Positions 1-59,605 of a stretch of DNA of 59,605 nt are shown one piece after another. Source of the DNA: Martelella mediterranea (GTDB lineage Bacteria; Pseudomonadota; Alphaproteobacteria; Rhizobiales; Rhizobiaceae); contig NZ_JAINWJ010000037.1 in assembly GCF_021021415.1 (NCBI RefSeq), positions 1 through 59,605 of the forward strand, in the 5' to 3' direction. Made by a program: the position numbers and the translations under genes. The notes below the pieces were generated by a model. That model had not been told where the DNA came from. It made no database searches and saw only the letters and a program-made list of their open reading frames with translations. The stretch's first letter is position 1; the number at the start of each line of letters is the position of its first letter.

Positions 1-33
1 GGTCCTCGACAGTGCTGAGCGATAGCCCCGGTC

Positions 34-240
34 TTATGTCCGCCTGATTCCATAAATTATGGCTGCTGCCGCCACGGCCATCGGTGCCCAGAAATGGATG
101 AAGCCGATCTGGCTCCAGACGCTGAATTCTTCACGGCATCCGGTGGGGTTCATCCCGCAGCCCAGGGGCACGAAATAGGAGAACCACACGAATGTTCCGA
201 TGAGGAGCAGGATGCCGAACAACAGGGAGAGTATTTTCAT
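34..240 (-). CDS. Small two-helix membrane protein, 68 aa, function unknown
   Basis: The protein begins MKILSLLFGI and has a hydrophobic segment at about residues 2-24, a short loop containing two cysteines in the stretch CGMNPTGC, and a second hydrophobic segment at about residues 47-65. It ends in Arg-Arg-Thr, so both ends are probably cytoplasmic. The open frame continues upstream to 483, but that extension has no membrane or domain character. The ATG at 240 puts the first hydrophobic segment at the N-terminus, with a weak AAGG about 11 bases before it. I do not recognise a named family. It lies alone next to the divergently oriented IclR gene, with no operon partner visible in the window. 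Confidence 0.5.
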   Translation of the reverse strand: MKILSLLFGILLLIGTFVWFSYFVPLGCGMNPTGCREEFSVWSQIGFIHFWAPMAVAAAAIIYGIRRT

Positions 241-899
241 GAGTGCTTGCCTTGCATACTTGCCGTCCAGCGCCGCGATCGTTCGCTGGGGCGGCCCGGC
301 TGCATAAACAGCGAATTGACGTCGCGCGCATATTGCGGGTTGAATAAAGTGCATGGCATCCGTGTCTAGAGTATCGGGCGAAAAGTGGAATCCGGTTTTT
401 CGATAACCCGATGCGTCAAAACAAAGAGCCACAGCATCGGGAGGTTCAGATTTACCGCGCGATGATCTGAGCCGATCGAGCAATCACAAAGACCGGCAGT
501 TGTACGCCGCGCTGGGCGCGGCCAACCCGGCCTCCGCTGAAGGAACGCGCAGTTGCGCGGCCAGGCATCCTGCGGCAATTGCAGGGCACGTTCCTCCAAG
601 ATTTCGGACAGCACAGAAGGACTGTTATCACGACCATAGCCGGAATTCCGAAGCCGCCGAACGGGGCATCCATGTCGCTTTTGTGATCGATGCCTTTGAG
701 GCAGGGATCGAACGTCTTTCGGGAGGACTGGCGATTCATACGACAATGTTCACGCTCCAAGACTTTTCATATGAGCGTCTGGGTGAATTATCCGCTTTCA
801 AAATAGTCACCAATTGATTAGGTTAGGAATATAGAACGTTTGATCCGGTTGCCGGACCGAACCGCATGTCTGGTCAGGGTGCATGAAATAGAGGTATCG
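241..899. other. Non-coding or degraded stretch upstream of the IclR gene
   Basis: About 660 bases contain overlapping short open frames on both strands (for example 500-817 plus and 452-760 minus), none with a recognisable domain, start signal or convincing composition. The only structured element I see is the operator-like sequence at 833-846, next to the IclR gene. The stretch may hold decayed genes. Confidence 0.4.
833..846 (+). promoter_or_regulatory. Putative IclR-family operator upstream of the regulator gene
   Basis: The sequence AGAACGTTTGATCC matches the form of the 14-bp elements at 9061-9074, 9117-9130, 22558-22571 and 22678-22691. All five share GA at positions 2-3, G at position 10 and C at position 13; here TC occupies positions 12-13. 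Its place before the iclR-like gene suggests autoregulation. It overlaps the farthest possible start codon (TTG at 840), which supports a start farther downstream. Assignment to this regulator is inference. Confidence 0.45.
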
Positions 900-1637
900 T
901 TGGAAACGCATAGCGACGTTGACGGAGAACAGGAAAAAACCTCGCGCGGCGTTGCCGCCGTAGACCGTGCTCTGAAGATCGTGGCGGCGCTGGAAGCAAG
1001 CACAATGCCGCGAAACCTTTCCGAGATTTCGCGGGCGACCGGGCTTTATAAAAGCACCATCCTTCGCCTTCTCGAATCCCTGCAGGACGCCGGCTATGTC
1101 GTGCGGGTGGACGATTCCAAATATGCCCTCGGCCCGACGATCATGCAGCTCGGCATCGCCTATGAGCAAACCAATCCCCTGCGCCATCAAATACTGCCGG
1201 TGTTCGAGCGGCTTGTCGCCATGGGCACGGAGAGCCCGTCCTTTCACGTGCGCCAGACAGCCGAGGAGCGTCTTTGCCTGTTCAGGCTGAACTCCAACCA
1301 TTCCACGCTCGACCGGGTCAATACCGGCGATCGCCTTCCCATCACCCGCGGCGCGGCCGGCAAGGTCCTGCGCGCCTTCGGTGATCCGCCCGAGCCGGGC
1401 GCTGAAATGGACAAGGTGCGCGCGGAATGCTTCGCCGTATCGCTGGGCGAGCGCGACAAGCTCTGTGCCGGTGTCGCCGCGCCGGTGTTCACCGGTTCGA
1501 ATCGAATGATCGGGGCGCTCTCGTTTTCGGGACCGAAAGAGCGGTTTCAGGAGGACGATATCGCCCGCATGCGTCCGCAGATGCTGGACGCCGCCCGGGA
1601 AATCTCCGAAGCGCTAGGCGGTCACTTTCCTTCATAA
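900..1637 (+). CDS. IclR family transcriptional regulator
   Basis: The N-terminal half carries a winged helix-turn-helix (RGVAAVDRALKIVAALEAS, then LSEISRATGLYKSTILRLLESL). The C-terminal half is an IclR effector-binding domain, with the typical stretches TRGAAGKVLRAF and GVAAPVFTGSNRMIGALSFSGP. In-frame starts exist at TTG 840, GTG 879 and TTG 900. I prefer TTG 900 (245 aa) because AGAGG lies five bases before it and because the operator-like palindrome at 833-846 would otherwise fall at the start codon. It sits at the end of a large catabolic island and runs convergently with the aldehyde dehydrogenase gene. It probably senses an acid or CoA-pathway metabolite and controls the two divergent promoters at about 9.1 and 22.6 kb, judging from shared palindromes. 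The family and fold are clear; the ligand is unknown. Confidence 0.9.
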   Translation: METHSDVDGEQEKTSRGVAAVDRALKIVAALEASTMPRNLSEISRATGLYKSTILRLLESLQDAGYVVRVDDSKYALGPTIMQLGIAYEQTNPLRHQILPVFERLVAMGTESPSFHVRQTAEERLCLFRLNSNHSTLDRVNTGDRLPITRGAAGKVLRAFGDPPEPGAEMDKVRAECFAVSLGERDKLCAGVAAPVFTGSNRMIGALSFSGPKERFQEDDIARMRPQMLDAAREISEALGGHFPS

Positions 1638-1705
1638 AAGAGAACTTCTGCGAAACGTGGCCCGGCGACCGATCAGCCTGCGGCGGTCAAAACGCAACAT
1701 GTCAG

Positions 1706-1736
1706 ATCGGGCGGATCAGCTTGACCGCCCGATTTT
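1706..1736 (+). terminator. Rho-independent terminator after the IclR gene
   Basis: The inverted repeat ATCGGGCGG (1706-1714) / CCGCCCGAT (1725-1733), with a 10-base loop, is followed by a short T run (1733-1736). It lies between the convergent IclR and aldehyde dehydrogenase genes and best fits termination of the plus-strand transcript. Confidence 0.7.
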
Positions 1737-1745
1737 GCATTGGTC

Positions 1746-3221
1746 TCAGGCTGCCCAGTAAAGGCTCTTGCTCTGCTGATAGGCGCGCATGCCCTGAAGG
1801 CCCTTCTCGCGACCCAGCCCCGACAGCTTGTAGCCGCCGAAGGGTGCCGCAACGGAAAGCTGCTTGTAGGTATTGATCCAGACGGTTCCGGCCTCAAGCG
1901 CCCGCGCCACGCGCCAGGCGCGCTTGTAGTCGCCGGTCCAGATGCCGGCCGCCAGCCCGTAGACGCTGTCATTGGCGGCAGCGATCAGGTCCGCTTCATC
2001 CTCGAAGGTCATGAAGCAGAGCACCGGCCCGAAGATTTCCTCCTGCGCGATGGCTGCGCTGTTGTCGATGCCGCCAATGATCGTCGGCAGGTAATAGGCC
2101 CCGCTTTCAAAGGCTTCGCCTTCCGGACGGGCGCCGCCGAGAAGGATTTCGCCGCCGGCCTCGACCCCGCGCCTGACAAAGCTTTCCACTCGCTCGCGGT
2201 GCGAGAACGAGGCCAGCGGCCCGAGAACGCTGTCGGGGTCGGATGGCCGCCCCACCCGCATCGCCGCGGCTTCGGCGATCAGAAGCTGTTTGAACTCTTC
2301 CGCCACGCTACCTTCCACAAAAAGCCGCGACCCCGCCACGCAGGATTGCCCGGTCCCGCCGAAAATGCCCGAGGCGACTGACTTTGCGGCAGCCTTCAGA
2401 TCGGAATCGGCAAACACGATATGCGGCGACTTGCCGCCAAGCTCCAGGATCAGCGGCACGAGGCGGTCAGCCGCGCCGCGGGCGATGCTCTGCCCCGTGG
2501 ATGTGCCGCCGGTAAACGAGATCAGCCCGATGCCGGGATCCTCGACAAGCGCGACGGCGGTTTCCACCTTGCCGGCGATCACCGACAAAAGCCCGTCGGG
2601 AAGCCCGGCGGCGATCACGCATTGGCCAAGCGCCAGCGACACGAAGGACGTCGTCTCGGCCGCCTTCAGCACCACGGCATTGCCGGCCGCAAGCGCGGGC
2701 GCGATCTTCTGCGCGCCCATGGTCAGCGGCGAATTCCAGGGCGTCAGGGCCGCGACCACGCCGACCGGCTCCTGCACCGTCATTGTGAAATAGTCGCCCC
2801 TTGCCGGGGGCATCGTATCTTCGCTGCATTCGCAGACGGCCGCGAAATAGCGGAAAATGCCTGCCGCCATCATCGCCTGCCCCCGGCTTTCGCTGCGGGT
2901 CTTGCCGTTTTCCATCATCTGCAACTCGGCCAGATGATCGGCCTGACGCTCGATCTCGTCCGCCGCGCGCGACAGGATCCGCGCGCGTTCATGCGGCATC
3001 CGCCCGCCCCAGCCGGTGGCGCGGAGCGCATCGCCCGCATCGGCAACCGTCTGGCGCACCTGTGCGGGCGTCGAGGTCGCAACGCGTCCGATGACACTGC
3101 CATCGGCCGGGTTGATCACGTCCAGCACGGGCCCGTCTCCCATCACGGCCTTGCCGCCAATCAGCAGGGGTTCGATTTTATCGGTGACAGGCAGGCGGGC
3201 CGGGGTATCCAGCAACGGCAT
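1746..3221 (-). CDS. NAD(P)-dependent aldehyde dehydrogenase
   Basis: This full-length protein of 491 aa belongs to the aldehyde dehydrogenase superfamily, which oxidises aldehydes to carboxylic acids in the cytoplasm. Visible hallmarks are the cofactor-pocket Asn163 in TPWNSP, the general-base Glu260 in LELGGKSP and the catalytic Cys294 in GGTGQSCVAGSR. The C-terminal bridging region (KLSGLGREKGLQGM) is intact. It is the last gene of a minus-strand operon starting near 9.04 kb (SCP2-like, hydrolase, Liv-type transporter, this gene) and follows the LivF-type gene by 15 bases. The likely role is oxidation of an aldehyde intermediate derived from the imported substrate. The family does not reveal substrate specificity. 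Confidence 0.93.
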   Translation of the reverse strand: MPLLDTPARLPVTDKIEPLLIGGKAVMGDGPVLDVINPADGSVIGRVATSTPAQVRQTVADAGDALRATGWGGRMPHERARILSRAADEIERQADHLAELQMMENGKTRSESRGQAMMAAGIFRYFAAVCECSEDTMPPARGDYFTMTVQEPVGVVAALTPWNSPLTMGAQKIAPALAAGNAVVLKAAETTSFVSLALGQCVIAAGLPDGLLSVIAGKVETAVALVEDPGIGLISFTGGTSTGQSIARGAADRLVPLILELGGKSPHIVFADSDLKAAAKSVASGIFGGTGQSCVAGSRLFVEGSVAEEFKQLLIAEAAAMRVGRPSDPDSVLGPLASFSHRERVESFVRRGVEAGGEILLGGARPEGEAFESGAYYLPTIIGGIDNSAAIAQEEIFGPVLCFMTFEDEADLIAAANDSVYGLAAGIWTGDYKRAWRVARALEAGTVWINTYKQLSVAAPFGGYKLSGLGREKGLQGMRAYQQSKSLYWAA

Positions 3222-3236
3222 GAGGTATTCCCTTTC

Positions 3237-3950
3237 TCATATGCCCAGATAGGCAGAGCGAATGGCAGGACTGTCGAGCAGTTCGCGCCCGGTTCCGGTC
3301 ATGGTCACCTGACCGGTTTCCAGGACGATTCCGGTTTCTGCGAGCGACAGCGCCATATTGGCGTTTTGTTCGACCAGCAGCACGGTCATGCCGAGATCGC
3401 GATTGATTTCGGTGATGATCTTGCCGAGTTCGGCCACGATGATCGGCGCGATGCCGAGCGACGGCTCGTCGAGCAGCAGCAATTTGGGCTGCGCCATCAG
3501 CGCACGGCCGATCGCGGCCATCTGCTGTTCCCCGCCCGAAAGCGAACCCGCCATCTGGCGATGACGCTCGCGAAGCCGGGGGAAATAGCCATAGACACGC
3601 TCAAGCATCTCGCGGCTCGCCTTGGCGCTCGAGATCGTGTAGGCGCCCATCTGCAGGTTTTCTTCCACGCTCAGGCGCGCAAACAGCCGCCGTCCCTCGG
3701 GCGACATGGCAACCCCGCGCTTGAGCGCGTCGCCGGGTCGCGGACCGACGGTCTCGCCGCCAACGCTGATGGTTCCGGCCGTTGGCGTCACCAGACCGCA
3801 GATCGATTTCAGGACGGTGCTCTTGCCGGCGCCATTGGAGCCGACAAGCGCTGCGATCTGACCGCCGGGTACGTCGAAGCTGACGTCGTGCAGCGCCTCG
3901 ACCGGCCCGTAGCTGACATTGAGACCCTTGATGGAGAGCTCACCCGACAT
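3237..3950 (-). CDS. LivF-type ABC transporter ATP-binding protein
   Basis: This 237-aa ATPase belongs to the branched-chain amino acid/amide (HAAT) importer class. It has a Walker A motif GSNGAGKST at residues 37-45, an ABC signature LSGGEQQ and a Walker B/D-loop LLLLDEPSLGIAP typical of LivF. It overlaps the preceding LivG-type gene by 11 bases and is followed 15 bases later by the aldehyde dehydrogenase. Together with LivG, LivM, LivH and the binding protein at 6606-7775 it forms one importer. HAAT importers carry amino acids, amides, urea and also aromatic or aliphatic acids. The surrounding catabolic genes suggest a carboxylate or amide rather than leucine. Confidence 0.92.
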   Translation of the reverse strand: MSGELSIKGLNVSYGPVEALHDVSFDVPGGQIAALVGSNGAGKSTVLKSICGLVTPTAGTISVGGETVGPRPGDALKRGVAMSPEGRRLFARLSVEENLQMGAYTISSAKASREMLERVYGYFPRLRERHRQMAGSLSGGEQQMAAIGRALMAQPKLLLLDEPSLGIAPIIVAELGKIITEINRDLGMTVLLVEQNANMALSLAETGIVLETGQVTMTGTGRELLDSPAIRSAYLGI

Positions 3951-4716
3951 GATCTTCAGCTCCCAGATAGGCTTCGATGACGCGCGGATCGTTCTGCACC
4001 GCGTTCGGCGTACCCTCCGCGATCTTCTCGCCGTGATCGAGCACGACGATATGGTTGCAGACCCGCATGATCAGGCGCATGTGATGTTCCACGATCAGAA
4101 CCGAGACCCCGAAGTGCCCGGTAAGCGTGTCGAGCATGCCGCCGAAACGGTCGACCTCCTCGGGGTTGAGGCCGGCGGCCGGTTCATCCAGCAGCAGCAG
4201 CGCCGGACGGGTTGCAAGACCGATCGCAACGCCGAGCCGCTTCTGATGACCATAGGCCAGCGTGCCGGCAATCCGATCGGCATGCGGGCTGAGCTCGAGC
4301 GCATCCATGACGTCTGTTACGACCGCCTCGGCGGATTCCAGCGCACGCCGCGCCGGCGCGCCGCCAAACAGCATCGGCACGACGCCGAGCGGATAGCGAA
4401 GCAGGGCGCTTCGAAGAATATTCTCGCGCACCGTCGCCTTCGGAAAGGTCGTCGCCGACTGGAATGTTCGCGCCAGGCCCAGTTCGACCAGCTTGTGCGG
4501 TGCCAGACCGGTGACATCCCTGCCCTCGAACAGCACCGCGCCCGAGGTTGCGGGAAACGTTCCGGTGATCAGGTTGAAGCAGGTTGTCTTGCCCGCGCCA
4601 TTGGGTCCGATCAGTCCGGTAATCTCGCCTTTCGCCGCCTCGAAATTGACCTCGGAAAGCGCGGCCAGACCGCCGAAGCGCTTGGAGAGGTTTTCAAGTT
4701 TCAGGATCGGAGTCAT
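3940..4716 (-). CDS. LivG-type ABC transporter ATP-binding protein
   Basis: The second ATPase of the HAAT importer, 258 aa. Walker A is GPNGAGKTT at residues 37-45 and Walker B is LLLLDEPAAGLNPEE. The signature region reads LAYGHQKRL instead of LSGGQ, the usual deviation in LivG-type subunits. The C-terminal VLDHGEKIAEGTPNAV is also typical. Its start overlaps the stop of the LivM-type gene by four bases (ATGA), and its end overlaps the LivF-type gene, indicating translational coupling. Confidence 0.92.
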   Translation of the reverse strand: MTPILKLENLSKRFGGLAALSEVNFEAAKGEITGLIGPNGAGKTTCFNLITGTFPATSGAVLFEGRDVTGLAPHKLVELGLARTFQSATTFPKATVRENILRSALLRYPLGVVPMLFGGAPARRALESAEAVVTDVMDALELSPHADRIAGTLAYGHQKRLGVAIGLATRPALLLLDEPAAGLNPEEVDRFGGMLDTLTGHFGVSVLIVEHHMRLIMRVCNHIVVLDHGEKIAEGTPNAVQNDPRVIEAYLGAEDHVG

Positions 4717-5687
4717 GACTGTTCCCTCCCCTTTCCGGCAAGCCTCTTGGGCAGACCTGCAAGCCCTTCAGGCAGGAAGCGCAGCACGACGATCAGGACA
4801 ACGCCATAAATGATGTGCTGGTATTCCTGTGCGCTGCGCAGAAATTCCGGCAGGGGCGTGAGGAAGATCGCGCCGACGAGCGGGCCAGCGAGCGCCAGCC
4901 GTCCGCCGGTCACCAGAATGATCACATAGGAAACCGAGAGCTGAAATCCGAAGCTTTCGGGAGAAATGAAGCCGATATAATGCGCCATGATCGCGCCGGT
5001 GAAGCCGGCAATCGCACTGCCGATGACGAAGGCGGTATTCTGGGTGCGCGCGGTTGGAATGCCGGAAGCCTCCGCAAGTTCGAGATTTTCCTCAACGGCG
5101 GCGAAGCGCCGACCGAGCGGCCCGCGCCTGATGCTCCACAAAAGCGCCATCACCAGCGCCAGCATGGCGAGCGTGAAGACATAAACGGATTGCTGGTCAC
5201 GCAGGACCAGACCGAAGAGCGATATCTTCGGAATGGCGGCAATGCCGCTCGAGCCGCCCGAAACCGTCGGGAATTCAAGCATCACCAGGCGGAAAAGCTC
5301 GTTCAAGGCGAAGGTGATCAGTACGAAATAGACGCCGCGCAGACGCAACAGCGGGGTTCCGATGACATAGGCGATTGCGCCCGTAACCAGCGCCGCAAGC
5401 GGCAGGCCGACCACGAAGGGCACGCCAAGCCGCACGACCATCAGCACGCAGGTATAGGCGCCGATGCCGACGAAAGCGCCATGCGCGAGCGAGAGCTGCC
5501 CGACCCATGCGATCGTCCCCAGGCCCGCCGCCGCCATGGCGCCGAGACAGATCATGATGGCGATGTGGAAGTGGAAAACGCTGCCTGTGAACCACGGGAT
5601 CGACGCCAGCGCGATCACGGCAACGGCAAAGGCAATGCCGCCCGCGTTCCACACTGCTTGAGGTTTGGAGGTGGCGATATCCGTCAT
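4713..5687 (-). CDS. LivM-type ABC transporter permease
   Basis: This 324-aa integral membrane protein has about nine or ten hydrophobic segments and the LivM-type motifs GAYTCVLMV near the N-terminal third, LRGVYFVLITFALNE, and GRRFAAVEENLELAEASGI (the coupling loop). It pairs with the LivH-type permease, whose stop it overlaps by four bases, to form the membrane channel of the importer. Confidence 0.92.
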   Translation of the reverse strand: MTDIATSKPQAVWNAGGIAFAVAVIALASIPWFTGSVFHFHIAIMICLGAMAAAGLGTIAWVGQLSLAHGAFVGIGAYTCVLMVVRLGVPFVVGLPLAALVTGAIAYVIGTPLLRLRGVYFVLITFALNELFRLVMLEFPTVSGGSSGIAAIPKISLFGLVLRDQQSVYVFTLAMLALVMALLWSIRRGPLGRRFAAVEENLELAEASGIPTARTQNTAFVIGSAIAGFTGAIMAHYIGFISPESFGFQLSVSYVIILVTGGRLALAGPLVGAIFLTPLPEFLRSAQEYQHIIYGVVLIVVLRFLPEGLAGLPKRLAGKGREQS

Positions 5688-6547
5688 GCCTCACCCCGAC
5701 CCAGAATACCCGAGGGGCGCAGCAGCAACACGCCGACCACAAGCGCGAATGTCACGATATCGGCGGCGGACGCGCTGATGAAGGAACTGACGAAGCTTTC
5801 GATCAGCCCCAGCAGCATGGCCGCGAGTGCAGCGCCCGGGATCGAGCCGAGACCGCCGAGAATGACGACGATAAAGGCCTTCAGGAGCGGCGTTGCGCCG
5901 ATGAAGGGCGATACGCCGAAGAGCGGCGCCATAAGCCCGCCGGCAACGGCGGCAAGCGCGACGCCGAGACCAAGGCCGAGGGGATACATCAGTTCAAGCC
6001 GCACGCCGTAAAGCATCGCCACCTGCTGGTCCTGGACCAGGGCCCTGAGACCACGGCCAAACCTTGTATGCATCAGCAGGAAATAGAAGCCGATCAGGAT
6101 CACAACGCCAACGCCAAGGGTCAGCGCACGCGATTTTGGGACGATCAACGCGCCCCAGCGGAACACGCCGGAAACCATCGACGGGAAAGCCTGCGGATCC
6201 GGCCCGAAGAACAGAAGCGCCCCGTTCTGGAGGATCATCGCAAGACCGAGCGAGGCGATCATGCCCGACAGCTCGTCGGAGCGGAACGGACGGAACACCA
6301 GCCGCTCGGTCAAGGCGCCAAGCAGTATGGCAAGCCCCACCGTCAGGGCGAGGGTCACGGCATAGGGCAGGCCGAGCCAGGTCACCCCGATCAACGCCAT
6401 GAAGGCGCCGATCATGTAGAATTCGCCATGGGCGAAATTCACGACCCGCATCACCCCGAAGACCAGTGTGAAGCCGATGGCCATCATCAGGTAGAGCGTA
6501 CCTAGGATGACGCCGTTGATCAGCGATTGCGCGATAAGAAAGCTCAA
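5684..6547 (-). CDS. LivH-type ABC transporter permease
   Basis: This 287-aa polytopic membrane protein is of the LivH type: LYLMMAIGFTLVFGVMRVVN with the following AHGEFYMIGAF is the standard N-terminal signature, and RALVQDQQVAMLYGV is the cytoplasmic coupling loop. The start appears to be TTG at 6547. No ATG before the first conserved helix is available in frame. A stem-loop at 6572-6595 separates it from the binding-protein gene upstream. Confidence 0.9.
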   Translation of the reverse strand: MSFLIAQSLINGVILGTLYLMMAIGFTLVFGVMRVVNFAHGEFYMIGAFMALIGVTWLGLPYAVTLALTVGLAILLGALTERLVFRPFRSDELSGMIASLGLAMILQNGALLFFGPDPQAFPSMVSGVFRWGALIVPKSRALTLGVGVVILIGFYFLLMHTRFGRGLRALVQDQQVAMLYGVRLELMYPLGLGLGVALAAVAGGLMAPLFGVSPFIGATPLLKAFIVVILGGLGSIPGAALAAMLLGLIESFVSSFISASAADIVTFALVVGVLLLRPSGILGRGEA

Positions 6548-6571
6548 GGAAGCGGCCTTTCGTCAAGAGAC

Positions 6572-6595
6572 CCGTGCGGCGGTTTAGCCGCACGG
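6572..6595 (-). promoter_or_regulatory. Intercistronic stem-loop after the Liv-type binding-protein gene
   Basis: The perfect inverted repeat CCGTGCGGC / GCCGCACGG has a six-base loop and no T run. It lies between the binding-protein and permease genes. Such hairpins are known to protect the 3' end of binding-protein messages or to reduce read-through, giving excess binding protein. Equivalent hairpins follow the other three binding-protein genes in this window. Confidence 0.6.
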
Positions 6596-6605
6596 AAAGC
6601 TTTTG

Positions 6606-7775
6606 CTATTCACAGCCGGACGTGGTGCAGGAGGCAACGATCTCCTCGTTCCCATCCTCGACGCGCGCGATATAGAAGGGCGAATCGAGCTGGTGGGCGA
6701 TGCCGTAGCTGTCCTCGCCGGTCCAGTTCATCGTGCCGAGCACGCCCTCATAGTCGGAGATGTTTTCGAGTGCAGTTTTGACGGCTTCGGTATCGTCGAC
6801 GGTACCAGCCTCCTGCATAGCCTTGAACAGCATTTTCGTGCCGTCATAGAAGAATGGCGAGAAGCCGTTCATCTGATCGCCATAGGTATCGACGTAGCGC
6901 TTCTGATATTCGGTCGCCGATTCGATATTCGGGTTGAAGGCCGAGTGCACGAACATACCGTTTGTGGCCGCCACGCCGGCAACATTCACGATCTCCTGCG
7001 TCGCGGGACCGCCGGTGCGGATGATCACGCCGTCAAAGCCAATGTCGCGAGCCTGCTGCACGATCTGACCGGCGGTCACCGGTGAGTTGCCGTCGAGTTC
7101 GATCGCATCCACGCCCTGGGCGACGATGCGGGTCAGAAGCGGGATGAAATCCACCCGGTCGCGCTCGAAGAATTCCTTGGCCGTCAGTTCGGCGCCCGCC
7201 GCCTTATAGGCTTCGGCGATATCCTCGGCGATCGCCTCGCCGGTCTCATCGTTCGGAAACAGCGCGCCAACGGTCTTGATGTTCTGGTTTTCCACCAGCC
7301 AGTCGATCTGCGGCTGTGCGACTTCGGCCGTCGTCGGGTTCGGCCGGAACGTATAGGGCTTTTCGGGCGACAGGGCCTGCGCCGTGAAGCCGAGCGTCAT
7401 GGTGATGACCTTGTTTTCCTCGGTGATCGGCTGGATCGCCAGGATCGGCGCGGAGCCGACCGTGCCGATGATGTATTTCACCTTGTCCTCGAACACGAGG
7501 CGGTTTGCGGCGGTGACGGCCTCGTTCGCCTTGTAGGCGTCGTCATAGGCGATCACCTCGACATGATATCTGGTGCCGCCGACATCGAGCCCGCCATCCT
7601 TGTTGACGTCCTCGGCCGCCAGTTCGGCTGCGCGCAACATGCCGTTGCCCCAGCTTGCGCCCGCACCCGATTGCGTGACCAGCGCGCCGATCTTCAGCGT
7701 CTGCTCCTCAGCCATTGCCGGCGATGCGACCATGGCAAGCACCGATACGGTGGCCAGAATTCCTGTCAGTCTCAT
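6606..7775 (-). CDS. ABC transporter substrate-binding protein, Liv/HAAT type
   Basis: This 389-aa secreted protein has a signal peptide at about residues 1-22 (MRLTGILATVSVLAMVASPA then MA) followed by a periplasmic binding protein of the type I Liv/Leu fold, with LKIGALVTQSGAGASWGNGM at the mature N-terminus. The ATG at 7775 is chosen over an upstream in-frame start because GGGAGG lies just before it and the signal peptide begins there. The C-terminus contains two cysteines (ASCTTSGCE). It supplies substrate to the LivHMGF-type complex encoded downstream. The ligand cannot be read from the sequence. Confidence 0.92.
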   Translation of the reverse strand: MRLTGILATVSVLAMVASPAMAEEQTLKIGALVTQSGAGASWGNGMLRAAELAAEDVNKDGGLDVGGTRYHVEVIAYDDAYKANEAVTAANRLVFEDKVKYIIGTVGSAPILAIQPITEENKVITMTLGFTAQALSPEKPYTFRPNPTTAEVAQPQIDWLVENQNIKTVGALFPNDETGEAIAEDIAEAYKAAGAELTAKEFFERDRVDFIPLLTRIVAQGVDAIELDGNSPVTAGQIVQQARDIGFDGVIIRTGGPATQEIVNVAGVAATNGMFVHSAFNPNIESATEYQKRYVDTYGDQMNGFSPFFYDGTKMLFKAMQEAGTVDDTEAVKTALENISDYEGVLGTMNWTGEDSYGIAHQLDSPFYIARVEDGNEEIVASCTTSGCE

Positions 7776-7808
7776 GATTGAACCTCCCTTTTTGATCATC
7801 ACGTGCAA

Positions 7809-8666
7809 TTACCGGTCTGCCGGCATTGCGATCTCGTCCAGAACAGGGCGCAGATAGGATGCGAACTGCTCATAATGCTCGCTCATCGGAAAATGTCCCA
7901 GCCGCTCCATCACCACGGCCTTGCAGCCGGGAATGGCGTCGGCGGTGGCAAGGGTGTCTTCCGGGCGGCAGGAATAGTCGTACTCGCCCGAAAGCAGCCA
8001 TAGCGGGCATTTTCCGGTATCGATCTTCGCGATCGTGTCGCGAAGGTCGCCATCGACCCGGTAGAACCACAGATCGCCCTTGAATATGCCCGGCCCGGCC
8101 TGCATGTAGTGCCACAAGGTCTCGTGCCGGTCGGCCTCGGGCCCGCCGGGCGCAATCAGCCCAGAGATCAGCGCGGCGCAGACTTCGCCGCCATGCACGT
8201 CGGCGCGGTGCAGCCAGTCGGTGTCATACCAGGGGTCCTGCCAGGCCGCGCCCTGCGCGCCGATCAGACCCCGAAACCGCTCGGGACACGCGGCCGCAAG
8301 CTGCAGCACGATCCGACCGCCGATCGAGCAGCCGAGCACGGCCGGTCGGTCGAGTTCGAGCGCTTCGGAAACGGCGAGGATGAGTTCGACATAGGCACGG
8401 GTGGAAAGCTTGTATTCCTCATTTTGAAACCCTTCGGGCGGGCTTGACTTGCCATGCCAGGGCATGTCGAAGGCGATGACGCGAAACCTGTTGGTCACAC
8501 TCTCGTCGAGCAGCAAATCGCGGTACTGGCGTCCATCGGCGCCTGCCGTATGCAGGCAGAGCAACGGAATGCCCTCCCCCGCCTCCTCGATATAGACGCG
8601 GTGCGCGCGGCCTCCGATTTCGAGCCTGAGATAACGCCCGGTGATGGGATCAAAGGCAGGCGTCAC
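7809..8666 (-). CDS. Alpha/beta hydrolase
   Basis: This 285-aa alpha/beta hydrolase has the oxyanion HTAG region near LLCLHTAGADGRQYR, a nucleophile elbow LGCSIGGR (Gly-x-Ser-x-Gly), an acid residue in LLSGEYDYSCRPEDT and the final histidine in ERLGHFPMSEH. The GTG start at 8666 overlaps the TGA stop of the upstream SCP2-like gene (GTGA), so the long upstream open frame to 8855 is not used. It probably hydrolyses an ester, lactone or C-C bond in the substrate imported by the adjacent transporter. The substrate is unknown. Confidence 0.88.
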   Translation of the reverse strand: MTPAFDPITGRYLRLEIGGRAHRVYIEEAGEGIPLLCLHTAGADGRQYRDLLLDESVTNRFRVIAFDMPWHGKSSPPEGFQNEEYKLSTRAYVELILAVSEALELDRPAVLGCSIGGRIVLQLAAACPERFRGLIGAQGAAWQDPWYDTDWLHRADVHGGEVCAALISGLIAPGGPEADRHETLWHYMQAGPGIFKGDLWFYRVDGDLRDTIAKIDTGKCPLWLLSGEYDYSCRPEDTLATADAIPGCKAVVMERLGHFPMSEHYEQFASYLRPVLDEIAMPADR

Positions 8667-9037
8667 GACACGCTCCTCGGCAGCGCCAGAATATCCTTCA
8701 CCACCTGCAGATGCCGCATCAGCGGCAGGAAATTGCCCTCGATGACCAGACGTCCGTGACGCCGCATGCCGAATATATCGGCGGCATCGGGGCCGGGCAT
8801 CGTCTGCCAGTGATCCATAAATGCGTCTTCGGCACCTCTCAAGGCAACGTCCCAACCATCCATCGGGCCATCAGCCGACGCCACGCGCAGCGTTCCGCTA
8901 TCCAGCATCAGACGGCGCGCCTGATCGCCCGCCTCAAGCAGGATTGTGATCTCCGCCCGTGCCGCGCGCCGAACCAGAGATGGTTGGTTGGCAAACAGCG
9001 CCGGAAGCCGCTCGATGATGTCAGCGATATTGCCCAT
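8663..9037 (-). CDS. SCP2 sterol-carrier-like domain protein
   Basis: A small protein of about 124 aa with the layout of an SCP2 sterol-binding domain: an N-terminal helix (MGNIADIIERLPALF), a strand-rich core and a C-terminal part with GRLVIEGNFLPLMRHLQVVK, resembling the GKLKIKGDMMLAMKL region of SCP2 proteins. These domains bind fatty acyl or acyl-CoA ligands. I chose ATG 9037, preceded by GGAAG, over 9088, which has no ribosome site and lies near the operator elements. It is the first gene of the minus-strand Liv operon and is translationally coupled to the hydrolase. Confidence 0.65.
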   Translation of the reverse strand: MGNIADIIERLPALFANQPSLVRRAARAEITILLEAGDQARRLMLDSGTLRVASADGPMDGWDVALRGAEDAFMDHWQTMPGPDAADIFGMRRHGRLVIEGNFLPLMRHLQVVKDILALPRSVS

Positions 9038-9060
9038 GCCTCTTCCAAATTCCACCTGAC

Positions 9061-9130
9061 GGACCGATAAGTCCATTGGAGAGACCATTTGTCAAGACAT
9101 TTTTGTTGCGCTAGACAGAACTATCGGTCT
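9061..9130. promoter_or_regulatory. Divergent promoter region with two operator-like palindromes
   Basis: Between the SCP2-like gene (minus) and the SMP-30 gene (plus) lie two related elements: GGACCGATAAGTCC at 9061-9074 and AGAACTATCGGTCT at 9117-9130. They are in opposite orientation, with an exact shared core GACCGATA (9062-9069) / TATCGGTC (9122-9129). Their centres are about 56 bp apart, or 60 bp measured between the cores. Related sites occur at 833-846, 22558-22571 and 22678-22691, so I infer these are the binding sites of the local IclR regulator. Confidence 0.55.
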
Positions 9131-9152
9131 ATTTTGAAATCGAAGAGGAGAT

Positions 9153-10115
9153 ATGATGGACTCGACCCATTCGCCGCAATTGTCCTTTAGCGACGTCCGC
9201 CCGATCGGCGACGGGCTCAACCGCCCGGAATCGGTCCAGGTGCTTGGCGATGGACGACTTGCCGTTTCGCATCGCGGCAGAGGCGTCAGCTTCGTTACGC
9301 CTGATGGCGAAGTCACCACGCGCGGCCCAGAACCCGCGCTTGCCGGTGGCGAGGAGCTGATTCCGAATGGCATTGCTCCTCAGCCCGATGGCAGTTTCCT
9401 GATCGCCAATATCGGCGAGGGCGGCGGCATCTGGAAGCTGTCCGCGGATGGCGATCTGACCCCGTATCTGATGGAGGTCGATGGCGTTTTTCTCGCAGCC
9501 GCAAATTTCGTGATGACGGACGAAAAGGGCCGATGCTTCATCACCGTCAGCACGGTCAGCCGCCCGCGCTTCGCCGCCTATACCGACAAGGTGCGCGACG
9601 GACTCGTCATCATCAAAGACGAACACGGCGCTCGAATTCTCGCGGACGACATCTGCTTTTCCAACGAATGCCGGCTGACGCCTGATGGCAGCGGCCTGAT
9701 GGTGTCGGAGACCTTCTCGCGCACCATCACGCAATTCGATCTCGGGCCTTCCGGCTTAAGCAACCGCAGAACCTTTGCCGCCTTCGGACGCGGTGACTTT
9801 CCGGATGGCATCCGGTTCGATTCGCAAGGGCATCTCTGGGTCACCTGCATCGTCAGCAACCGTCTGTGGCGGATCGCACCGGACGGACAAAAGACGCTCG
9901 TTCTCGAAGACTGCGATGCCGGCTGGGTCGACACGGTCGAGACCGCGCTTTCACAAGGCCGGATGGGCCGCGAACACTTCTACGAGGCCGGCAACAGCCG
10001 TCTCGGCAACATCGCCAGCATCGATTTTTCCGCCGATGGCAATACCGCCTATCTCGGTTCGCTGTGCGGAACATCGATCGTTTCAATACCGACAAGACAA
10101 GGATCCCGACAATGA
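9153..10115 (+). CDS. SMP-30/gluconolactonase/LRE family protein
   Basis: This 320-aa protein has repeated beta-propeller blades typical of the SMP-30/gluconolactonase family, seen in NGIAPQPDGSFLIANIG, SNECRLTPDGSGLMVSET and FPDGIRFDSQGHLWVTC. The family contains calcium-dependent lactonases and related hydrolases. An AGGAG site precedes the ATG. The stop overlaps the start of the next gene (ATGA). In this island it may open a lactone intermediate, or have a regulatory or scavenging role. No signal peptide is evident, so it is cytoplasmic. Confidence 0.85.
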   Translation: MMDSTHSPQLSFSDVRPIGDGLNRPESVQVLGDGRLAVSHRGRGVSFVTPDGEVTTRGPEPALAGGEELIPNGIAPQPDGSFLIANIGEGGGIWKLSADGDLTPYLMEVDGVFLAAANFVMTDEKGRCFITVSTVSRPRFAAYTDKVRDGLVIIKDEHGARILADDICFSNECRLTPDGSGLMVSETFSRTITQFDLGPSGLSNRRTFAAFGRGDFPDGIRFDSQGHLWVTCIVSNRLWRIAPDGQKTLVLEDCDAGWVDTVETALSQGRMGREHFYEAGNSRLGNIASIDFSADGNTAYLGSLCGTSIVSIPTRQGSRQ

Positions 10116-10993
10116 CTGCGCCCCTGATCGGCTTTGCCGGCCTCGGCGTGATGGGCGAACCCATCTGCCGCAACATGCTTCAAAAATCCGGCGCGGAGGT
10201 CCGCGTGTTCGATCTCGCGGACGCGCCCGTCGACAGGCTCGTCGCGCTTGGCGCAAAAAAGGCCGAGAGCGTCGCGGCGCTCGCGGCCGAAGTGGACACC
10301 CTCTTCCTCTCTCTGCCCGGCGGTCCTCAGGTCGAATCCGTCATTCTCGGCAAGGATGGCGTTCTGGAACACGGCCGAAAGGGCCTGACGGTCGTCGACA
10401 TGTCGACCGCGCCGGTGAGCCTGACGCGTACGATCGACAGCAAGCTTGCCGAACGCGGAATCGACTTCGCCGATGCCCCGGTCGCGCGTACCCGCCAGGC
10501 AGCGGAAGACGGAACGCTTTCGATCATGGTCGGCGGTAGCGACGCGGTGTTTGACAGGATACGCCCGCTGCTCGCCCATGCCGCAACCGACATCACTCAT
10601 TGCGGCCCGGTCGGCTGTGGACAGGTGGTGAAGATCCTCAACAACATGGTGCTGTTCGAAACCGTTGTCGCCCTGTCCGAGGCGCTTGCGCTCGGCAAGG
10701 CCGCGGGGGTCGATCCGGACCTCTTGTTCGACACCATGTCGAAAGGCTCCGCCGACAGTTTCGCGCTGCGCAACCACGGCATGAAGGCGATGCTCAAGGA
10801 TAGCTTCCCCAAGGGCGCCTTCCCGACCGACTATGCCCTGAAGGACGTCAGCTACGCGCTCGATCTCGCCGCGTTCACCGGCTTTCGGGCCCATGGCGCG
10901 GAACTGGCGCAGGCGCGAATGGAAAAGGCGCGCGATGCCGGCTTCGCTCAGGAATATTTTCCTGTCCTTTCCCGCCTGACGGACAAGGTCTGA
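10112..10993 (+). CDS. NAD(P)-dependent 3-hydroxyisobutyrate-dehydrogenase family oxidoreductase
   Basis: This 293-aa beta-hydroxyacid dehydrogenase has an N-terminal Rossmann motif GFAGLGVMGEPICRNML, the substrate-binding loop DAPVARTRQAAEDGTL (usually DAPVSGG, so somewhat unusual) and the catalytic lysine region GCGQVVKILNNM. The family oxidises beta-hydroxyacids such as 3-hydroxyisobutyrate, or reduces tartronate semialdehyde. The ATG overlaps the SMP-30 stop by four bases. A longer open frame to 9866 reads through the neighbouring gene and is not used. The product could feed the aldehyde dehydrogenase at 1746-3221. Confidence 0.9.
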   Translation: MTAPLIGFAGLGVMGEPICRNMLQKSGAEVRVFDLADAPVDRLVALGAKKAESVAALAAEVDTLFLSLPGGPQVESVILGKDGVLEHGRKGLTVVDMSTAPVSLTRTIDSKLAERGIDFADAPVARTRQAAEDGTLSIMVGGSDAVFDRIRPLLAHAATDITHCGPVGCGQVVKILNNMVLFETVVALSEALALGKAAGVDPDLLFDTMSKGSADSFALRNHGMKAMLKDSFPKGAFPTDYALKDVSYALDLAAFTGFRAHGAELAQARMEKARDAGFAQEYFPVLSRLTDKV

Positions 10994-10997
10994 GCCG

Positions 10998-12383
10998 ATG
11001 GCGGACTGGGATGTCCTGGTCGCGGGCGGCGGCAATGCGGCGCTTTGCGCCGCGATCGCCGCGGCACGACAAGGCCGACGGGCGCTGGTCGTGGAGGCCG
11101 CGCCGAAATTCTACCGGGGCGGTAATACCCGCCACACCCGCAACATGCGCTGCGCCCATGACGAGGCGACCAGCACGCTCACGGGTCCCTATACCGAAGA
11201 CGAGTTCTTCGAAGACCTGATGCGCGTGACCGATGGCAACACCGACGAAGCGCTGTCGCGGATGATGATCGCGAAGTCCAAGCCGATGCTCGGCTGGATT
11301 CAGCAGCAGGGCGTGCGGTTCCAGCCCTCGCTCGGCGGGACCATCAGTCTCGGCCGCACCAACTCCTTCTTTCTGGGCGGCGGCCGGTCCATGTTGAATG
11401 CGCTCTACCGCACAGCCGAAAAGCTCGGCGTCGAGATCCGCTATGAGCATGAGGTGATCGGTCTCGATATCAGCGACCGGCGCTTTCAGGCCGCAAGGGT
11501 GCGCAATCCGAATGGCGAGGAGGTTGTCCGCGCGAGCGCCTTTGTTGCCGCCTGCGGCGGATTTCAGGCGGATATCGACTGGCTCAAGCAGGGCTGGGGC
11601 GAAAAGGCCGAGAACTTCCTCATTCGCGGCACGCCCTATAATCGCGGCACTGTCACGCGGATGCTGATCGACAGCGGCGTAATGCAGATCGGCGATGCCA
11701 GCCAGTGCCATGCTGTCGCCATCGATGCACGCGCGCCGCGCTATGACGGCGGCATCATCACCCGGCTCGATTGCGTGGTGCTGGGGGTGGTGGTGAACAC
11801 CGCCGCCGAACGCTTCTACGACGAGGGCGAGGATATCTGGCCGAAGCGCTATGCGATCTGGGGCCGGCTGGTGGCGAACCAGCCGGACCAGAAGGCCTTC
11901 ATTATCTTCGACGCACCGAACATACCGCGTTTCATGCCATCACTTTACCCGCCAATCTCGGCCCCCTCCCTTCGGGAACTGGCGTCAAAGCTTGAACTCG
12001 ATCCTGATGTCTTCGAGCGGACCATCAACGAGTTCAACAAGGCCGTTATCGGCGGCAAACCCTTCGATACCAATGCCAAGGACGGCAACGCCACCGAAGG
12101 GCTGGCGATCAACAAGACCAACTGGGCGCAGCGGATCGAGACCCCGCCCTATTATGCCTATCCGGTGCGCCCGGGCATTACCTTCACCTATCTCGGCGTG
12201 AAGGTCGACCATGACGCGCGCATGGTGATGGCCGATGGCGCGCCTTCCGAAAATCTGTTCGCCGCCGGCGAGATTATGGCCGGCAACGTGCTCGGCCAGG
12301 GCTATGCCGCGGGCATCGGCATGACCATCGGCGCGGTTTTCGGACGTATCGCGGGCGAGGAGGCCGCACGACATGTCGCATGA
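10998..12383 (+). CDS. tcuA: FAD-dependent tricarballylate dehydrogenase TcuA-type
   Basis: This 461-aa flavoprotein of the fumarate reductase/succinate dehydrogenase class has the FAD-binding dinucleotide motif VLVAGGGNAALCAAIAAARQ at the N-terminus, the stretch FYRGGNTRHTRNMRCAHDE characteristic of TcuA-like proteins, and the C-terminal FAD contact FAAGEIMAGNVLGQGYAAG. TcuA of Salmonella oxidises tricarballylate to cis-aconitate, passing electrons to TcuB. The next gene is a TcuB homologue overlapping by 11 bases, which strongly supports the family call. The presence of CoA-linked enzymes in the same island means the substrate could be another carboxylic acid. Confidence 0.88.
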   Translation: MADWDVLVAGGGNAALCAAIAAARQGRRALVVEAAPKFYRGGNTRHTRNMRCAHDEATSTLTGPYTEDEFFEDLMRVTDGNTDEALSRMMIAKSKPMLGWIQQQGVRFQPSLGGTISLGRTNSFFLGGGRSMLNALYRTAEKLGVEIRYEHEVIGLDISDRRFQAARVRNPNGEEVVRASAFVAACGGFQADIDWLKQGWGEKAENFLIRGTPYNRGTVTRMLIDSGVMQIGDASQCHAVAIDARAPRYDGGIITRLDCVVLGVVVNTAAERFYDEGEDIWPKRYAIWGRLVANQPDQKAFIIFDAPNIPRFMPSLYPPISAPSLRELASKLELDPDVFERTINEFNKAVIGGKPFDTNAKDGNATEGLAINKTNWAQRIETPPYYAYPVRPGITFTYLGVKVDHDARMVMADGAPSENLFAAGEIMAGNVLGQGYAAGIGMTIGAVFGRIAGEEAARHVA

Positions 12384-13473
12384 ATCCCCGGCGCTCACCG
12401 AAGCCGACAGGCTGATGACCGTCTGCAATTCCTGTCGCTATTGCGAAGGGCTTTGCGCGGTCTTTCCGGCCATGGAAATGAAGCGGTCCTTCAGTGATGG
12501 CGATCTGAACCATCTCGCCAATCTCTGCCATGGCTGCGGTGCCTGCTTTCATGATTGCCAGTTCTCCCCGCCGCACGAATTTAATGTCAACGTGCCGAAG
12601 GTTCTGGCGCAGGTGCGGACCGAAAGCTATGCGCATTATGCCTGGCCTGCCGCGGCGCGCCCGCTGTTTGCCCGTCATGGGCTGGCGCTGGCGCTGGGGT
12701 TGACGGTGAGCTTCGCGCTGTTCCTGCTCGGCTTCGTTGCCGCCAACAATCCGGGCGCATTGTGGACGGCCCATCTTGATGACAGCCGCTTTTATGCTCT
12801 GATGCCCCATAATGCGATGGTCGCGCTGTTCGGCACTGCCTTCCTCTACATGCTGTTGGCGATCTTCATGGGTGCGCGGGCCTTCTGGCGGGATGCCGGC
12901 GCGCCGGATCTTCATGCCGGCGATCACCTGGAAGCGTCAGTGAATGCGGCGAAACTCACCTATCTTGACGGCGGTGGGCAGGGCTGTTTCAACGAGGATG
13001 ACAAACCCACCGACCGGCGCAGGCTCTGGCACCACTTCACCTTCTACGGCTTCCTGCTGTGCCTGGCGTCCACCTCGCTTGCCACGCTCTATCACTACCT
13101 GCTGGGCCGCGAAGCGCCCTATGCCTGGTACGACATTCCCGCCCTTCTCGGCATTGCCGGCGGCATTGGTCTGGTGATCGGGCCGATCGGCCTGATCCAT
13201 GCCAAGCTGACCCGGCTCGAGGAACTGCGCACGCCGGGCTTCAAGAGCATGGAATACGGCTTCCTCGTGATCCTCCTGATAACCGGGGCAACCGGGCTCG
13301 CGCTCCGGCTCCTCGGTGAAACGCCGCTTCTGGGGCTTCTCCTCGCCCTTCATCTCGGCGCGGTGCTGACCTTCTTCCTGACCATGCCCTACGGCAAGTT
13401 CGTCCACGGTCTCTACCGCTATCTCGCGCTTTCGCGATATGCGCGCGACAAGCGTGAAATCGGTCTCGGTTGA
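12373..13473 (+). CDS. tcuB: TcuB-type 4Fe-4S membrane electron-transfer protein
   Basis: This 366-aa protein has two N-terminal cysteine clusters, CNSCRYCEGLCAVFPAME and CHGCGACFHDCQFSPPHEF, that should bind iron-sulfur clusters, followed by about six hydrophobic membrane helices from around residue 95 onward. This is the architecture of TcuB (CitB-like), which reoxidises TcuA and passes electrons to the quinone pool. Translation is coupled to tcuA by an 11-base overlap. It is the last gene of the plus-strand operon and is followed by a bidirectional terminator. Confidence 0.88.
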   Translation: MSHESPALTEADRLMTVCNSCRYCEGLCAVFPAMEMKRSFSDGDLNHLANLCHGCGACFHDCQFSPPHEFNVNVPKVLAQVRTESYAHYAWPAAARPLFARHGLALALGLTVSFALFLLGFVAANNPGALWTAHLDDSRFYALMPHNAMVALFGTAFLYMLLAIFMGARAFWRDAGAPDLHAGDHLEASVNAAKLTYLDGGGQGCFNEDDKPTDRRRLWHHFTFYGFLLCLASTSLATLYHYLLGREAPYAWYDIPALLGIAGGIGLVIGPIGLIHAKLTRLEELRTPGFKSMEYGFLVILLITGATGLALRLLGETPLLGLLLALHLGAVLTFFLTMPYGKFVHGLYRYLALSRYARDKREIGLG

Positions 13474-13484
13474 AGACAACAAAA

Positions 13485-13511
13485 AAAGCAGGGGCGGTTT
13501 ACCCGTCCCTG
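13485..13511. terminator. Bidirectional rho-independent terminator
   Basis: The stem AGCAGGGGCGG (13485-13495) / CCGTCCCTGCT (13501-13511), with a five-base loop, is flanked by a run of A on the left (from about 13479) and TTTT at 13514-13517. It separates the convergent tcuB and zinc-ribbon OB-fold genes and can serve both strands. Confidence 0.75.
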
Positions 13512-13533
13512 CTGCCTTTTCCTTCCCGGAAAA

Positions 13534-13932
13534 CTATGCCGACTCAAAGAACGGCAATGGCGGACCGTCTCCCTGCGGCGCGAAATGCACCTTGACCGGA
13601 TCATCGATCCGCAAGGTTTCCGGCGTATCGGTCAGCACCCGCGTCATCATGCGAGGCCCCTCCTCCAGCTCCACGATCGCGACGGCGAAAGGCAGGTCGT
13701 CGCGGAAGGGCGCGCTCGAGCGATGAACGACGGTCAACGCATGAATGCGCGCACGACCGGATACCGAGACCCAGTCAAGTTCATCCGACATGCAGTGCGG
13801 ACAGACCATGCGCGGATAGAAGATATGCTCGCCGCATCCGGTGCATTTCTGGATTTTCAGAACGCCCTCGGCGGCCGCTTCCCAGAAGGGCGCGGTTTCG
13901 GCGTCGGGCGTGGGTACCGGCTTGCTGCTCAT
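13534..13932 (-). CDS. Zn-ribbon OB-fold (DUF35-type) acyl-CoA-associated protein
   Basis: This 132-aa protein has an N-terminal helix (FWEAAAEGVLKIQKC), a zinc ribbon with CTGCGEH and CPHC, and a C-terminal OB fold (SGRARIHALTVVHR, PFAVAIVELEEGPRMMTRV). Such DUF35 proteins partner thiolase-like enzymes, and in steroid side-chain degradation form aldolase complexes with Ltp2-type proteins. The ATG at 13932 overlaps the stop of the thiolase gene (ATGA), as expected for a subunit pair. The much longer open frame upstream runs antiparallel to thiolase reading and is discarded. Confidence 0.9.
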   Translation of the reverse strand: MSSKPVPTPDAETAPFWEAAAEGVLKIQKCTGCGEHIFYPRMVCPHCMSDELDWVSVSGRARIHALTVVHRSSAPFRDDLPFAVAIVELEEGPRMMTRVLTDTPETLRIDDPVKVHFAPQGDGPPLPFFESA

Positions 13933-15095
13933 CGGCGCGGCTCCTTTCCAAGGATTAATGTGGATCCGGCAGAGAGCGCCCCGCCGGTTCCATGCACAAG
14001 CGCCAGATCGGCGCTGACCTGACGCGCATCCGCCTCGCCTCGAAGCTGGCGAACGGCCTCGACGATCAGGAATATGCCGTACATGCCGGGATGGGTGTAG
14101 CTGAGGCCGCCGCCCTGCGTATTCATCGGGAAGTCGCCCTTTGGCGCTATGCGTCCGCCGGACACGAAATCGCCGCCCTCGCCCTTGCCACAAAAGCCGA
14201 GATCCTCGAGCGTCATCAAGGCGGTGATGGTGAAACTGTCGTAGATCATGGCGAGATCCACGTCGCCGGGCCTGAGCCCCGCGCTTTTGAATGCCGCAGG
14301 CCCCGTGCGGGCAGCGGGCGTCACGGTGAGATCGGGCATATTGGCAATGGATGAGTGGGTGTGGGTCTCCGCCGAGCCCCACAGCCAGACGGGCGGCTTG
14401 CGCGCATCGCGCGCCCGGTCGGCCCGCGTGACGACAACCGCGCCGCCGCCATCGGTCACAAGGCAGCAATCGAACTTGCCGAGAGGGCTGGCGATCATCG
14501 GGGCGGAAAGAACGTCCTCGACGGTGAGAGCCTCGTGTCGCGGCGCTGCGGGGTTCAGTTGCGCCCATTTGCGCGCGGCCACGGCGATCTCGGCCAGTTG
14601 CGCGCGGGTTGTGCCGTAAAGATGCATGTGCCGCGAGGCCGCAAGCGCATAGGCACCCGTCATCATCGGCAGTCCGAAGGGTGTCTCGAACTGCGAGGCG
14701 GCAAGCCATGGGTCAGTGCCGCCGCCAAATCCGGCGCCGCCGCTGCGCTGGGTCGAGCCGTAGGTGATCAGGCAGGTGTTGCAAAGCCCCGCATCGATCG
14801 CGAGTGCGGCATGCTGCACATAGGCCTCGAACGAGCAGCCGCCCAACGAGGTGGAGTCGCTGTAGCTCGGCATGATGCCGAGATATTCCGCAACCTGCAC
14901 GGACGGCATGCGCGTGCCCCGCGAGGAGCCGATCGACAAAACGCCGTCAACGTCAGCCAGGCCGATGCCGGCATCGTCCAGCGCCCGTTTGGCTGCCTGC
15001 GCGTGCAATTGCATTTCGGTGCGATGCGGAAGAACGCCGACTTCGCTTTCGGCCACCCCCGCAATCGCCACCGCATCCCTGAAATTGGCTCCCAC
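13929..15095 (-). CDS. Thiolase-like (SCPx/Ltp2-type) acyl-CoA enzyme
   Basis: A thiolase-fold protein of 388 aa. The nucleophile-type cysteine is Cys87 in SLGGCSFEAYVQHAA, and a conserved C-terminal VHGTGGALSAGS supplies a histidine near residue 368. Proteins of this branch act either as thiolases cleaving 3-ketoacyl-CoA or, with a DUF35 partner, as retro-aldolases cleaving beta-hydroxyacyl-CoA. The coupled DUF35 gene makes both options open. The start is GTG at 15095, with GGAGG ten bases before it, five bases after the FadJ-like stop. Confidence 0.87.
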   Translation of the reverse strand: MGANFRDAVAIAGVAESEVGVLPHRTEMQLHAQAAKRALDDAGIGLADVDGVLSIGSSRGTRMPSVQVAEYLGIMPSYSDSTSLGGCSFEAYVQHAALAIDAGLCNTCLITYGSTQRSGGAGFGGGTDPWLAASQFETPFGLPMMTGAYALAASRHMHLYGTTRAQLAEIAVAARKWAQLNPAAPRHEALTVEDVLSAPMIASPLGKFDCCLVTDGGGAVVVTRADRARDARKPPVWLWGSAETHTHSSIANMPDLTVTPAARTGPAAFKSAGLRPGDVDLAMIYDSFTITALMTLEDLGFCGKGEGGDFVSGGRIAPKGDFPMNTQGGGLSYTHPGMYGIFLIVEAVRQLRGEADARQVSADLALVHGTGGALSAGSTLILGKEPRR

Positions 15096-15100
15096 CTTGG

Positions 15101-17170
15101 TCAGTCCTCCGTCTTTCCGTTCGATTGAAGGTCGGCGAAACTCTGGCCAGTCTCTGCCAGCCGCCGCAGCAATGGCGCGGGCTCCAGACGGCTTTCGCCG
15201 GACTCTTGCGCAAAGCCGTCGAGCGCGGCAACGATCCGGTCGAGCCCCTCGGCGTCGGCCCAGTACATCAACCCGCCGCGCCAAGCGGGAAAACCGTAGC
15301 CATGCACATAGATGACGTCGATATCGGAAGAGCGGGCGGCAATACCCTCTTCCAGAATACGCGCGCCCTCGTTGACCATCGGGTAAAACAGGCGCTCGCG
15401 AATTTCGTCCTGGCTGAAGCTGCGCTGACGCACGCCCAGCCGTTCCGCAACGCCCGCAATCACGGCATCGACCTCGGGATCCGGGATCGGCGTGCGTCCG
15501 TCTTCATAGCGATAATAGCCCTTGCCGGTTTTCTGGCCCAGGCGGCCCATCGCGCACAGCGCGTCGGCGACCGGTAGCTGATAACCCTGGCTCTTGCGCA
15601 CCAGCGCGGAAACATCGAGCCCGGCCAGATCGTTCATCTGGAACGGCCCCATCGCCATCCCGAAATCGGTGACCGCACGATCGACATCCTGCGGGCTTGC
15701 GCCCTGCTCCAGAAGCAGTTCCGCCTGATGGTGACGTTGGCGCAGAATGCGGTTGCCGACAAAACCGGGACAATTGCCGACGATCGCAGGCTGTTTGCCA
15801 AGACGTTTCGCAAGCTTCAGTGCGGTCGCAAGCGTTGCCCCGCCTGTCTCAGCGCCACGGACAGTCTCCAGAAGCTTCATCACGTTTGCGGGTGAAAAGA
15901 AGTGCAGGCCGACCACCTGGAACGGACGGTTCGTTGCCGCCGCCATCTCGTCGATATCCAGCGAAGAGGTGTTGGTCGCCAGCACCGCATGATCCGGCAG
16001 AAGCCGGTCCAGTTCGGCAAACAGCCTGCGCTTGAGCGCCATGTCCTCGAAGACCGCCTCGATGACGATATCCACGCCGGACGCGGCGGAAAGCGACGTC
16101 GCCGGTGTGATCAACGCCATGCGCCGTTCCTGCTCTCTCGCATCGATCCGTCCACGGGAGACCGAGATCCCGTAGTTCCTGCGGATGCGCGCCAGCCCCG
16201 CTTCAAGCCCGTCAGCACTGGCATCGATCAGGGTGACCGGCAGACCGGCATCGGCAAAGCACATGGCGATGCCGCCGCCCATTGTTCCGGCCCCGATGAC
16301 CGCGGCACGGTGGAGCGGACCGGCATTGCCCGTGACGCCCTCGCCAAGGTGTCCAGCCTGACGTTCGGCAAAGAAGAGATGCCGCATCGCCGCCGATTGC
16401 GGGCCAGTCCGCAATTCCTGGAACAGGACCTGCTCGGCGCGCTGCGCCTCTGCGTCTTCCATATCGAAGGCATTGCCGATCGCTTTCACGAGCGTCGCGG
16501 GGGCCATAGCACCACGCGCGCGGCGAAGCAGCTTCTTCGCGGCGGCATCGAAATCCGCCCAAGCGCCCAACCCCGATGCTGTTCTTGCTTGTTCCCGATC
16601 CGCCAGCGCGCGGGCCAGCTCGGCAGCCTTGGCGCGGACATCTTCTGCAATGGCATCGATGACGCCCAGTTCCAGTGCCTCGGCAGCGCTCAAGCGTCGC
16701 GATGACCCGATCAGCTCCAGCGCGGGGACGGCGCCGATCAGACGCGGCAGACGGTAGGTGCCGCCCGCGCCCGGTATCAGGCCGAGCTTGAGTTCCGGCA
16801 GGCCCATCTCCGCATCCGGCAATGCCACCCGTGCGTGACAGGCAAGCGCCATTTCGAAACCGCCGCCCAGCGTCGGGCCGTGGATCGCGGCGACCACAGG
16901 CTTTTTCATGGCCGCGATCTGCATGAATATATCGGGCGATAAAGGCCCCTTCGGCGGTGCGCCGAATTGCCGAATATCGGCGCCCGCGCAAAGCGTCCGT
17001 CCCTCGCCCGCCAGCACCAGGGCGCGGATGCCCTCATCGCTCGCCGCACGGTCCAGACAATCCTTGAGCGAAACCCGCATATGCTCACTCAGCGCATTGA
17101 CCGGAGGGTTGTCGATCACGAGAACGGCGACCTCGCCGTCACGCGTCAAAGTGACGGTGTTGCTATTCAT
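15101..17170 (-). CDS. FadJ/FadB-like bifunctional enoyl-CoA hydratase / 3-hydroxyacyl-CoA dehydrogenase
   Basis: This 689-aa fusion has an N-terminal enoyl-CoA hydratase domain. Its CoA/oxyanion motif is EGRTLCAGADIRQFG, and Glu106 (GGGFEMALACH) and Glu126 (GLPELKLGLIPGAGG) occupy the two catalytic glutamate positions. The NAD-binding 3-hydroxyacyl-CoA dehydrogenase domain starts around residue 290 (VIGAGTMGGGIAMCFADAG), has its catalytic histidine in VGLHFFSPANVMKLLE, and is followed by the C-terminal helical repeats. It carries out hydration and oxidation steps of a beta-oxidation spiral. ATG 17170 is preceded by GGGAG and overlaps the tctA stop by eight bases. The thiolase follows immediately, giving a complete beta-oxidation half-cycle. 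Confidence 0.93.
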   Translation of the reverse strand: MNSNTVTLTRDGEVAVLVIDNPPVNALSEHMRVSLKDCLDRAASDEGIRALVLAGEGRTLCAGADIRQFGAPPKGPLSPDIFMQIAAMKKPVVAAIHGPTLGGGFEMALACHARVALPDAEMGLPELKLGLIPGAGGTYRLPRLIGAVPALELIGSSRRLSAAEALELGVIDAIAEDVRAKAAELARALADREQARTASGLGAWADFDAAAKKLLRRARGAMAPATLVKAIGNAFDMEDAEAQRAEQVLFQELRTGPQSAAMRHLFFAERQAGHLGEGVTGNAGPLHRAAVIGAGTMGGGIAMCFADAGLPVTLIDASADGLEAGLARIRRNYGISVSRGRIDAREQERRMALITPATSLSAASGVDIVIEAVFEDMALKRRLFAELDRLLPDHAVLATNTSSLDIDEMAAATNRPFQVVGLHFFSPANVMKLLETVRGAETGGATLATALKLAKRLGKQPAIVGNCPGFVGNRILRQRHHQAELLLEQGASPQDVDRAVTDFGMAMGPFQMNDLAGLDVSALVRKSQGYQLPVADALCAMGRLGQKTGKGYYRYEDGRTPIPDPEVDAVIAGVAERLGVRQRSFSQDEIRERLFYPMVNEGARILEEGIAARSSDIDVIYVHGYGFPAWRGGLMYWADAEGLDRIVAALDGFAQESGESRLEPAPLLRRLAETGQSFADLQSNGKTED

Positions 17171-18710
17171 CAAAGAACTCCCGAGTGGCAGCCGTTTCAC
17201 CTTCAACTGCATCACGACGCGCCTTGCGCCGCATGTGAATCGTTTGCCAGGCCGACAGAAGAAGAAGCAGACCGGCAATAGCGAGCAGGGTCGCGCTGAT
17301 CGGCCGGTCGATGAAAATCATCATGTCCCCGCGCGACACCAGCAGCGCGCGCTTGAAATGCTCTTCGATGAGCGGTCCGAGGATGAAGCCGAGTAGCACC
17401 GGCGCTGTTGGATAGCGCAGCAGGTTCATCAACATGCCGAGCAGACCGAACGCCAGGGCAACGCCCACATCGAAACCGTTGGAACGCACCGAATAGACGC
17501 CGATGCAGATCAGGAACAGCATCGTCGGATAGAGCACCCGATACGGCACTGTCAGCAATCGCACCCAAAGCCCGATCAGCGGCACGTTCAGGATCAGCAG
17601 CACGATATTGCCGATCCAGAAACTGGCCACCAGTCCCCAGAACAGGGTCGGCTGCTGCTGGATGAATTCCGGTCCGGGGATGATACCATGGATCATAAGC
17701 GCACCCAGCAGGATCGCCATGACGGCATCGCCGGGCACGCCGAGGCTCAAAGTCGGAATGAACGCCGCCTGCACCGAGGCATTATTGGCCGATTCCGGCG
17801 CGACGATCCCTTCGACCGCGCCTTTGCCGAAACGGGAAGGATCCTTGGCCGCCCGGCGCTCGACCGCGTAGGAAACGAAGGTCGCCATGGAGGGGCCGGA
17901 ACCCGGCAATGCGCCGACAATCGATCCGATCACCGCACCGCGGGCAGCGGGCCAGGAAAACCGGCTCCAGTCATCGCGCGTCGGCAGCATGGAGCGGAAG
18001 GTGATATCTCGCGCCAGCACGCGCGGTTTTTCGCGGCGCACCAGCATTGTCAGAATCTCCGATATCCCGAACAGGCCCATGGCGATGGCGACGAGCTGGA
18101 ACCCTTCCGCCATCTCGTAGTGACCGTAGGTGAAGCGCATCAGGCCGGAGTTGATATCCGTGCCAGGTATGGCGAGCGCGAGACCAAGCACGACCATGGC
18201 CATGCCCTTGAGCGGCGAGCCCACGCTCAGCGTCGAGGCGGCAATCAGCCCAAGGAACATTGCCGAAAAATACTCCGCGGAGTTGAAGCTGAGGGCAAGG
18301 CTCGCCAGCGCAGGCGTAAAGAACATCAGCATGCAGATCGCAAAGATGCCGCCGGCAAAGCTCGCGATCGATGTCATGAACAGCGCAACGCCCGCACGGC
18401 CGTTCTTTGCCATCGGGTAGCCGTCGAGGCAGGTAATGGCGGCCGTTGCCGTGCCGGGAATATTCAGCAGGATCGCAGCGGTGGAACTGCCGTATTGCGC
18501 ACCGTAGAAGATGCCGGCCAGCATGATCAGCCCGACCATCGGGTCGAGATAATAGGTCAAGGGCAAAAGCATCGAGATTGCGGCAAGGGCGCCGATGCCT
18601 GGCAGAACGCCGACAAAGGTGCCGACGGAAACGCCGATGAAGCAGAACATCAGGGCCTGGAAGCTCAGCGCCGCGGAGAACCCGTTTGCGAGATTGGAAA
18701 GCATGTCCAC
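17163..18710 (-). CDS. tctA: Tripartite tricarboxylate transporter large permease TctA
   Basis: A 515-aa membrane protein of the TctA family, with about eleven helices and the signature regions IGVSVGTFVGVLPGIGALAA near the N-terminus and GSIVGALPGSGPSMATFVSY and ILLGALMIHGIIPGPE later. TctA is the large channel subunit that takes up di- or tricarboxylates with the periplasmic TctC protein. The start is GTG at 18710, three bases after the tctB stop, or ATG at 18704. The partner tctC (22736) is on the opposite strand across the carboxylase gene. Confidence 0.93.
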   Translation of the reverse strand: MDMLSNLANGFSAALSFQALMFCFIGVSVGTFVGVLPGIGALAAISMLLPLTYYLDPMVGLIMLAGIFYGAQYGSSTAAILLNIPGTATAAITCLDGYPMAKNGRAGVALFMTSIASFAGGIFAICMLMFFTPALASLALSFNSAEYFSAMFLGLIAASTLSVGSPLKGMAMVVLGLALAIPGTDINSGLMRFTYGHYEMAEGFQLVAIAMGLFGISEILTMLVRREKPRVLARDITFRSMLPTRDDWSRFSWPAARGAVIGSIVGALPGSGPSMATFVSYAVERRAAKDPSRFGKGAVEGIVAPESANNASVQAAFIPTLSLGVPGDAVMAILLGALMIHGIIPGPEFIQQQPTLFWGLVASFWIGNIVLLILNVPLIGLWVRLLTVPYRVLYPTMLFLICIGVYSVRSNGFDVGVALAFGLLGMLMNLLRYPTAPVLLGFILGPLIEEHFKRALLVSRGDMMIFIDRPISATLLAIAGLLLLLSAWQTIHMRRKARRDAVEGETAATREFFDE

Positions 18711-18713
18711 GCG

Positions 18714-19160
18714 TCACCACCAGAACGGGTCGAGCGACAGCCCGAGCCCCAACACGAAAACCAGATAGCCGAGCGCGCCGATCACCAGACCCGTCATCGC
18801 CGCGCGCAGGGGACGAAACGGCGCATCGGCGATGGCTGCCAGCACGATTGTTCCCACCGTCGACGGGATCAGGCCGGCAGAGCGTACGGTCAAGGCGAAG
18901 AACAGGATCGAAGCGCTCACCGCGAGAATCGGGCGCAACCGCAGCGGAAGCGCTTCGCGCTCCGCAAACATGTTTTCGAACAGTAGGCCTACCGAAAACA
19001 GCATCAGGATGACCCCGATCGCGACGGGCATGAAGCCTGCACCCATTCGGCGCAGCGACCCCATCGGATAATCGCTGCCCTCAAAGGCAAGGAGTGCACC
19101 GATGGCCATCACCGCCAGGGCCGCACAGGTTTCGGCCCAATTTATTCTTCTGGATTCCAT
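18714..19160 (-). CDS. tctB: Tripartite tricarboxylate transporter small subunit TctB
   Basis: This 148-aa protein has four hydrophobic segments, the TctB pattern: residues about 11-28, 45-62, 75-90 with 97-112, and 118-143. The stretch FEGSDYPMGSLRRMGAGFMP is typical of this family. It forms the small membrane subunit with TctA. It follows the carboxylase gene by 24 bases in the same operon. Confidence 0.88.
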   Translation of the reverse strand: MESRRINWAETCAALAVMAIGALLAFEGSDYPMGSLRRMGAGFMPVAIGVILMLFSVGLLFENMFAEREALPLRLRPILAVSASILFFALTVRSAGLIPSTVGTIVLAAIADAPFRPLRAAMTGLVIGALGYLVFVLGLGLSLDPFWW

Positions 19161-19184
19161 ATCGCCCTCCCTGCGATTTCAACG

Positions 19185-22100
19185 TTACCAGGCGTCTATC
19201 ATCGGTCGCTTCGAACTCTTCGGAAGATGCGCCTGCGGGATCGCGGAAAGTCCCGCAACGAGCATGGCCCGCGTTTCGGCCGGATCGATCACGGAATCGA
19301 TGCTCAGGAACGGCGCGATATTGACCGCCTTGCCCGCCTCATACATGCCGTCGACGATCTCGCGGTAGCGCGCCTCGCGCGCGTCCAAATCCTCGATCGC
19401 CTCAAGCTCCTTGCGAAAGCCCAGACGCGCCGCGCCTTCAAGGCCCATGGCGCCGAATTCGCCAGATGGCCAGCTCAGCGTCATCTGGCTGCTTTCGTGG
19501 AAGCTCCCGCCCGCCATCGCCATCGCGCCCAACCCATAGGCCTTGCGCAGGATGACCGAGAGATAGGGGGTATTGAGGCTTGCGCCGACAAGGAACATCC
19601 GGCTGAAATGGCGGACGTTCGCGCGCGTTTCGGCGTCCGGCCCGACCATGAAGCCGGGCGTATCGATCAGGCTTATGATCGGCAGATCATAGGCATCGCA
19701 CAATTGCATGAAGCGCGCTGCCTTGTCGGCCTCATCGCGATCAAGCGCGCCGCCGTTTACCGCCGCGACATTGGCCATCACCCCGCAGGCACGCCCCTCA
19801 AGGCGGATCAACGCGGTCACCAGCGCCGGTCCGAAGCCGGCGCGCAGTTCCAGCACGCTGTCCTCGTCGGCCAGCGTTTCGATCAGGGGACGGACATCAT
19901 AGGCGCGTTTGCGGTCTTCCGGCACGCACCCGCGCAACAAGCGCTGATCGGGCGCTTTCCACACGCTGGTCGCGCCCTGGAAATAGGACAGGTATTTGCG
20001 CGCCGCCCTGGTCGCCTCGGCCTCATCCGCAACGAGCACGTCTATGACGCCGTTGCGGCCCTGTACCGAAGTCGGACCGACATCCTCGGGGCGGAACACG
20101 CCGAGACCGGCGCCCTCGATCATCGCGGGGCCGCCCATTCCGATATTGGCGTCCTCGGTCGCAATCACGACATCGCAGACGCCGAGCACGGCTGCGTTTC
20201 CGGCGAAACAGCGCCCTGAGACAATCCCAACCATCGGGGCTACGCCCGACATGCGCGCAAGCTGCCAGAAGGTTGGATTGGCAAGGTTCACACCGGGCCG
20301 GTTGTCGGTGTCGCCGGGCCGGCCGCCGCCGCCTTCGGCATAGATCACGACCGGCAGGCTGGCGCGCTCCGCGACCCTTAGAAGCCGGTCGGTCTTGCGG
20401 TGGCCGATATTGCCCTGCGTGCCGGCAAAGACAGTGTAATCATAAGATATGACGGCCGCGCGGGCCTTGTCAGGGCCGAACTCCGCGCCGTTTATGCTTG
20501 CAAGCCCGGCGACCAGACCATCGGCCGGGCTGATCTTGCGCAGATGCTCCTCCGGGTGGCGGCTGCGCTGGGCAGCAACGCCAAGCGCGCCATATTCAAC
20601 AAAACTGTCGGGATCGCAGAGGTCAGCGATATTTTCACGCGCGGTGCGTTTGCCTTTTGCGTGTCGGCGCGCCACCGCATCGGGTCTGGCCGCATCGAGA
20701 CCTTCATTACGCCTTGCGAGCGCTTCCGCGAGATCGGGGCGAATGTGGTCGGGATCGAACACGTCCTCCTCAGCGTCCGTCCGGGCCGCGACGTCTGCCG
20801 GCTCGAGGACGACGAGCGCGTCACCCTCGCCCACGATAGAGCCTTCCTCGGCAATGGCGCGCACATGGCCGGCGGTTTCCGCCTTCACCACATGCTCCAT
20901 CTTCATGGCCTCCAGGATCGCGACCGGCGCACCCTCGGCCACGGCATCGCCCTCGCAAACGAAAAGCTTGATCAACACGCCACTCATGGGCGCGGCAACG
21001 GCCTTCATGCCCTCGGCAATATCCGCGCCTCCGCCGGTAGCGGCCGCCTGCGCCCCTCCGTCACCGGCATAACGCTGCGCCGGCGCCTCTGCTTCAACAA
21101 GAGCGTCGATATGCTGATCGACAAATCGGGTCGTGATCTCGCCCCGTTTGACTTCGTCGCGACCAAGCAGCTTTCGGAGGAAACCGATATTTGTTGGCGG
21201 ACCGTCAATCCGAAACTCCGAAAGCGCGCGATCGAGCCCTTCACACAGCTTCGGCCAGCCGCTATCGCCGCGCAAAATGACCTTTGCCAGCAGTGAATCG
21301 TAATAGGGAGACAGCGTGAGCCCCGCATAGCCGGCGCCATCCACGCGCAAACGCGGCCCGGTCGGCACCTCGTAGGCAGTGATCCGGCCTGACGCCATAC
21401 GCGCGCTGCCATCGGCCTCCATGATCTCGGCATTGACGCGCGCCTGCACAGCAAAGCCGGCAGGCGCCCGTATCGTCTTCTGAGAAAGCCCCAGTTCGGC
21501 AAGCGTTTCTCCCGCGCAGAGCCTGATCTGTGTCGCGACGAGATCAATGCCGGTGACCTCCTCGGTGACTGTATGCTCGACCTGAACGCGCGGATTGACC
21601 TCGATAAAGGCATAGTTGCCGCGATCGATGTCGACCAGGAACTCCATCGTCGCCAGACCGCGATAGCCCACATCGGCGGCAAGGGCGATCGCATCGGCAA
21701 GCATGGCATCGCGCAGCGCATCGTCAATCCACGGGCTCGGGGCGATTTCGATCAGCTTCTGATTGCGTCTTTGAAGCGTGCACTCCCTGTTCCACAGGTG
21801 GATGACGCCGCCCTGCCCGTCGCCCAGCACCTGCACTTCCACGTGCCGGGCGCGCTCGATCATCCGCTCGATATAAAGCGCGTCATCTCCGAAGGCGGCG
21901 CGCGCCTCGTTGCGGCAACTTTCGATCGCGGCCGGCAGTTCGTCCACGGCGCGGACGATCCGTATGCCGCGCCCGCCGCCGCCCGCGACAGCCTTCACCA
22001 TAACCGCCGTGCCTTCAGGCTGCGCCTCGAAAAACGCCTGCGCCTGCTCACTCGAGGTCAGGGTTTCAAGCCCTTCGACAACGGGAACGCCGAGCCGCTT

Positions 22101-22481
22101 TGCGAGCGAGCGAGCACGTGCCTTGTCGCCAAGGGTGGTCAATGCGTCGGCGTCAGGCCCGATAAAGAGTATCCCTTCTTTCGCGCATCGCGCCGCAAAG
22201 GCAGCGTTTTCCGATAGAAACCCATAGCCCGGATGAATCATTGAACAGCCAGCCGATTTGGCTGCCGCCAGCACCGCCTCGATGTCGAGATAGGCTGCTG
22301 GACCACGACCGGGAATTTCCACCGCCTCGCTTGCGCTCACGACATGACGGCCCGATGCATCGTCATGGGGATAGATCGCGACTGATGTCAGGCCCAGCTC
22401 CGCGCAAGCGCGGGCAATGCGTATCGATATCTCACCGCGATTGGCGATGAGAAGCTTATGTTCTGCAAATGCGCTGATCAC
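19185..22481 (-). CDS. Single-chain biotin-dependent acyl-CoA carboxylase (BC-BCCP-CT fusion)
   Basis: One 1098-aa polypeptide contains all three activities of an acyl-CoA carboxylase. Biotin carboxylase occupies about residues 1-450 (KLLIANRGEISIRIARA, ATP-grasp AGGGGRGIRIV, EVNPRVQVEHTVTEE). The biotinyl domain carries Lys527 in EAMKMEH. The carboxyltransferase domain occupies about 580-1090 (GQPGNIGH-like GTQGNIGHRKTDR, GGPAMIEGAGLG, LIDTPGFMVG). Most bacteria split these over two or three subunits; fused enzymes are known as long-chain acyl-CoA carboxylases (LCC). It should carboxylate an acyl-CoA with bicarbonate and ATP. GTG at 22481 overlaps the stop of a 16-codon leader frame (22478-22528) with a strong ribosome site. 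GTG at 22493 is an alternative. Confidence 0.92.
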   Translation of the reverse strand: MISAFAEHKLLIANRGEISIRIARACAELGLTSVAIYPHDDASGRHVVSASEAVEIPGRGPAAYLDIEAVLAAAKSAGCSMIHPGYGFLSENAAFAARCAKEGILFIGPDADALTTLGDKARARSLAKRLGVPVVEGLETLTSSEQAQAFFEAQPEGTAVMVKAVAGGGGRGIRIVRAVDELPAAIESCRNEARAAFGDDALYIERMIERARHVEVQVLGDGQGGVIHLWNRECTLQRRNQKLIEIAPSPWIDDALRDAMLADAIALAADVGYRGLATMEFLVDIDRGNYAFIEVNPRVQVEHTVTEEVTGIDLVATQIRLCAGETLAELGLSQKTIRAPAGFAVQARVNAEIMEADGSARMASGRITAYEVPTGPRLRVDGAGYAGLTLSPYYDSLLAKVILRGDSGWPKLCEGLDRALSEFRIDGPPTNIGFLRKLLGRDEVKRGEITTRFVDQHIDALVEAEAPAQRYAGDGGAQAAATGGGADIAEGMKAVAAPMSGVLIKLFVCEGDAVAEGAPVAILEAMKMEHVVKAETAGHVRAIAEEGSIVGEGDALVVLEPADVAARTDAEEDVFDPDHIRPDLAEALARRNEGLDAARPDAVARRHAKGKRTARENIADLCDPDSFVEYGALGVAAQRSRHPEEHLRKISPADGLVAGLASINGAEFGPDKARAAVISYDYTVFAGTQGNIGHRKTDRLLRVAERASLPVVIYAEGGGGRPGDTDNRPGVNLANPTFWQLARMSGVAPMVGIVSGRCFAGNAAVLGVCDVVIATEDANIGMGGPAMIEGAGLGVFRPEDVGPTSVQGRNGVIDVLVADEAEATRAARKYLSYFQGATSVWKAPDQRLLRGCVPEDRKRAYDVRPLIETLADEDSVLELRAGFGPALVTALIRLEGRACGVMANVAAVNGGALDRDEADKAARFMQLCDAYDLPIISLIDTPGFMVGPDAETRANVRHFSRMFLVGASLNTPYLSVILRKAYGLGAMAMAGGSFHESSQMTLSWPSGEFGAMGLEGAARLGFRKELEAIEDLDAREARYREIVDGMYEAGKAVNIAPFLSIDSVIDPAETRAMLVAGLSAIPQAHLPKSSKRPMIDAW

Positions 22482-22528
22482 TGCGCGCCCCACCGCTTTT
22501 CGGGCCAGGGGAACGTATTCTTGGTCAT
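22478..22528 (-). CDS. Putative 16-aa leader peptide coupled to the carboxylase
   Basis: The frame encodes MTKNTFPWPEKRWGAQ, preceded by GGAGG at good distance, which is the best ribosome site in this interval. Its TGA stop overlaps the GTG start of the carboxylase gene (GTGA), while the GTG itself has no clear ribosome site. I infer translational coupling. Whether the peptide has its own function is unknown, and such short frames can occur by chance. Confidence 0.45.
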   Translation of the reverse strand: MTKNTFPWPEKRWGAQ

Positions 22529-22557
22529 GTCAGCCCTCCTCGATTGTTCTTCTTGAT

Positions 22558-22691
22558 AGAACATATGTTCTGATTGTTAATCAAGGACTTTTTTTACAAT
22601 CTCACGCGTGCGGCGGGCCGGGCCAGCGCCCCGGCCATCAAGAAAGGCTTGCCAAGATAATAATCTTCCGTAAAAATAGAACTTATGGACT
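22558..22691. promoter_or_regulatory. Divergent promoter region with two IclR-type operator-like sites
   Basis: AGAACATATGTTCT at 22558-22571 is a perfect 14-bp palindrome next to the carboxylase operon. AGAACTTATGGACT at 22678-22691 is a related, less perfect copy near tctC. Both resemble the elements at 833-846 and 9061-9130. The paired arrangement, one copy near each divergent transcript, mirrors the 9.1-kb region. The IclR assignment is inference from shared sequence. Confidence 0.55.
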
Positions 22692-22735
22692 GCTGAACAG
22701 ACCGAACGGCAGCCGAATTTTTGGGAGGACAGAGA

Positions 22736-23716
22736 ATGATCAAGGCTAAAACGCTGACGTTGGGCGTGGCTATGGGACTGGCCATGGGACCACTCGCAAG
22801 CGCTGCAGACTATCCGAGTGAACCGATCAAGATCATCGTCGGCTTCAGCGCAGGGAGCTCGATCGACACCGTCGCGCGGATCATATCGGAGAATTTGACC
22901 AAATCGCTGGGCCAGCCCGTGATCGTTGAAAATCGCACGGGCGCGAACGGCATGCTGGCCGCCACCGCGGTCGCGCAGGCAGAGCCGGACGGTTACACCG
23001 TGCTGTTTTCGAACTCGAGCTCGATCACCGTCAATCCCACCCTGTTCAAGGATATCCAGTATCAGCCGCTTGAAGACTTCGCGCCGATCACCAAGGTCGT
23101 CGCCACGCCGTTCATTCTGGTGACGAACCCTGACAACGAACGAACCGAAAACGTGACGGATGTCGCCTCGCTGATCGAGGTTGCGCGCGCGAACCCGGGC
23201 GATCTGTCGTATGGCTCCGCCGGCATCGGCAACCTCATTCACATCGCGACGGAGCTTCTGTCCCAGAAGACCGACGTGGAGATGACCCATATCCCCTACA
23301 AGGGAGCGGCGCCCATGGAGGTCGGCCTGCTGAGCGGCGAGATCGACCTCGCCTTCGATACCCCGTCCGGCATGCCCCAGATCGAGGCCGGCAAATTGAC
23401 GCCGCTGGCCGTTTCCGGCCCGGATCGCTGGCCGGGCCTGCCCGATACGCCGACGATGATGGAAGCGGGCATCGAAGAATTCGACGTGACCTTCTGGACC
23501 GGCGTGTTCATGCCGGCCGGCACCGATCCCGAAATCGTGGACACCTTCTACGAGGCGATTGTTGCAGCGACCGAGGATCCTGCAACCCGTGCCAAGCTTG
23601 AGCTTCAGGGGCGGCCGGTCGTGCCGACGCCGGAACAGTTCCGCGCCGAGATCGAGCAGGAGACCGCCACGGCGGCCGAAACCATCGAAGCCGCTGGCAT
23701 CGTGATCTCCCAGTAA
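22736..23716 (+). CDS. tctC: Tripartite tricarboxylate transporter substrate-binding protein TctC
   Basis: A 326-aa secreted protein of the Bug/TctC family. The signal peptide is residues 1-23 (MIKAKTLTLGVAMGLAMGPL then ASA). The mature protein begins ADYPSEPIKIIVGFSAGSS, the family hallmark, and contains RTGANGMLAATAVAQAEPDG and YGSAGIGNLIHIATELL. It binds a carboxylate in the periplasm for TctAB, encoded on the other strand. ATG 22736 has GGGAGG seven bases before it. A long inverted repeat follows the stop. Confidence 0.93.
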   Translation: MIKAKTLTLGVAMGLAMGPLASAADYPSEPIKIIVGFSAGSSIDTVARIISENLTKSLGQPVIVENRTGANGMLAATAVAQAEPDGYTVLFSNSSSITVNPTLFKDIQYQPLEDFAPITKVVATPFILVTNPDNERTENVTDVASLIEVARANPGDLSYGSAGIGNLIHIATELLSQKTDVEMTHIPYKGAAPMEVGLLSGEIDLAFDTPSGMPQIEAGKLTPLAVSGPDRWPGLPDTPTMMEAGIEEFDVTFWTGVFMPAGTDPEIVDTFYEAIVAATEDPATRAKLELQGRPVVPTPEQFRAEIEQETATAAETIEAAGIVISQ

Positions 23717-23724
23717 GACGACGT

Positions 23725-23760
23725 CCTGCCCGGCATTCTTCTTCCTTCATGCCGGGCAGG
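23725..23760 (+). promoter_or_regulatory. Intercistronic stem-loop after tctC
   Basis: Perfect 12-bp arms CCTGCCCGGCAT / ATGCCGGGCAGG with a 12-base loop, not followed by a T run, lie between tctC and the acyl-CoA synthetase gene. It probably shields the abundant tctC message or partly terminates transcription before the enzyme gene. Confidence 0.65.
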
Positions 23761-23789
23761 GCCTGATTGCGCATTTCACAGGACACCCC

Positions 23790-25946
23790 ATGACGAGCAT
23801 GCACGCAGTTCGCCCGGCAGACGCGCTGGCGAGGCTATTCAATCCGCGCTCTATCGCAATTGTCGGCGCTTCCGCCAATCCGAACTCCTTCGGCGGCCGG
23901 TTCATGACAAATCTCGCTGGTTTTGAGGGGAAGATATACCTCGTGAACCCGCGCTATGAGGAGATTGCGGGGAAACCCTGCGCACCGTCGCTGTCCGCCC
24001 TGCCGGAAGTGCCCGATTGCGTATTGGTGGCCAGCGGCCTGAAAACGGTAGAAGCCATCTTCGAAGAGGCGATCGCGCTCCGCGTCGGCGGGATTGTCCT
24101 GATTGCGTCCGGCTTCGCCGAAACCGGCGATAGCGAAACGGCCGCGGTTCAAGACAGGCTGGCCGCGCGGGCGAAAGAAAGCGGCGTGCCGCTGGTCGGT
24201 CCGAACACGATCGGCTTTGTGAATTTCGCAACGCGCGCCGGCGCAACATTCCTCACCGGTCTCGACCTTGAACGCGGTTATGATTGCCCGCCCGAGCGCC
24301 GCACGATCGGCCTGGTCAGCCAGTCCGGCGCGCTTGGCCTTTCGCTGGCGCAATCGATGAACCGCGAAGTCTATTTCAGCCATGTCCTGTCCTGCGGAAA
24401 TTCCGCCGATATCGATCTGGCGGATTGCGCCAATTATCTCGTTGATGACCCGAACTGCCAGGTAATCGTCTGTCTGCTGGAAGGGCTCAGTGATCCGCGC
24501 CGCCTGGAACAGGTCGCACGTCGCGCCACCCTTGCCGGCAAACCGATCATTCTGTGCAAGATGGCCCGCGGCGACCATGGCGCGCAGGCCGCCGCCTCCC
24601 ACACCGGCAGCCTCGCCGGCTCGCATGCCGCCTACAAAACCATGATCGAACGCGCGGGCGGCATCATGATCGAACGGTTCGAGGAGTTGATCGAAACCGC
24701 CACATTTCTTTCAAAGGTCGGCAAGCCAAGCGGCAACGGCGCCATGGTCATCGCCACCTCCGGCGGCGCGGCTATTCTTGCCGCCGACGCCGCCGAAGCC
24801 CAGCACGTTCCGCTACCCCAGCCTGACGGCTCCGTGCTGGAAACGCTCGGTGCCCATATTCCCGCCTTCGGCAGCGTCAGAAACCCCGCCGATGTGACCG
24901 CCGAAGTGGTGAACAATATCGAGTCGCTGACCGCCTGCGTGGAGGCCGTGCTTGCCAGGGATGACTTTGCGGCTCTCGTCATTCCGCATCCGCTCGCCTA
25001 CGACACCGCCTATCCGCGCATTGCCCTGCTTGACCGGCTGGCCGGCGAGGCCGGGAAGGTCATCTCCATGGTCTGGCTTTCCGGATGGCTCGAAGGTCCC
25101 GGCTCCGGCGAGATCGAAGCGGCCCGCAATCTGGCGATGTTCCGCTCGATGGAAGGCTGCTTCAGCGCGATCCGCACATGGATTGACTGGGATCGCCGCC
25201 GCGCTGCGATCGAACGGGATCCACCCGCCCCCCTTACGGACGCGCGCGTCCGCAGCCGGGCGGCGGATGTCCTGTTGAAGTCGGACGGCGCCGTGATTGC
25301 TGAACGGGAGGCCAAGGCTCTGCTTGCGACCTATGGCGTGCCGGTGACCGAAGATCGCCGCGCGGCAGACGGTGAGGCGGTGCGACATTGCGCGCGCGAA
25401 ATGGGTGGCCGGCTGGTGATGAAGATCGACAGCCCCGACATCGCCCACAAAACCGAAGTTGGCGGCATCATCCTTGGTCTGGAAACGCCCGACGCTGCGG
25501 TTGCCGCCTATGAGCGGATGATCGACGCGGTTGCCAAGGCCGCTCCCGATGCCCGGATTGACGGCGTCATCCTTCAGCACATGGTGCCGGAAGGCGTGGA
25601 AATCGTCATCGGCGCGCGCATCGATCCGGCATTCGGACCGCTCGTCCTGGTCGGTCTCGGCGGCGTGCTGGTCGAACTGATGGCCGATAGCGTTACTGCG
25701 CCCGCTCCCGTTACACAGCCACAGGCGCTCGACATGCTTCGAAAATTGCGCGGCGCAAAATTGCTCGACGGCTTTCGCAACATGCCGCCGGTGGACCGCG
25801 AGACGTTGGCCGAGATCGTCGTGCGCGTCTCCGAATTCGCCGCCGATCACGCTGATCAGATCGTCGAACTGGATATCAACCCCGTCATCTGCCACGGCAG
25901 CAACATCATCGCGGCGGATGCACTGATCGTGTTGAAACGGAGTTGA
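23790..25946 (+). CDS. NDP-forming acyl-CoA synthetase (acetyl-CoA synthetase ADP-forming type)
   Basis: The 718-aa protein joins a CoA-binding domain (LFNPRSIAIVGASANPNSFG), succinyl-CoA-ligase-like domains (GLVSQSGALGLSLAQ), a phosphohistidine-type His271 in ASHTGSLAG, and a C-terminal ATP-grasp domain from about residue 490 (EREAKALLATYGVPVTED, VMKIDSPDIAHKTEVGG). Enzymes of this family interconvert acyl-CoA and acid with ADP and phosphate. In this island it is the only obvious enzyme that could activate the imported acid to its CoA thioester. It is the last gene of the tctC transcript. The acid substrate is unknown. Confidence 0.92.
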   Translation: MTSMHAVRPADALARLFNPRSIAIVGASANPNSFGGRFMTNLAGFEGKIYLVNPRYEEIAGKPCAPSLSALPEVPDCVLVASGLKTVEAIFEEAIALRVGGIVLIASGFAETGDSETAAVQDRLAARAKESGVPLVGPNTIGFVNFATRAGATFLTGLDLERGYDCPPERRTIGLVSQSGALGLSLAQSMNREVYFSHVLSCGNSADIDLADCANYLVDDPNCQVIVCLLEGLSDPRRLEQVARRATLAGKPIILCKMARGDHGAQAAASHTGSLAGSHAAYKTMIERAGGIMIERFEELIETATFLSKVGKPSGNGAMVIATSGGAAILAADAAEAQHVPLPQPDGSVLETLGAHIPAFGSVRNPADVTAEVVNNIESLTACVEAVLARDDFAALVIPHPLAYDTAYPRIALLDRLAGEAGKVISMVWLSGWLEGPGSGEIEAARNLAMFRSMEGCFSAIRTWIDWDRRRAAIERDPPAPLTDARVRSRAADVLLKSDGAVIAEREAKALLATYGVPVTEDRRAADGEAVRHCAREMGGRLVMKIDSPDIAHKTEVGGIILGLETPDAAVAAYERMIDAVAKAAPDARIDGVILQHMVPEGVEIVIGARIDPAFGPLVLVGLGGVLVELMADSVTAPAPVTQPQALDMLRKLRGAKLLDGFRNMPPVDRETLAEIVVRVSEFAADHADQIVELDINPVICHGSNIIAADALIVLKRS

Positions 25947-26019
25947 GCAGCCTTTTCGTTTGGGACTGGCAGCGCCGCCGGAATTGCGCAACGCGATCGG
26001 GACGCTCTATCCGATCGCC

Positions 26020-26351
26020 GAACTAGAATCATCTTCGCCTGGAGCTTACACCAATCCTTCGACGTTTCGCGCGCATCCGCCGAGGTTATATGCCAGCTTG
26101 CGTTCGGGCAGGCCTCAGAGCTTTCAGCGGATGTCATGCCTTGAAGTATCGCGCGGTCGGGCGTCAGATCCGCCACGATCCGTCTCGGCTTCTCATTCTC
26201 ATCTTCAAATGCTTTCAGTTGGCGCATCTCGACTGGCACCAGGCCCGCGGATTTTTATCCATTTGAAATACGACCGGCCCAAGTCCCCGGCCTTGCGGCA
26301 GATATCGGCTACCAGCACAGCATCAACGCCCTGCTTCAAAATAGCCGTCTT
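26020..26351 (-). pseudogene. Decayed IS3-family transposase OrfA fragment
   Basis: Two adjacent frames on the minus strand together read like IS3-family OrfA. The first gives AILKQGVDAVLVADICRKAG then YFKWIK (compare GIL...VADLCRKHG...FYKW). After a frameshift near 26245 the second gives MRQLKAFEDENEKPRRIV then ADLTPDRAIL, the leucine-zipper tail of OrfA. No intact OrfB or terminal repeats were found. It is a fossil at the junction between the catabolic island and the plasmid core. Its end coordinates are approximate. Confidence 0.65.
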
Positions 26352-26420
26352 CTGCACGTCCGAAAACTTCGATGCCGTCAGGAAGGATCAAGGCGTCGCG
26401 CGAGCCCTGCGGCAACAGCC

Positions 26421-27140
26421 TTATTCCTCCTCGCCCACGGCCACCATCGCCTCCTCCTGCACGGCGGCTCTGCTGAGCAATCCGGCATCCTCCAGCGCTT
26501 CGATATCGGGCAGATCGCGGAGCGTCTCCATCCCGAATGCGGAGAGGAAGTGCCTGGTTGTGACGTAAGTATAAGGCGCGCCGGGTGTCGGGCTGCGGGG
26601 GCCGGAGGCGATGAGGGCGGCGTTGCGCAGGGACCCGATCGTGTCGCGGCTGACCTCCTTGCCGAAGATTTTTGACAGTTCGGCGCGGGTGATGGGCTGG
26701 AAGTAGGCGACGGCCATCAGCACCATGGATTCGAACTCGGAAAGGGCTGACACCCCGCCCCGGGTCGGCGCCGCGGAGGCGCGGATCGCATCGGCATAGG
26801 CCGGGCGGCTGCGGTGCTGCCAGCCGCCGGCGACCGGGACGATCTCGTAGGGCCGGCCGGTGAGTTCTTCGCGGAGATCGTCGATCAGAAGGTCGATGCT
26901 GCAGTCCTTGCCGACGACGCGGGCAAGCGTCTCGCGGGTGACCGGCTCGGCGGCGGCGAAGATCACCGCCTCGACCCTGAGCATCCATTCGCGCCAGCGC
27001 AGATCGGGCGGGAACTGATCCAGTTCACGATCAAAGAGGCGTTCGCCTCCCGGCTTTTCGTCTGCGGCATGCGCCCCCTTATATTCGGCTCCAGCTTTCG
27101 CTTTCCGGCGGCTTGTTTTGGCGGCAGGGGATCCGGTCAT
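26421..27140 (-). CDS. scpB: ScpB-like segregation and condensation protein
   Basis: This 239-aa protein has two winged-helix domains: LRVEAVIFAAAEPVTRETLA at the first, FESMVLMAVAYFQPITRAEL and FGKEVSRDTIGSLRNAALIA at the second, all hallmarks of ScpB. Chromosomal ScpB works with SMC and ScpA in chromosome condensation. The copy here stands without scpA, follows a DUF1403 gene by two bases and lies near repABC, the plasmid-borne arrangement. The acidic C-terminal tail ends in Glu-Glu-Glu. ATG 27140 is chosen because the longer frame to 27236 overlaps DUF1403. Confidence 0.88.
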   Translation of the reverse strand: MTGSPAAKTSRRKAKAGAEYKGAHAADEKPGGERLFDRELDQFPPDLRWREWMLRVEAVIFAAAEPVTRETLARVVGKDCSIDLLIDDLREELTGRPYEIVPVAGGWQHRSRPAYADAIRASAAPTRGGVSALSEFESMVLMAVAYFQPITRAELSKIFGKEVSRDTIGSLRNAALIASGPRSPTPGAPYTYVTTRHFLSAFGMETLRDLPDIEALEDAGLLSRAAVQEEAMVAVGEEE

Positions 27141-27142
27141 GG

Positions 27143-28096
27143 TCACAACCCGTAAATCCGGAAGGCGGGACGGCCCGACAATTCGCGCACGGCGCCGAAA
27201 CTTTCGAGGCGTTCGAACAGGCGTGATGCGGCCCAACGGGACAGGTTGCTGCCGGGCGCGCTCGCCGGCATGGCGTCCTCGTCCAGCAGTTTCTGGATGA
27301 CGGGGCCCGCGCCCTTGGTCCGCACCTTCGGCGCCACGGCCACCAGAACATCCGCCCGACGCGCGATCGCGTCGGCTGTCCGCAATGCGGCCCCGGCTCC
27401 ATCAGCAAGTGCGAGGCAGACAGCACGGGCGAACGCCGGTTCACCCGGCCGCACACGCCCCCTGCCCCCGATGGTCCGAAACGCAGGGCCGTAACGCTCC
27501 GCCATCGTCAAAGGCACGGGCCGGTCCCACTTCAACAGGGTTGCGATCATCATGTCGGCCATCGCCCAGGCCAAAGGTTCGGCATCCGAGCGGATGGCGA
27601 GGATTGCGGTCACAAGGTCGGCGACCACGAAGGGAACGGCGCGACCGGACTGGAGCGCGGTTTCCGCCAGCTCCGGGATGGCGGCGAGGTGGTCGTCAAA
27701 GGCGAACCCCATCAGGTCGGTAAGATCTTGGACCTGCTTTGTGGAGAAGCCGGGTTTTCGAGCGGCGAGCCTTTTGTAGGCCAAAACCATCTTGCCAGCG
27801 GGGCCGGGATCGTCGCCGGCGGCGGTGAGCAGGACGGCGTCGCGCAGCGCCGCCTCGTCCTCGTTGCGGCCGGTCAGGCGGACGGCGGCGGCGGCGCATT
27901 TCAGGGCCTGCCGTTCGCGCCAGCAACCGGCCCAGGCTGGTTCCGATCGAACAAGATCATCCAGCGATTTCAGAGCGATACCGGTGGAGAAGGCGGCATC
28001 GGATTCGGTGAGGTTGGGCCCGCGCGGGCGGGTCCAGCCCGGCATGGGCGTGGTTGTCACGGCGGCTTTGGCGTGTGGCGTGGCGAGCGAATCCAT
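27143..28096 (-). CDS. DUF1403 family protein
   Basis: This 317-aa helical protein of a family found on rhizobial plasmids and chromids has no known biochemical function. Recognisable stretches are [39 protein letters not shown] and a C-terminal winged-helix-like [20 protein letters not shown]. It is cotranscribed with scpB (two-base gap) and transcribed divergently from the tyrosine recombinase, sharing the palindrome-rich region at 28164-28221. That context suggests a role in replicon maintenance. Confidence 0.8.
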
Positions 28097-28163
28097 GGCG
28101 CTGAGGCTACACGATACGTGCGGTTACTTCCAGAGAAATTGACATAAAGCGCACAGCTTGTCT

Positions 28164-28221
28164 TTTCTCTATAATGATTGATAATCTTGCATTATCGTTC
28201 ATAATGCTCATTATAGAGAAA
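28164..28221. promoter_or_regulatory. Nested inverted repeats in the DUF1403/integrase divergent promoter
   Basis: An outer perfect inverted repeat TTTCTCTATAATGA (28164-28177) / TCATTATAGAGAAA (28208-28221) encloses GATAAT-CTTGC-ATTATC (28180-28196) and ATAATG-CT-CATTAT (28201-28214). A plausible plus-strand promoter TTGATA (28178-28183) with 16-bp spacing to CATAAT (28200-28205) lies inside. It could be an operator array controlling both genes or a recombinase-binding site. Confidence 0.55.
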
Positions 28222-28242
28222 GCCGCCATTTTGAGGCCCTCA

Positions 28243-29322
28243 ATGCCCGAAAACGACGCCGATCCGCACGCCAGCCCGTCTCTCGGCACAGCGGCCGCCT
28301 ATGAAGTGCAGCCGTCCGGGTCGTCGGACGCGCTGACGAGCCATCTTGCGCCGCTGGTCGAGCGCGCCCGCGGTTATGTCGACGCCTCGCGTTCGGCCAA
28401 TACAAGGCGCGCCTATGCCGCCGACTGGGCGCATTTTTCGAGCTGGTGCCGGCGCAAGGGGCTTGCGCCCCTGCCCCCCGATGCGCAAACCGTCGGGCTC
28501 TACATCACGGCGCTTGCCGCAGGCGAAGCCGCGCCACGGGCCAAGCCGAACGCGGTCTCCACCATCGAGCGGCGGCTGTCGTCGATCGCGTGGAACTATG
28601 CGCAGCGCGGTCTCACGCTCGATCGCCGCGACCGCCATATCGCCACGGTGCTGGCCGGCATCCGCAATCGCCATGCCGCGCCCCCGCGTCAGAAGGAGGC
28701 GATCCTGCCCGAGGAGCTGATCGCCATGGTCGAAACGCTCCACCGCGGAACACTCCGGGGTCTGCGCGACCGCGCCATGCTGCTGGCGGGGTTTGCCGGC
28801 GGTCTGCGCCGTTCGGAAATCGTCGCGCTCGATTGCGGCCGCGACCAGACGGAAGACGGCAACGGCTGGATCGAAATCCTCGACAAGGGCATGCTGGTAA
28901 CGCTGCGCGGCAAGACCGGTTGGCGCGAGGTGGAAATTGGCCGCGGCTCCTCGGATCTCACTTGCCCGGTCGCCGCGGTCGAAACCTGGCTGAAACTCGG
29001 CAAGATAGGCCATGGCCCGCTGTTCCGCCGGGTTACCGACAAGGGCAAGGCCGTCGGCCCCGAACGGCTGAAGGATCAAGAGATCGCCCGCCTCATCAAG
29101 AAGACCGTTCTTGCCGCCGGCATTCGCGGCGAACTGTCCGAGGCTGAACGGATAAAACTGTTCTCCGGTCACTCCTTGAGAGCCGGCCTCGCCTCCTCGG
29201 CCGAGGTCGACGAGCGTTATGTCCAGAAACAGCTCGGCCATGCGTCGGCCGAAATGACCCGCCGCTATCAGCGCAGGCGTGACCGGTTCAGGGTTAATCT
29301 CACCAAGGCTGCGGGGTTGTAG
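28243..29322 (+). CDS. Tyrosine-type site-specific recombinase/integrase
   Basis: The 359-aa protein has an N-terminal SAM-like core-binding domain (SRSANTRRAYAADWAHFSSW) and a C-terminal catalytic domain. Catalytic residues are the first Arg in GFAGGLRRSEIVALD, His310 and Arg313 in HSLRAG, His333 in QLGHAS and Tyr342 in RRYQRR, so the enzyme looks active. The ATG at 28243, with GAGG upstream, is preferred over 28174 and 28204, which lie in the palindromic promoter. Such recombinases beside repABC may resolve plasmid multimers or mediate integration. Confidence 0.9.
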   Translation: MPENDADPHASPSLGTAAAYEVQPSGSSDALTSHLAPLVERARGYVDASRSANTRRAYAADWAHFSSWCRRKGLAPLPPDAQTVGLYITALAAGEAAPRAKPNAVSTIERRLSSIAWNYAQRGLTLDRRDRHIATVLAGIRNRHAAPPRQKEAILPEELIAMVETLHRGTLRGLRDRAMLLAGFAGGLRRSEIVALDCGRDQTEDGNGWIEILDKGMLVTLRGKTGWREVEIGRGSSDLTCPVAAVETWLKLGKIGHGPLFRRVTDKGKAVGPERLKDQEIARLIKKTVLAAGIRGELSEAERIKLFSGHSLRAGLASSAEVDERYVQKQLGHASAEMTRRYQRRRDRFRVNLTKAAGL

Positions 29323-29538
29323 GCTGCTCTGTTCAAGAGTTCCATAACGAGATCATATCCAGCGTAGGCGGCACTCCGAACATATTGAGGTTTGGAGGTA
29401 TCGCGGAAGAAGCGCGTTGATTTCACTGCTTGACCAGCCGTCATCGTGCGCGCTGGGACCATCAATCCGGAACCGCTGATGAGCGCGCATCGGCCTGGAC
29501 AATGGTCGCCTTCTGCTCACGCCTGCAACAAAGGCATT
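29323..29538. other. Short intergenic stretch without a supported gene
   Basis: Between the integrase and VapC-like genes. A 65-codon frame on the minus strand (29268-29465) overlaps the integrase end and has no recognisable domain. I see no terminator or repeat. Confidence 0.35.
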
Positions 29539-29970
29539 TCAACCCGGCACAGACTGAAACGGATCGTGCACCGGAACACCAAGCGGCGCGAAATGGCGGA
29601 TATTGCGGGTGAGGATCGTCAGCCCGTGGGCTTTTGCCGTCGCCGCGATGGCTATATCGGCGAAGCCGGGCTGATGGGCGCGGGCCGCGTCCATGATCTC
29701 GCCGGCTGCATGGGCGCAGCGAAGATCGAAGGGCAGAATCTTTTGTCCGTAGAGATATTCGATGCTCTGCCACCACGCCTGCAAACTTTCAGCCTTCGTT
29801 TTCGATTGCTCCCGTTCGGCCTTTGCAATGCCGGCATGAACCTCGGCAGCCGTAACGGCCGACAGGAAAAGAGAGTCGCTTGCGCGATCAAGCCAGTCGA
29901 TCAATGCTGTCTCACGACGATGTTTCGAGGGCGCGAGCGCTGAAATGACATTGGTATCGACAAGATACAT
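29539..29970 (-). CDS. VapC-type PIN-domain toxin
   Basis: A 143-aa PIN-domain ribonuclease, toxin of a type II module. The N-terminal YLVDTNVISAL supplies Asp5, AAEVHAGI the conserved Glu, and FADIAIAATAKAHGLTILTR the C-terminal acidic site followed by TRN. Such enzymes cut RNA and are neutralised by the antitoxin encoded just upstream. The start overlaps the antitoxin stop by one base (TGATG). Beside repABC, the pair likely supports post-segregational maintenance. Confidence 0.92.
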   Translation of the reverse strand: MYLVDTNVISALAPSKHRRETALIDWLDRASDSLFLSAVTAAEVHAGIAKAEREQSKTKAESLQAWWQSIEYLYGQKILPFDLRCAHAAGEIMDAARAHQPGFADIAIAATAKAHGLTILTRNIRHFAPLGVPVHDPFQSVPG

Positions 29971-30215
29971 CAGAACGCCACGGTCCTGCCGGGCTTGTCA
30001 CTGCGCTCGGCAAGCGTGTCTTCATCGCCAGGATAGGCAGCCAGAAGCCGGCCGAAACTGGGTACATGCGCTAGTTTTTCGTATTCCTCATAGGACAGGA
30101 CGACCACTTCCCTGCGCCCGCGCCGCGTGATCACCGACGGCGTGCCGTGCACGGCCTGATCGACAACAGCAGAAAATGTTGCCTTGGCATCTCTGAGCTG
30201 AATTTCCCTCATCAT
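29970..30215 (-). CDS. Phd/YefM-type antitoxin
   Basis: An 81-aa antitoxin. REIQLRDAKATFSAVVDQAV forms the N-terminal DNA-binding part and RRGRREVVVLSYEEYEKLAH the conserved strand-helix of the Phd/YefM fold, followed by a flexible tail that should bind the toxin. It precedes the PIN-domain toxin with a one-base overlap. Two adjacent ATG codons are possible (30215 or 30212). It probably represses its own promoter at 30247-30275. Confidence 0.88.
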   Translation of the reverse strand: MMREIQLRDAKATFSAVVDQAVHGTPSVITRRGRREVVVLSYEEYEKLAHVPSFGRLLAAYPGDEDTLAERSDKPGRTVAF

Positions 30216-30246
30216 CGCAATCCTGTTTTCGTAACCACTGTAGTCA

Positions 30247-30275
30247 TATATAGTTCGTCACCAGCGTTTTCACAA
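30247..30275 (-). promoter_or_regulatory. Predicted promoter of the toxin-antitoxin operon
   Basis: On the minus strand, TTGTGA (30275-30270) is spaced 17 bp from TATATA (30252-30247), about 30 bases upstream of the antitoxin start. This is close to the sigma-70 consensus. Confidence 0.6.
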
Positions 30276-30294
30276 GCGACGCTACCGTTGATCA

Positions 30295-31611
30295 TCACCT
30301 CGGCCTCTTCAATGATCGGGTCAGCGCCGGCGAGACCGAGAGCCCGTCACCGTGGTCGCCCTTGCCTGTCGTGTCGTCAGCAGAACTTGGCGTCTGCGTG
30401 GCCTTTCCGGCCTCGATCCTTGCCCTGAGCAGCGCCATGACCATCGGCCAGACCGAGAATTGCCCGTCGCGGGCCCTTTCCGTCAGGTTGCGCAGATAAC
30501 CGCCGGGGCTGACGACGGCTTCGCCGCGCTGATAGATCGCGGCAAGGGTGATTGCGGCCTGTTTGTCGCCCATGACCTCGGCCGCCTCGCGCCAGGCGCT
30601 GGGGCTGACCCCCAGCATCGGCCGCGCGATTTCGGCGACGCTCAGGAAGTCCCGCCAGTTGCGGATAGCCCCTCCCTTGGCGAGGTCCCGCCAGCCTTCG
30701 CAGGCATCCAGCACCAGTGCCAATGGCAATTCGCGCTTCGGCAGGCTGTGCAGGTTGTCGGTTTCGTCGGCGCTGCCGCTCGCTTCTGATTTATTTCTAG
30801 AGCCATATTTAGATTCAAATTGGGAGTCTGGGTTTGAATTCTGTTTGTGGCGCTCAGCATGAGACTCATTGGCGCTCTTATTTTGTGAATTCACGTGCAA
30901 TTCCAATGTGTCACGCACCTCCTCATGCAAGAGCGAAAGCGCGTCGCAGAGATCCTCTGCCGTTGCCAGATCCGGCGTGCGCGGCAATCGGTCGATGATC
31001 CCGCGATAGACCTGGCTGATCCGTGACCAGTCGCCGGCAACGCCCTCTTCCAGCCCGGCCTCGATCATCTTGACGATATCCCGGCGCAGCAGCGTCAGCC
31101 GTTCACGCGCGCATTTGAGCGCGCGGCGCTCTTCGGCGATCCTCTCGGCCATCGCCGCAAACTCGGCCGCCCGCGCAACGAGCGGCGACAGGTCGAAGCC
31201 ATAGGCCTGCTCCACCTGCCCTCCCCTGCCCTTTCGGGCGAAGCGCTTGCCGTTCGGACTGTCACGCCGGATAATCAGGCCGCACTCGACCAGAACCGCC
31301 AGATGACGGCGCAGCGTCGCCGGCGAAATGCCGTTGGCGCGGGCGATCAGCTGTTCATTGGAGGGCCAGACCACGAAGCCGGTTTCCTCCGAAAGCTCGT
31401 TTTCGGGATAGAAGGTCAGAAGCGCGTTCAGGATCGCAAGGCCGCGATCGCTGGCGCCGAGCGCTGCCCGTGCCTCACGCACGGTGTGAAACAGCTTCCA
31501 TTTGTTCAGCCGCGCCCCCTTTGGGGCCTCCCGCGCCACTTTCTGGCTTGAAAGCATCGCGAGCGACATCGGCCGCCGCCCAAAGGGCGTCGTTGTCATC
31601 GCATTGTCCAT
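30295..31611 (-). CDS. repC: Replication initiator RepC
   Basis: This 438-aa plasmid replication initiator of the repABC family has a winged-helix N-terminal domain (KWKLFHTVREARAALGASDR, ENELSEETGFVVWPSNEQL, ISPATLRRHLAVLVECGLI), a central Asn/Ser-rich linker around residues 240-285, and a C-terminal domain starting RELPLALVLDACEGWRDLA. RepC binds the origin, which in this family lies within its own coding sequence; the linker region here is markedly AT-rich (30781-30900). ATG 31611 has AAGGTG before it. Expression is expected to be limited by the antisense RNA in the repB-repC gap. Confidence 0.95.
   Translation of the reverse strand: MDNAMTTTPFGRRPMSLAMLSSQKVAREAPKGARLNKWKLFHTVREARAALGASDRGLAILNALLTFYPENELSEETGFVVWPSNEQLIARANGISPATLRRHLAVLVECGLIIRRDSPNGKRFARKGRGGQVEQAYGFDLSPLVARAAEFAAMAERIAEERRALKCARERLTLLRRDIVKMIEAGLEEGVAGDWSRISQVYRGIIDRLPRTPDLATAEDLCDALSLLHEEVRDTLELHVNSQNKSANESHAERHKQNSNPDSQFESKYGSRNKSEASGSADETDNLHSLPKRELPLALVLDACEGWRDLAKGGAIRNWRDFLSVAEIARPMLGVSPSAWREAAEVMGDKQAAITLAAIYQRGEAVVSPGGYLRNLTERARDGQFSVWPMVMALLRARIEAGKATQTPSSADDTTGKGDHGDGLSVSPALTRSLKRPR
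30781..30900. other. Putative oriV: AT-rich segment inside repC
   Basis: Hand count gives about 41% G+C over these 120 bases, against a clearly GC-rich surround. It includes the perfect palindrome GTGAATTCAC. In repABC plasmids the origin has been mapped to an AT-rich patch within repC, so position and composition fit. The exact limits are not determined. Confidence 0.6.
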
Positions 31612-31689
31612 GGTTCACCTTTCAAAAAGGCAAAAGAATCCACCCCTCCCCACGTCGAATGCAGGAAAGCCTCTTGACGGAAACGGTCG

Positions 31690-31763
31690 GAAATGCGAAT
31701 CAGTAGGTGCTAGTTACAAAATCGGCTTCCGGACGCTCGTCGTTTGGGGGCCTTTTTTCTTTT
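31690..31763 (+). ncRNA. Putative antisense RNA (repABC ctRNA) in the repB-repC gap
   Basis: repABC loci carry a small counter-transcribed RNA between repB and repC that restricts repC expression and sets incompatibility. In the 157-base gap, a plus-strand hairpin with arms GGCTTCC (31724-31730) and GGGGGCC (31746-31752, G-U pairs allowed) is followed by TTTTTTCTTTT, a good terminator antisense to the rep operon. A -35-like TTGACG lies at 31674-31679, but no strong -10 is visible. The 5' end is therefore approximate. Confidence 0.55.
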
Positions 31764-31768
31764 GCGCG

Positions 31769-32755
31769 TTATCCTTTCTTCTGCTGACGTTGAAATTCGT
31801 CGTAGAGCTCTTCCAACTGGGCGGAAAGATAGGTGCCGAAGGCATCCGCATCCGCAGCCTTGAGCGAAAGAGAAAAACCGTTTGCGGCGTGCTTCGTTGT
31901 CACGCTCATCTTGTTGTCAGCCAGCGACCACTTCTTTTCGCTGACATTCTTCGGCCTCGCACGCCTTCCCTTGCGCTTCAGCTCCTCAAGCAGCGCCAGA
32001 CACCGCTCCGGCGAGCCGAGCTCCTGAAAACGTGCTTCCGCCACAAACTGACGCGCCTGCTCCAGCTTTGCTGGCGGCAGCAGCAAACGCTTTAGCTCAT
32101 CCCAACGATCGCGGCCGATCCCTTTGGCCGCGCCGATCTGCTCGAGAATGTCCGTCGGGATGCCTTCCGCGATCGAAAGCATGCGCGAAAGCATGGCGTT
32201 ATCAATGCTGAGCGCCTGACGAATGGCTTGCCTGTCGATGCCGGATTGCTGCAGGCGGCTGGCAAACAACGCTTTTTCGATGAAGGAGAGATCCGCACGC
32301 GCCGTGTTCTCTTGTCCCTGGGCCACGATATGGGCAAGATCCTCAAGATCGCGAATAATCGCACGGACCTTGATGCCAAGCATCTTTGCCGCCCGGGTGC
32401 GGCGATGACCATAGACGAGGATGAAACGACCGGCGACGTCCGGATTGGGTCGCACAAGGATCGGCGAAATCTGCCCAGCCTCGCGAATGGCTTCAACGAG
32501 CACATTCAAGGCTTCGCCATCTTCCTCGATGCGATCGACATAGGGCGATGGATCGATATCGTTCGGGTCCAGCATGACGATCGTCTCGCCGTCCTGGACG
32601 CGCAGCGAATTCTCCGCCATTTCCTCAAGCGACAGCAACATCGACCGCGATGCGCCGCGCAAGGCATATGCCGAGCGCCCGTCGTGCCCGGCCTCGGGCT
32701 TATCGCTGGCCTCTTTCGGGTTTATGATATGGTTCAAAAGGTGCTTGCGTGCCAT
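31769..32755 (-). CDS. repB: Plasmid partitioning protein RepB (ParB family)
   Basis: This 328-aa ParB-type centromere-binding protein has the ParB/Srx N-terminal domain with LVYGHRRTRAAKMLGIKVRA and GQENTARADLSFIEKALFAS, followed by a helix-turn-helix (GIDRQAIRQALSIDNAMLSR) and the RepB-specific C-terminal dimerisation region. It binds parS sites and, with RepA, segregates the replicon and helps autoregulate the operon. It lies 73 bases downstream of repA, with a parS-like element in the gap. Confidence 0.95.
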   Translation of the reverse strand: MARKHLLNHIINPKEASDKPEAGHDGRSAYALRGASRSMLLSLEEMAENSLRVQDGETIVMLDPNDIDPSPYVDRIEEDGEALNVLVEAIREAGQISPILVRPNPDVAGRFILVYGHRRTRAAKMLGIKVRAIIRDLEDLAHIVAQGQENTARADLSFIEKALFASRLQQSGIDRQAIRQALSIDNAMLSRMLSIAEGIPTDILEQIGAAKGIGRDRWDELKRLLLPPAKLEQARQFVAEARFQELGSPERCLALLEELKRKGRRARPKNVSEKKWSLADNKMSVTTKHAANGFSLSLKAADADAFGTYLSAQLEELYDEFQRQQKKG

Positions 32756-32814
32756 ATCAGCCCCCCCCGATCACGTGACAAGCGTTTGAATATGCGACAA
32801 AAATCTTCTGCTCG

Positions 32815-32827
32815 TACGGCTGGCAAC
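32815..32827. promoter_or_regulatory. parS-like 13-mer in the repA-repB gap
   Basis: TACGGCTGGCAAC occurs here and again at 34315-34327, on the other side of repA, in the same orientation and exactly 1500 bp apart. Extended to 16 bp it matches 7 of the 10 fixed positions of the repABC parS consensus GTTNNCNGCNGNNAAC as I recall it. Confidence 0.45.
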
Positions 32828-32828
32828 A

Positions 32829-34034
32829 TCACTTGCGTCCCCATGCCTGGTGGATGAGTTCGGCAATCTCGCCATTGACGTCGTTTAGGCAGCCAATCGC
32901 ACGGTCATAGGTCGTTCGCGTGAACTGTACGCGCTCGACCTCGTAGAGCGTCTGCTTGGTAATGCCTGCGTCGGAAATGGCCGTGGACTTGACCATGTGG
33001 TTCTTGAGCATTCTGCTCCCGAACATCGCCTGCATGAAGCCAACCATCTGCGCCTGCGGTCCGTCCGTCGGCTCATAGCGGGTCACCAGGTAGCGGAACC
33101 AGTTAAGCTTGACGCTGGCGCCCACGCCGCGAATTGAATCAAGAATACCGCCCAGCATCAGCAGGAACTGGCTCATGGACAGAATATCGAGCATTTGCGG
33201 ATGCACGGTAATCAGCACCGAGGTGGAAGCAGTCAGCGCCGTCAAGGTAAGATAGCCCAGTTGGGGCGGGCAATCGATCACCACGACATCATAATCGGCC
33301 TCAACTTCCTTCAGCGCCCTGGTGAGGCGGGTGAAAAAAAGTCGGCCCTCTTGGGAAGACCGGTCGGTGGCGGCAAGCGGTGTCTCATATTCATATTCCT
33401 GCAGCTCGAGATTGGCCGGTACGATATCGAGCCCGGGAAAGTTGGTAGGGCGGATGATCTCGCTGATCGGCTTGATCTGGTCATCATACCGCAACGCCTC
33501 AAATAGAGAGGGCGAATTGTCGAGCTCCGGCTGGATGCCGTGCAGCGCAGTCAGCGAAGCCTGCGGATCGAGATCAATCGCCAGAACGCGATGGCCGGTG
33601 AGGGCGAGATACTGGGCAAGGTGGGCCGTCGTGGTGGTCTTGCCGCTGCCGCCTTTGAAGTTGACCACAGAGAGAATTTGCAGATCGTCACCTGGTCGAC
33701 GATGAGGCACATAAAACTTGTCGGAGCGACCGTTCTTGTCCAGAAACCGGCGCAGCTCCAGGATTTGCTCGGCCGAATACGAGCGGCGGCCGGAGGCTGA
33801 AACGACGGGCGAGGGGCCCTTGCCCTCCAGATGCAGTTTCTTGATATGGTTCTGGGTGACGCCGAGAAACTCCGCGACCTCGGCGATACCGAAGAGCCGC
33901 AGTCCCTTCTGTGCATTCGGCGGGAATTGCTCGATGCGCAGCAGATCGAGCTTATCCGAGATAAGCTTCCCCTGATCAAGGATCTCGTCGGCAAAATCGG
34001 TTTTGCCGGTGTTTGCAACAGATTGTGTCGTCAA
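32829..34034 (-). CDS. repA: Plasmid partitioning protein RepA (ParA family ATPase)
   Basis: A 401-aa ParA-type ATPase. The N-terminal DNA-binding region (GIAEVAEFLGVTQNHIKKLH) is followed by a deviant Walker A KGGSGKTT at residues 127-134, the stretch LAIDLDPQASLTALHGIQ, and VVIDCPPQLGYLTLTAL (Walker B). With RepB and parS it partitions the replicon and it represses the rep operon. The start is TTG at 34034: no ATG lies before the conserved FPPNAQKGLRLF region, and upstream length matches family members. A five-codon frame MAVIP (ATG 34048) ends in a TGA overlapping this TTG, so coupling is possible. Confidence 0.95.
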   Translation of the reverse strand: MTTQSVANTGKTDFADEILDQGKLISDKLDLLRIEQFPPNAQKGLRLFGIAEVAEFLGVTQNHIKKLHLEGKGPSPVVSASGRRSYSAEQILELRRFLDKNGRSDKFYVPHRRPGDDLQILSVVNFKGGSGKTTTTAHLAQYLALTGHRVLAIDLDPQASLTALHGIQPELDNSPSLFEALRYDDQIKPISEIIRPTNFPGLDIVPANLELQEYEYETPLAATDRSSQEGRLFFTRLTRALKEVEADYDVVVIDCPPQLGYLTLTALTASTSVLITVHPQMLDILSMSQFLLMLGGILDSIRGVGASVKLNWFRYLVTRYEPTDGPQAQMVGFMQAMFGSRMLKNHMVKSTAISDAGITKQTLYEVERVQFTRTTYDRAIGCLNDVNGEIAELIHQAWGRK

Positions 34035-34069
34035 GGAATCACTGCCATCGACTCGGTTAATTCTCTAAG

Positions 34070-34104
34070 AACGCTTTTTATACGAACAACGGTCAAAAAG
34101 CGTT
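34070..34104. promoter_or_regulatory. Inverted repeat upstream of repA, likely autoregulatory operator
   Basis: Perfect arms AACGCTTTTT (34070-34079) / AAAAAGCGTT (34095-34104) with a 15-bp spacer lie 36 bases upstream of the repA start codon. RepA proteins of this family repress their own promoter at a palindrome near the transcription start, so this is the natural candidate. Confidence 0.6.
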
Positions 34105-34705
34105 ATTAGTATGGACCGATTCGTTGAGCGTGCAAGGTATTTTTAGTTAACGAGAGGTTAATGCATCGCTAGGCCGGATACGGCTTGAATACCACTTGGC
34201 TCAGCACCGCCCGCCGCGGATCGAACTATGTAAAATCTCCGTCAGACATGCACCCGAAACAAAACGACAGAATTCCGGTAACTCACTATTTTATATAGAA
34301 ATAATCCGATTCCTTACGGCTGGCAACTTCGCCATCAAATAGCAAACGCGAAGAGGCATAGCTTGAGCGACCCTGACCGGCCGTGCTGCGCAAGGCCTGC
34401 ACAGGGAGGTACGGGAGCACTCGATACGTTGACCTCCCGGAAAGGCGGGGTCCGGCCGCGCATCAGCACCCCACGCCAAGGGCGTCGTGACAGTCAAACC
34501 CCTGTAAAGGTCAAGACGGCGTAGCCCGTCCGCGGCGGGGGAGGGGAGGGGGCCTTTGAGGGGGCTCCGGTCGTCCGGACCGGCCGCGATGGCCGGGCAG
34601 AAGGATACTCTCCTCCAGCTCATTGCCCCGGACGTTCGAAGGCAGGGCTTCCAGAATTCTTGTCGCCGATGATAGCGTCACCGGGATCTCGCGCGCCGTG
34701 CTGGT
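34105..34705. other. Intergenic region upstream of repABC, no supported gene
   Basis: About 600 bases. The left part is AT-rich and ends with the parS-like element at 34315-34327. The right part (34430-34640) is GC-rich and includes four runs of four or five G at 34537-34564. A 110-codon minus-strand frame (34291-34623) is Pro/Arg-rich with no recognisable domain and is probably not a gene. Confidence 0.4.
34315..34327. promoter_or_regulatory. parS-like 13-mer upstream of repA
   Basis: Second copy of TACGGCTGGCAAC, matching 8 of the 10 fixed positions of the repABC parS consensus when extended to 16 bp. It is identical to 32815-32827, and the pair flanks repA. Confidence 0.45.
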
Positions 34706-36655
34706 TCATAGGGATTGGTTGAACGACAGCTGAAACCGGGCCTGCGCGTCGCCTTCCCACCACATCGGGAAATTGGTGCCCCATTTGTTGTTGTAGAGGT
34801 TGAAGCGTATGCCGCGGTCGAAGCTTGAGGGTTGCTTCGAATAGGGCATGAATGGCTGGCCTATCGGCGCGACGAGCGCGGTATCGAGCGGCGTGAGCTC
34901 GACTTCCGTGCCGTCGGGGTGGCGGCTGCGCGCTGCGAATATGGCCTGCAGCTGACCGCCGCCATTATGCGCTGTGCGCCCGGCATCATGCCACAACCCT
35001 GTTTTGAGGAACGACCATTGGCTGAAACCTCCGAGCGCGAAGGCGAGGAAGCCGGCTTCCGGCATGCGGTTGGCGGGCTTTTCGCGCAGAACGAGCGAAA
35101 AATGAAGCGAGTGACCGTCGCCCCACACCCGGAGTTCGGTGGTTTGCGGCGCGCCAAGGTCAAGGTGCGCATCGAGCGGCATTTCGTGGTGGATGATAAC
35201 CTGTTCGCCGTCAGTTTGCAGCCCGAGATATCGAGGCGCGAAGACAGCCGAGCGCGCGGTTTTCGCGTGTGACAGGCCCGGCTTGTCATGGTCGAGGATC
35301 GCCCATTCCTCGCGATGCGTGATGTAGGTATCCATATGCGCCGCGACATCGCCTGAGTCATAGCTTTCGTGGCGATAGCCGATCAGGGTGTTGTCTGTCA
35401 GTATCCGGCCGTCAGGCGCGGTGAGGCGGATGATATCACCGGTCCGAGGGTCGAGCTCACCCGACCAGCCGGCGACCGTGAACGTGTTTGCCGGGGCGAG
35501 CGGTGGCGTCAATTTGAGCTGCGGCGGGGTGGCATCGGCAAGCGCGCCATCAGCGCGTGACCGGTCTTCTCCGGAGAGATTTTCAATGGCCTTGTCGATC
35601 AAGCCGCGCTGCTCCGCCCAGGAGGCTTCGCTGTAGATGAAGCGGTAATCCGTCTTGCGCGCCGCATCGAAATCGGTTCGGTCCCAGGCAAGGTCGTCGC
35701 GCAGATAGGTCTTTATGTCCACGCCGCAGGTGTGTTCTGCAAGCATCGCAAGATCGCGCCCGAATGCGGCGCGCGTCTCCGTCAGGCCCTCCGTCTCGAA
35801 GGCGTCGTAAAGCCGCTGGAGGCTGCGAAACCGGGCCATCTTCACAGGATCTGCGCCGGCGCCGTGGATCCAGCTGTCACCCGGTTCGATGTCAACCACG
35901 GGCAGGCTTTCCCTGCACTCCCACAGAATTGCGCCATAGGTCTCCAGTGTCGCGGCCCGGATGTCGGCGTCGGGATGGTCGTGGCGGAGCGCGCGATAGA
36001 CCTCGGTCGTCTGCGACACCGTCTGCGGCCCGATATTGTCGTGGGTGTGGGCAAAGCCGAGTCCATCCGACAGACCGTCCGGGAACTGAACCCCGCCATA
36101 GGAATCCTCGTACATCACAACGACCTCCGATCCATCCGGCGCGCGCCAGCGCGAAAGCGGCGGAAAGGCGGGGACAGGTGAAGCAGTGTTGACGCCGATG
36201 TGGAAAAAGCGAATGTCGGCCGCTGCCATCAGCGGCACGATGCCGAGCGTGTGGCCCGGCACATCGGTCATCTTGGCGGCATGTGTCCTGAACCCAAAAC
36301 GGGCGTCGAGCATTTGCGAATAGGAAACGCCGGCGCGAAACAGCGCCGGCGACATCAGTTCCGAATGGGTCGTGAAGGGCAGACCGTGCCAGCGTATCAG
36401 GCCGTTCCTGATTGCACGCTCCAGCCGCTCGACCTCGGCAGCCGACCGGGTCGCCAGGTGATCCCAGATCAGCCAGGCCCCGGTGGTCCAGACAAATGCC
36501 GGGCGCTCGGGGTCTTCGCGGTAGAAATGCTCCGCCGTCGTCAGCGCCTGGGGGATGAAGACCTCGTGGTACTGGCGGCGAACCCTTTCGGCGTGGTCTG
36601 TGAAACCGATATCGAGATGAGTCTTGAAGACAAGGTGAATGGTCGGCTGGCGCAT
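34706..36655 (-). CDS. DUF5054 / GH38-like glycoside hydrolase-related protein
   Basis: This 649-aa protein has an N-terminal domain resembling glycoside hydrolase family 38: LVFKTHLDIGFTDHAERV with His13 and Asp15 in the metal-binding positions, FVWTTGAWLIWDHL, MTDVPGHTLGIVPLMAAADI and a C-terminal beta-rich region. This pattern fits DUF5054 proteins. No signal peptide is visible, so it is cytoplasmic. It follows the LacI-type gene by 37 bases and is likely cotranscribed with it, divergent from the sugar ABC operon that also encodes a true GH38 mannosidase. I infer action on a mannoside-type sugar; activity of this family is not established to my knowledge. Confidence 0.72.
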   Translation of the reverse strand: MRQPTIHLVFKTHLDIGFTDHAERVRRQYHEVFIPQALTTAEHFYREDPERPAFVWTTGAWLIWDHLATRSAAEVERLERAIRNGLIRWHGLPFTTHSELMSPALFRAGVSYSQMLDARFGFRTHAAKMTDVPGHTLGIVPLMAAADIRFFHIGVNTASPVPAFPPLSRWRAPDGSEVVVMYEDSYGGVQFPDGLSDGLGFAHTHDNIGPQTVSQTTEVYRALRHDHPDADIRAATLETYGAILWECRESLPVVDIEPGDSWIHGAGADPVKMARFRSLQRLYDAFETEGLTETRAAFGRDLAMLAEHTCGVDIKTYLRDDLAWDRTDFDAARKTDYRFIYSEASWAEQRGLIDKAIENLSGEDRSRADGALADATPPQLKLTPPLAPANTFTVAGWSGELDPRTGDIIRLTAPDGRILTDNTLIGYRHESYDSGDVAAHMDTYITHREEWAILDHDKPGLSHAKTARSAVFAPRYLGLQTDGEQVIIHHEMPLDAHLDLGAPQTTELRVWGDGHSLHFSLVLREKPANRMPEAGFLAFALGGFSQWSFLKTGLWHDAGRTAHNGGGQLQAIFAARSRHPDGTEVELTPLDTALVAPIGQPFMPYSKQPSSFDRGIRFNLYNNKWGTNFPMWWEGDAQARFQLSFNQSL

Positions 36656-36692
36656 CGGTCGGGCTTTTCTGCGTTTGGAGGGTAGGGACTTT

Positions 36693-37742
36693 TCAGCCGA
36701 CAGTGCCGCGCACCACGAGGCGCGTGCGGATGGTCTCGGACATGGCGGGCGCTGCCGGGTCGTCCAGCCGCCGCAGGATCAGGCGGATGATCGTCGCGAC
36801 GCGCTCGGAAAGGTCGACCTTGACGGTCGTGAGGTTGTAGCTCCGCCAGGCCGACTGGTCGATGTCATCGAAGCCGACGACCTTGACATCCTCGGGCACC
36901 CGCAGGCCTAGTTCGTGGCGCAGCGCATCGATCGCGCCAAAGGCGCTGACGTCGTTGGCGGCGAAAATGGCATCGACGTCACTGCCGTAGCGGAACAGGT
37001 CGATCGTGGCCGCAAAGGCGGTTTCGTAGGTGAAGTCGCCGGGGATGATGACGGGCTCGCCCAGCCCTCTTGACTGCAGGATTTCGACAAAGGTCTGGCT
37101 GCGCTCGGCATTGGCCAGCGTATTGGTGTCGCCGGCGAGATAGGCGAAGCGCTTTCCGCCATAGCCCTGCACGAGCGCCACCGCCTTTTCGATCCCATCG
37201 CGCTGCAAGACCTCGACACGATCGAAATGGGCCTTGCTTTCGCGAAACGGTGGCGGCAGCTCGCCGTCCTCGCGCGGATAGCTGAGATAGATCGGGACCG
37301 CCCGGTCGAGATAGCGGGCGAGCGTGTCGGGCCGCACATTTTCGGCAAAGGCGACGATCGAGTCGAGATTGAAACCCTTCATATAAGTGAGCAGCCGGCT
37401 ATCCATGGCCCGGTCGGCCCGCGTCTTGAATAGCAGGGTGGCAAAACCCTTGTCCTGCAATGCCGTCGTCAGCGCATCGATTTCCTGGCTCTCCCACGGG
37501 CTGCACACCGCAGGCACGATAACGCCCACAAGATGCGAGCGGCGCGTCACCAGCGCGCGGGCCGCCATATCGGGCGTATAGTTCAGTTCCTGTGCGATCT
37601 TGAGAATACGCTGGCGCTTTTCGGGTTTCAGCGAGGCATTCGGATTGAATGCGCGGGAGACCGCCGCGCGCGATACGTTCGCCGCCTCGGCCACCATGTT
37701 GGCCGTTGCTCTTTCTCCGTTTCTGATCGGTCGATCCGACAA
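36693..37742 (-). CDS. LacI family transcriptional regulator
   Basis: A 349-aa LacI/GalR-type repressor. The helix-turn-helix and hinge occupy about residues 12-62 (ATANMVAEAANVSRAAVSRA, LNYTPDMAARALVTRRSHLV). The rest is a periplasmic-binding-protein-like effector domain ending in FAANDVSAFGAIDALRHELG and VVGFDDIDQSAWRSYNLTTV. The start appears to be TTG at 37742, since no ATG precedes the DNA-binding helix. Two matches to the LacI-family operator consensus lie in the divergent promoter, so it should control both its own transcript and the sugar importer, released by a sugar ligand. Confidence 0.93.
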   Translation of the reverse strand: MSDRPIRNGERATANMVAEAANVSRAAVSRAFNPNASLKPEKRQRILKIAQELNYTPDMAARALVTRRSHLVGVIVPAVCSPWESQEIDALTTALQDKGFATLLFKTRADRAMDSRLLTYMKGFNLDSIVAFAENVRPDTLARYLDRAVPIYLSYPREDGELPPPFRESKAHFDRVEVLQRDGIEKAVALVQGYGGKRFAYLAGDTNTLANAERSQTFVEILQSRGLGEPVIIPGDFTYETAFAATIDLFRYGSDVDAIFAANDVSAFGAIDALRHELGLRVPEDVKVVGFDDIDQSAWRSYNLTTVKVDLSERVATIIRLILRRLDDPAAPAMSETIRTRLVVRGTVG

Positions 37743-37760
37743 GTTAATGCCTCACAAATA

Positions 37761-37774
37761 TGAAAGCGTTTGCA
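37761..37774. promoter_or_regulatory. LacI-family operator next to the lacI-type gene
   Basis: TGAAAGCGTTTGCA matches all ten fixed positions of the family consensus TGNAANCGNTTNCA. It lies 19 bases upstream of the LacI-type start codon, suiting autoregulation. Confidence 0.65.
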
Positions 37775-37935
37775 ATAATATCTGTGGGATTTATCCCCGG
37801 ACCTTGGGGAGAAGTCAAGCTCGACTTCACTGCGATTGTCATAAAACCCCCATTAAATCAGTGGTAATAGAGGTTCTCGTTTCAGCCAGCCACGGAAGGG
37901 GAGATGAATTTCGATGAGTCATGTTGACGAGAAAA

Positions 37936-37949
37936 TGAAAACGTGTTCA
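37936..37949. promoter_or_regulatory. Second LacI-family operator, in the sugar ABC promoter
   Basis: TGAAAACGTGTTCA matches nine of the ten fixed positions of TGNAANCGNTTNCA. A -35-like TTGACG at 37924-37929 stands immediately upstream, so a repressor here would block the plus-strand promoter of the importer operon. Confidence 0.6.
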
Positions 37950-38038
37950 TTTTTGAAGCAGCGGTGTGTGGAGGTATCCGCGCAGTTCGTAACGTGCGCC
38001 GGGAAGTCGGCGACATCCAAACAGGGAGGAGTTTCGTG

Positions 38039-39400
38039 ATGGTCGGACGTTTGAAAACCCTAATGATCGCCCTTGCCGGCGCCAGCGCGATGGCCGCACC
38101 GGCGTTTGCGACCGATCTCAGCATTACATGCCGCTGCGTAGAAGGCGGCGCCAACAGCCAGATGGCCGAGTGGATCAAGCAGAGCGTCATTCCCGGCTTC
38201 GAGAAGATGAAGTCGGAAAGCGGTGAGGACGTCACCGTCACGCTGAAGGAATTTGCCGGGCAGGACGAGCAGCTCACGCAGCAGCAGGCGCTCGACTTCT
38301 CGACCGGAGCTGGCGCCGACGTCAACGGTTTCGATGGCTTTCTTATTCCGAGCTTCGTGGAAGCCGGCCTCTTGAAGCCGCTTGACGAACTTGCAGGCCC
38401 GGCCGTCGATGAGTGGGAAGGCTGGGAACATATTTCCGATGGCTCCAAGCAGCTGATGTCGTTCGACGGCAAGGTCTACGGGATCGCGCTCGGCACTGAT
38501 GTGCGCATGATCTTTATCCGCAAGGATCTGTTCGAGCAGGCCGGCATCGATGCCGACAGCTGGCAGCCGACCTCCTGGGACGATCTGCTCGACGCTGCGC
38601 GCAAGATCAAGGAAGCCGTGCCGGATTCTTCGCCGCTGCAGATCAATGCCGGTGTTTCGATGGGCGAGGCGACCACGATGCAGGGCTATTACATGCTCGT
38701 GCTCGGCGCCGATTCCGGACTCAAGGATGAAGACGGCAAGTGGATCATTTCCAGCCCCGGCATCCTCGACACGCTGAATTTCTACAAGACCGTCTATCTC
38801 GATGAGGAGCTCGGAGACCGTCGTGCCCAGCTTCTGGGTGATGGCCGCAACCGCACCTTCGCCAATTTCCGCGATGGCAAGACCGCCATGCTGGTGGAGG
38901 GCGACTGGTTCTATCGTGCCGTCACGGCCCCCGGCTCGGAATTCGAACTGAAGGATCGCGACAATCTGATGACCTGGAAGAAGATGCCGGCCCGTGAACC
39001 GGGCGCCGGCTTCAGCGGCCAGGATTTCGTGACGATTTCCGGCGGCACGGGCTTTGTGCTCAATCCGAACACGGATGCGCCCGAGGAAGCATGGGACTTG
39101 CTTGCCTATATGAACAGCAAGGAGCAGCTTGAAGCCTTCCAGACCTACCAGGCCCGTATTCGCCTGCGCGACGATGTCGGCATTCCGGACTCTCCGTTCC
39201 TGTCGGAAACCTCGCAGGAGCTTCTGCCCCTGACAACGGCCCGTCCGAACGATGCCGACTACAACAAGGTCTCCGCCGAAGTTCAGCGCATGACCGAGGC
39301 CGTCGTTTCCGGCGAGATGTCGCCCGAGGAAGCGATGGAGCAGTACAAGTCTGCGGTGACCGAGATTGTCGGCGCCGAAAACACTGTAAGCCTTCAGTAA
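38039..39400 (+). CDS. ABC sugar transporter substrate-binding protein
   Basis: This 453-aa extracellular solute-binding protein of family 1 has a signal peptide at residues 1 to about 24 (MVGRLKTLMIALAGASAMAA, then PAFA). The mature part contains LTQQQALDFSTGAGADVNGF, GIALGTDVRMIFIRKDLFEQ and GGTGFVLNPNTDAPEEAWDL, typical of sugar binders. ATG 38039 is preceded by GGGAGGAG. The open frame upstream to 37943 overlaps the operator and is not used. It serves the two permeases and ATPase downstream. The mannosidase in the same transcript suggests an oligomannoside or mannosyl compound. Confidence 0.93.
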   Translation: MVGRLKTLMIALAGASAMAAPAFATDLSITCRCVEGGANSQMAEWIKQSVIPGFEKMKSESGEDVTVTLKEFAGQDEQLTQQQALDFSTGAGADVNGFDGFLIPSFVEAGLLKPLDELAGPAVDEWEGWEHISDGSKQLMSFDGKVYGIALGTDVRMIFIRKDLFEQAGIDADSWQPTSWDDLLDAARKIKEAVPDSSPLQINAGVSMGEATTMQGYYMLVLGADSGLKDEDGKWIISSPGILDTLNFYKTVYLDEELGDRRAQLLGDGRNRTFANFRDGKTAMLVEGDWFYRAVTAPGSEFELKDRDNLMTWKKMPAREPGAGFSGQDFVTISGGTGFVLNPNTDAPEEAWDLLAYMNSKEQLEAFQTYQARIRLRDDVGIPDSPFLSETSQELLPLTTARPNDADYNKVSAEVQRMTEAVVSGEMSPEEAMEQYKSAVTEIVGAENTVSLQ

Positions 39401-39409
39401 GTCTTTCGG

Positions 39410-39441
39410 GGATGCCGCATGGCTCTGGCCATGCGGCATCC
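39410..39441 (+). promoter_or_regulatory. Intercistronic stem-loop after the sugar-binding-protein gene
   Basis: Perfect 14-bp arms GGATGCCGCATGGC / GCCATGCGGCATCC with a four-base TCTG loop and no T run, ten bases after the stop codon. It probably raises binding-protein expression relative to the permeases. Confidence 0.7.
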
Positions 39442-39464
39442 GCATTCCCGCGCGGAGCCAAAAA

Positions 39465-40376
39465 TTGAAAAAGTTCACGCTTCTATCCAACAGGGCGGGG
39501 TCGCTGTTCATGGCGCCCGCGGCGGCGCTTGTCGGCGCCTTCGTGATCGCGCCGTTCTTCTGGATCATCTTCGTTTCGTTCACGAACCGGACGCTGCTCG
39601 GCAAGACGGCCGTCAATCCGGAATTCGTGGGCCTCGATAACTATATCGCGCTGTTCGATCCCTCGAACTTCTTCACCCGCGGCCAGTTCGGCTTTTCGCT
39701 CATCCTGACGATCCAGTTCGTGCTGTTTTCCGCCATCATCGGTCAGGCCGTGCTTGGCCTGCTGCTGGCGTGGCTGATGCAGGCGGTTCCGAAACCGGTA
39801 AAGAGCCTGACGGAGACGGCAGTCATCGGCGCGTGGATCCTGCCGGAAGTTGTGATCGGCTTCGCGTGGTTTGCCTTTCTCGACTATGACAACGGCACGA
39901 TGAACGAGATACTGACGAGCCTTGGCCTGCCGCGCGGCGACTGGCTGCTCGACTATCCGTTCTGGGTGATCGTGTTCTTCAACACATGGCGCGGCGCCGC
40001 CTTCTCGATGATGCTGTTCAACTCGGCCTTCTCGTCGATCCCGCCAAGCTATTTCCAGGCGGCCGATGTTGCCGGCGCATCCTCGTGGCAGAAGTTCCGC
40101 GATATCGCGCTGCCGCTGGTGCGCGGCCATGTCGTCACCGATCTGATCCTGATCACGATGTGGACCTTCAACGTGTTCACGCCCTACCTGCTTACCAAGG
40201 GCGGGCCGTCCTACCGGACCGAGGTTCTGTCGATCTACACCTATCGCATCGCCTTCCGCGATTTCGAATTCGGCAAGGGGGCCGCCGTCGGCGTGGTCAT
40301 CATGTTCATCAATCTTGCCTTCGCGCTGATCTACCTGCGCGTTGCACGCAAGAAGGCTGCGGGAGAAGCGCAATGA
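39465..40376 (+). CDS. ABC sugar transporter permease (MalF/UgpA type)
   Basis: A 303-aa membrane protein with six to seven helices; the EAA-type coupling motif is in the region QAADVAGASSWQKFRDIALP. The first helix is preceded by MKKFTLLSNRAGSLF. The start is TTG at 39465 with GGAG nine bases upstream. An internal ATG at 39510 would cut into the first helix. It overlaps the next permease by four bases and forms the channel with it. Confidence 0.9.
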   Translation: MKKFTLLSNRAGSLFMAPAAALVGAFVIAPFFWIIFVSFTNRTLLGKTAVNPEFVGLDNYIALFDPSNFFTRGQFGFSLILTIQFVLFSAIIGQAVLGLLLAWLMQAVPKPVKSLTETAVIGAWILPEVVIGFAWFAFLDYDNGTMNEILTSLGLPRGDWLLDYPFWVIVFFNTWRGAAFSMMLFNSAFSSIPPSYFQAADVAGASSWQKFRDIALPLVRGHVVTDLILITMWTFNVFTPYLLTKGGPSYRTEVLSIYTYRIAFRDFEFGKGAAVGVVIMFINLAFALIYLRVARKKAAGEAQ

Positions 40377-41203
40377 AGCTCGGTTTCCGCCAGTACGTCT
40401 CCCGCATCGGGTTCTCCGCCTTCGCGGCCATTCTCGGCGCTGTCTTCGCGCTGCCGCTGATCTGGTTCCTGTTCGCGCCCTTCAATGCGCGCGCCGAACT
40501 GGGGTTGGCCATTCCCGACCCGTTCACGCTGCAGAATTTCGCGACGGTGTTCGAAAACAGCTTTGCCATCCGCGCGCTCCTCAATTCGCTTATCCAGAGC
40601 GTCGGTGGCGTTGTGCTAGTCGGCGGGGCGGCGACGCTTGCGGCCTATGCACTCTCCCGTTCGGCCATGCCCGGCAAGGGCGCGGTCACCTATGTGCTGT
40701 TGCTGTTTTCCTCGGTGGTTTCGGGTTCAGCGGCAATGGTTCCGATCTTCCTGATCATCTCCGCGATGGGCCTGATCGACAGCCATCTCGCCGTGATCCT
40801 CGTTTTCGCAGGCGGGCTGCTGCCGACGGGGATGTTCATCCTGCGCGACTTCATCGACGGCATTCCGCGTTCTTACGAAGAAAGCGCAATGGTCGCCGGC
40901 GCATCGCCGGTGCAGGCCTTCTTCGATGTCGCGCTGCCGGTTATCCGGCCCGGCATCGTCGTCGTGGTCGTCTGGGCCTTCGTCAATATCTGGGGCAGCT
41001 TCCTGATCCCCTTCATCCTGCTTCGCTCGGAGGATCTGATGCCGGCATCCGTCGCGATCTATTCCTTCTATTCGGAAGCGGGCACGCCTGTCGTCACACT
41101 GCTTGCAGCCTATGCGCTGATCTACTCGCTTCCTGTCATCGCCCTTTACCTGTTCGTCAGCTGGAAGTTCGGCTTCCGGTTCTTCGGCGGGATCAAGGCC
41201 TAA
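40373..41203 (+). CDS. ABC sugar transporter permease (MalG/UgpE type)
   Basis: A 276-aa membrane protein with six helices and the coupling motif YEESAMVAGASPVQAFFDVA then LPVIRPG. The ATG overlaps the stop of the upstream permease (ATGA). The longer frame to 39986 lies over that gene and is not used. It is the second transmembrane subunit of the sugar importer. Confidence 0.92.
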   Translation: MKLGFRQYVSRIGFSAFAAILGAVFALPLIWFLFAPFNARAELGLAIPDPFTLQNFATVFENSFAIRALLNSLIQSVGGVVLVGGAATLAAYALSRSAMPGKGAVTYVLLLFSSVVSGSAAMVPIFLIISAMGLIDSHLAVILVFAGGLLPTGMFILRDFIDGIPRSYEESAMVAGASPVQAFFDVALPVIRPGIVVVVVWAFVNIWGSFLIPFILLRSEDLMPASVAIYSFYSEAGTPVVTLLAAYALIYSLPVIALYLFVSWKFGFRFFGGIKA

Positions 41204-41218
41204 ACGGACCAAAGTTAC

Positions 41219-42325
41219 ATGGCATCGGTTGAATTCAAGAACGTAACCAAGAAGTTCGGCGCCTTCACCGCCGCCTCGGACCTCAATATCGAGATCGGCG
41301 ATGGTGAATTCGTCTGCCTGCTCGGCCCCTCCGGCTGCGGCAAGACCACCAGCCTCAGGATGATGGCGGGTCTGGAGTTTCCGACCTCCGGCCAGGTGCT
41401 GATCGACGGCAGGGACGTCACCTATCTCCATCCCAAGGACCGGCAGATATCGATGGTGTTCCAGGACTATGCGCTCTATCCGCATATGAACCTCGAGGAC
41501 AATATCGCCTACCCGCTGAAGGTGCGGGGCGAGGCTACCGACAAGCGCCATGCCCGCGCCAAGGAAGTGGCGGACGTGCTGAAGATCGGCGATCTGATGA
41601 AGCGCCTGCCAAGCCAGATTTCCGGCGGCCAGCAGCAGCGCACATCGCTTGCCCGCGCGCTCGTCTATCCAAGCCGGGTCTATCTGTTCGACGAACCGCT
41701 TTCCAACCTCGACGCCAAGCTGCGGCTCGAGGCGCGCGGCTTCCTGAACCATCTCCAGCACGATCTCGGCATGACGGCGGTCTATGTGACGCACGACCAG
41801 GCCGAAGCCATGGCGCTTGCGACCCGCGTTGCGGTGATGGACCGGGGACAGATCGTGCAATATGCGCCGCCGATCGAGATCTATCGTCGCCCGGCCAACA
41901 CCTTCGTCGCCAATTTCGTTGGCAATCCGCCGATGAACCTTTTGCCGGTGGAGGCGATGATTGACGACGGAAAGCTGCATCTCAGCGCCGATGGGATCGC
42001 GATCGAACCGCTTGCCGTTCACGCCTCCTTTGCCGAGGCCCTGAAGACCGGCAACCGCCTGACGCTTGGCGTCCGGCCCGAGCATCTGGCCATCGGCGAC
42101 ACCGGACCTAGCACGATTACCGGCGAACTGTTTGCCAATGAGAATATGGGCCCGGAAAAGCTCGTGACGCTCGAACGCGAGGACGCGGCGCGTTTCACCG
42201 CCCGCATCTTCACCGATGACGAGATCATGCTGGGCAAGACCGTGACGCTCAACATGAAGGCCGAGCACATCACGCTGTTCGACGCCGAAGGCTACCGGCT
42301 GAAGCATGACGATGAAACGGCGTGA
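41219..42325 (+). CDS. ABC sugar transporter ATP-binding protein (MalK/UgpC type)
   Basis: This 368-aa ATPase has Walker A GPSGCGKTT at residues 36-44, the signature ISGGQQQRTSLARAL, Walker B VYLFDEPLSNLDAKLR and a C-terminal TOBE/MalK regulatory extension of about 130 residues (LTLGVRPEHLAIGD). It energises the sugar importer. Its end overlaps the PHP-domain gene by 20 bases. Confidence 0.94.
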   Translation: MASVEFKNVTKKFGAFTAASDLNIEIGDGEFVCLLGPSGCGKTTSLRMMAGLEFPTSGQVLIDGRDVTYLHPKDRQISMVFQDYALYPHMNLEDNIAYPLKVRGEATDKRHARAKEVADVLKIGDLMKRLPSQISGGQQQRTSLARALVYPSRVYLFDEPLSNLDAKLRLEARGFLNHLQHDLGMTAVYVTHDQAEAMALATRVAVMDRGQIVQYAPPIEIYRRPANTFVANFVGNPPMNLLPVEAMIDDGKLHLSADGIAIEPLAVHASFAEALKTGNRLTLGVRPEHLAIGDTGPSTITGELFANENMGPEKLVTLEREDAARFTARIFTDDEIMLGKTVTLNMKAEHITLFDAEGYRLKHDDETA

Positions 42326-43751
42326 CATGCAGGACATCGCGCTGAAGCTGATGCCCGCCGACCAGGCGCGCTCGCCCTATGCCTATGTGCCGTTTGACGT
42401 GCCGGATGGCACCACGCGGATCGATGTGACGCTCGACTATCCAAAGGCCGAGGACTGCGTCATCGATCTCGGCTGCGTCGATCCTCGGATCGCGCCGTTT
42501 CCCGCCGATCGCGGTTTTCGCGGCTGGAGCGGCGGCGCGCGCGACCGGTTCTTCATAGCGACCGATGATGCGACGCCCGGCTATATCCACGGCGAAATTC
42601 CGCCGGGGCGGTGGCAAGTCATGCTCGGTCTTTACAAGCTGCCCGAGTCGGGCGCGGACATCAGGATCACGGTGAGCCTCGACAATACAGAACGACCGCT
42701 CGCGCCGCAGCCCGCGCGAAGCTTCCCCGTGAGGGAAGGCACCGGATGGTTTCGCGGCGACCTGCATTGCCATACGTTTCACTCCGATGCGCGCGGCGCG
42801 CCGGAGGTGCTTCACGCGGCAGCGCGCCAGGCCGGGCTCGATTTCCTCGCCGTTGCCGACCACAACACCATCACCCAGCGGCGCTATTTCCATCGCGAGA
42901 GTTCGCCGGACCTCGTCTTCGTCCGTGCCATGGAAGTCACCACGGCGATCGGTCATGCCAATGTCTTTGGCGTCGACGACTGGATCGATTTCCGGATGGA
43001 AAAGCCGGAAGATGCCCACAAGATGGCCGCCGCCGTACATCGGCGCGGCGGTCTGCTGTCGATCAACCACGACAAGCCGACCATCCCCTGGGACTATCCG
43101 CTGCCGCAGGTCGAGCTGATGGAGGTCTGGCAATCGGCCTGGCCGCTGTGGAACTGGATCTCGCTTTCGCGCTGGCAGGAACGGCTGGCATCCGGGCTGC
43201 GGATCGCGGCGATCGGCGGCAGCGACTATCATCAGCCGGAGTGGTTGCTGCCGGAAGGGCCGCTGGTGCTCGCACGCCCGACCACGGTGCTCTGGATGGA
43301 TGGGCTTTGCGAAGACAATATCCTCAAAGCCATGAAGGCGGGGAGGGGCTATGTCACCGAAAGCCCGACCGGGCCGCATCTCGAAATCACGATCGGCGAC
43401 ACGCCGATGGGCGGCACGGTGCTGCAGCGATCCTTCGACGCCGAGGCCATTATTCGCGGCGCAAAGGGCGATTGCCTCGTCTGGTTTGACGCCACAGGCG
43501 AGATTGCGCGACAGGAGATTGCCGCCGATGAATGGCGGGGCGGCTATAGCGGTTCCGCCAACGGCTTCGTGCGCGCGGAAATCATAGCGGACAAAAGCAG
43601 GCCGGATCTGATGGAAGCCTTCAGGCAAGCTGTCGGCGAGAAACCGTGGCCGGGCGGTGTCGACGAGGCGGCGATCGCCGCGCAGCCTTTCCGCCGTGCA
43701 TTGTCCAATCCGATCTATCTGGGCATAGCCGACCGTTCCGGTACGCGCTGA
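42306..43751 (+). CDS. CehA/McbA-type PHP-domain metal-dependent hydrolase
   Basis: The 481-aa protein has an N-terminal beta domain of about 145 residues, then a PHP domain beginning GDLHCHTFHSDARG (metal-binding His154 and His156), with FLAVADHNTI, GLLSINHDKPTIPWDY and AIGGSDYHQPEW supplying further metal ligands. PHP proteins cleave phosphoester bonds, and some CehA-type members hydrolyse carbamates or esters. Its place inside a sugar-uptake operon, overlapping the ATPase gene by 20 bases and preceding a mannosidase, suggests removal of a phosphodiester or other substituent from the imported glycan. No signal peptide is seen. Confidence 0.82.
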   Translation: MTMKRRDMQDIALKLMPADQARSPYAYVPFDVPDGTTRIDVTLDYPKAEDCVIDLGCVDPRIAPFPADRGFRGWSGGARDRFFIATDDATPGYIHGEIPPGRWQVMLGLYKLPESGADIRITVSLDNTERPLAPQPARSFPVREGTGWFRGDLHCHTFHSDARGAPEVLHAAARQAGLDFLAVADHNTITQRRYFHRESSPDLVFVRAMEVTTAIGHANVFGVDDWIDFRMEKPEDAHKMAAAVHRRGGLLSINHDKPTIPWDYPLPQVELMEVWQSAWPLWNWISLSRWQERLASGLRIAAIGGSDYHQPEWLLPEGPLVLARPTTVLWMDGLCEDNILKAMKAGRGYVTESPTGPHLEITIGDTPMGGTVLQRSFDAEAIIRGAKGDCLVWFDATGEIARQEIAADEWRGGYSGSANGFVRAEIIADKSRPDLMEAFRQAVGEKPWPGGVDEAAIAAQPFRRALSNPIYLGIADRSGTR

Positions 43752-43817
43752 TTAGACGGCTTTTGATTTGGATTGGTGGAGTGGTCCCGGCGGTCGGACC
43801 AGATATGGGAGGTCGCG

Positions 43818-46800
43818 ATGAAAGAATTCTCCAAACTCATGCATTTCGTGGAGATACTGCGCGATCGCATCTTCGTGGCGACCGAAACCACGGTCGACTT
43901 CGTCTTCAAACAGGCGCCGCCGGCAGACCGGGCCGCGATGCTCGCGGGGCCGGAAACGGACTGGGCGCCGGTTGACGCCCACACGGTCTGGGGCGAGCCG
44001 CAGAGCTATTTCTGGTTCCACGGCAGCATTTCCATTCCGCCGGCGCTTGAGGGCAGAAGGGTCTATCTCGGCATCGAGGCGATGTTTGGTCAGGTGATGG
44101 GGCGTTCCGATCCGCAATGTCTGGTGCGGATCAATGGCGAGATTGTGCAGGGCGCGGACTATAACCACCGCGAGATCCTGCTGACGAAGGCGGCCCGCGC
44201 CGGCGAGACCTTCGAGATCATGATCGAGGCGGGCACCATCGAGGACCGCCGCCAGCTCGGTTTCGGCGCGCGGCTTCTCATCCATGACATCGAGGCCGAG
44301 GCGCTCTACTACGATCTCAGAACGCCGCTCGACGTGGCGAAACATCTCGACGTCAATGACCATAGACGCGACTTCATCCTGAAAACGGTGCGCGAGGCCA
44401 TCAAGGCCGTCGATTACCGTCCCGGAAACGAGCGGCGGTATAGCGAAAGCCTCAGCCGCGCCCGTGCGATCGCAGCCCGCATCTATGAGGCCGCCGATAC
44501 CGAGCTTGCCCCGCATATCACAGTCACGGGCCATACGCATATCGATGTTGCATGGCTTTGGCGCATTCGCGAAACCCGGCAGAAGATGGCGCGCTCGATG
44601 GCGACCGCGCTTCGTCTGATGTCGGAATATCCCGAATACCGCTTCATGTATAATCAGGGTATTCTGCTTGACTATCTTGAGCAGGATTATCCTGTGTTGT
44701 TCGAAAGGATCAGGGACCAGCATCGCGCCGGCGCGTTCGAGATCGAGGGCGCGCTCTGGCTGGAACCGGATGCCAACATTACGGGCGGGGAATCGCTGGT
44801 GCGCCACGTCCTGCGCGGCGTCCGCTACCATCAGCAGAAATTCGGCGTCCGTCCTCGGGTATTGTGGCTTCCCGATACGTTCGGCTACAGCGCCGCGTTC
44901 CCGCAAATCATGAAGCTTGCGGGGCTTTCGGTGTTCGTCACCCACAAGATGTCGTGGAGCGACACCAACCGGATGCCGAGCGAAACCTTCTTCTGGCAGG
45001 GGATCGACGGTACAAGGGCGCCAACCTATTTCCTCACCACCCAGCCCGCCGACGCCACCACGATCGAGACCTCGTACTGTCCGGACCTAAGGGCCAGCGA
45101 CGTTATGGGCGCATGGCGGCGCTATGCGAAGAAGGAAACCAATGACGAGCTGTTTCTCGTCTACGGTTTCGGCGATGGCGGCGGCGGGCCGACGCGCGAA
45201 ATGCTGGAGCATATCCGGCGGATGGAGCGCGGCATTCCGGGCTGCCCGCGCGTGTCGCAAGGCCATATGGGGCCGGCGCTTGAGCGGATCGTCACGCGCA
45301 TGCACGAAAATCCCTCCGCCTATCAGGTCTGGGTCGGCGAGCTCTATCTGGAATTCCACCGCGGCACCTTCACCTCGGTCGCAAAGGTCAAGCGCAACAA
45401 CCGCCGCGGAGAGGCGATGCTGCGCGAACTCGAACTGCTCGCAAGTCTCGCCTGGCTCGAGGCTGGGCAGGCCTACCCGGCCGAAGAACTTGCCGCGCTC
45501 TGGGATATCGCGTTGCTGAACCAGTTCCACGACATCCTGCCCGGCTCCTCGATCGGCCTCGTCTATGACGACAGCGACGAGGACTACGCGACCTTTTTCG
45601 CCCGCGCGGAAATGCTGCGGCGGAGCATAGTCGAGGGTCTTGCCGGCGCGGGAGAAGTGCTGGTGGTCAATCCCTTCGCGCAGGCGACGACCGGGCTGGT
45701 GCATTTCGACAGGGACACGGCCATTGCAATTGCCGGCCGCACCTCGCAGACCCTTATTCTCCCCGATGGGTCACGCCGGCAGGCGGTTCCGGTCGCTGAA
45801 GTTCCGGGCCTTGGCGCCGTGCGCCTTGCGGTGTCGGAAGCGGGTGCATTGCCGGAAGCGCCTTCGCCACTCACCGTGCGCGCCGACCGGCTGGAAAACG
45901 ATTACATCTGTGCGCGCTTCGATGACGCAGGCCGTCTTGTCTCGCTCTACGACAAGACGGCGGAACGTGAATGCCTCAATCATACCGGCAACCGCCTCCA
46001 AGCCTTCCGCGATCTGCCCGAGGCCTACGATGCCTGGGAAATAGACAGGACATTCGAGGACCAGTTTTACGAGATCGACCATCTGGTGAGCGCCGAAGTC
46101 GTTGAAACCGGTCCGTGGCGGGCGGCGATCCGGTTCGAATGGGTCTATGAGGCTTCGCGTATCGTGCAGGTCGTCTCGCTGGAAGCGGATGGTCGTCTGC
46201 TGGAATTCGACACTTTCATCGACTGGCGCGAGCACAATACCATGGTGAAGGCGGCGTTTCCGCTCGCCATCCACGCATCGTCAACCGAGGCCGAAATCCA
46301 GTTCGGGCACGTTAGCCGCCCTTCGCACGTCAACACGAGCTGGGACGAGGCGCGGTTCGAAAGCCCGATGCATCGCTGGGTTTCGATGTCCGAGCCTGGC
46401 TTCGGCGTCGCCTTCCTCAACGATTGCAAATATGGCTATGACGCGCGCGACACCACAGTGCGCCTCACATTGTTGCGCTCGCCCACCTATCCTTGGCCGG
46501 CGGCCGATCAGGGCGAGCATCGCTTCCGCTATGCGCTCGCGCCGCATGCGGGGCTAGATACGTCCTCAGTTTCGGCGATGGCCGAGCGTTTCAATCATCC
46601 GCTTGTGGCCCTCGAAGGCGAGGGCGAGAAGGCAGCGCATACGCTCTCATCGCCGTTCGTCATCGACAATCCCGCGATTGCTGTCGAAGCGGTCAAGCGC
46701 GCCGAAGACGGCAATGGACTGATCGTGCGGCTGTGGGAACGTCTCGGCGCGCGCCAGCGGGCGCGGCTCAAAATAGCTTCGGGTCTCACAGCCTTTGCAG

Positions 46801-46913
46801 AAACCGATCTTCTCGAAGAACCGATCGTAGCGCTGGAACCGCAAGGCGATCAGGTTGAACTCGCGTTTTCGGCTTTCGAGATCAAGACGCTAAGGCTTGT
46901 GCCCACATCCTGA
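43818..46913 (+). CDS. Alpha-mannosidase, glycoside hydrolase family 38
   Basis: A 1031-aa GH38 enzyme: the metal-binding motif GHTHIDVAWLWRIRE (His239, His241, Asp243), the catalytic nucleophile Asp353 in WLPDTFGYSAAFPQ, further GH38 elements in LLNQFHDILPGSSIGLVY, and C-terminal beta-sandwich domains. An N-terminal jelly-roll-like extension precedes the catalytic part. It removes alpha-linked mannose with retention. No signal peptide is present, so it acts on imported oligosaccharides in the cytoplasm. ATG 43818 has GGGAGG upstream. It ends the LacI-controlled operon. Confidence 0.93.
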   Translation: MKEFSKLMHFVEILRDRIFVATETTVDFVFKQAPPADRAAMLAGPETDWAPVDAHTVWGEPQSYFWFHGSISIPPALEGRRVYLGIEAMFGQVMGRSDPQCLVRINGEIVQGADYNHREILLTKAARAGETFEIMIEAGTIEDRRQLGFGARLLIHDIEAEALYYDLRTPLDVAKHLDVNDHRRDFILKTVREAIKAVDYRPGNERRYSESLSRARAIAARIYEAADTELAPHITVTGHTHIDVAWLWRIRETRQKMARSMATALRLMSEYPEYRFMYNQGILLDYLEQDYPVLFERIRDQHRAGAFEIEGALWLEPDANITGGESLVRHVLRGVRYHQQKFGVRPRVLWLPDTFGYSAAFPQIMKLAGLSVFVTHKMSWSDTNRMPSETFFWQGIDGTRAPTYFLTTQPADATTIETSYCPDLRASDVMGAWRRYAKKETNDELFLVYGFGDGGGGPTREMLEHIRRMERGIPGCPRVSQGHMGPALERIVTRMHENPSAYQVWVGELYLEFHRGTFTSVAKVKRNNRRGEAMLRELELLASLAWLEAGQAYPAEELAALWDIALLNQFHDILPGSSIGLVYDDSDEDYATFFARAEMLRRSIVEGLAGAGEVLVVNPFAQATTGLVHFDRDTAIAIAGRTSQTLILPDGSRRQAVPVAEVPGLGAVRLAVSEAGALPEAPSPLTVRADRLENDYICARFDDAGRLVSLYDKTAERECLNHTGNRLQAFRDLPEAYDAWEIDRTFEDQFYEIDHLVSAEVVETGPWRAAIRFEWVYEASRIVQVVSLEADGRLLEFDTFIDWREHNTMVKAAFPLAIHASSTEAEIQFGHVSRPSHVNTSWDEARFESPMHRWVSMSEPGFGVAFLNDCKYGYDARDTTVRLTLLRSPTYPWPAADQGEHRFRYALAPHAGLDTSSVSAMAERFNHPLVALEGEGEKAAHTLSSPFVIDNPAIAVEAVKRAEDGNGLIVRLWERLGARQRARLKIASGLTAFAETDLLEEPIVALEPQGDQVELAFSAFEIKTLRLVPTS

Positions 46914-47664
46914 AGGGGTTGAGCAAGGATTTACCGTCATGGACAAGTGGCAGGCGACCTGCCACGGGTTCGATTAGAGAGCAGCCCATTGAGGACGGAC
47001 TTATAAAAACCTGAGATTGGCGGTGCAAAAGTTGGCCCCGGAAGCGGGCGCGAGCTCGCGTCGGCTAAGGGAGTTTGAGGGAAGGGGCCTTGGATACGTC
47101 CCTCATATCCTCCAGACCGACCTCAATGTCCGGGCAGGTGTGAACCACCACTTTTGACCGCGAAAGCTTGATTTTATTGGACAATGGGAATTGCCAATGG
47201 GGGGGACCTGCAGCACCCCTTTGCGATCAAGCCTGATGGCGTCCGACACGGCGACTGCAGATGCACGTTTAACCGCATCAATGTGGGTCCCGCTCGAACT
47301 GGTAGTCAGGTGCGTGCTCGTAGCTCAACGTTGGATCCTTGAGGCGATCACGTGAAAGCTCCCTCAGAAGATCCTCCGCTACCAGAAAGTCATCCTCGGC
47401 AGGGGTGATCTGGTTGAGAACCGGTTCGTCGGGATGAAATCCCGTATTGACTTTGAAACGCCCGGCGGCACGATCTTGCTTGCTGCTCATCACGGGATTG
47501 AATCGACCGCGCCGCTTCGAGCCAGATTTCGCCGAGATCGGCGGCGATCATTGCCTCTTGTGCCGCGGACCACTGATCAGACTCTTATCGATGCGTCCCG
47601 GATCTCCATCCACTTCGACGCCGATCGTGGGGAGGCCGTAAAGGGTTTTCCGGTCATGCCGCCT
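46914..47664. other. Intergenic region between the mannoside and sulfonate islands
   Basis: About 750 bases without a supported gene. A 71-codon acidic frame on the minus strand (47278-47493, GTG start, no ribosome site) is the best candidate but resembles nothing I recognise. Overlapping fragments near 47500-47640 look like decayed coding sequence. No transposase remnant could be identified. Confidence 0.4.
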
Positions 47665-48435
47665 TCAGGTCTCCGATTGCAGAAAATCGGAAACGACAAG
47701 GTTGAAGATGTCGGGCTTTTCCATATGCACATTATGCGCGCAACCGGGCACAACAGCGAGGCGGCAGCCGGGGATAGTCTTCCACAGCGTCTCCGGCTGG
47801 CTCCAGCCATAGGAACGGTCGCCATCGCCCCAGACGACGAGCGTCGGCATCGGGAAATGCTGGAGCGCCGCTGTGCCGTCCCAGTGCTCCCAGGCAGTGA
47901 GGCTGGCAAGCGCTGCCTGCAGGCTGGCGCGTGAGCCCTCGGCAAGGCAGGCGGCGTAGTCTTCAGCGTCGGCTCCTTTCATGAACCATGTGGCGGCGAT
48001 CCGAGCGGCGGTTGCCGTCAGCCCCTCGGATCGGATGCGCTGCCGGGATGTCTCGATCGTCTCGAACCGGTTCGGCAACATGCCAACCGGACCCGTGCCG
48101 TAGAGAACGAGCTTTTCGATCCGCTCCGGCGCCATCGCCGCCATCTGCTGGACCACCATGCCGCCCATGGAATGGCCGAGGAGGAGGAACGTGTAGATGC
48201 CGAGCGCATCCAGCGTCTCGAAGACCAGCCGGGCATGCCCCTCGATACTTTCGGGCGTTTCGAGATGGCAGCTCGAGCCGAAGCCCGCAAGGTTCGGCGC
48301 GATGCAGCGGAAGCGTTTGGAGAAGGTCGCAAACTGTGCGTCCCACATGCCAGCGCCGCCGAGATAGCCGTGGACCAGCACCAGCGGCGGGCCTTCACCC
48401 TCTTCTCGGCAGATGAGTGGACCCACTGCGTTCAC
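47665..48435 (-). CDS. Alpha/beta hydrolase in the sulfonate operon
   Basis: A 256-aa alpha/beta hydrolase: oxyanion region [15 protein letters not shown], nucleophile elbow [13 protein letters not shown], acid residue near [13 protein letters not shown] and final histidine in [12 protein letters not shown]. The GTG start at 48435 overlaps the TGA of the HisD-like gene, so it is the translationally coupled last gene of the operon. It may release the sulfonate from an ester or amide conjugate; this is inferred from position only. Confidence 0.88.
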
Positions 48436-49739
48436 TCGACCGCCGAGAGGTCGAAATTCTCACCGGGGAAATATTTCGCCAACCGGATATCGGCGGTGCG
48501 GGCGTGGCCTTCCATGCCTTCAAGGCGCGAGATGCGGGCGGTGGCAACAGCTACAGGCTTCGAGGCGTCCCGGCTGGATCGCTGCCAGGTCACCACCTTC
48601 ATGAACTTGTGCACCGAAAGCCCGCCGGTATAGCGCGCGGCTCCCGATGTCGGCAGGACGTGGTTGGTGCCTGAAGCCTTGTCGCCGTAAGCCACTGTGG
48701 TTTCCTCGCCGAGGAACAGCGAGCCGTAGCATTTCAGTCGGGCGAGCCACCAGTCGAGGTCTTCCGCCTGCACGCTCAGATGTTCCGGCGCGTAGTCGTC
48801 GGCGGTTGCGGCAACCTCCTCGCGGGTATCGCAGACGATCACCTCGGCATAATCGCGCCAGGCGGCCTCGGCGCTTGCCCGGTTCGGCTCCGGCAGACTG
48901 TTGATGAGGTTCGGCACGATCGCCATCACCTGTTCCCCGAGTACAGCGCTGTCGGTCACCAGCCAGACCGGGGAGTTGTAGCCGTGCTCGGCCTGGCCAA
49001 CGAGATCGGCTGCGACGATTTCGGGATCGGCGCCGGCGTCGGCGATCACGAGGCTGTCGGTGGGGCCTGCGAACATGTCGATGCCGACGCGGCCGAACAG
49101 GATGCGCTTGGCTTCCGCCACGAACTGGTTGCCGGGGCCGACGAGGATGTCGGCTTTCGGCTGGCCGAACAGACCGAAGGCCATTGATGCCACGCCCTGC
49201 ACGCCGCCCATGGCGAGAATGCTGTCTGCGCCGCAGAGATCGGCGGTGTAGAGGATTGCCGGATGTACGCCGGTTTCGGGTCGGGGCGGGGACGCGACCG
49301 TAACATGGTCGCAGCCCGCAACCTTCGCCGTCGTCACCGTCATGATCGCCGAGGCGACATGGCTGTAGCGACCGCCCGGCACATAGCAGCCGGCGGTCTG
49401 GCAGGGGATGATCTTCTGGCCGGCGATGAAGCCGGGCGCGATCTCGATTTCGGTTTCGCCGATCGTCGCCTTCTGGGCCTCGGCGAACCGGCGGATATTG
49501 TCGTGGGCGAAGCGGATATCGTCCTTGAGCTTTTGCGGCAGGCTGGCAGACACCGCTTCGACCTCGGCGCGGGTGACGACGATATCGCCCTCGTAACGGT
49601 CGAATTTTGCGGCGTAGGCTTTTGCCGTTTCCTCGCCACCGGCTTCTATCTCGTCAAGAATGCCCTGGACGATCCCGGTGACGGAGGCCGCATCGCTTTC
49701 AGCGGTCCTGAGAGCCTTTTTCAGATATGTACGCGGCAC
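48432..49739 (-). CDS. HisD-family dehydrogenase, HpsN-like (sulfonate amino alcohol or diol)
   Basis: This 435-aa protein of the histidinol dehydrogenase family contains the conserved GQKIIPCQTAGCYVPGGRYS, LVGPGNQFVAEAKRILFG, the metal and substrate residues around VGQAEHGYNSPVWLVTD, and the catalytic Glu-His in DDYAPEHLSVQ. HisD oxidises the amino alcohol histidinol to the acid in two NAD steps. HpsN, a close relative, does the same for 2,3-dihydroxypropane-1-sulfonate. No histidine biosynthesis genes are nearby, and the neighbours are a taurine-type importer and a cysteate lyase, so a sulfonate alcohol (dihydroxypropanesulfonate or cysteinolate) is the likely substrate. Confidence 0.85.
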   Translation of the reverse strand: MPRTYLKKALRTAESDAASVTGIVQGILDEIEAGGEETAKAYAAKFDRYEGDIVVTRAEVEAVSASLPQKLKDDIRFAHDNIRRFAEAQKATIGETEIEIAPGFIAGQKIIPCQTAGCYVPGGRYSHVASAIMTVTTAKVAGCDHVTVASPPRPETGVHPAILYTADLCGADSILAMGGVQGVASMAFGLFGQPKADILVGPGNQFVAEAKRILFGRVGIDMFAGPTDSLVIADAGADPEIVAADLVGQAEHGYNSPVWLVTDSAVLGEQVMAIVPNLINSLPEPNRASAEAAWRDYAEVIVCDTREEVAATADDYAPEHLSVQAEDLDWWLARLKCYGSLFLGEETTVAYGDKASGTNHVLPTSGAARYTGGLSVHKFMKVVTWQRSSRDASKPVAVATARISRLEGMEGHARTADIRLAKYFPGENFDLSAVE

Positions 49740-49793
49740 GAAACACCCCCCTCACTTCGGGATAATACAGGAAACGGAAAGCGGGCAGGCGGT

Positions 49794-50690
49794 CTACGCC
49801 TTGCCCTTCCACGGCACCAGCTTGCGCTCGAGAAAGCGCATCAGCATGTCGAAGGCATAGGCGATCGCGGCAATCACGATAATGCCCATGATCACCGTCG
49901 GGGTCTGCAGAAACTGCGAGGCCGACAGAACCATGTAGCCGATGCCCTTGGTGGCGGCGACCATTTCGGCGGCCACCAGCGTCGTCCAGCCAAAGCCGAT
50001 GCCGATGCGCATGGCGGTCAGGATTTCCGGCAGGGCAGACGGCAGGATCACGTAGCGCATCACCTTCCAGCGGCTGGCGCCAAAGGAATAGGCGGCGTGG
50101 ATCTGCTCGATCGCCGCCGATTTGACCCCGGAGCGGGCGCCGAGCGCCACCGGCGCGAACACCGACAGGAAGATCAGCAGCACCTTCGAGGTCTCGCCAA
50201 TGCCGAACCAGATGATCATCAGCGGCAGATACGCAAGCGGCGGGATCGGCCGGTAGAACTCGATCGGCGGATCGAAAATGCCGCGCACCATGGGGCTCAT
50301 GCCCATGGCAAGCCCGAGCGGTATGCCGATCAGGCAGGCCAGCAGAAAGGCGCTGAACACGCGCGCCGCCGAAATCAGGATATGGACGTAGAGCGGCGTA
50401 CCGGTGAAGCCGTTCTGCATCGTGTCGAAGAACTTCGCCACGATCGCGACGGGGGAGGGCACGAACAGAGGCTTGACCAGACCGAGCGCGGTCACGCCCC
50501 ACCAGATCGCGATCAGCAGGACGATGGTGACGACGCTGAGGATCATGGTATCGCCATAACCCGGCACGCCATAGGTTTCGCCCGGCCGCGTCGCCCGGCC
50601 CTTGGAAAGGCGCGAGAGCAGGCCGCCGCTCTTATTGCGCGGCGCGGGTGCTTCCGTCTCCGCCGGCTTGGTCTTGGTGATATCGCTCAT
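49794..50690 (-). CDS. TauC/SsuC-type ABC transporter permease
   Basis: A 298-aa permease of the nitrate/sulfonate/taurine class. A hydrophilic N-terminal tail of about 50 residues is followed by six helices; the coupling motif is IEQIHAAYSFGASRWKVMRY then VILPSALPEI. The start overlaps the tauB-type stop by four bases. It forms the channel of the sulfonate importer, and lies 54 bases before the HisD-like gene. Confidence 0.92.
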   Translation of the reverse strand: MSDITKTKPAETEAPAPRNKSGGLLSRLSKGRATRPGETYGVPGYGDTMILSVVTIVLLIAIWWGVTALGLVKPLFVPSPVAIVAKFFDTMQNGFTGTPLYVHILISAARVFSAFLLACLIGIPLGLAMGMSPMVRGIFDPPIEFYRPIPPLAYLPLMIIWFGIGETSKVLLIFLSVFAPVALGARSGVKSAAIEQIHAAYSFGASRWKVMRYVILPSALPEILTAMRIGIGFGWTTLVAAEMVAATKGIGYMVLSASQFLQTPTVIMGIIVIAAIAYAFDMLMRFLERKLVPWKGKA

Positions 50691-51475
50691 GCCGCGTCTT
50701 CCTCGTCGGCGAAGATGATGGACAGCACCTCCTCGCGCAGTTTGATGAATTCCGGCGAAGCCTTGACCTCGCGCGCTTTGGCACCCTCGATGAACTGGCG
50801 TGAAAAGGACAGGTCGAAGCGATGGGTGATGCGGCCGGGGCGCGGCGACATCACGATAAGCTTCGTGCCCATGAAGAGCGCTTCCTCGACGCTGTGGGTA
50901 ATGAAGAACACAGTTTTTCTGGTGTTGTCCCAGATTTTGAGAATGAGTTCCTGGGCCTTTTCGCGCGTCAGCGCGTCGAGCGCGCCCAGCGGCTCGTCCA
51001 TCAGCAGCACGCGCGGGTCGCAGGTCAGCGCCCTGGCAATGCCGATGCGCTGCTGCATGCCGCCCGAAAGCGCATAGATCGGCGAATCCTCGAAACCCGT
51101 CAGGCCGAGAAGCGCTATGAATTTTTCGGCGATCTGGTCGCGCTCGGCCTTGGGCCGGCCCTGCAGCTTCAGCCCGAAGGCGACGTTTTCACGCACCGTG
51201 AGCCAAGGCATCAGCGCGTGTTTCTGAAACACCACCGAGCGGTCGGCGCCGGGGCCCTCGACCTTGTGGCCGTCGAGCAGGATCTCGCCGCTGGTCGGCG
51301 ACAGGAAACCCGCGATGAGATTGAGGAGCGTCGATTTTCCGCAGCCGGACGCGCCGAGCGCCACGACGAAATCGCCCTCGCCGAGCGAAAGGTCTATCTC
51401 CCGGAGCGCCTCAACCGGTGCGTTACCGCTGGCGGATGGATAGACGACGGAAGCCCTGTTGATTTCCAACACCAT
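50687..51475 (-). CDS. TauB/SsuB-type ABC transporter ATP-binding protein
   Basis: This 262-aa ATPase has Walker A GASGCGKST at residues 41-49, the signature LSGGMQQRIGIARAL, Walker B VLLMDEPLGALD and the switch histidine in VFFITHSVEEALFM. The pattern is that of the nitrate/sulfonate/taurine importers. It energises the TauABC-like system encoded by its two neighbours. Confidence 0.93.
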   Translation of the reverse strand: MVLEINRASVVYPSASGNAPVEALREIDLSLGEGDFVVALGASGCGKSTLLNLIAGFLSPTSGEILLDGHKVEGPGADRSVVFQKHALMPWLTVRENVAFGLKLQGRPKAERDQIAEKFIALLGLTGFEDSPIYALSGGMQQRIGIARALTCDPRVLLMDEPLGALDALTREKAQELILKIWDNTRKTVFFITHSVEEALFMGTKLIVMSPRPGRITHRFDLSFSRQFIEGAKAREVKASPEFIKLREEVLSIIFADEEDAA

Positions 51476-51491
51476 GATCGTGGTCCCATCT

Positions 51492-51516
51492 GCCCCCGGA
51501 CCTTTCGGCCGGGGGC
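51492..51516 (-). promoter_or_regulatory. Intercistronic stem-loop after the TauA-type gene
   Basis: GCCCCCGG / CCGGGGGC arms with a nine-base loop, no T run, between the binding-protein and ATPase genes. It matches the position of the hairpins after the other three binding-protein genes. Confidence 0.6.
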
Positions 51517-51537
51517 GTCATATTGAGATTGCCAGGC

Positions 51538-52524
51538 TTACTTCGCGGCTTCGGCGTAATCGGCGTTGACGAAGGGCGTGTAGTCGTCGGCAACATTATC
51601 GATGCGGCCTGCGGACTTCAGGAATTCGGACGTGCCCTTGATGGTTTCGGCCGCGCCGCCGAGCCAGGTGTCGGTCACCTGTTCCGACAGCGGCAGGAAG
51701 GCAAAGCCTTCGAGGATGCCGGGAACCTGTGACGGATCGGCGCCGGTCGCCTCGGCAAGCGTCTTTACCGGCTCGCTGTCGGCCGTCCACTTCGACGGAT
51801 CGGCGAGATATTCCTTGTTGACCCTGTCGACTTCCTTCAGGAAGGCAACGATCTGTTCCTTGTTCTCTTCGCCGAATTCGGTGTTGACCACCCAGGCGTC
51901 GAAGGTCGGATAACCCCAGGCGGCGGTTTCATCCGCGCCGATCAGTAGCGTTCCGGTTTCGGAAATCTGGGCCTGCACGGGCTGCCAGATCCAGGCGGCG
52001 TCGATGGCGTTCTGTTCCCAGGCGGCGGCAATCTGATCCGGCGGCATGTTCATGATGGTGACGTCGCCCTCGGCGATGCCCTCATGCTTCAGCGCGCCCA
52101 TCAGCGAGAAATGCGCGGTCGAGCCGACCGGCACGGCAATCCGCTTGCCCTTGAGATCGGCCAGCGTCTCGATGCCGGAATCCTTGGAAACGATCAGGGA
52201 TTCGGCCTTGCCGATCACATCCGAGAACGCGATCATCTGCAGATCCACGCCCTGGCTCGCGGCAATTGCGAGCGGCGAGGAGCCGAGTTCGGACAGAACC
52301 ACGTCGCCCGAGGCCATGGCAGCGATCACATCCGTGCCGGCGGCGAATTTGCGCCACTCGACATCCCAGCCGGTCGCCTGTTCAACGGCGTCGGACGAGG
52401 CCAGAAGCTGCATCGGCGTCGGGTTGCCGAAATGGCCGATAATCACCGTTTCCGCGAATGCGGCGCCTGACATTAGCACGGTGACCGAGCCAGCGATTAC
52501 GCCAGTCATCAAAGTTTTCAACAT
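51538..52524 (-). CDS. TauA-type sulfonate/taurine substrate-binding protein
   Basis: A 328-aa secreted protein. The signal peptide is residues 1-24 (MLKTLMTGVIAGSVTVLMSG then AAFA). The mature part contains VIIGHFGNPTPMQLLAS, LSELGSSPLAIAASQGVDLQ and LKGKRIAVPVGSTAHFSL, as in TauA. ATG 52524 has GGAG nine bases upstream. The open frame to 52596 would add a non-signal extension. The combination with cysteate-processing enzymes suggests it binds an amino- or hydroxy-sulfonate. Confidence 0.92.
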   Translation of the reverse strand: MLKTLMTGVIAGSVTVLMSGAAFAETVIIGHFGNPTPMQLLASSDAVEQATGWDVEWRKFAAGTDVIAAMASGDVVLSELGSSPLAIAASQGVDLQMIAFSDVIGKAESLIVSKDSGIETLADLKGKRIAVPVGSTAHFSLMGALKHEGIAEGDVTIMNMPPDQIAAAWEQNAIDAAWIWQPVQAQISETGTLLIGADETAAWGYPTFDAWVVNTEFGEENKEQIVAFLKEVDRVNKEYLADPSKWTADSEPVKTLAEATGADPSQVPGILEGFAFLPLSEQVTDTWLGGAAETIKGTSEFLKSAGRIDNVADDYTPFVNADYAEAAK

Positions 52525-52613
52525 TCCACTCTCCAGATTTGGTTTAGGCGGGGATTGTTCTTGTTGTTGAGGCTGAGACCGCTTCCCGCATTGCATGTTC
52601 AGCCGTTATTCTG

Positions 52614-53309
52614 TCACTTCTCCTGCCCGGTTGAAAATGAGATACATGCTCCGGCCAGAAGATCGATCGTATCGATGGCATGGGCCGCCGGATCGACGGC
52701 GTTGGAGACCAGCGACAATTCCGAGCAGGCTATCAGCAGCATGTCAGCGCCTTCGGACATCAGCGCGTGGGAGACCGCCGTCATCTGAGCGCGGGCATTG
52801 TCGTCGGCGCCGCGGGTCTTGATGTGGCGGATCAGCTCCAGAAGCGGCGCGTCGTTGGCAAGGTAAAGCGGACCGCGCCCGGTGTCCGCAAAGGCGTTGG
52901 TGAAAACGCCGGTGATGCGCACGGCGGGCGAGGCCAGCATGCCGATCTTCGCGCCGGGCCGCGTCTCCGAAATGATCGCCTCGACTGTCAGCCTCACCAT
53001 ATCGATGAAGGGAATGGCAACGGCGTTGCGAATGCCATCGGCATAATGATGGGCGGTGTTGCAGGGCATGGCTAGCGCCTCCGCGCCGAAGGCCTCGAGC
53101 TTTTGCGCCATGCCGGCAATCACCGGGCCGGGGTCCTCCCCATCGCCCTCGATCAGCGCCTTGATGCGCGAAGGGACCTGCGGGTTGTTGTCGACGATCA
53201 TCGGCACATGATCGGCATCGTCCCTGGCCGGCGTGGCGGCGATGATGCGGCTCATCAGAAGCACCGTCGCTTCCGGCCCCATGCCGCCGATAATCCCGAT
53301 CCGACGCAT
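52614..53309 (-). CDS. Aspartate/glutamate racemase family protein (candidate cysteate racemase)
   Basis: A 231-aa cofactor-independent racemase of the aspartate racemase type: RIGIIGGMGPEATVLLMSRI at the N-terminus, the first catalytic cysteine in AMPCNTAHHYADGI and the second in LLIACSELSLVSN, where Ser replaces the more usual Thr after Cys. These enzymes use two cysteines to invert the alpha carbon. Because cysteate is the sulfonate analogue of aspartate, and a cysteate lyase lies two genes upstream, I infer racemisation of cysteate. It starts one base after the DegT stop. Confidence 0.87.
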   Translation of the reverse strand: MRRIGIIGGMGPEATVLLMSRIIAATPARDDADHVPMIVDNNPQVPSRIKALIEGDGEDPGPVIAGMAQKLEAFGAEALAMPCNTAHHYADGIRNAVAIPFIDMVRLTVEAIISETRPGAKIGMLASPAVRITGVFTNAFADTGRGPLYLANDAPLLELIRHIKTRGADDNARAQMTAVSHALMSEGADMLLIACSELSLVSNAVDPAAHAIDTIDLLAGACISFSTGQEK

Positions 53310-53310
53310 G

Positions 53311-54513
53311 TCAGGCAGCTCCCTTCAGGCGGAGTTGCTCACCGCAATGGATGATGATCGCGGCGATATGAGCGCAGTCATCGATGCTGAAGGTCAGCGG
53401 AATGCGCATGTCGAAAAGGCCGGAAAGCACCTGATCGGTCTTCGGCAGCGCCTGATCGGCGATGAAATTCCAACTGTGGTGGTTGCTGGTGAAGGCCACG
53501 GGATCGGCATCGCCGAACCATTTGAGCTCGACGCCGAGCGCCTTTGCACTGGCCACGAAGGCGCGGGCCGCGTCGGGCGCGATGCCCTCGATCAGAAACT
53601 GGATCGAGCTGCCGACGGGATGCTCGGCCGCCGGGCGCTCTGGCAGGTAAAACAGGCCGGAGGCCTTCAGCGCGGTTTCGATGGTCCTATAGCGCTCGTT
53701 CCAGCGTTCGATATTGGTCTTGAGCCCGGCAAGCTGCGGGCGCAAAATCGCGGCGCGAAGATTGTCCATCCGGCCCGAGCAATTGGGCGTTTCAAGCCGC
53801 GCCTTTTCGAAATGGCTCTTGTCGGGCGCCGCGCCATGGCGCTCATAGAGCATGTAGGAGCCGGAGAGAATGATGGCCCGGGCCATGAAGGCCGGGTCGT
53901 TGGAGGTGAGCAACCCACCCTCGCCGGAATTCATGTGCTTGTAGGTCTGGGTGCTGAAACAGGCGGCGAGGCCGAAATTGCCGCTTTTCGTGCCGTTCCA
54001 GTCTGCCCCCATCGTGTGAGCGCAATCCTCGATCACCTGAATGCCGTGGCGGTTTGCGATCGCTATCAGCCGGTCCATGTCGGCGATATGGCCGCGCATG
54101 TGGGAGAGGAGCAGGAAGCGGGCGCTCCCGGCCTTTTGCTCCAGATCGTCAAGATCGATCACCAGATCGCGCGTGCATTCGACCAGCAGAGGACGCCCGC
54201 CGGCGTTCACGATCGCGCCGGGCACAGGCGACAGGGTGAAGGCGTTGGTCAGCACCGCCTCACCGTGCTTCAGACCCGCCGCCATCAGCGCGATATGCAT
54301 GGCATAGCCGCCGGAGGCGCAGGCGAGGCAGTAATCCACGCCCTGAAAGCCGGCGTAATCCGCCTCGAACAGCGCCGCCTCCGCTGTTTCGCCGGCAACC
54401 GTGTTGTAGCGATGCAGCCTGCCGCTTTCGAGCACGCGGATAGCCGCGGTAATCGCCGCCTCGCCAAGCGGTTCCTGCTGGGTAAACGTGCCCGCAAACG
54501 GTTTCGGTGCCAT
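53311..54513 (-). CDS. DegT/DnrJ/EryC1 family PLP-dependent aminotransferase
   Basis: The 400-aa fold type I PLP enzyme of the sugar-aminotransferase family shows CLACASGGYAMHIALMAAGL (phosphate cradle), VIEDCAHTMGADWNG (Asp binding the pyridine nitrogen) and the Schiff-base lysine in FSTQTYKHMNSGEGGL. These enzymes usually aminate keto-sugars or aldehydes using glutamate. In a sulfonate operon, it might transaminate an aminosulfonate or a sulfonated ketone or aldehyde, for example sulfopyruvate to cysteate or the reverse. It lies 15 bases after the cuyA-like gene. Its role is the least clear in the cluster. Confidence 0.87.
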   Translation of the reverse strand: MAPKPFAGTFTQQEPLGEAAITAAIRVLESGRLHRYNTVAGETAEAALFEADYAGFQGVDYCLACASGGYAMHIALMAAGLKHGEAVLTNAFTLSPVPGAIVNAGGRPLLVECTRDLVIDLDDLEQKAGSARFLLLSHMRGHIADMDRLIAIANRHGIQVIEDCAHTMGADWNGTKSGNFGLAACFSTQTYKHMNSGEGGLLTSNDPAFMARAIILSGSYMLYERHGAAPDKSHFEKARLETPNCSGRMDNLRAAILRPQLAGLKTNIERWNERYRTIETALKASGLFYLPERPAAEHPVGSSIQFLIEGIAPDAARAFVASAKALGVELKWFGDADPVAFTSNHHSWNFIADQALPKTDQVLSGLFDMRIPLTFSIDDCAHIAAIIIHCGEQLRLKGAA

Positions 54514-54528
54514 AAAGGAAATAACCTT

Positions 54529-55554
54529 CTATTCGGCGGCGACGGTGGCAGTATGATCGAAGGCGAACGCGCTTGTATAGCCAAACAATCCCGCCGAACC
54601 GCCGGTATGGAGAAAAACGATCTTTTCGCCTTTCTTGAACATGCCCTTGCGGATCAGATCGATCAGGCCGGCAGCGCCCTTGCCCGAATAGACCGGGTCC
54701 AGAAGGATGCCTTCGATCTGGGCAAACATCTCGATCGCCTCGATCGTGGAAGGGGCGGGGATACCGTAGCCCTCGCCGACATAATCGGTGTTGGCGATCA
54801 CATCCTCGCGGGCGACGACGCCCGGGCAGCCGAGCTTTTCGGCGGTCGCAATGGCAAGCTTGTAGACGTTTTCCTCCTGCTTCGGCTTCGGCGCGCGCAC
54901 GCCGATGCCGAGCAGCGGGATTTGCGCATTGATTGCCTTCATGCCGACGATCAGGCCCGCCTGGGTGCCGGCGCTGCCGGTGGCGTGCACCAGATGGTCG
55001 ATCTCGAGATCGCGCTCATTGGCCTGGTAGACCAGTTCCAGCGCGCAATTGGCATAGCCGAGCGCGCCGGTGGGGTTCGAGCCGCCGCCCGGGATGGTGT
55101 AGACGGTCTTGCCGGTCTTGCGGACTTCGTCGGCGACCGCTTCCATCTCGGCGTTCATGTCGAGCCCGCCGGGACGCTTTTCGGCGGTCGCGCCGTGGAG
55201 GTAATCGAGGAAGACGTTGCCGTTTTCATTGTAGTTCGGATCGTTGGAGCCGGTGCGGTCCTCCAGCAGAATGTGGCAGGCCATGCCGAGCTTCGCGCCA
55301 GCGGCTGCCGTCTGACGGGCGTGGTTGGACTGGGTGGCACCCTGGGTCATGACCACATCGGCCTTCATCGCCGCTGCTTCGGCCATCAGGAATTCGAGTT
55401 TGCGGGTCTTGTTGCCGCCGGTCGAAAGCCCGGTGCAGTCGTCGCGCTTGATCCAGATTTCGGGGCCGCCGAGTTCCGCCGTCAGGCGGTCGAGCCGCTC
55501 CAGAGGCGTCGGCAGGTGGGCCAGATGAACGCGGGGAAAACGGGCGAGATGCAT
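54529..55554 (-). CDS. cuyA: D-cysteine desulfhydrase / L-cysteate sulfo-lyase (CuyA-like)
   Basis: A 341-aa PLP enzyme of fold type II. The Schiff-base lysine is in [18 protein letters not shown], followed by [17 protein letters not shown] and the phosphate-binding [14 protein letters not shown]. The family holds D-cysteine desulfhydrase (DcyD), ACC deaminase and CuyA, which splits L-cysteate into pyruvate, ammonium and sulfite. I favour CuyA because of the taurine-type importer and HpsN-like dehydrogenase in the same operon. It is the first gene, divergent from the LysR regulator. ATG 55554 is chosen; the frame to 55653 covers the promoter elements. Confidence 0.82.
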
Positions 55555-55566
55555 GGAAAACCAACC

Positions 55567-55653
55567 TTGATCAAATTGCGTGATTTCAAATCTTGCGCAT
55601 TTCTTTTCATTGATCAAATGCCGTTTTCGCGCGATAAAATGCAAATATTGCAT
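55567..55653. promoter_or_regulatory. LysR-controlled divergent promoter with palindrome and direct repeats
   Basis: ATGCAAATATTGCAT at 55639-55653 is a perfect 15-bp interrupted palindrome (arms ATGCAA/TTGCAT) of LysR-box form, ending 17 bases before the LysR start. TTGATCAAAT occurs twice, at 55567-55576 and 55610-55619, 43 bp apart (about four helical turns). These are natural binding sites for the regulator on both transcripts. Confidence 0.6.
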
Positions 55654-55670
55654 ATTAGGGGGGGCTCAAC

Positions 55671-56588
55671 GTGCGGCTGGAATGGCTTGAGGATATCCTG
55701 GCGGTGGTGGAGACCGGCTCGTTCAATGCGGCCGCCGCGCGGCGTAACGTCACCCAGCCGGCCTTCTCGCGCCGCATCCGTGCGATCGAGGATTATGTCG
55801 GCGCCGAATTGTTCGATCGGGACCGCAAGCCCGTCGGCCTCAAGCCGTCCATCTCAGCGGAGCAGGAGGAGATCAAGCGGCTGGTATCCGAGATGAAGGA
55901 TCTTCTCTACGAACTGCGAAGGCAGGGCAGGGAGGCCAACAACCGGATCGTGATCGTCAGCCAGCACGCGATCACCACGTCGCGCGCGCCGGCCATCATC
56001 GAGACATTTTCGAACGCGATCGATGTCAGCGTGCGCCTGCGCTCGGCCAATCGCGACGAATGTCTGGCGCTGCTGATGACCAAACAGGCCGACCTGTTGT
56101 TGAATTATCAGTCCGGCGGCGAAGCCAGTTCGGACTCCGAAGACTATCTGGAACGCATCAATCTAGGCACGGAGGCCTTCATACCGGTGTTCGCCTCGCA
56201 TAGGCTCGAGCTTTTGAACGAAAGCTACGGGCGCGGCGAGCTGCCGGTGATCGCATACCCAAGCGACGCATTTCTCGGTCGCATCTTCAACGAGGAGGTG
56301 ATGCCTTCCATTCAGAGCGGCGAATTCGTCCATCGCAAGGTCGAAACCGCCCTGACGCTCGCCGCGCTGCAATTTGCCATCAGCGGTGTCGGCGTTGCCT
56401 GGGTTCCGGAAAGCATAGCGAAAGACGCGATCCGCTCAGGCCTGATTTTTGACCTCCGCAACGTGCTGCCCTACACGATGCTGACGGTGGTAGCCGTCCG
56501 CATTGCCGGCGCGCACACCGAAGTGCAGAACCTGTTGTGGGAGGAGATCAATGCTATGCGCTGGCCAAAGCAGGACGATCGTAATTGA
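55671..56588 (+). CDS. LysR family transcriptional regulator
   Basis: A 305-aa LysR-type regulator with the N-terminal winged helix (LEWLEDILAVVETGSFNAAA, TQPAFSRRIRAIEDYVGAEL) and a C-terminal effector-binding domain. The GTG start at 55671 follows an AGGGGGG ribosome site. It is transcribed divergently from the sulfonate operon and probably activates it in response to a pathway sulfonate or intermediate. Confidence 0.93.
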   Translation: MRLEWLEDILAVVETGSFNAAAARRNVTQPAFSRRIRAIEDYVGAELFDRDRKPVGLKPSISAEQEEIKRLVSEMKDLLYELRRQGREANNRIVIVSQHAITTSRAPAIIETFSNAIDVSVRLRSANRDECLALLMTKQADLLLNYQSGGEASSDSEDYLERINLGTEAFIPVFASHRLELLNESYGRGELPVIAYPSDAFLGRIFNEEVMPSIQSGEFVHRKVETALTLAALQFAISGVGVAWVPESIAKDAIRSGLIFDLRNVLPYTMLTVVAVRIAGAHTEVQNLLWEEINAMRWPKQDDRN

Positions 56589-57365
56589 CTCGTCTTGCTT
56601 GGCCGGACGACTGCAGTCAGAATCTCACGCCGGGTCCCAGGGCAGGATTTGAACACTGTTTTTTTCGCACACAGCTATTCGTTAGCTCATCCAGGCTGCC
56701 TCGTGCCAAACGCTTGTTTCCCCAAAACGCGCTATGCTGAACCCTCCGGAAGACGGAAACCAGCATGCCGGACCCCACAAACTGTTGCATCGCCTGGCAG
56801 AAAACCACTGTCGCCGGCGCCATCCAAGGCATTTCCGCATGAAGCGCCGCGGAAATCTCATCGGCGCCTGCTTCACTTTCGATTTCGACCCCTTCAACGC
56901 CGGTATTCAGCAATTCTATAGCTTTGCGGAAATCGGTCCCCAGATGCATTATCTGTGCCTTTATGATGTGCACTGTCCACCGCCAGAACCGCGACCAATC
57001 ATGACCTTTGACCGTCTCCTGCTGGGTGAAGTTCATTTGTAAGCTTTCACCGACGATTGGTTTTTTCAGGCGTTATAATAAGGGGTAAGGCGCTCAATAC
57101 CCTTATTATGACGCTTTGAGGAAACCGGAATGGCCACAGACAGCTCAAATTTTAATGTGTGCCAATGACATTCCTAGCGCATTTCCGATCCTCCTGCTGT
57201 CCGTAATTCGTGCATGAAGTGGAAGTCGCGCTCGTATCGCAATCACCACGTTCCAGCGAATTGCCCAAGTCTAAACAGCCACCAGGCGACGACACTCACA
57301 CGCTCCTGAACATGTCATCACGGACGTTGTGCGCGGTATAGACACGCACGCTTTTGTGGCAGCCT
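56589..57365. other. Intergenic region, no supported gene
   Basis: About 780 bases. A 139-codon minus-strand frame (56617-57036) and overlapping plus-strand frames show no recognisable domain and no clear ribosome site; they may be decayed genes. The striking element is the inverted repeat at 57070-57114. Confidence 0.4.
57070..57114. repeat. Imperfect inverted repeat, 15-bp arms
   Basis: GCGTTATAATAAGGG (57070-57084) and CCCTTATTATGACGC (57100-57114) match at 14 of 15 positions, with a 15-base spacer. Neither side has a T run, so it does not look like a terminator. It could be an operator, or a recombination or transposon-end relic. Confidence 0.55.
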
Positions 57366-57602
57366 TCAGGGGCGGTTGAAGTCGTCTGCAGTTTTGGCGG
57401 GCAAGAGCAATTGCCAAGCCTCGACCTCGAGCACAGTTGCGAGACGATCCAGCACATCAATAGACACGCTATAGCGACGACGCTCCAGTGCGCCGACATA
57501 GGTTCGGTCGACTTCCGCAAGGTGCGCAAGCTCCTCCTGCGACAGCCCCTTTTCCTTTCGGGCTTGCCTTAGGTTTTTCGCAAAGAGCTCCCTGATGTCC
57601 AT
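57366..57602 (-). CDS. XRE-family helix-turn-helix regulator
   Basis: This 78-aa DNA-binding protein is a single Cro/CI-type helix-turn-helix: LFAKNLRQARKEKGLSQEEL, AHLAEVDRTYVGALERRRYS, then IDVLDRLATVLEVEAWQLL. ATG 57602 is preferred over the start at 57674, because the 24-residue extension is encoded by DNA holding a 33-bp palindrome, the likely operator. It probably represses its own promoter. Partners or targets beyond that are not visible. Confidence 0.83.
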   Translation of the reverse strand: MDIRELFAKNLRQARKEKGLSQEELAHLAEVDRTYVGALERRRYSVSIDVLDRLATVLEVEAWQLLLPAKTADDFNRP

Positions 57603-57621
57603 GATCTGGACATTCGAGACT

Positions 57622-57654
57622 TGATGAGTATATTTCCACGGAGTATACTCATCA
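57622..57654. promoter_or_regulatory. Large palindrome upstream of the XRE regulator
   Basis: Perfect 11-bp arms TGATGAGTATA (57622-57632) / TATACTCATCA (57644-57654) with an 11-bp spacer, 20 bases upstream of the regulator start. Dyads of this kind are typical operators for Cro/CI-like repressors. Confidence 0.6.
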
Positions 57655-57820
57655 TATGGCGGCGATTTCGCCATGACAGCAAACCCAGAATCATTCCTGA
57701 AAGCAATGTTCTCTTCCCCTCCTAGATTCTCGTTACACCTCTCGCACTGCTAATAACGGAACCGTACGGCCTGGAAGAGACAACTGTGAAAGACGTCTGC
57801 GCAAATCGTGAGGGCAGCCC

Positions 57821-58312
57821 ATGAAGACGAAACAGATCATCATTGCAGTTCTCCTGTGCTTAACCGCAGGGCCTGCGCACCCTGAGGTTATTGAGTTTCC
57901 AGATGACCAGTTCTGGCGAAATCTCTCGCAGGTGTTTGCGGAAGAAACGCCAGACTATGACCAGATCGCGCGCCGGACGCCGGAATACCGTCAGGCTGAC
58001 GAATTCGATAAAGGCGATGTCCTTGCGGAACAGGTGCTGAAGCTGAAACGTATGAAAGCCGATTTCGGATCGGACGAGCAGGTGCTGTTCCGCGCCGCCA
58101 TTCGTCTCGATGACTATGATGCCGAAAGAGGCGGCTTCGAGGCGGTCACCATTGAGTCTTCGCTCCGTCAATCGTATGCTGACGCACGCGGAGGTGTTGG
58201 AAACAAGGCCGATGTTAAACTAACAACACCAGATTATTGTTTTCGGCAAACCAAGCAGTTGCGGCTGTTTCTGTGCAAAACCGAAGTTGCATCACTATTG
58301 TTGCCAGCTTAA
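57821..58312 (+). CDS. Secreted protein of unknown function, 163 aa
   Basis: The protein has a signal peptide at about residues 1-21 (MKTKQIIIAVLLCLTAGPAH, then PE). The mature part is mostly acidic and helical (FPDDQFWRNLSQVFAEETPD, EFDKGDVLAEQVLKLKRMKA) and the C-terminal half has two cysteines (DYCFRQTKQLRLFLCKTE), which may form a disulfide. I do not recognise a family with confidence. It precedes another secreted small protein by about 50 bases, so they may be a pair. Confidence 0.65.
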   Translation: MKTKQIIIAVLLCLTAGPAHPEVIEFPDDQFWRNLSQVFAEETPDYDQIARRTPEYRQADEFDKGDVLAEQVLKLKRMKADFGSDEQVLFRAAIRLDDYDAERGGFEAVTIESSLRQSYADARGGVGNKADVKLTTPDYCFRQTKQLRLFLCKTEVASLLLPA

Positions 58313-58364
58313 GCCTCGAGACGATGAAGATTGTGCGCAGTCTGCCAGATCTGGAGCTTATGGA

Positions 58365-58853
58365 ATGAAGCCGCTACCTCTTACCTTGATCCTTGCCATG
58401 CTGTCGACAAGCGCATTCGCCCAGCAGAACTTCAGCTGCTCCTGGGGCAAACAAGGCGCCTGTCTTGATTATGGCGACACCGTATGCTCGAGCAGCGGCA
58501 AATGCGTCAGCGCGGATGCCGCTTGTTTCAGCAGTTATCAATGCAATTATGAGGGCTTCACCTGTAAATCGAACCTGACCGATTGCGCCGACCAATATGA
58601 CAGCCTCATCGCCAAGTATAATACACTAGTGAATGATTATAACGGCCTGCTGCAGGATAATCAGGACCTGCAGAACGCTCTTCAGGAAACATTGAACGCG
58701 CTTGAAAATGTCCGTGCCGAGCGTGGCCGTCTGAGTGCTCAGGTCTACGAAATCCAGCGAAAGCTTCAGGCTAGCCAGACTTCGCTCCAGGAGCTTCAGG
58801 ATTGTTTGCTGACGGCGGGTACGCTGGAAGATGCGCAGTACTGCGCTGAGTGA
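58365..58853 (+). CDS. Secreted Cys-rich protein with coiled-coil tail, 162 aa
   Basis: A signal peptide (MKPLPLTLILAMLSTSAFAQ) leads into a Cys-rich segment of about 55 residues containing nine cysteines (FSCSWGKQGACLDYGD, VCSSSGKCVSADAACFSSYQ, CNYEGFTCKSNLTDCADQ), probably disulfide-bonded. A long heptad-like coiled coil rich in Asn, Leu and Gln follows (residues about 75-145), ending LQDCLLTAG. ATG 58365 with GGAG upstream is chosen over the frame to 58287, which overlaps the previous gene. The layout suggests an oligomeric periplasmic or surface protein. Function unknown. Confidence 0.65.
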   Translation: MKPLPLTLILAMLSTSAFAQQNFSCSWGKQGACLDYGDTVCSSSGKCVSADAACFSSYQCNYEGFTCKSNLTDCADQYDSLIAKYNTLVNDYNGLLQDNQDLQNALQETLNALENVRAERGRLSAQVYEIQRKLQASQTSLQELQDCLLTAGTLEDAQYCAE

Positions 58854-59323
58854 TGGGAACGTCTCCGTTTCGTGTCCTCTTCACGGTCAGATAAAACGAA
58901 TCACCACTATGTAGCGTGTCCTCGTGGCTCGAAGAGCATTGCAAAACTACGAACAGATCAGGTCTTATGGCCAGGAAGCATAAGATATCGACCTTAGAGA
59001 CGAACTTTATTCAACAAAGTTGGCTTGATTTTGAATAGTGCGAAAATATCTTATTGACTTTTGTGTTTTCTATTCGAATCAGAAGCTTCTTCGAAGTTTC
59101 AATTCGAATGCAGTTCTTGAATCTGATTTCTCGCCATCGACGATGCTCTTCCACATTTCACCAGCAAACAGATTATATGCGAAAAATGAAAATAGGTTGT
59201 ATTTTTCAGTATAAATTCAACCATAGGTTTTTTGCCGGCAAATAACGCCACTCACAGTGCGTTTTCATTCATTCGATCATGCATAGATAAGTGAAGCTGT
59301 TGACCGGAATAGTGTTACGGATA
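58854..59323. other. AT-rich intergenic region
   Basis: About 470 bases, clearly richer in A and T than the rest of the window. The self-complementary octamer ATTCGAAT occurs twice, at 59072-59079 and 59102-59109, upstream of the Ner-like regulator. No gene is supported; the 63-codon frame at 59054-59245 has no recognisable domain. Confidence 0.4.
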
Positions 59324-59578
59324 ATGGCGAAAAACCGACACCCCAGAAAAGACCAGCTGCGGCATGAGCGCATCAAGTATGAGCTCGCCCGCCGAGGCTT
59401 GTCCTTGGCACATATTGCACGTCAGGCAGGCGTCGGCATTTCGGCTGTAAGTTCCGTATCGATCGGCAGAAGCCGGTCCACCAAAATCGAACAGCATCTG
59501 GCTTCCGCCTTGAACATGGACGCCGCCCAGCTGTTTCCGGAGCGCTACCCCGACACCAGCAAAGGAGCTTCAAAATGA
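59324..59578 (+). CDS. Ner/Nlp-like helix-turn-helix regulator
   Basis: This 84-aa protein has a helix-turn-helix resembling the phage Mu Ner and bacterial Nlp proteins: RKDQLRHERIKYELARRGLS, then LAHIARQAGVGISAVSSVSI, and HLASALNMDAAQLFPERYP, the family's conserved ending. ATG 59324 is preferred to a GTG at 59291. Such proteins regulate prophage or host genes. The adjoining AT-rich DNA and the window end prevent seeing a target. Confidence 0.75.
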   Translation: MAKNRHPRKDQLRHERIKYELARRGLSLAHIARQAGVGISAVSSVSIGRSRSTKIEQHLASALNMDAAQLFPERYPDTSKGASK

Positions 59579-59605
59579 CCTAAGCGCATCTCTGGAGCTC
59601 TAAAA

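Follow-up and report, generated by a model that had tools for sequence, protein, structure and literature searches.

The locus examined in Martelella mediterranea lies within a window of 59,605 nucleotides (the whole stretch of DNA analysed) and consists of nine genes, a lysR gene being divergent from cuyA-degT-cuyB-tauABC-hpsN-abh (Table 1). This gene set had been recognised in the initial annotation, and every member was recovered where it had been placed. The eight minus-strand genes are separated by gaps of -4 to 62 bases and, thus, likely form one operon. The gene order is retained in Martelella limonii, Cypionkella, Thioclava and others, as found by the search across genomes that the initial annotation had called for, and since it is shared by relatives belonging to several families, the gene set is not attributed to chance. 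The alignment of the lyase to the CuyA model begins at residue 34 of the listed reading frame, which is a Met; thus, the true cuyA start is probably at 55554, about 116 bases from lysR. The candidate LysR-type box between the two genes is noted in 5 of the 12 stretches sampled (the window, identical copies in L018 and L164, and variants in L157 and L162), while no box at 5 of 6 pairs was found in L131, L133, L139, L150, L151, L153 or L174.

Table 1. Features of the putative aminosulfonate operon and its divergent regulator (window positions)
Feature	Coordinates	Strand	Remarks
ABH, alpha/beta hydrolase (PF00561)	47665..48435	-	role unassigned
HpsN-type dehydrogenase (hisD-like), proposed cysteinolate dehydrogenase	48432..49739	-	HpsN motif and residues
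TauC-like ABC permease	49794..50690	-	
TauB-like ABC ATPase	50687..51475	-	
TauA-like substrate-binding protein	51538..52596	-	taurine model TIGR01729, 308.6 bits, cut-off 304.25
CuyB, cysteate racemase	52614..53309	-	NF052483 equivalog, 283.7 bits, curated cut-off 190
DegT-family aminotransferase, proposed cysteinolate/3-hydroxy-2-oxopropanesulfonate aminotransferase	53311..54513	-	PF01041, 181.8 bits, cut-off 19.8
CuyA, D-cysteate sulfo-lyase (predicted)	54529..55554	-	NF052482 equivalog, 550.3 bits, curated cut-off 450; ORF as listed to 55653
Candidate LysR box TGCAA-N3-TTGCA, between cuyA and lysR	55640..55652		
LysR-family regulator, divergent	55671..56588	+	

The lyase and racemase both exceed the cut-offs of their equivalog models, as in the CuyA/CuyB cysteate pathway of the Ruegeria pomeroyi type, and pyruvate, ammonium and sulfite are the expected products. 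The CuyA-like lyase is thereby upheld, and the aspartate-type racemase of the initial annotation takes a cysteate racemase role, although under a name, CuyB, that already existed rather than as a new enzyme. The direction first proposed for the racemase, from D- to L-cysteate on behalf of CuyA, is reversed: D-cysteate is reported as the preferred substrate of CuyA (PMC11382572) and, thus, CuyB would supply D- from L-cysteate. By contrast with the known pathway, the window adds an HpsN-type dehydrogenase, a DegT aminotransferase and a TauABC-type importer, none of which is needed for cysteate alone. TauA passes the taurine-model cut-off, while TauB and TauC are near but below theirs (328.8 vs 357 and 319.7 vs 342 bits, respectively). 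Of the 18 full cuy loci, 10 gave matches to TauABC-type genes, and 12 of the 21 HpsNOP loci had TRAP genes at ≥60%.

The dehydrogenase, initially described as HisD/HpsN-type, is an HpsN homologue and not a generic HisD. Its motif, GRYSH, fits the HpsN sulfonate motif GRY[A/S]H with the Zn-binding His126, and the protein keeps Q248, H251, E318, H319, D352, K353, H359 and H411 in the numbering of CpHpsN, to which it is 55% identical; of these, Q248, H251, E318, H319, D352 and H411 were scored as Zn/catalytic and Lys353 as sulfonate contact. The motif and the Zn, catalytic and sulfonate-contact residues, as given in PMC11382572, are present in 19/19 HpsNs of cuy clusters. Ser226, a carboxylate contact, is replaced by Thr in the window enzyme, in all 19 cuy-cluster HpsNs and in 17 of 21 DHPS-type enzymes. 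Among solved structures, the window enzyme matches the (R)-DHPS dehydrogenase 8wwe (658 bits). While the protein also exceeds the TIGR00069 hisD cut-off (433.6 vs 243.8 bits), a generic HisD was ruled out by the GRYSH motif, which differs from the GSAPL type of true HisD with no His at the last position, and by a second, better-scoring HisD in the genome (C96; PF00815, 568.7 bits vs 439.6 for the window protein).

The phylogeny of HpsN (built with L178, of 356 aa, left out) includes seven changes of cuy label, at least five of them on well-supported branches; thus, the pairing of HpsN with cuy genes arose repeatedly, and a single origin of a cuy-type HpsN is ruled out. The window enzyme falls inside the DHPS-type clade, adjoining enzymes located with HpsO/HpsP, and may still be an R-DHPS dehydrogenase. 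Position 321 was considered as a cysteinolate-specific signature and rejected: it is His or Gln in 15 of 19 cuy-cluster HpsNs and Thr or Glu in 19 of 21 DHPS-type enzymes, and so separates most of the two sets, but with Ser at this site the window clade lacks the signature typical of most cuy-cluster HpsNs.

On balance, and judging from gene content and family relationships, the operon somewhat more probably than otherwise serves to degrade cysteinolate (2-amino-3-hydroxypropane-1-sulfonate), a C3 aminosulfonate. The route from cysteinolate through cysteate to pyruvate thus remains the best reading of the locus, with the enzyme identities and the racemase direction corrected. The TauABC-type importer would take up cysteinolate, and the HpsN-type Zn/NAD enzyme would catalyze the four-electron oxidation of its C3 alcohol to cysteate. 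Based on family-level knowledge, CuyB would then interconvert L- and D-cysteate, and CuyA would split D-cysteate to pyruvate, ammonium and sulfite. DegT may interconvert cysteinolate and 3-hydroxy-2-oxopropanesulfonate by transamination, which would serve as a second entry or as a means to switch the C2 configuration, while the signal sensed by LysR may be the substrate or a pathway intermediate. HpsN is known to convert R-DHPS to R-sulfolactate; in the proposed reaction an amine takes the place of the C2 hydroxyl of R-DHPS. By the CIP rules an R preference corresponds to L-cysteate, and the name commonly given to the natural compound is D-cysteinolate. CpHpsN is reported to prefer the R configuration (PMC11382572) and, thus, the configurations may not match. 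An HpsN structure with NADH and L-cysteate, bound like sulfolactate, is described in the same paper; the ligand is the would-be product of the proposed reaction. Two further observations run against the cysteinolate reading: TauA exceeds the taurine cut-off, and the ABH is unexplained.

Entry of R-DHPS through HpsN, which the initial annotation had offered as an alternative, or of sulfolactate, is unlikely, though the most probable of the rival readings. Here HpsN would form R-sulfolactate, a sulfolactate dehydrogenase encoded elsewhere would yield sulfopyruvate, and DegT would convert this to cysteate for CuyB and CuyA. Such a scheme would be the third DHPS route already published, DegT taking the place of its missing aminotransferase; PMC11382572 calls both the sulfopyruvate aminotransferase and the CuyB protein unknown in Ruegeria pomeroyi. 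The nesting of the window HpsN among DHPS-type enzymes, one of which shares its Ser321, still fits this route. It has lost ground elsewhere. Queries for three candidate sulfolactate-oxidising types (Ldh/ComC-like, hydroxyacid dehydrogenase and alpha-hydroxy acid oxidase) gave no match within the window, and such genes were matched within 6.5 kb of DegT in 1 of 18 full cuy loci; this one, L163, groups HpsN, CuyA and DegT with an adjoining alpha-hydroxy acid oxidase that is 62% identical to one beside ComDE in Leisingera, while a weak match (35%) in L139 is farther off. In the L131 record, too, a protein of the alpha-hydroxy-acid oxidizing type is annotated, about 9 kb beyond hpsN. Compared to HpsNOP-type DHPS catabolism (Cupriavidus pinatubonensis, Ruegeria pomeroyi), which shares the HpsN sulfonate motif and most ligands with the window enzyme, no HpsO, HpsP, SuyAB, TRAP or HpsU match is found within the window. 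HpsO is without a match at E≤1e-50 in the window genome and in G061, which carries the whole operon, and no SuyB orthologue was found in either (best match 32-34% identity; 32% in the window genome); a DHPS route of the genome's own was rejected after this search. The TauABC-type importer and the activity of DegT-family folds on sugar and cyclitol ketones likewise argue against DHPS entry. A weak Ldh match (29%) is present beside DegT and HpsN in L152; this and the L163 oxidase both fit the sulfolactate scheme. In G077, DegT-CuyA-CuyB occurs with an HpsN fragment at the contig end, plus HpsO.

A role confined to L- and D-cysteate, with HpsN and DegT as passengers or enzymes of minor substrates, is improbable. 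CuyA and CuyB do suffice for cysteate use, and several cuyA loci are without HpsN or DegT (L114-L121); however, CuyA is repeatedly accompanied by HpsN and DegT in alpha- and gammaproteobacterial loci, and a pairing that arose repeatedly is not expected of passengers. Still less probable is an N-methylated aminosulfonate (e.g., N-methylated cysteinolate or taurine) of whose pathway the window would encode just the later steps: a DAO/GCV_T-type protein is encoded near DegT, CuyA or HpsN in L176, L178, L188, L196, L208, L236 and L253, and L131 has an FAD-dependent oxidoreductase with ETF, FolD and PurU genes, but neither the window nor L018, L133, L157, L162, L164 or L174 gave a match to genes of this kind. 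Taurine uptake and use, to which the TauABC scores and a Tpa-like gene adjoining the operon in G061 could point, is very improbable, as neither Tpa nor Xsc is matched within the window and G061 has the operon but no Xsc over the cut-off. The TauABC-Tpa-Xsc system shares its importer family with the window, and some DegT relatives reside in operons of that kind.

Of the sulfite-releasing enzymes tested (CuyA, SuyB and Xsc), G061 has only CuyA, while the window genome has CuyA and two Xsc genes at C20 and C52, unlinked to the operon; thus, sulfoacetaldehyde use is possible in this strain. That the window is without a sulfite exporter or oxidase, as initially stated, holds for the queries used: one TauE-type protein, one PF03601 exporter and three DmsABC-type molybdoenzyme subunits gave no tblastn match (E≤1e-6) in the window outside the operon region. 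The suggested search for a linked exporter was fruitful in some relatives, which have an exporter or a sulfite-dehydrogenase-like molybdoenzyme.

DegT, proposed to be a cysteinolate aminotransferase from its family and genomic company, is the strongest new lead of the analysis. The enzyme shares the fold and catalytic lysine motif of the DegT/DnrJ/EryC1/StrS aminotransferases (e.g., GDP-perosamine synthase and scyllo-inosose aminotransferase), and its PLP Lys192 is invariant in 28/28 aligned sequences. Its best fold match is a sugar transaminase (E 1.8e-27), but identity is 16-25% among the 50 structural matches listed, the gene context in the window is one of sulfonates, and every named NCBIfam DegT equivalog scores under its cut-off (best, PseC, 118.5 vs 423.5 bits). 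DegT is present in 15 of 151 genomes of the family, all 15 of which have an HpsN-clade enzyme; the latter occurs in 21 of the 151 at a cut of ≥56% identity that was set after seeing the list. In our view, sulfopyruvate is a less likely DegT substrate than cysteinolate or the corresponding ketone.

Cysteinolate is a sulfonate common in marine algae. The name does not occur in the literature searched, in which none of the papers listed for cysteinolic acid was also listed for CuyA and cysteate. Cysteinolic acid is reported to be the head group of the SalA sulfonolipid (SAL) of roseobacters, a marine membrane lipid (PMC11631085), and both the way in which cysteinolic acid is made and the first lipid step of SAL are given as open questions (PMC11631085, PMC8319176). 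The DegT family tracks salA: in the roseobacter-containing family (198 genomes, one per genus), DegT is present in 137 of 142 genomes with salA compared to 25 of 56 without; P values for co-occurrence take kinship into account only by this choice of one genome per genus. The five SalA-only genomes are G592, G603, G631, G647 and G714, of which G631 and G714 are 84-86% complete. Shared ancestry could lie behind part of this pattern. DegT loci were inspected in 20 of the 25 DegT-only genomes (those with coordinates) and in 20 of the 137 with both genes, hand-picked down the list (for G726, the second of two DegT). Unlike the catabolic operon, the SalA system is anabolic, and most roseobacter DegT genes belong to a glmU-glmS-HAD-degT locus, in which GlmU and GlmS were assigned by visual inspection of the sequences and HAD by Pfam; with 20 of 95 rows in this locus, a purely catabolic DegT was rejected. 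Table 2 of PMC8319176, on genes specific to SAL producers, has no aminotransferase, and the words DegT and aminotransferase are absent from the text; thus, the table does not support DegT, although its comparison of orthologous groups included no more than two non-producers and paralogues may have been merged in it.

A broader scheme, in which DegT is the cysteinolate aminotransferase of marine bacteria, is tentative and rather nearer to doubtful than to probable. Roseobacters would make the SAL head group from a DHPS-derived ketone, while Martelella, Paracoccus, Hoeflea, SUP05 and others would run the reaction in reverse beside HpsN, CuyA/CuyB, Xsc or SuyAB, feeding on algal cysteinolate, in an undescribed cycle of production and degradation. 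The link of DegT to salA provides a concrete candidate for SAL head-group synthesis, and the conserved gene set makes a bacterial sink of cysteinolate testable. The 80 DegT loci compared are the best 80 of at least 583 and, thus, frequencies among them are not population frequencies; six rows are of the Tpa/Xsc type, L140 being counted among them through a Tpa match of 30%. The DegT tree omits L134, on the same contig as L019, and keeps both L021 and L148, which are identical. The ABH gene, for its part, follows hpsN in L018, L133, L164 and L174 and follows the exporter in L162, and ABH relatives adjoin cuyA in L118-L120.

The set of nine genes in the initial annotation is borne out in content and position (table below), and the gaps among the minus-strand genes run from -4 to 62 bases. 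The window makes up contig C38 in a genome of 5.4 Mb. CuyA (D-cysteate sulfo-lyase; 550.3 bits vs 450) and CuyB (cysteate racemase; 283.7 bits vs 190) pass their NCBIfam equivalog cut-offs; TauA is narrowly over the cut-off of the taurine model, TauB and TauC are below theirs, and DegT reaches no NCBIfam cut-off. The end enzymes, CuyA and CuyB, are already known; the literature searched yielded no earlier report of the gene combination, the repeated HpsN-cuy pairing or the DegT assignment. A protein related (51-59%) to the window's alpha/beta hydrolase adjoins cuyA at three other loci (L118, L119 and L120) that have no DegT or HpsN matches, and from this neighbourhood the hydrolase may be part of the cysteate chemistry.

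Genes of the operon and features beside it (G061, a family genome with the whole operon)
Feature	Coordinates	Strand	Remark
Nine-gene set	47665-56588		
lysR		+	divergent from operon
cuyA, degT, cuyB, tauA, tauB, tauC, HpsN-type dehydrogenase, alpha/beta hydrolase (in this order)		-	
Long ORF	43773-46913	+	by eye, resembles glycoside hydrolase family 38 alpha-mannosidase
MocR-type regulator and Tpa-like aminotransferase	L018:11006-14038 (G061)		adjoin operon; Xsc over cut-off: none in G061, two in the window genome

Catabolism of cysteinolate is the best of several readings of the operon, and one towards which gene content modestly inclines us: cysteinolate would be the aminosulfonate whose CH2OH needs oxidation to yield cysteate. 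The initial annotation offered dihydroxypropanesulfonate (DHPS) as an alternative, oxidized by HpsN, with DegT forming cysteate from sulfopyruvate. A sulfolactate-forming HpsN would require a sulfolactate dehydrogenase and an aminotransferase before CuyA acts. Three candidate types of sulfolactate-oxidizing enzyme have no match within the window, and the two genomes with the complete operon in a 151-genome family sample (the window genome and G061) lack HpsO (E<=1e-50), their SuyB matches being just 32-34% paralogues. HpsO is present in 16 of 21 genomes queried. A third family genome, G077, does have HpsO; its degT, cuyA and cuyB accompany an hpsN fragment where a short contig ends. Matches to TauABC-type genes occur at 10 of the 18 full cuy loci, and TRAP genes (>=60% identity) at 12 of the 21 HpsNOP loci. 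A hint of N-methylated aminosulfonates as substrates comes from demethylase-like flavoproteins in the neighbourhood of DegT, CuyA or HpsN: a DAO/GCV_T type in L176, L178, L188, L196, L208, L236 and L253, and in L131 an FAD oxidoreductase accompanied by ETF, FolD and PurU.

The dehydrogenase is one of two PF00815 proteins of the window genome (439.6 bits; 568.7 for the other). It carries GRYSH at the site where, by PMC11382572, GRY[A/S]H marks HpsN and GSAPL marks HisD, and it retains every residue that the paper names for Zn binding, catalysis or sulfonate contact. The enzyme is 55% identical to HpsN of Cupriavidus pinatubonensis (CpHpsN) and scores 658 bits against 8wwe, a solved (R)-DHPS dehydrogenase that is probably the Ruegeria enzyme described in PMC11131964; at residue 226, which contacts the carboxylate, it and most relatives have Thr and CpHpsN has Ser. 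PMC11382572 also describes an HpsN structure with NADH and with L-cysteate posed like sulfolactate, and gives an IC50 of 2.4 mM for L-cysteate as inhibitor: the active site accepts an amine instead of a hydroxyl at C2. A tree was built from 51 rows, namely 50 HpsN-like proteins plus the genome's own HisD, with one short row left out. On it the cuy-cluster label switches 7 times (shuffle mean 15.1), and well-supported branches force at least 5 of these switches, so HpsN has repeatedly moved into, or out of, cuy clusters. Position 321 is His/Gln in 15 of 19 cuy-cluster enzymes, whereas it is Thr/Glu in 19 of 21 DHPS-type enzymes. The HpsNs of the window, Martelella and G061 form a single clade nested within DHPS-type enzymes, with Ser at 321 as in the DHPS-type neighbour L092; this placement and residue count against a long-specialized cysteinolate enzyme in the window.

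By CIP rules, R-sulfolactate and L-cysteate have the same configuration, which fits an order in which HpsN forms L-cysteate, CuyB converts it to D-cysteate and CuyA follows. If natural cysteinolate is the D form, either an S-tolerant HpsN would yield D-cysteate directly or DegT would invert C2.

DegT occurs in 15 of the 151 family genomes, all 15 of which have an HpsN-clade enzyme (>=56% identity; 21 of 151 genomes; hypergeometric 3e-16), and in 8 of the 13 with CuyA over cut-off (1.2e-6). Outside the window genome, G061 and G077, it does not adjoin hpsN, and its neighbourhood holds TauABC, Tpa, Xsc, a demethylase-like gene or CuyB, or none of these. By gene context, the 95 DegT rows divide into HpsN and CuyA or CuyB, 18; CuyA or CuyB, 14; HpsN, 5; Tpa or Xsc, 6; a demethylase-like or DmsABC-type gene, 6; a roseobacter glmU-glmS-HAD-degT (glm) locus, 20; and none of these, 26, in part from short contigs. 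The predicted model (pLDDT 93.3) has the DegT aminotransferase fold, and the structures most like it are sugar and cyclitol aminotransferases; since these use ketones, analogy would point to the ketone of cysteinolate rather than sulfopyruvate as the DegT substrate. In L141, L143 and L145 (Candidatus Thioglobus and a related gammaproteobacterial contig), hpsN, hpsO and suyAB lie within a few kb of DegT, an arrangement suggesting that SUP05-type bacteria use cysteinolate.

Conservation of the set, which the initial annotation proposed to check, holds beyond the window: among the best 80 of at least 583 relatives from a scan of genome contigs with a DegT alignment, the order lysR-cuyA-degT-cuyB-tauABC-hpsN recurs in Martelella, G061, Paracoccus sediminis, Cypionkella, Thioclava, Limimaricola (short hpsN) and the Rhodobacteraceae MAG L164. 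Martelella limonii is the nearest named match (9 of 9 genes, 76-97% identity). CuyB lacks a match in 4 of the 18 full loci (L139, L163, L177 and L208; the L163 contig stops right after degT) and CuyA in one (L189). A linked exporter, for which the initial annotation suggested a search, is present in some relatives: a PF03601 exporter relative follows hpsN in L150, L157, L162 and L178, the hydrolase takes that place in others, and L162 has both. In Paracoccus seriniphilus, a demethylase-like set and tauABC, cuyA, degT, cuyB and hpsN share one plasmid, with a TauE-type gene in the vicinity, and another plasmid bears a canonical hpsNOP-suyAB cluster. Gene sets with molybdopterin oxidoreductase, 4Fe-4S and DmsC components, resembling a sulfite dehydrogenase, lie near DegT in L022, L025, L182 and L240. 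In L240 this DmsABC-type molybdoenzyme shares one row with degT, hpsN, cuyA and cuyB, and its make-up resembles that of the sulfite dehydrogenase SoeABC.

According to PMC11631085, the roseobacter sulfonolipid SAL includes cysteinolic acid and its first-step gene awaits identification; PMC8319176 identifies salA and calls the biosynthesis of cysteinolic acid, which occurs in Ruegeria pomeroyi, not established, and PMC9695272 reports the compound from the bacterium Pelagibaca bermudensis. SalA was located in Roseobacter MED193 by the published His109, Asp115, Arg135 and Val189, the register fitting from a GTG start. Among 198 genomes, one per genus of a roseobacter-containing family, probably Rhodobacteraceae, 142 have SalA, 162 DegT, 137 both, 5 SalA alone, 25 DegT alone and 31 neither (Fisher 6e-16), a pattern that shared ancestry and marine life could also explain. 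Of the genomes with both, 20 were inspected, and 18 of these have DegT at the glm locus; that count includes L265 and L271, where one or two of the locus's three markers found no match. The 20 DegT-only genomes inspected fall into three groups: 8 with DegT at the glm locus, 8 with it close to sulfonate, TauABC or demethylase-like genes, and 4 that are unclear. In L190, L204, L170 and others, this locus is stable, with a HAD phosphatase adjoining DegT and without sulfonate genes, and DegT presence in roseobacters follows salA.
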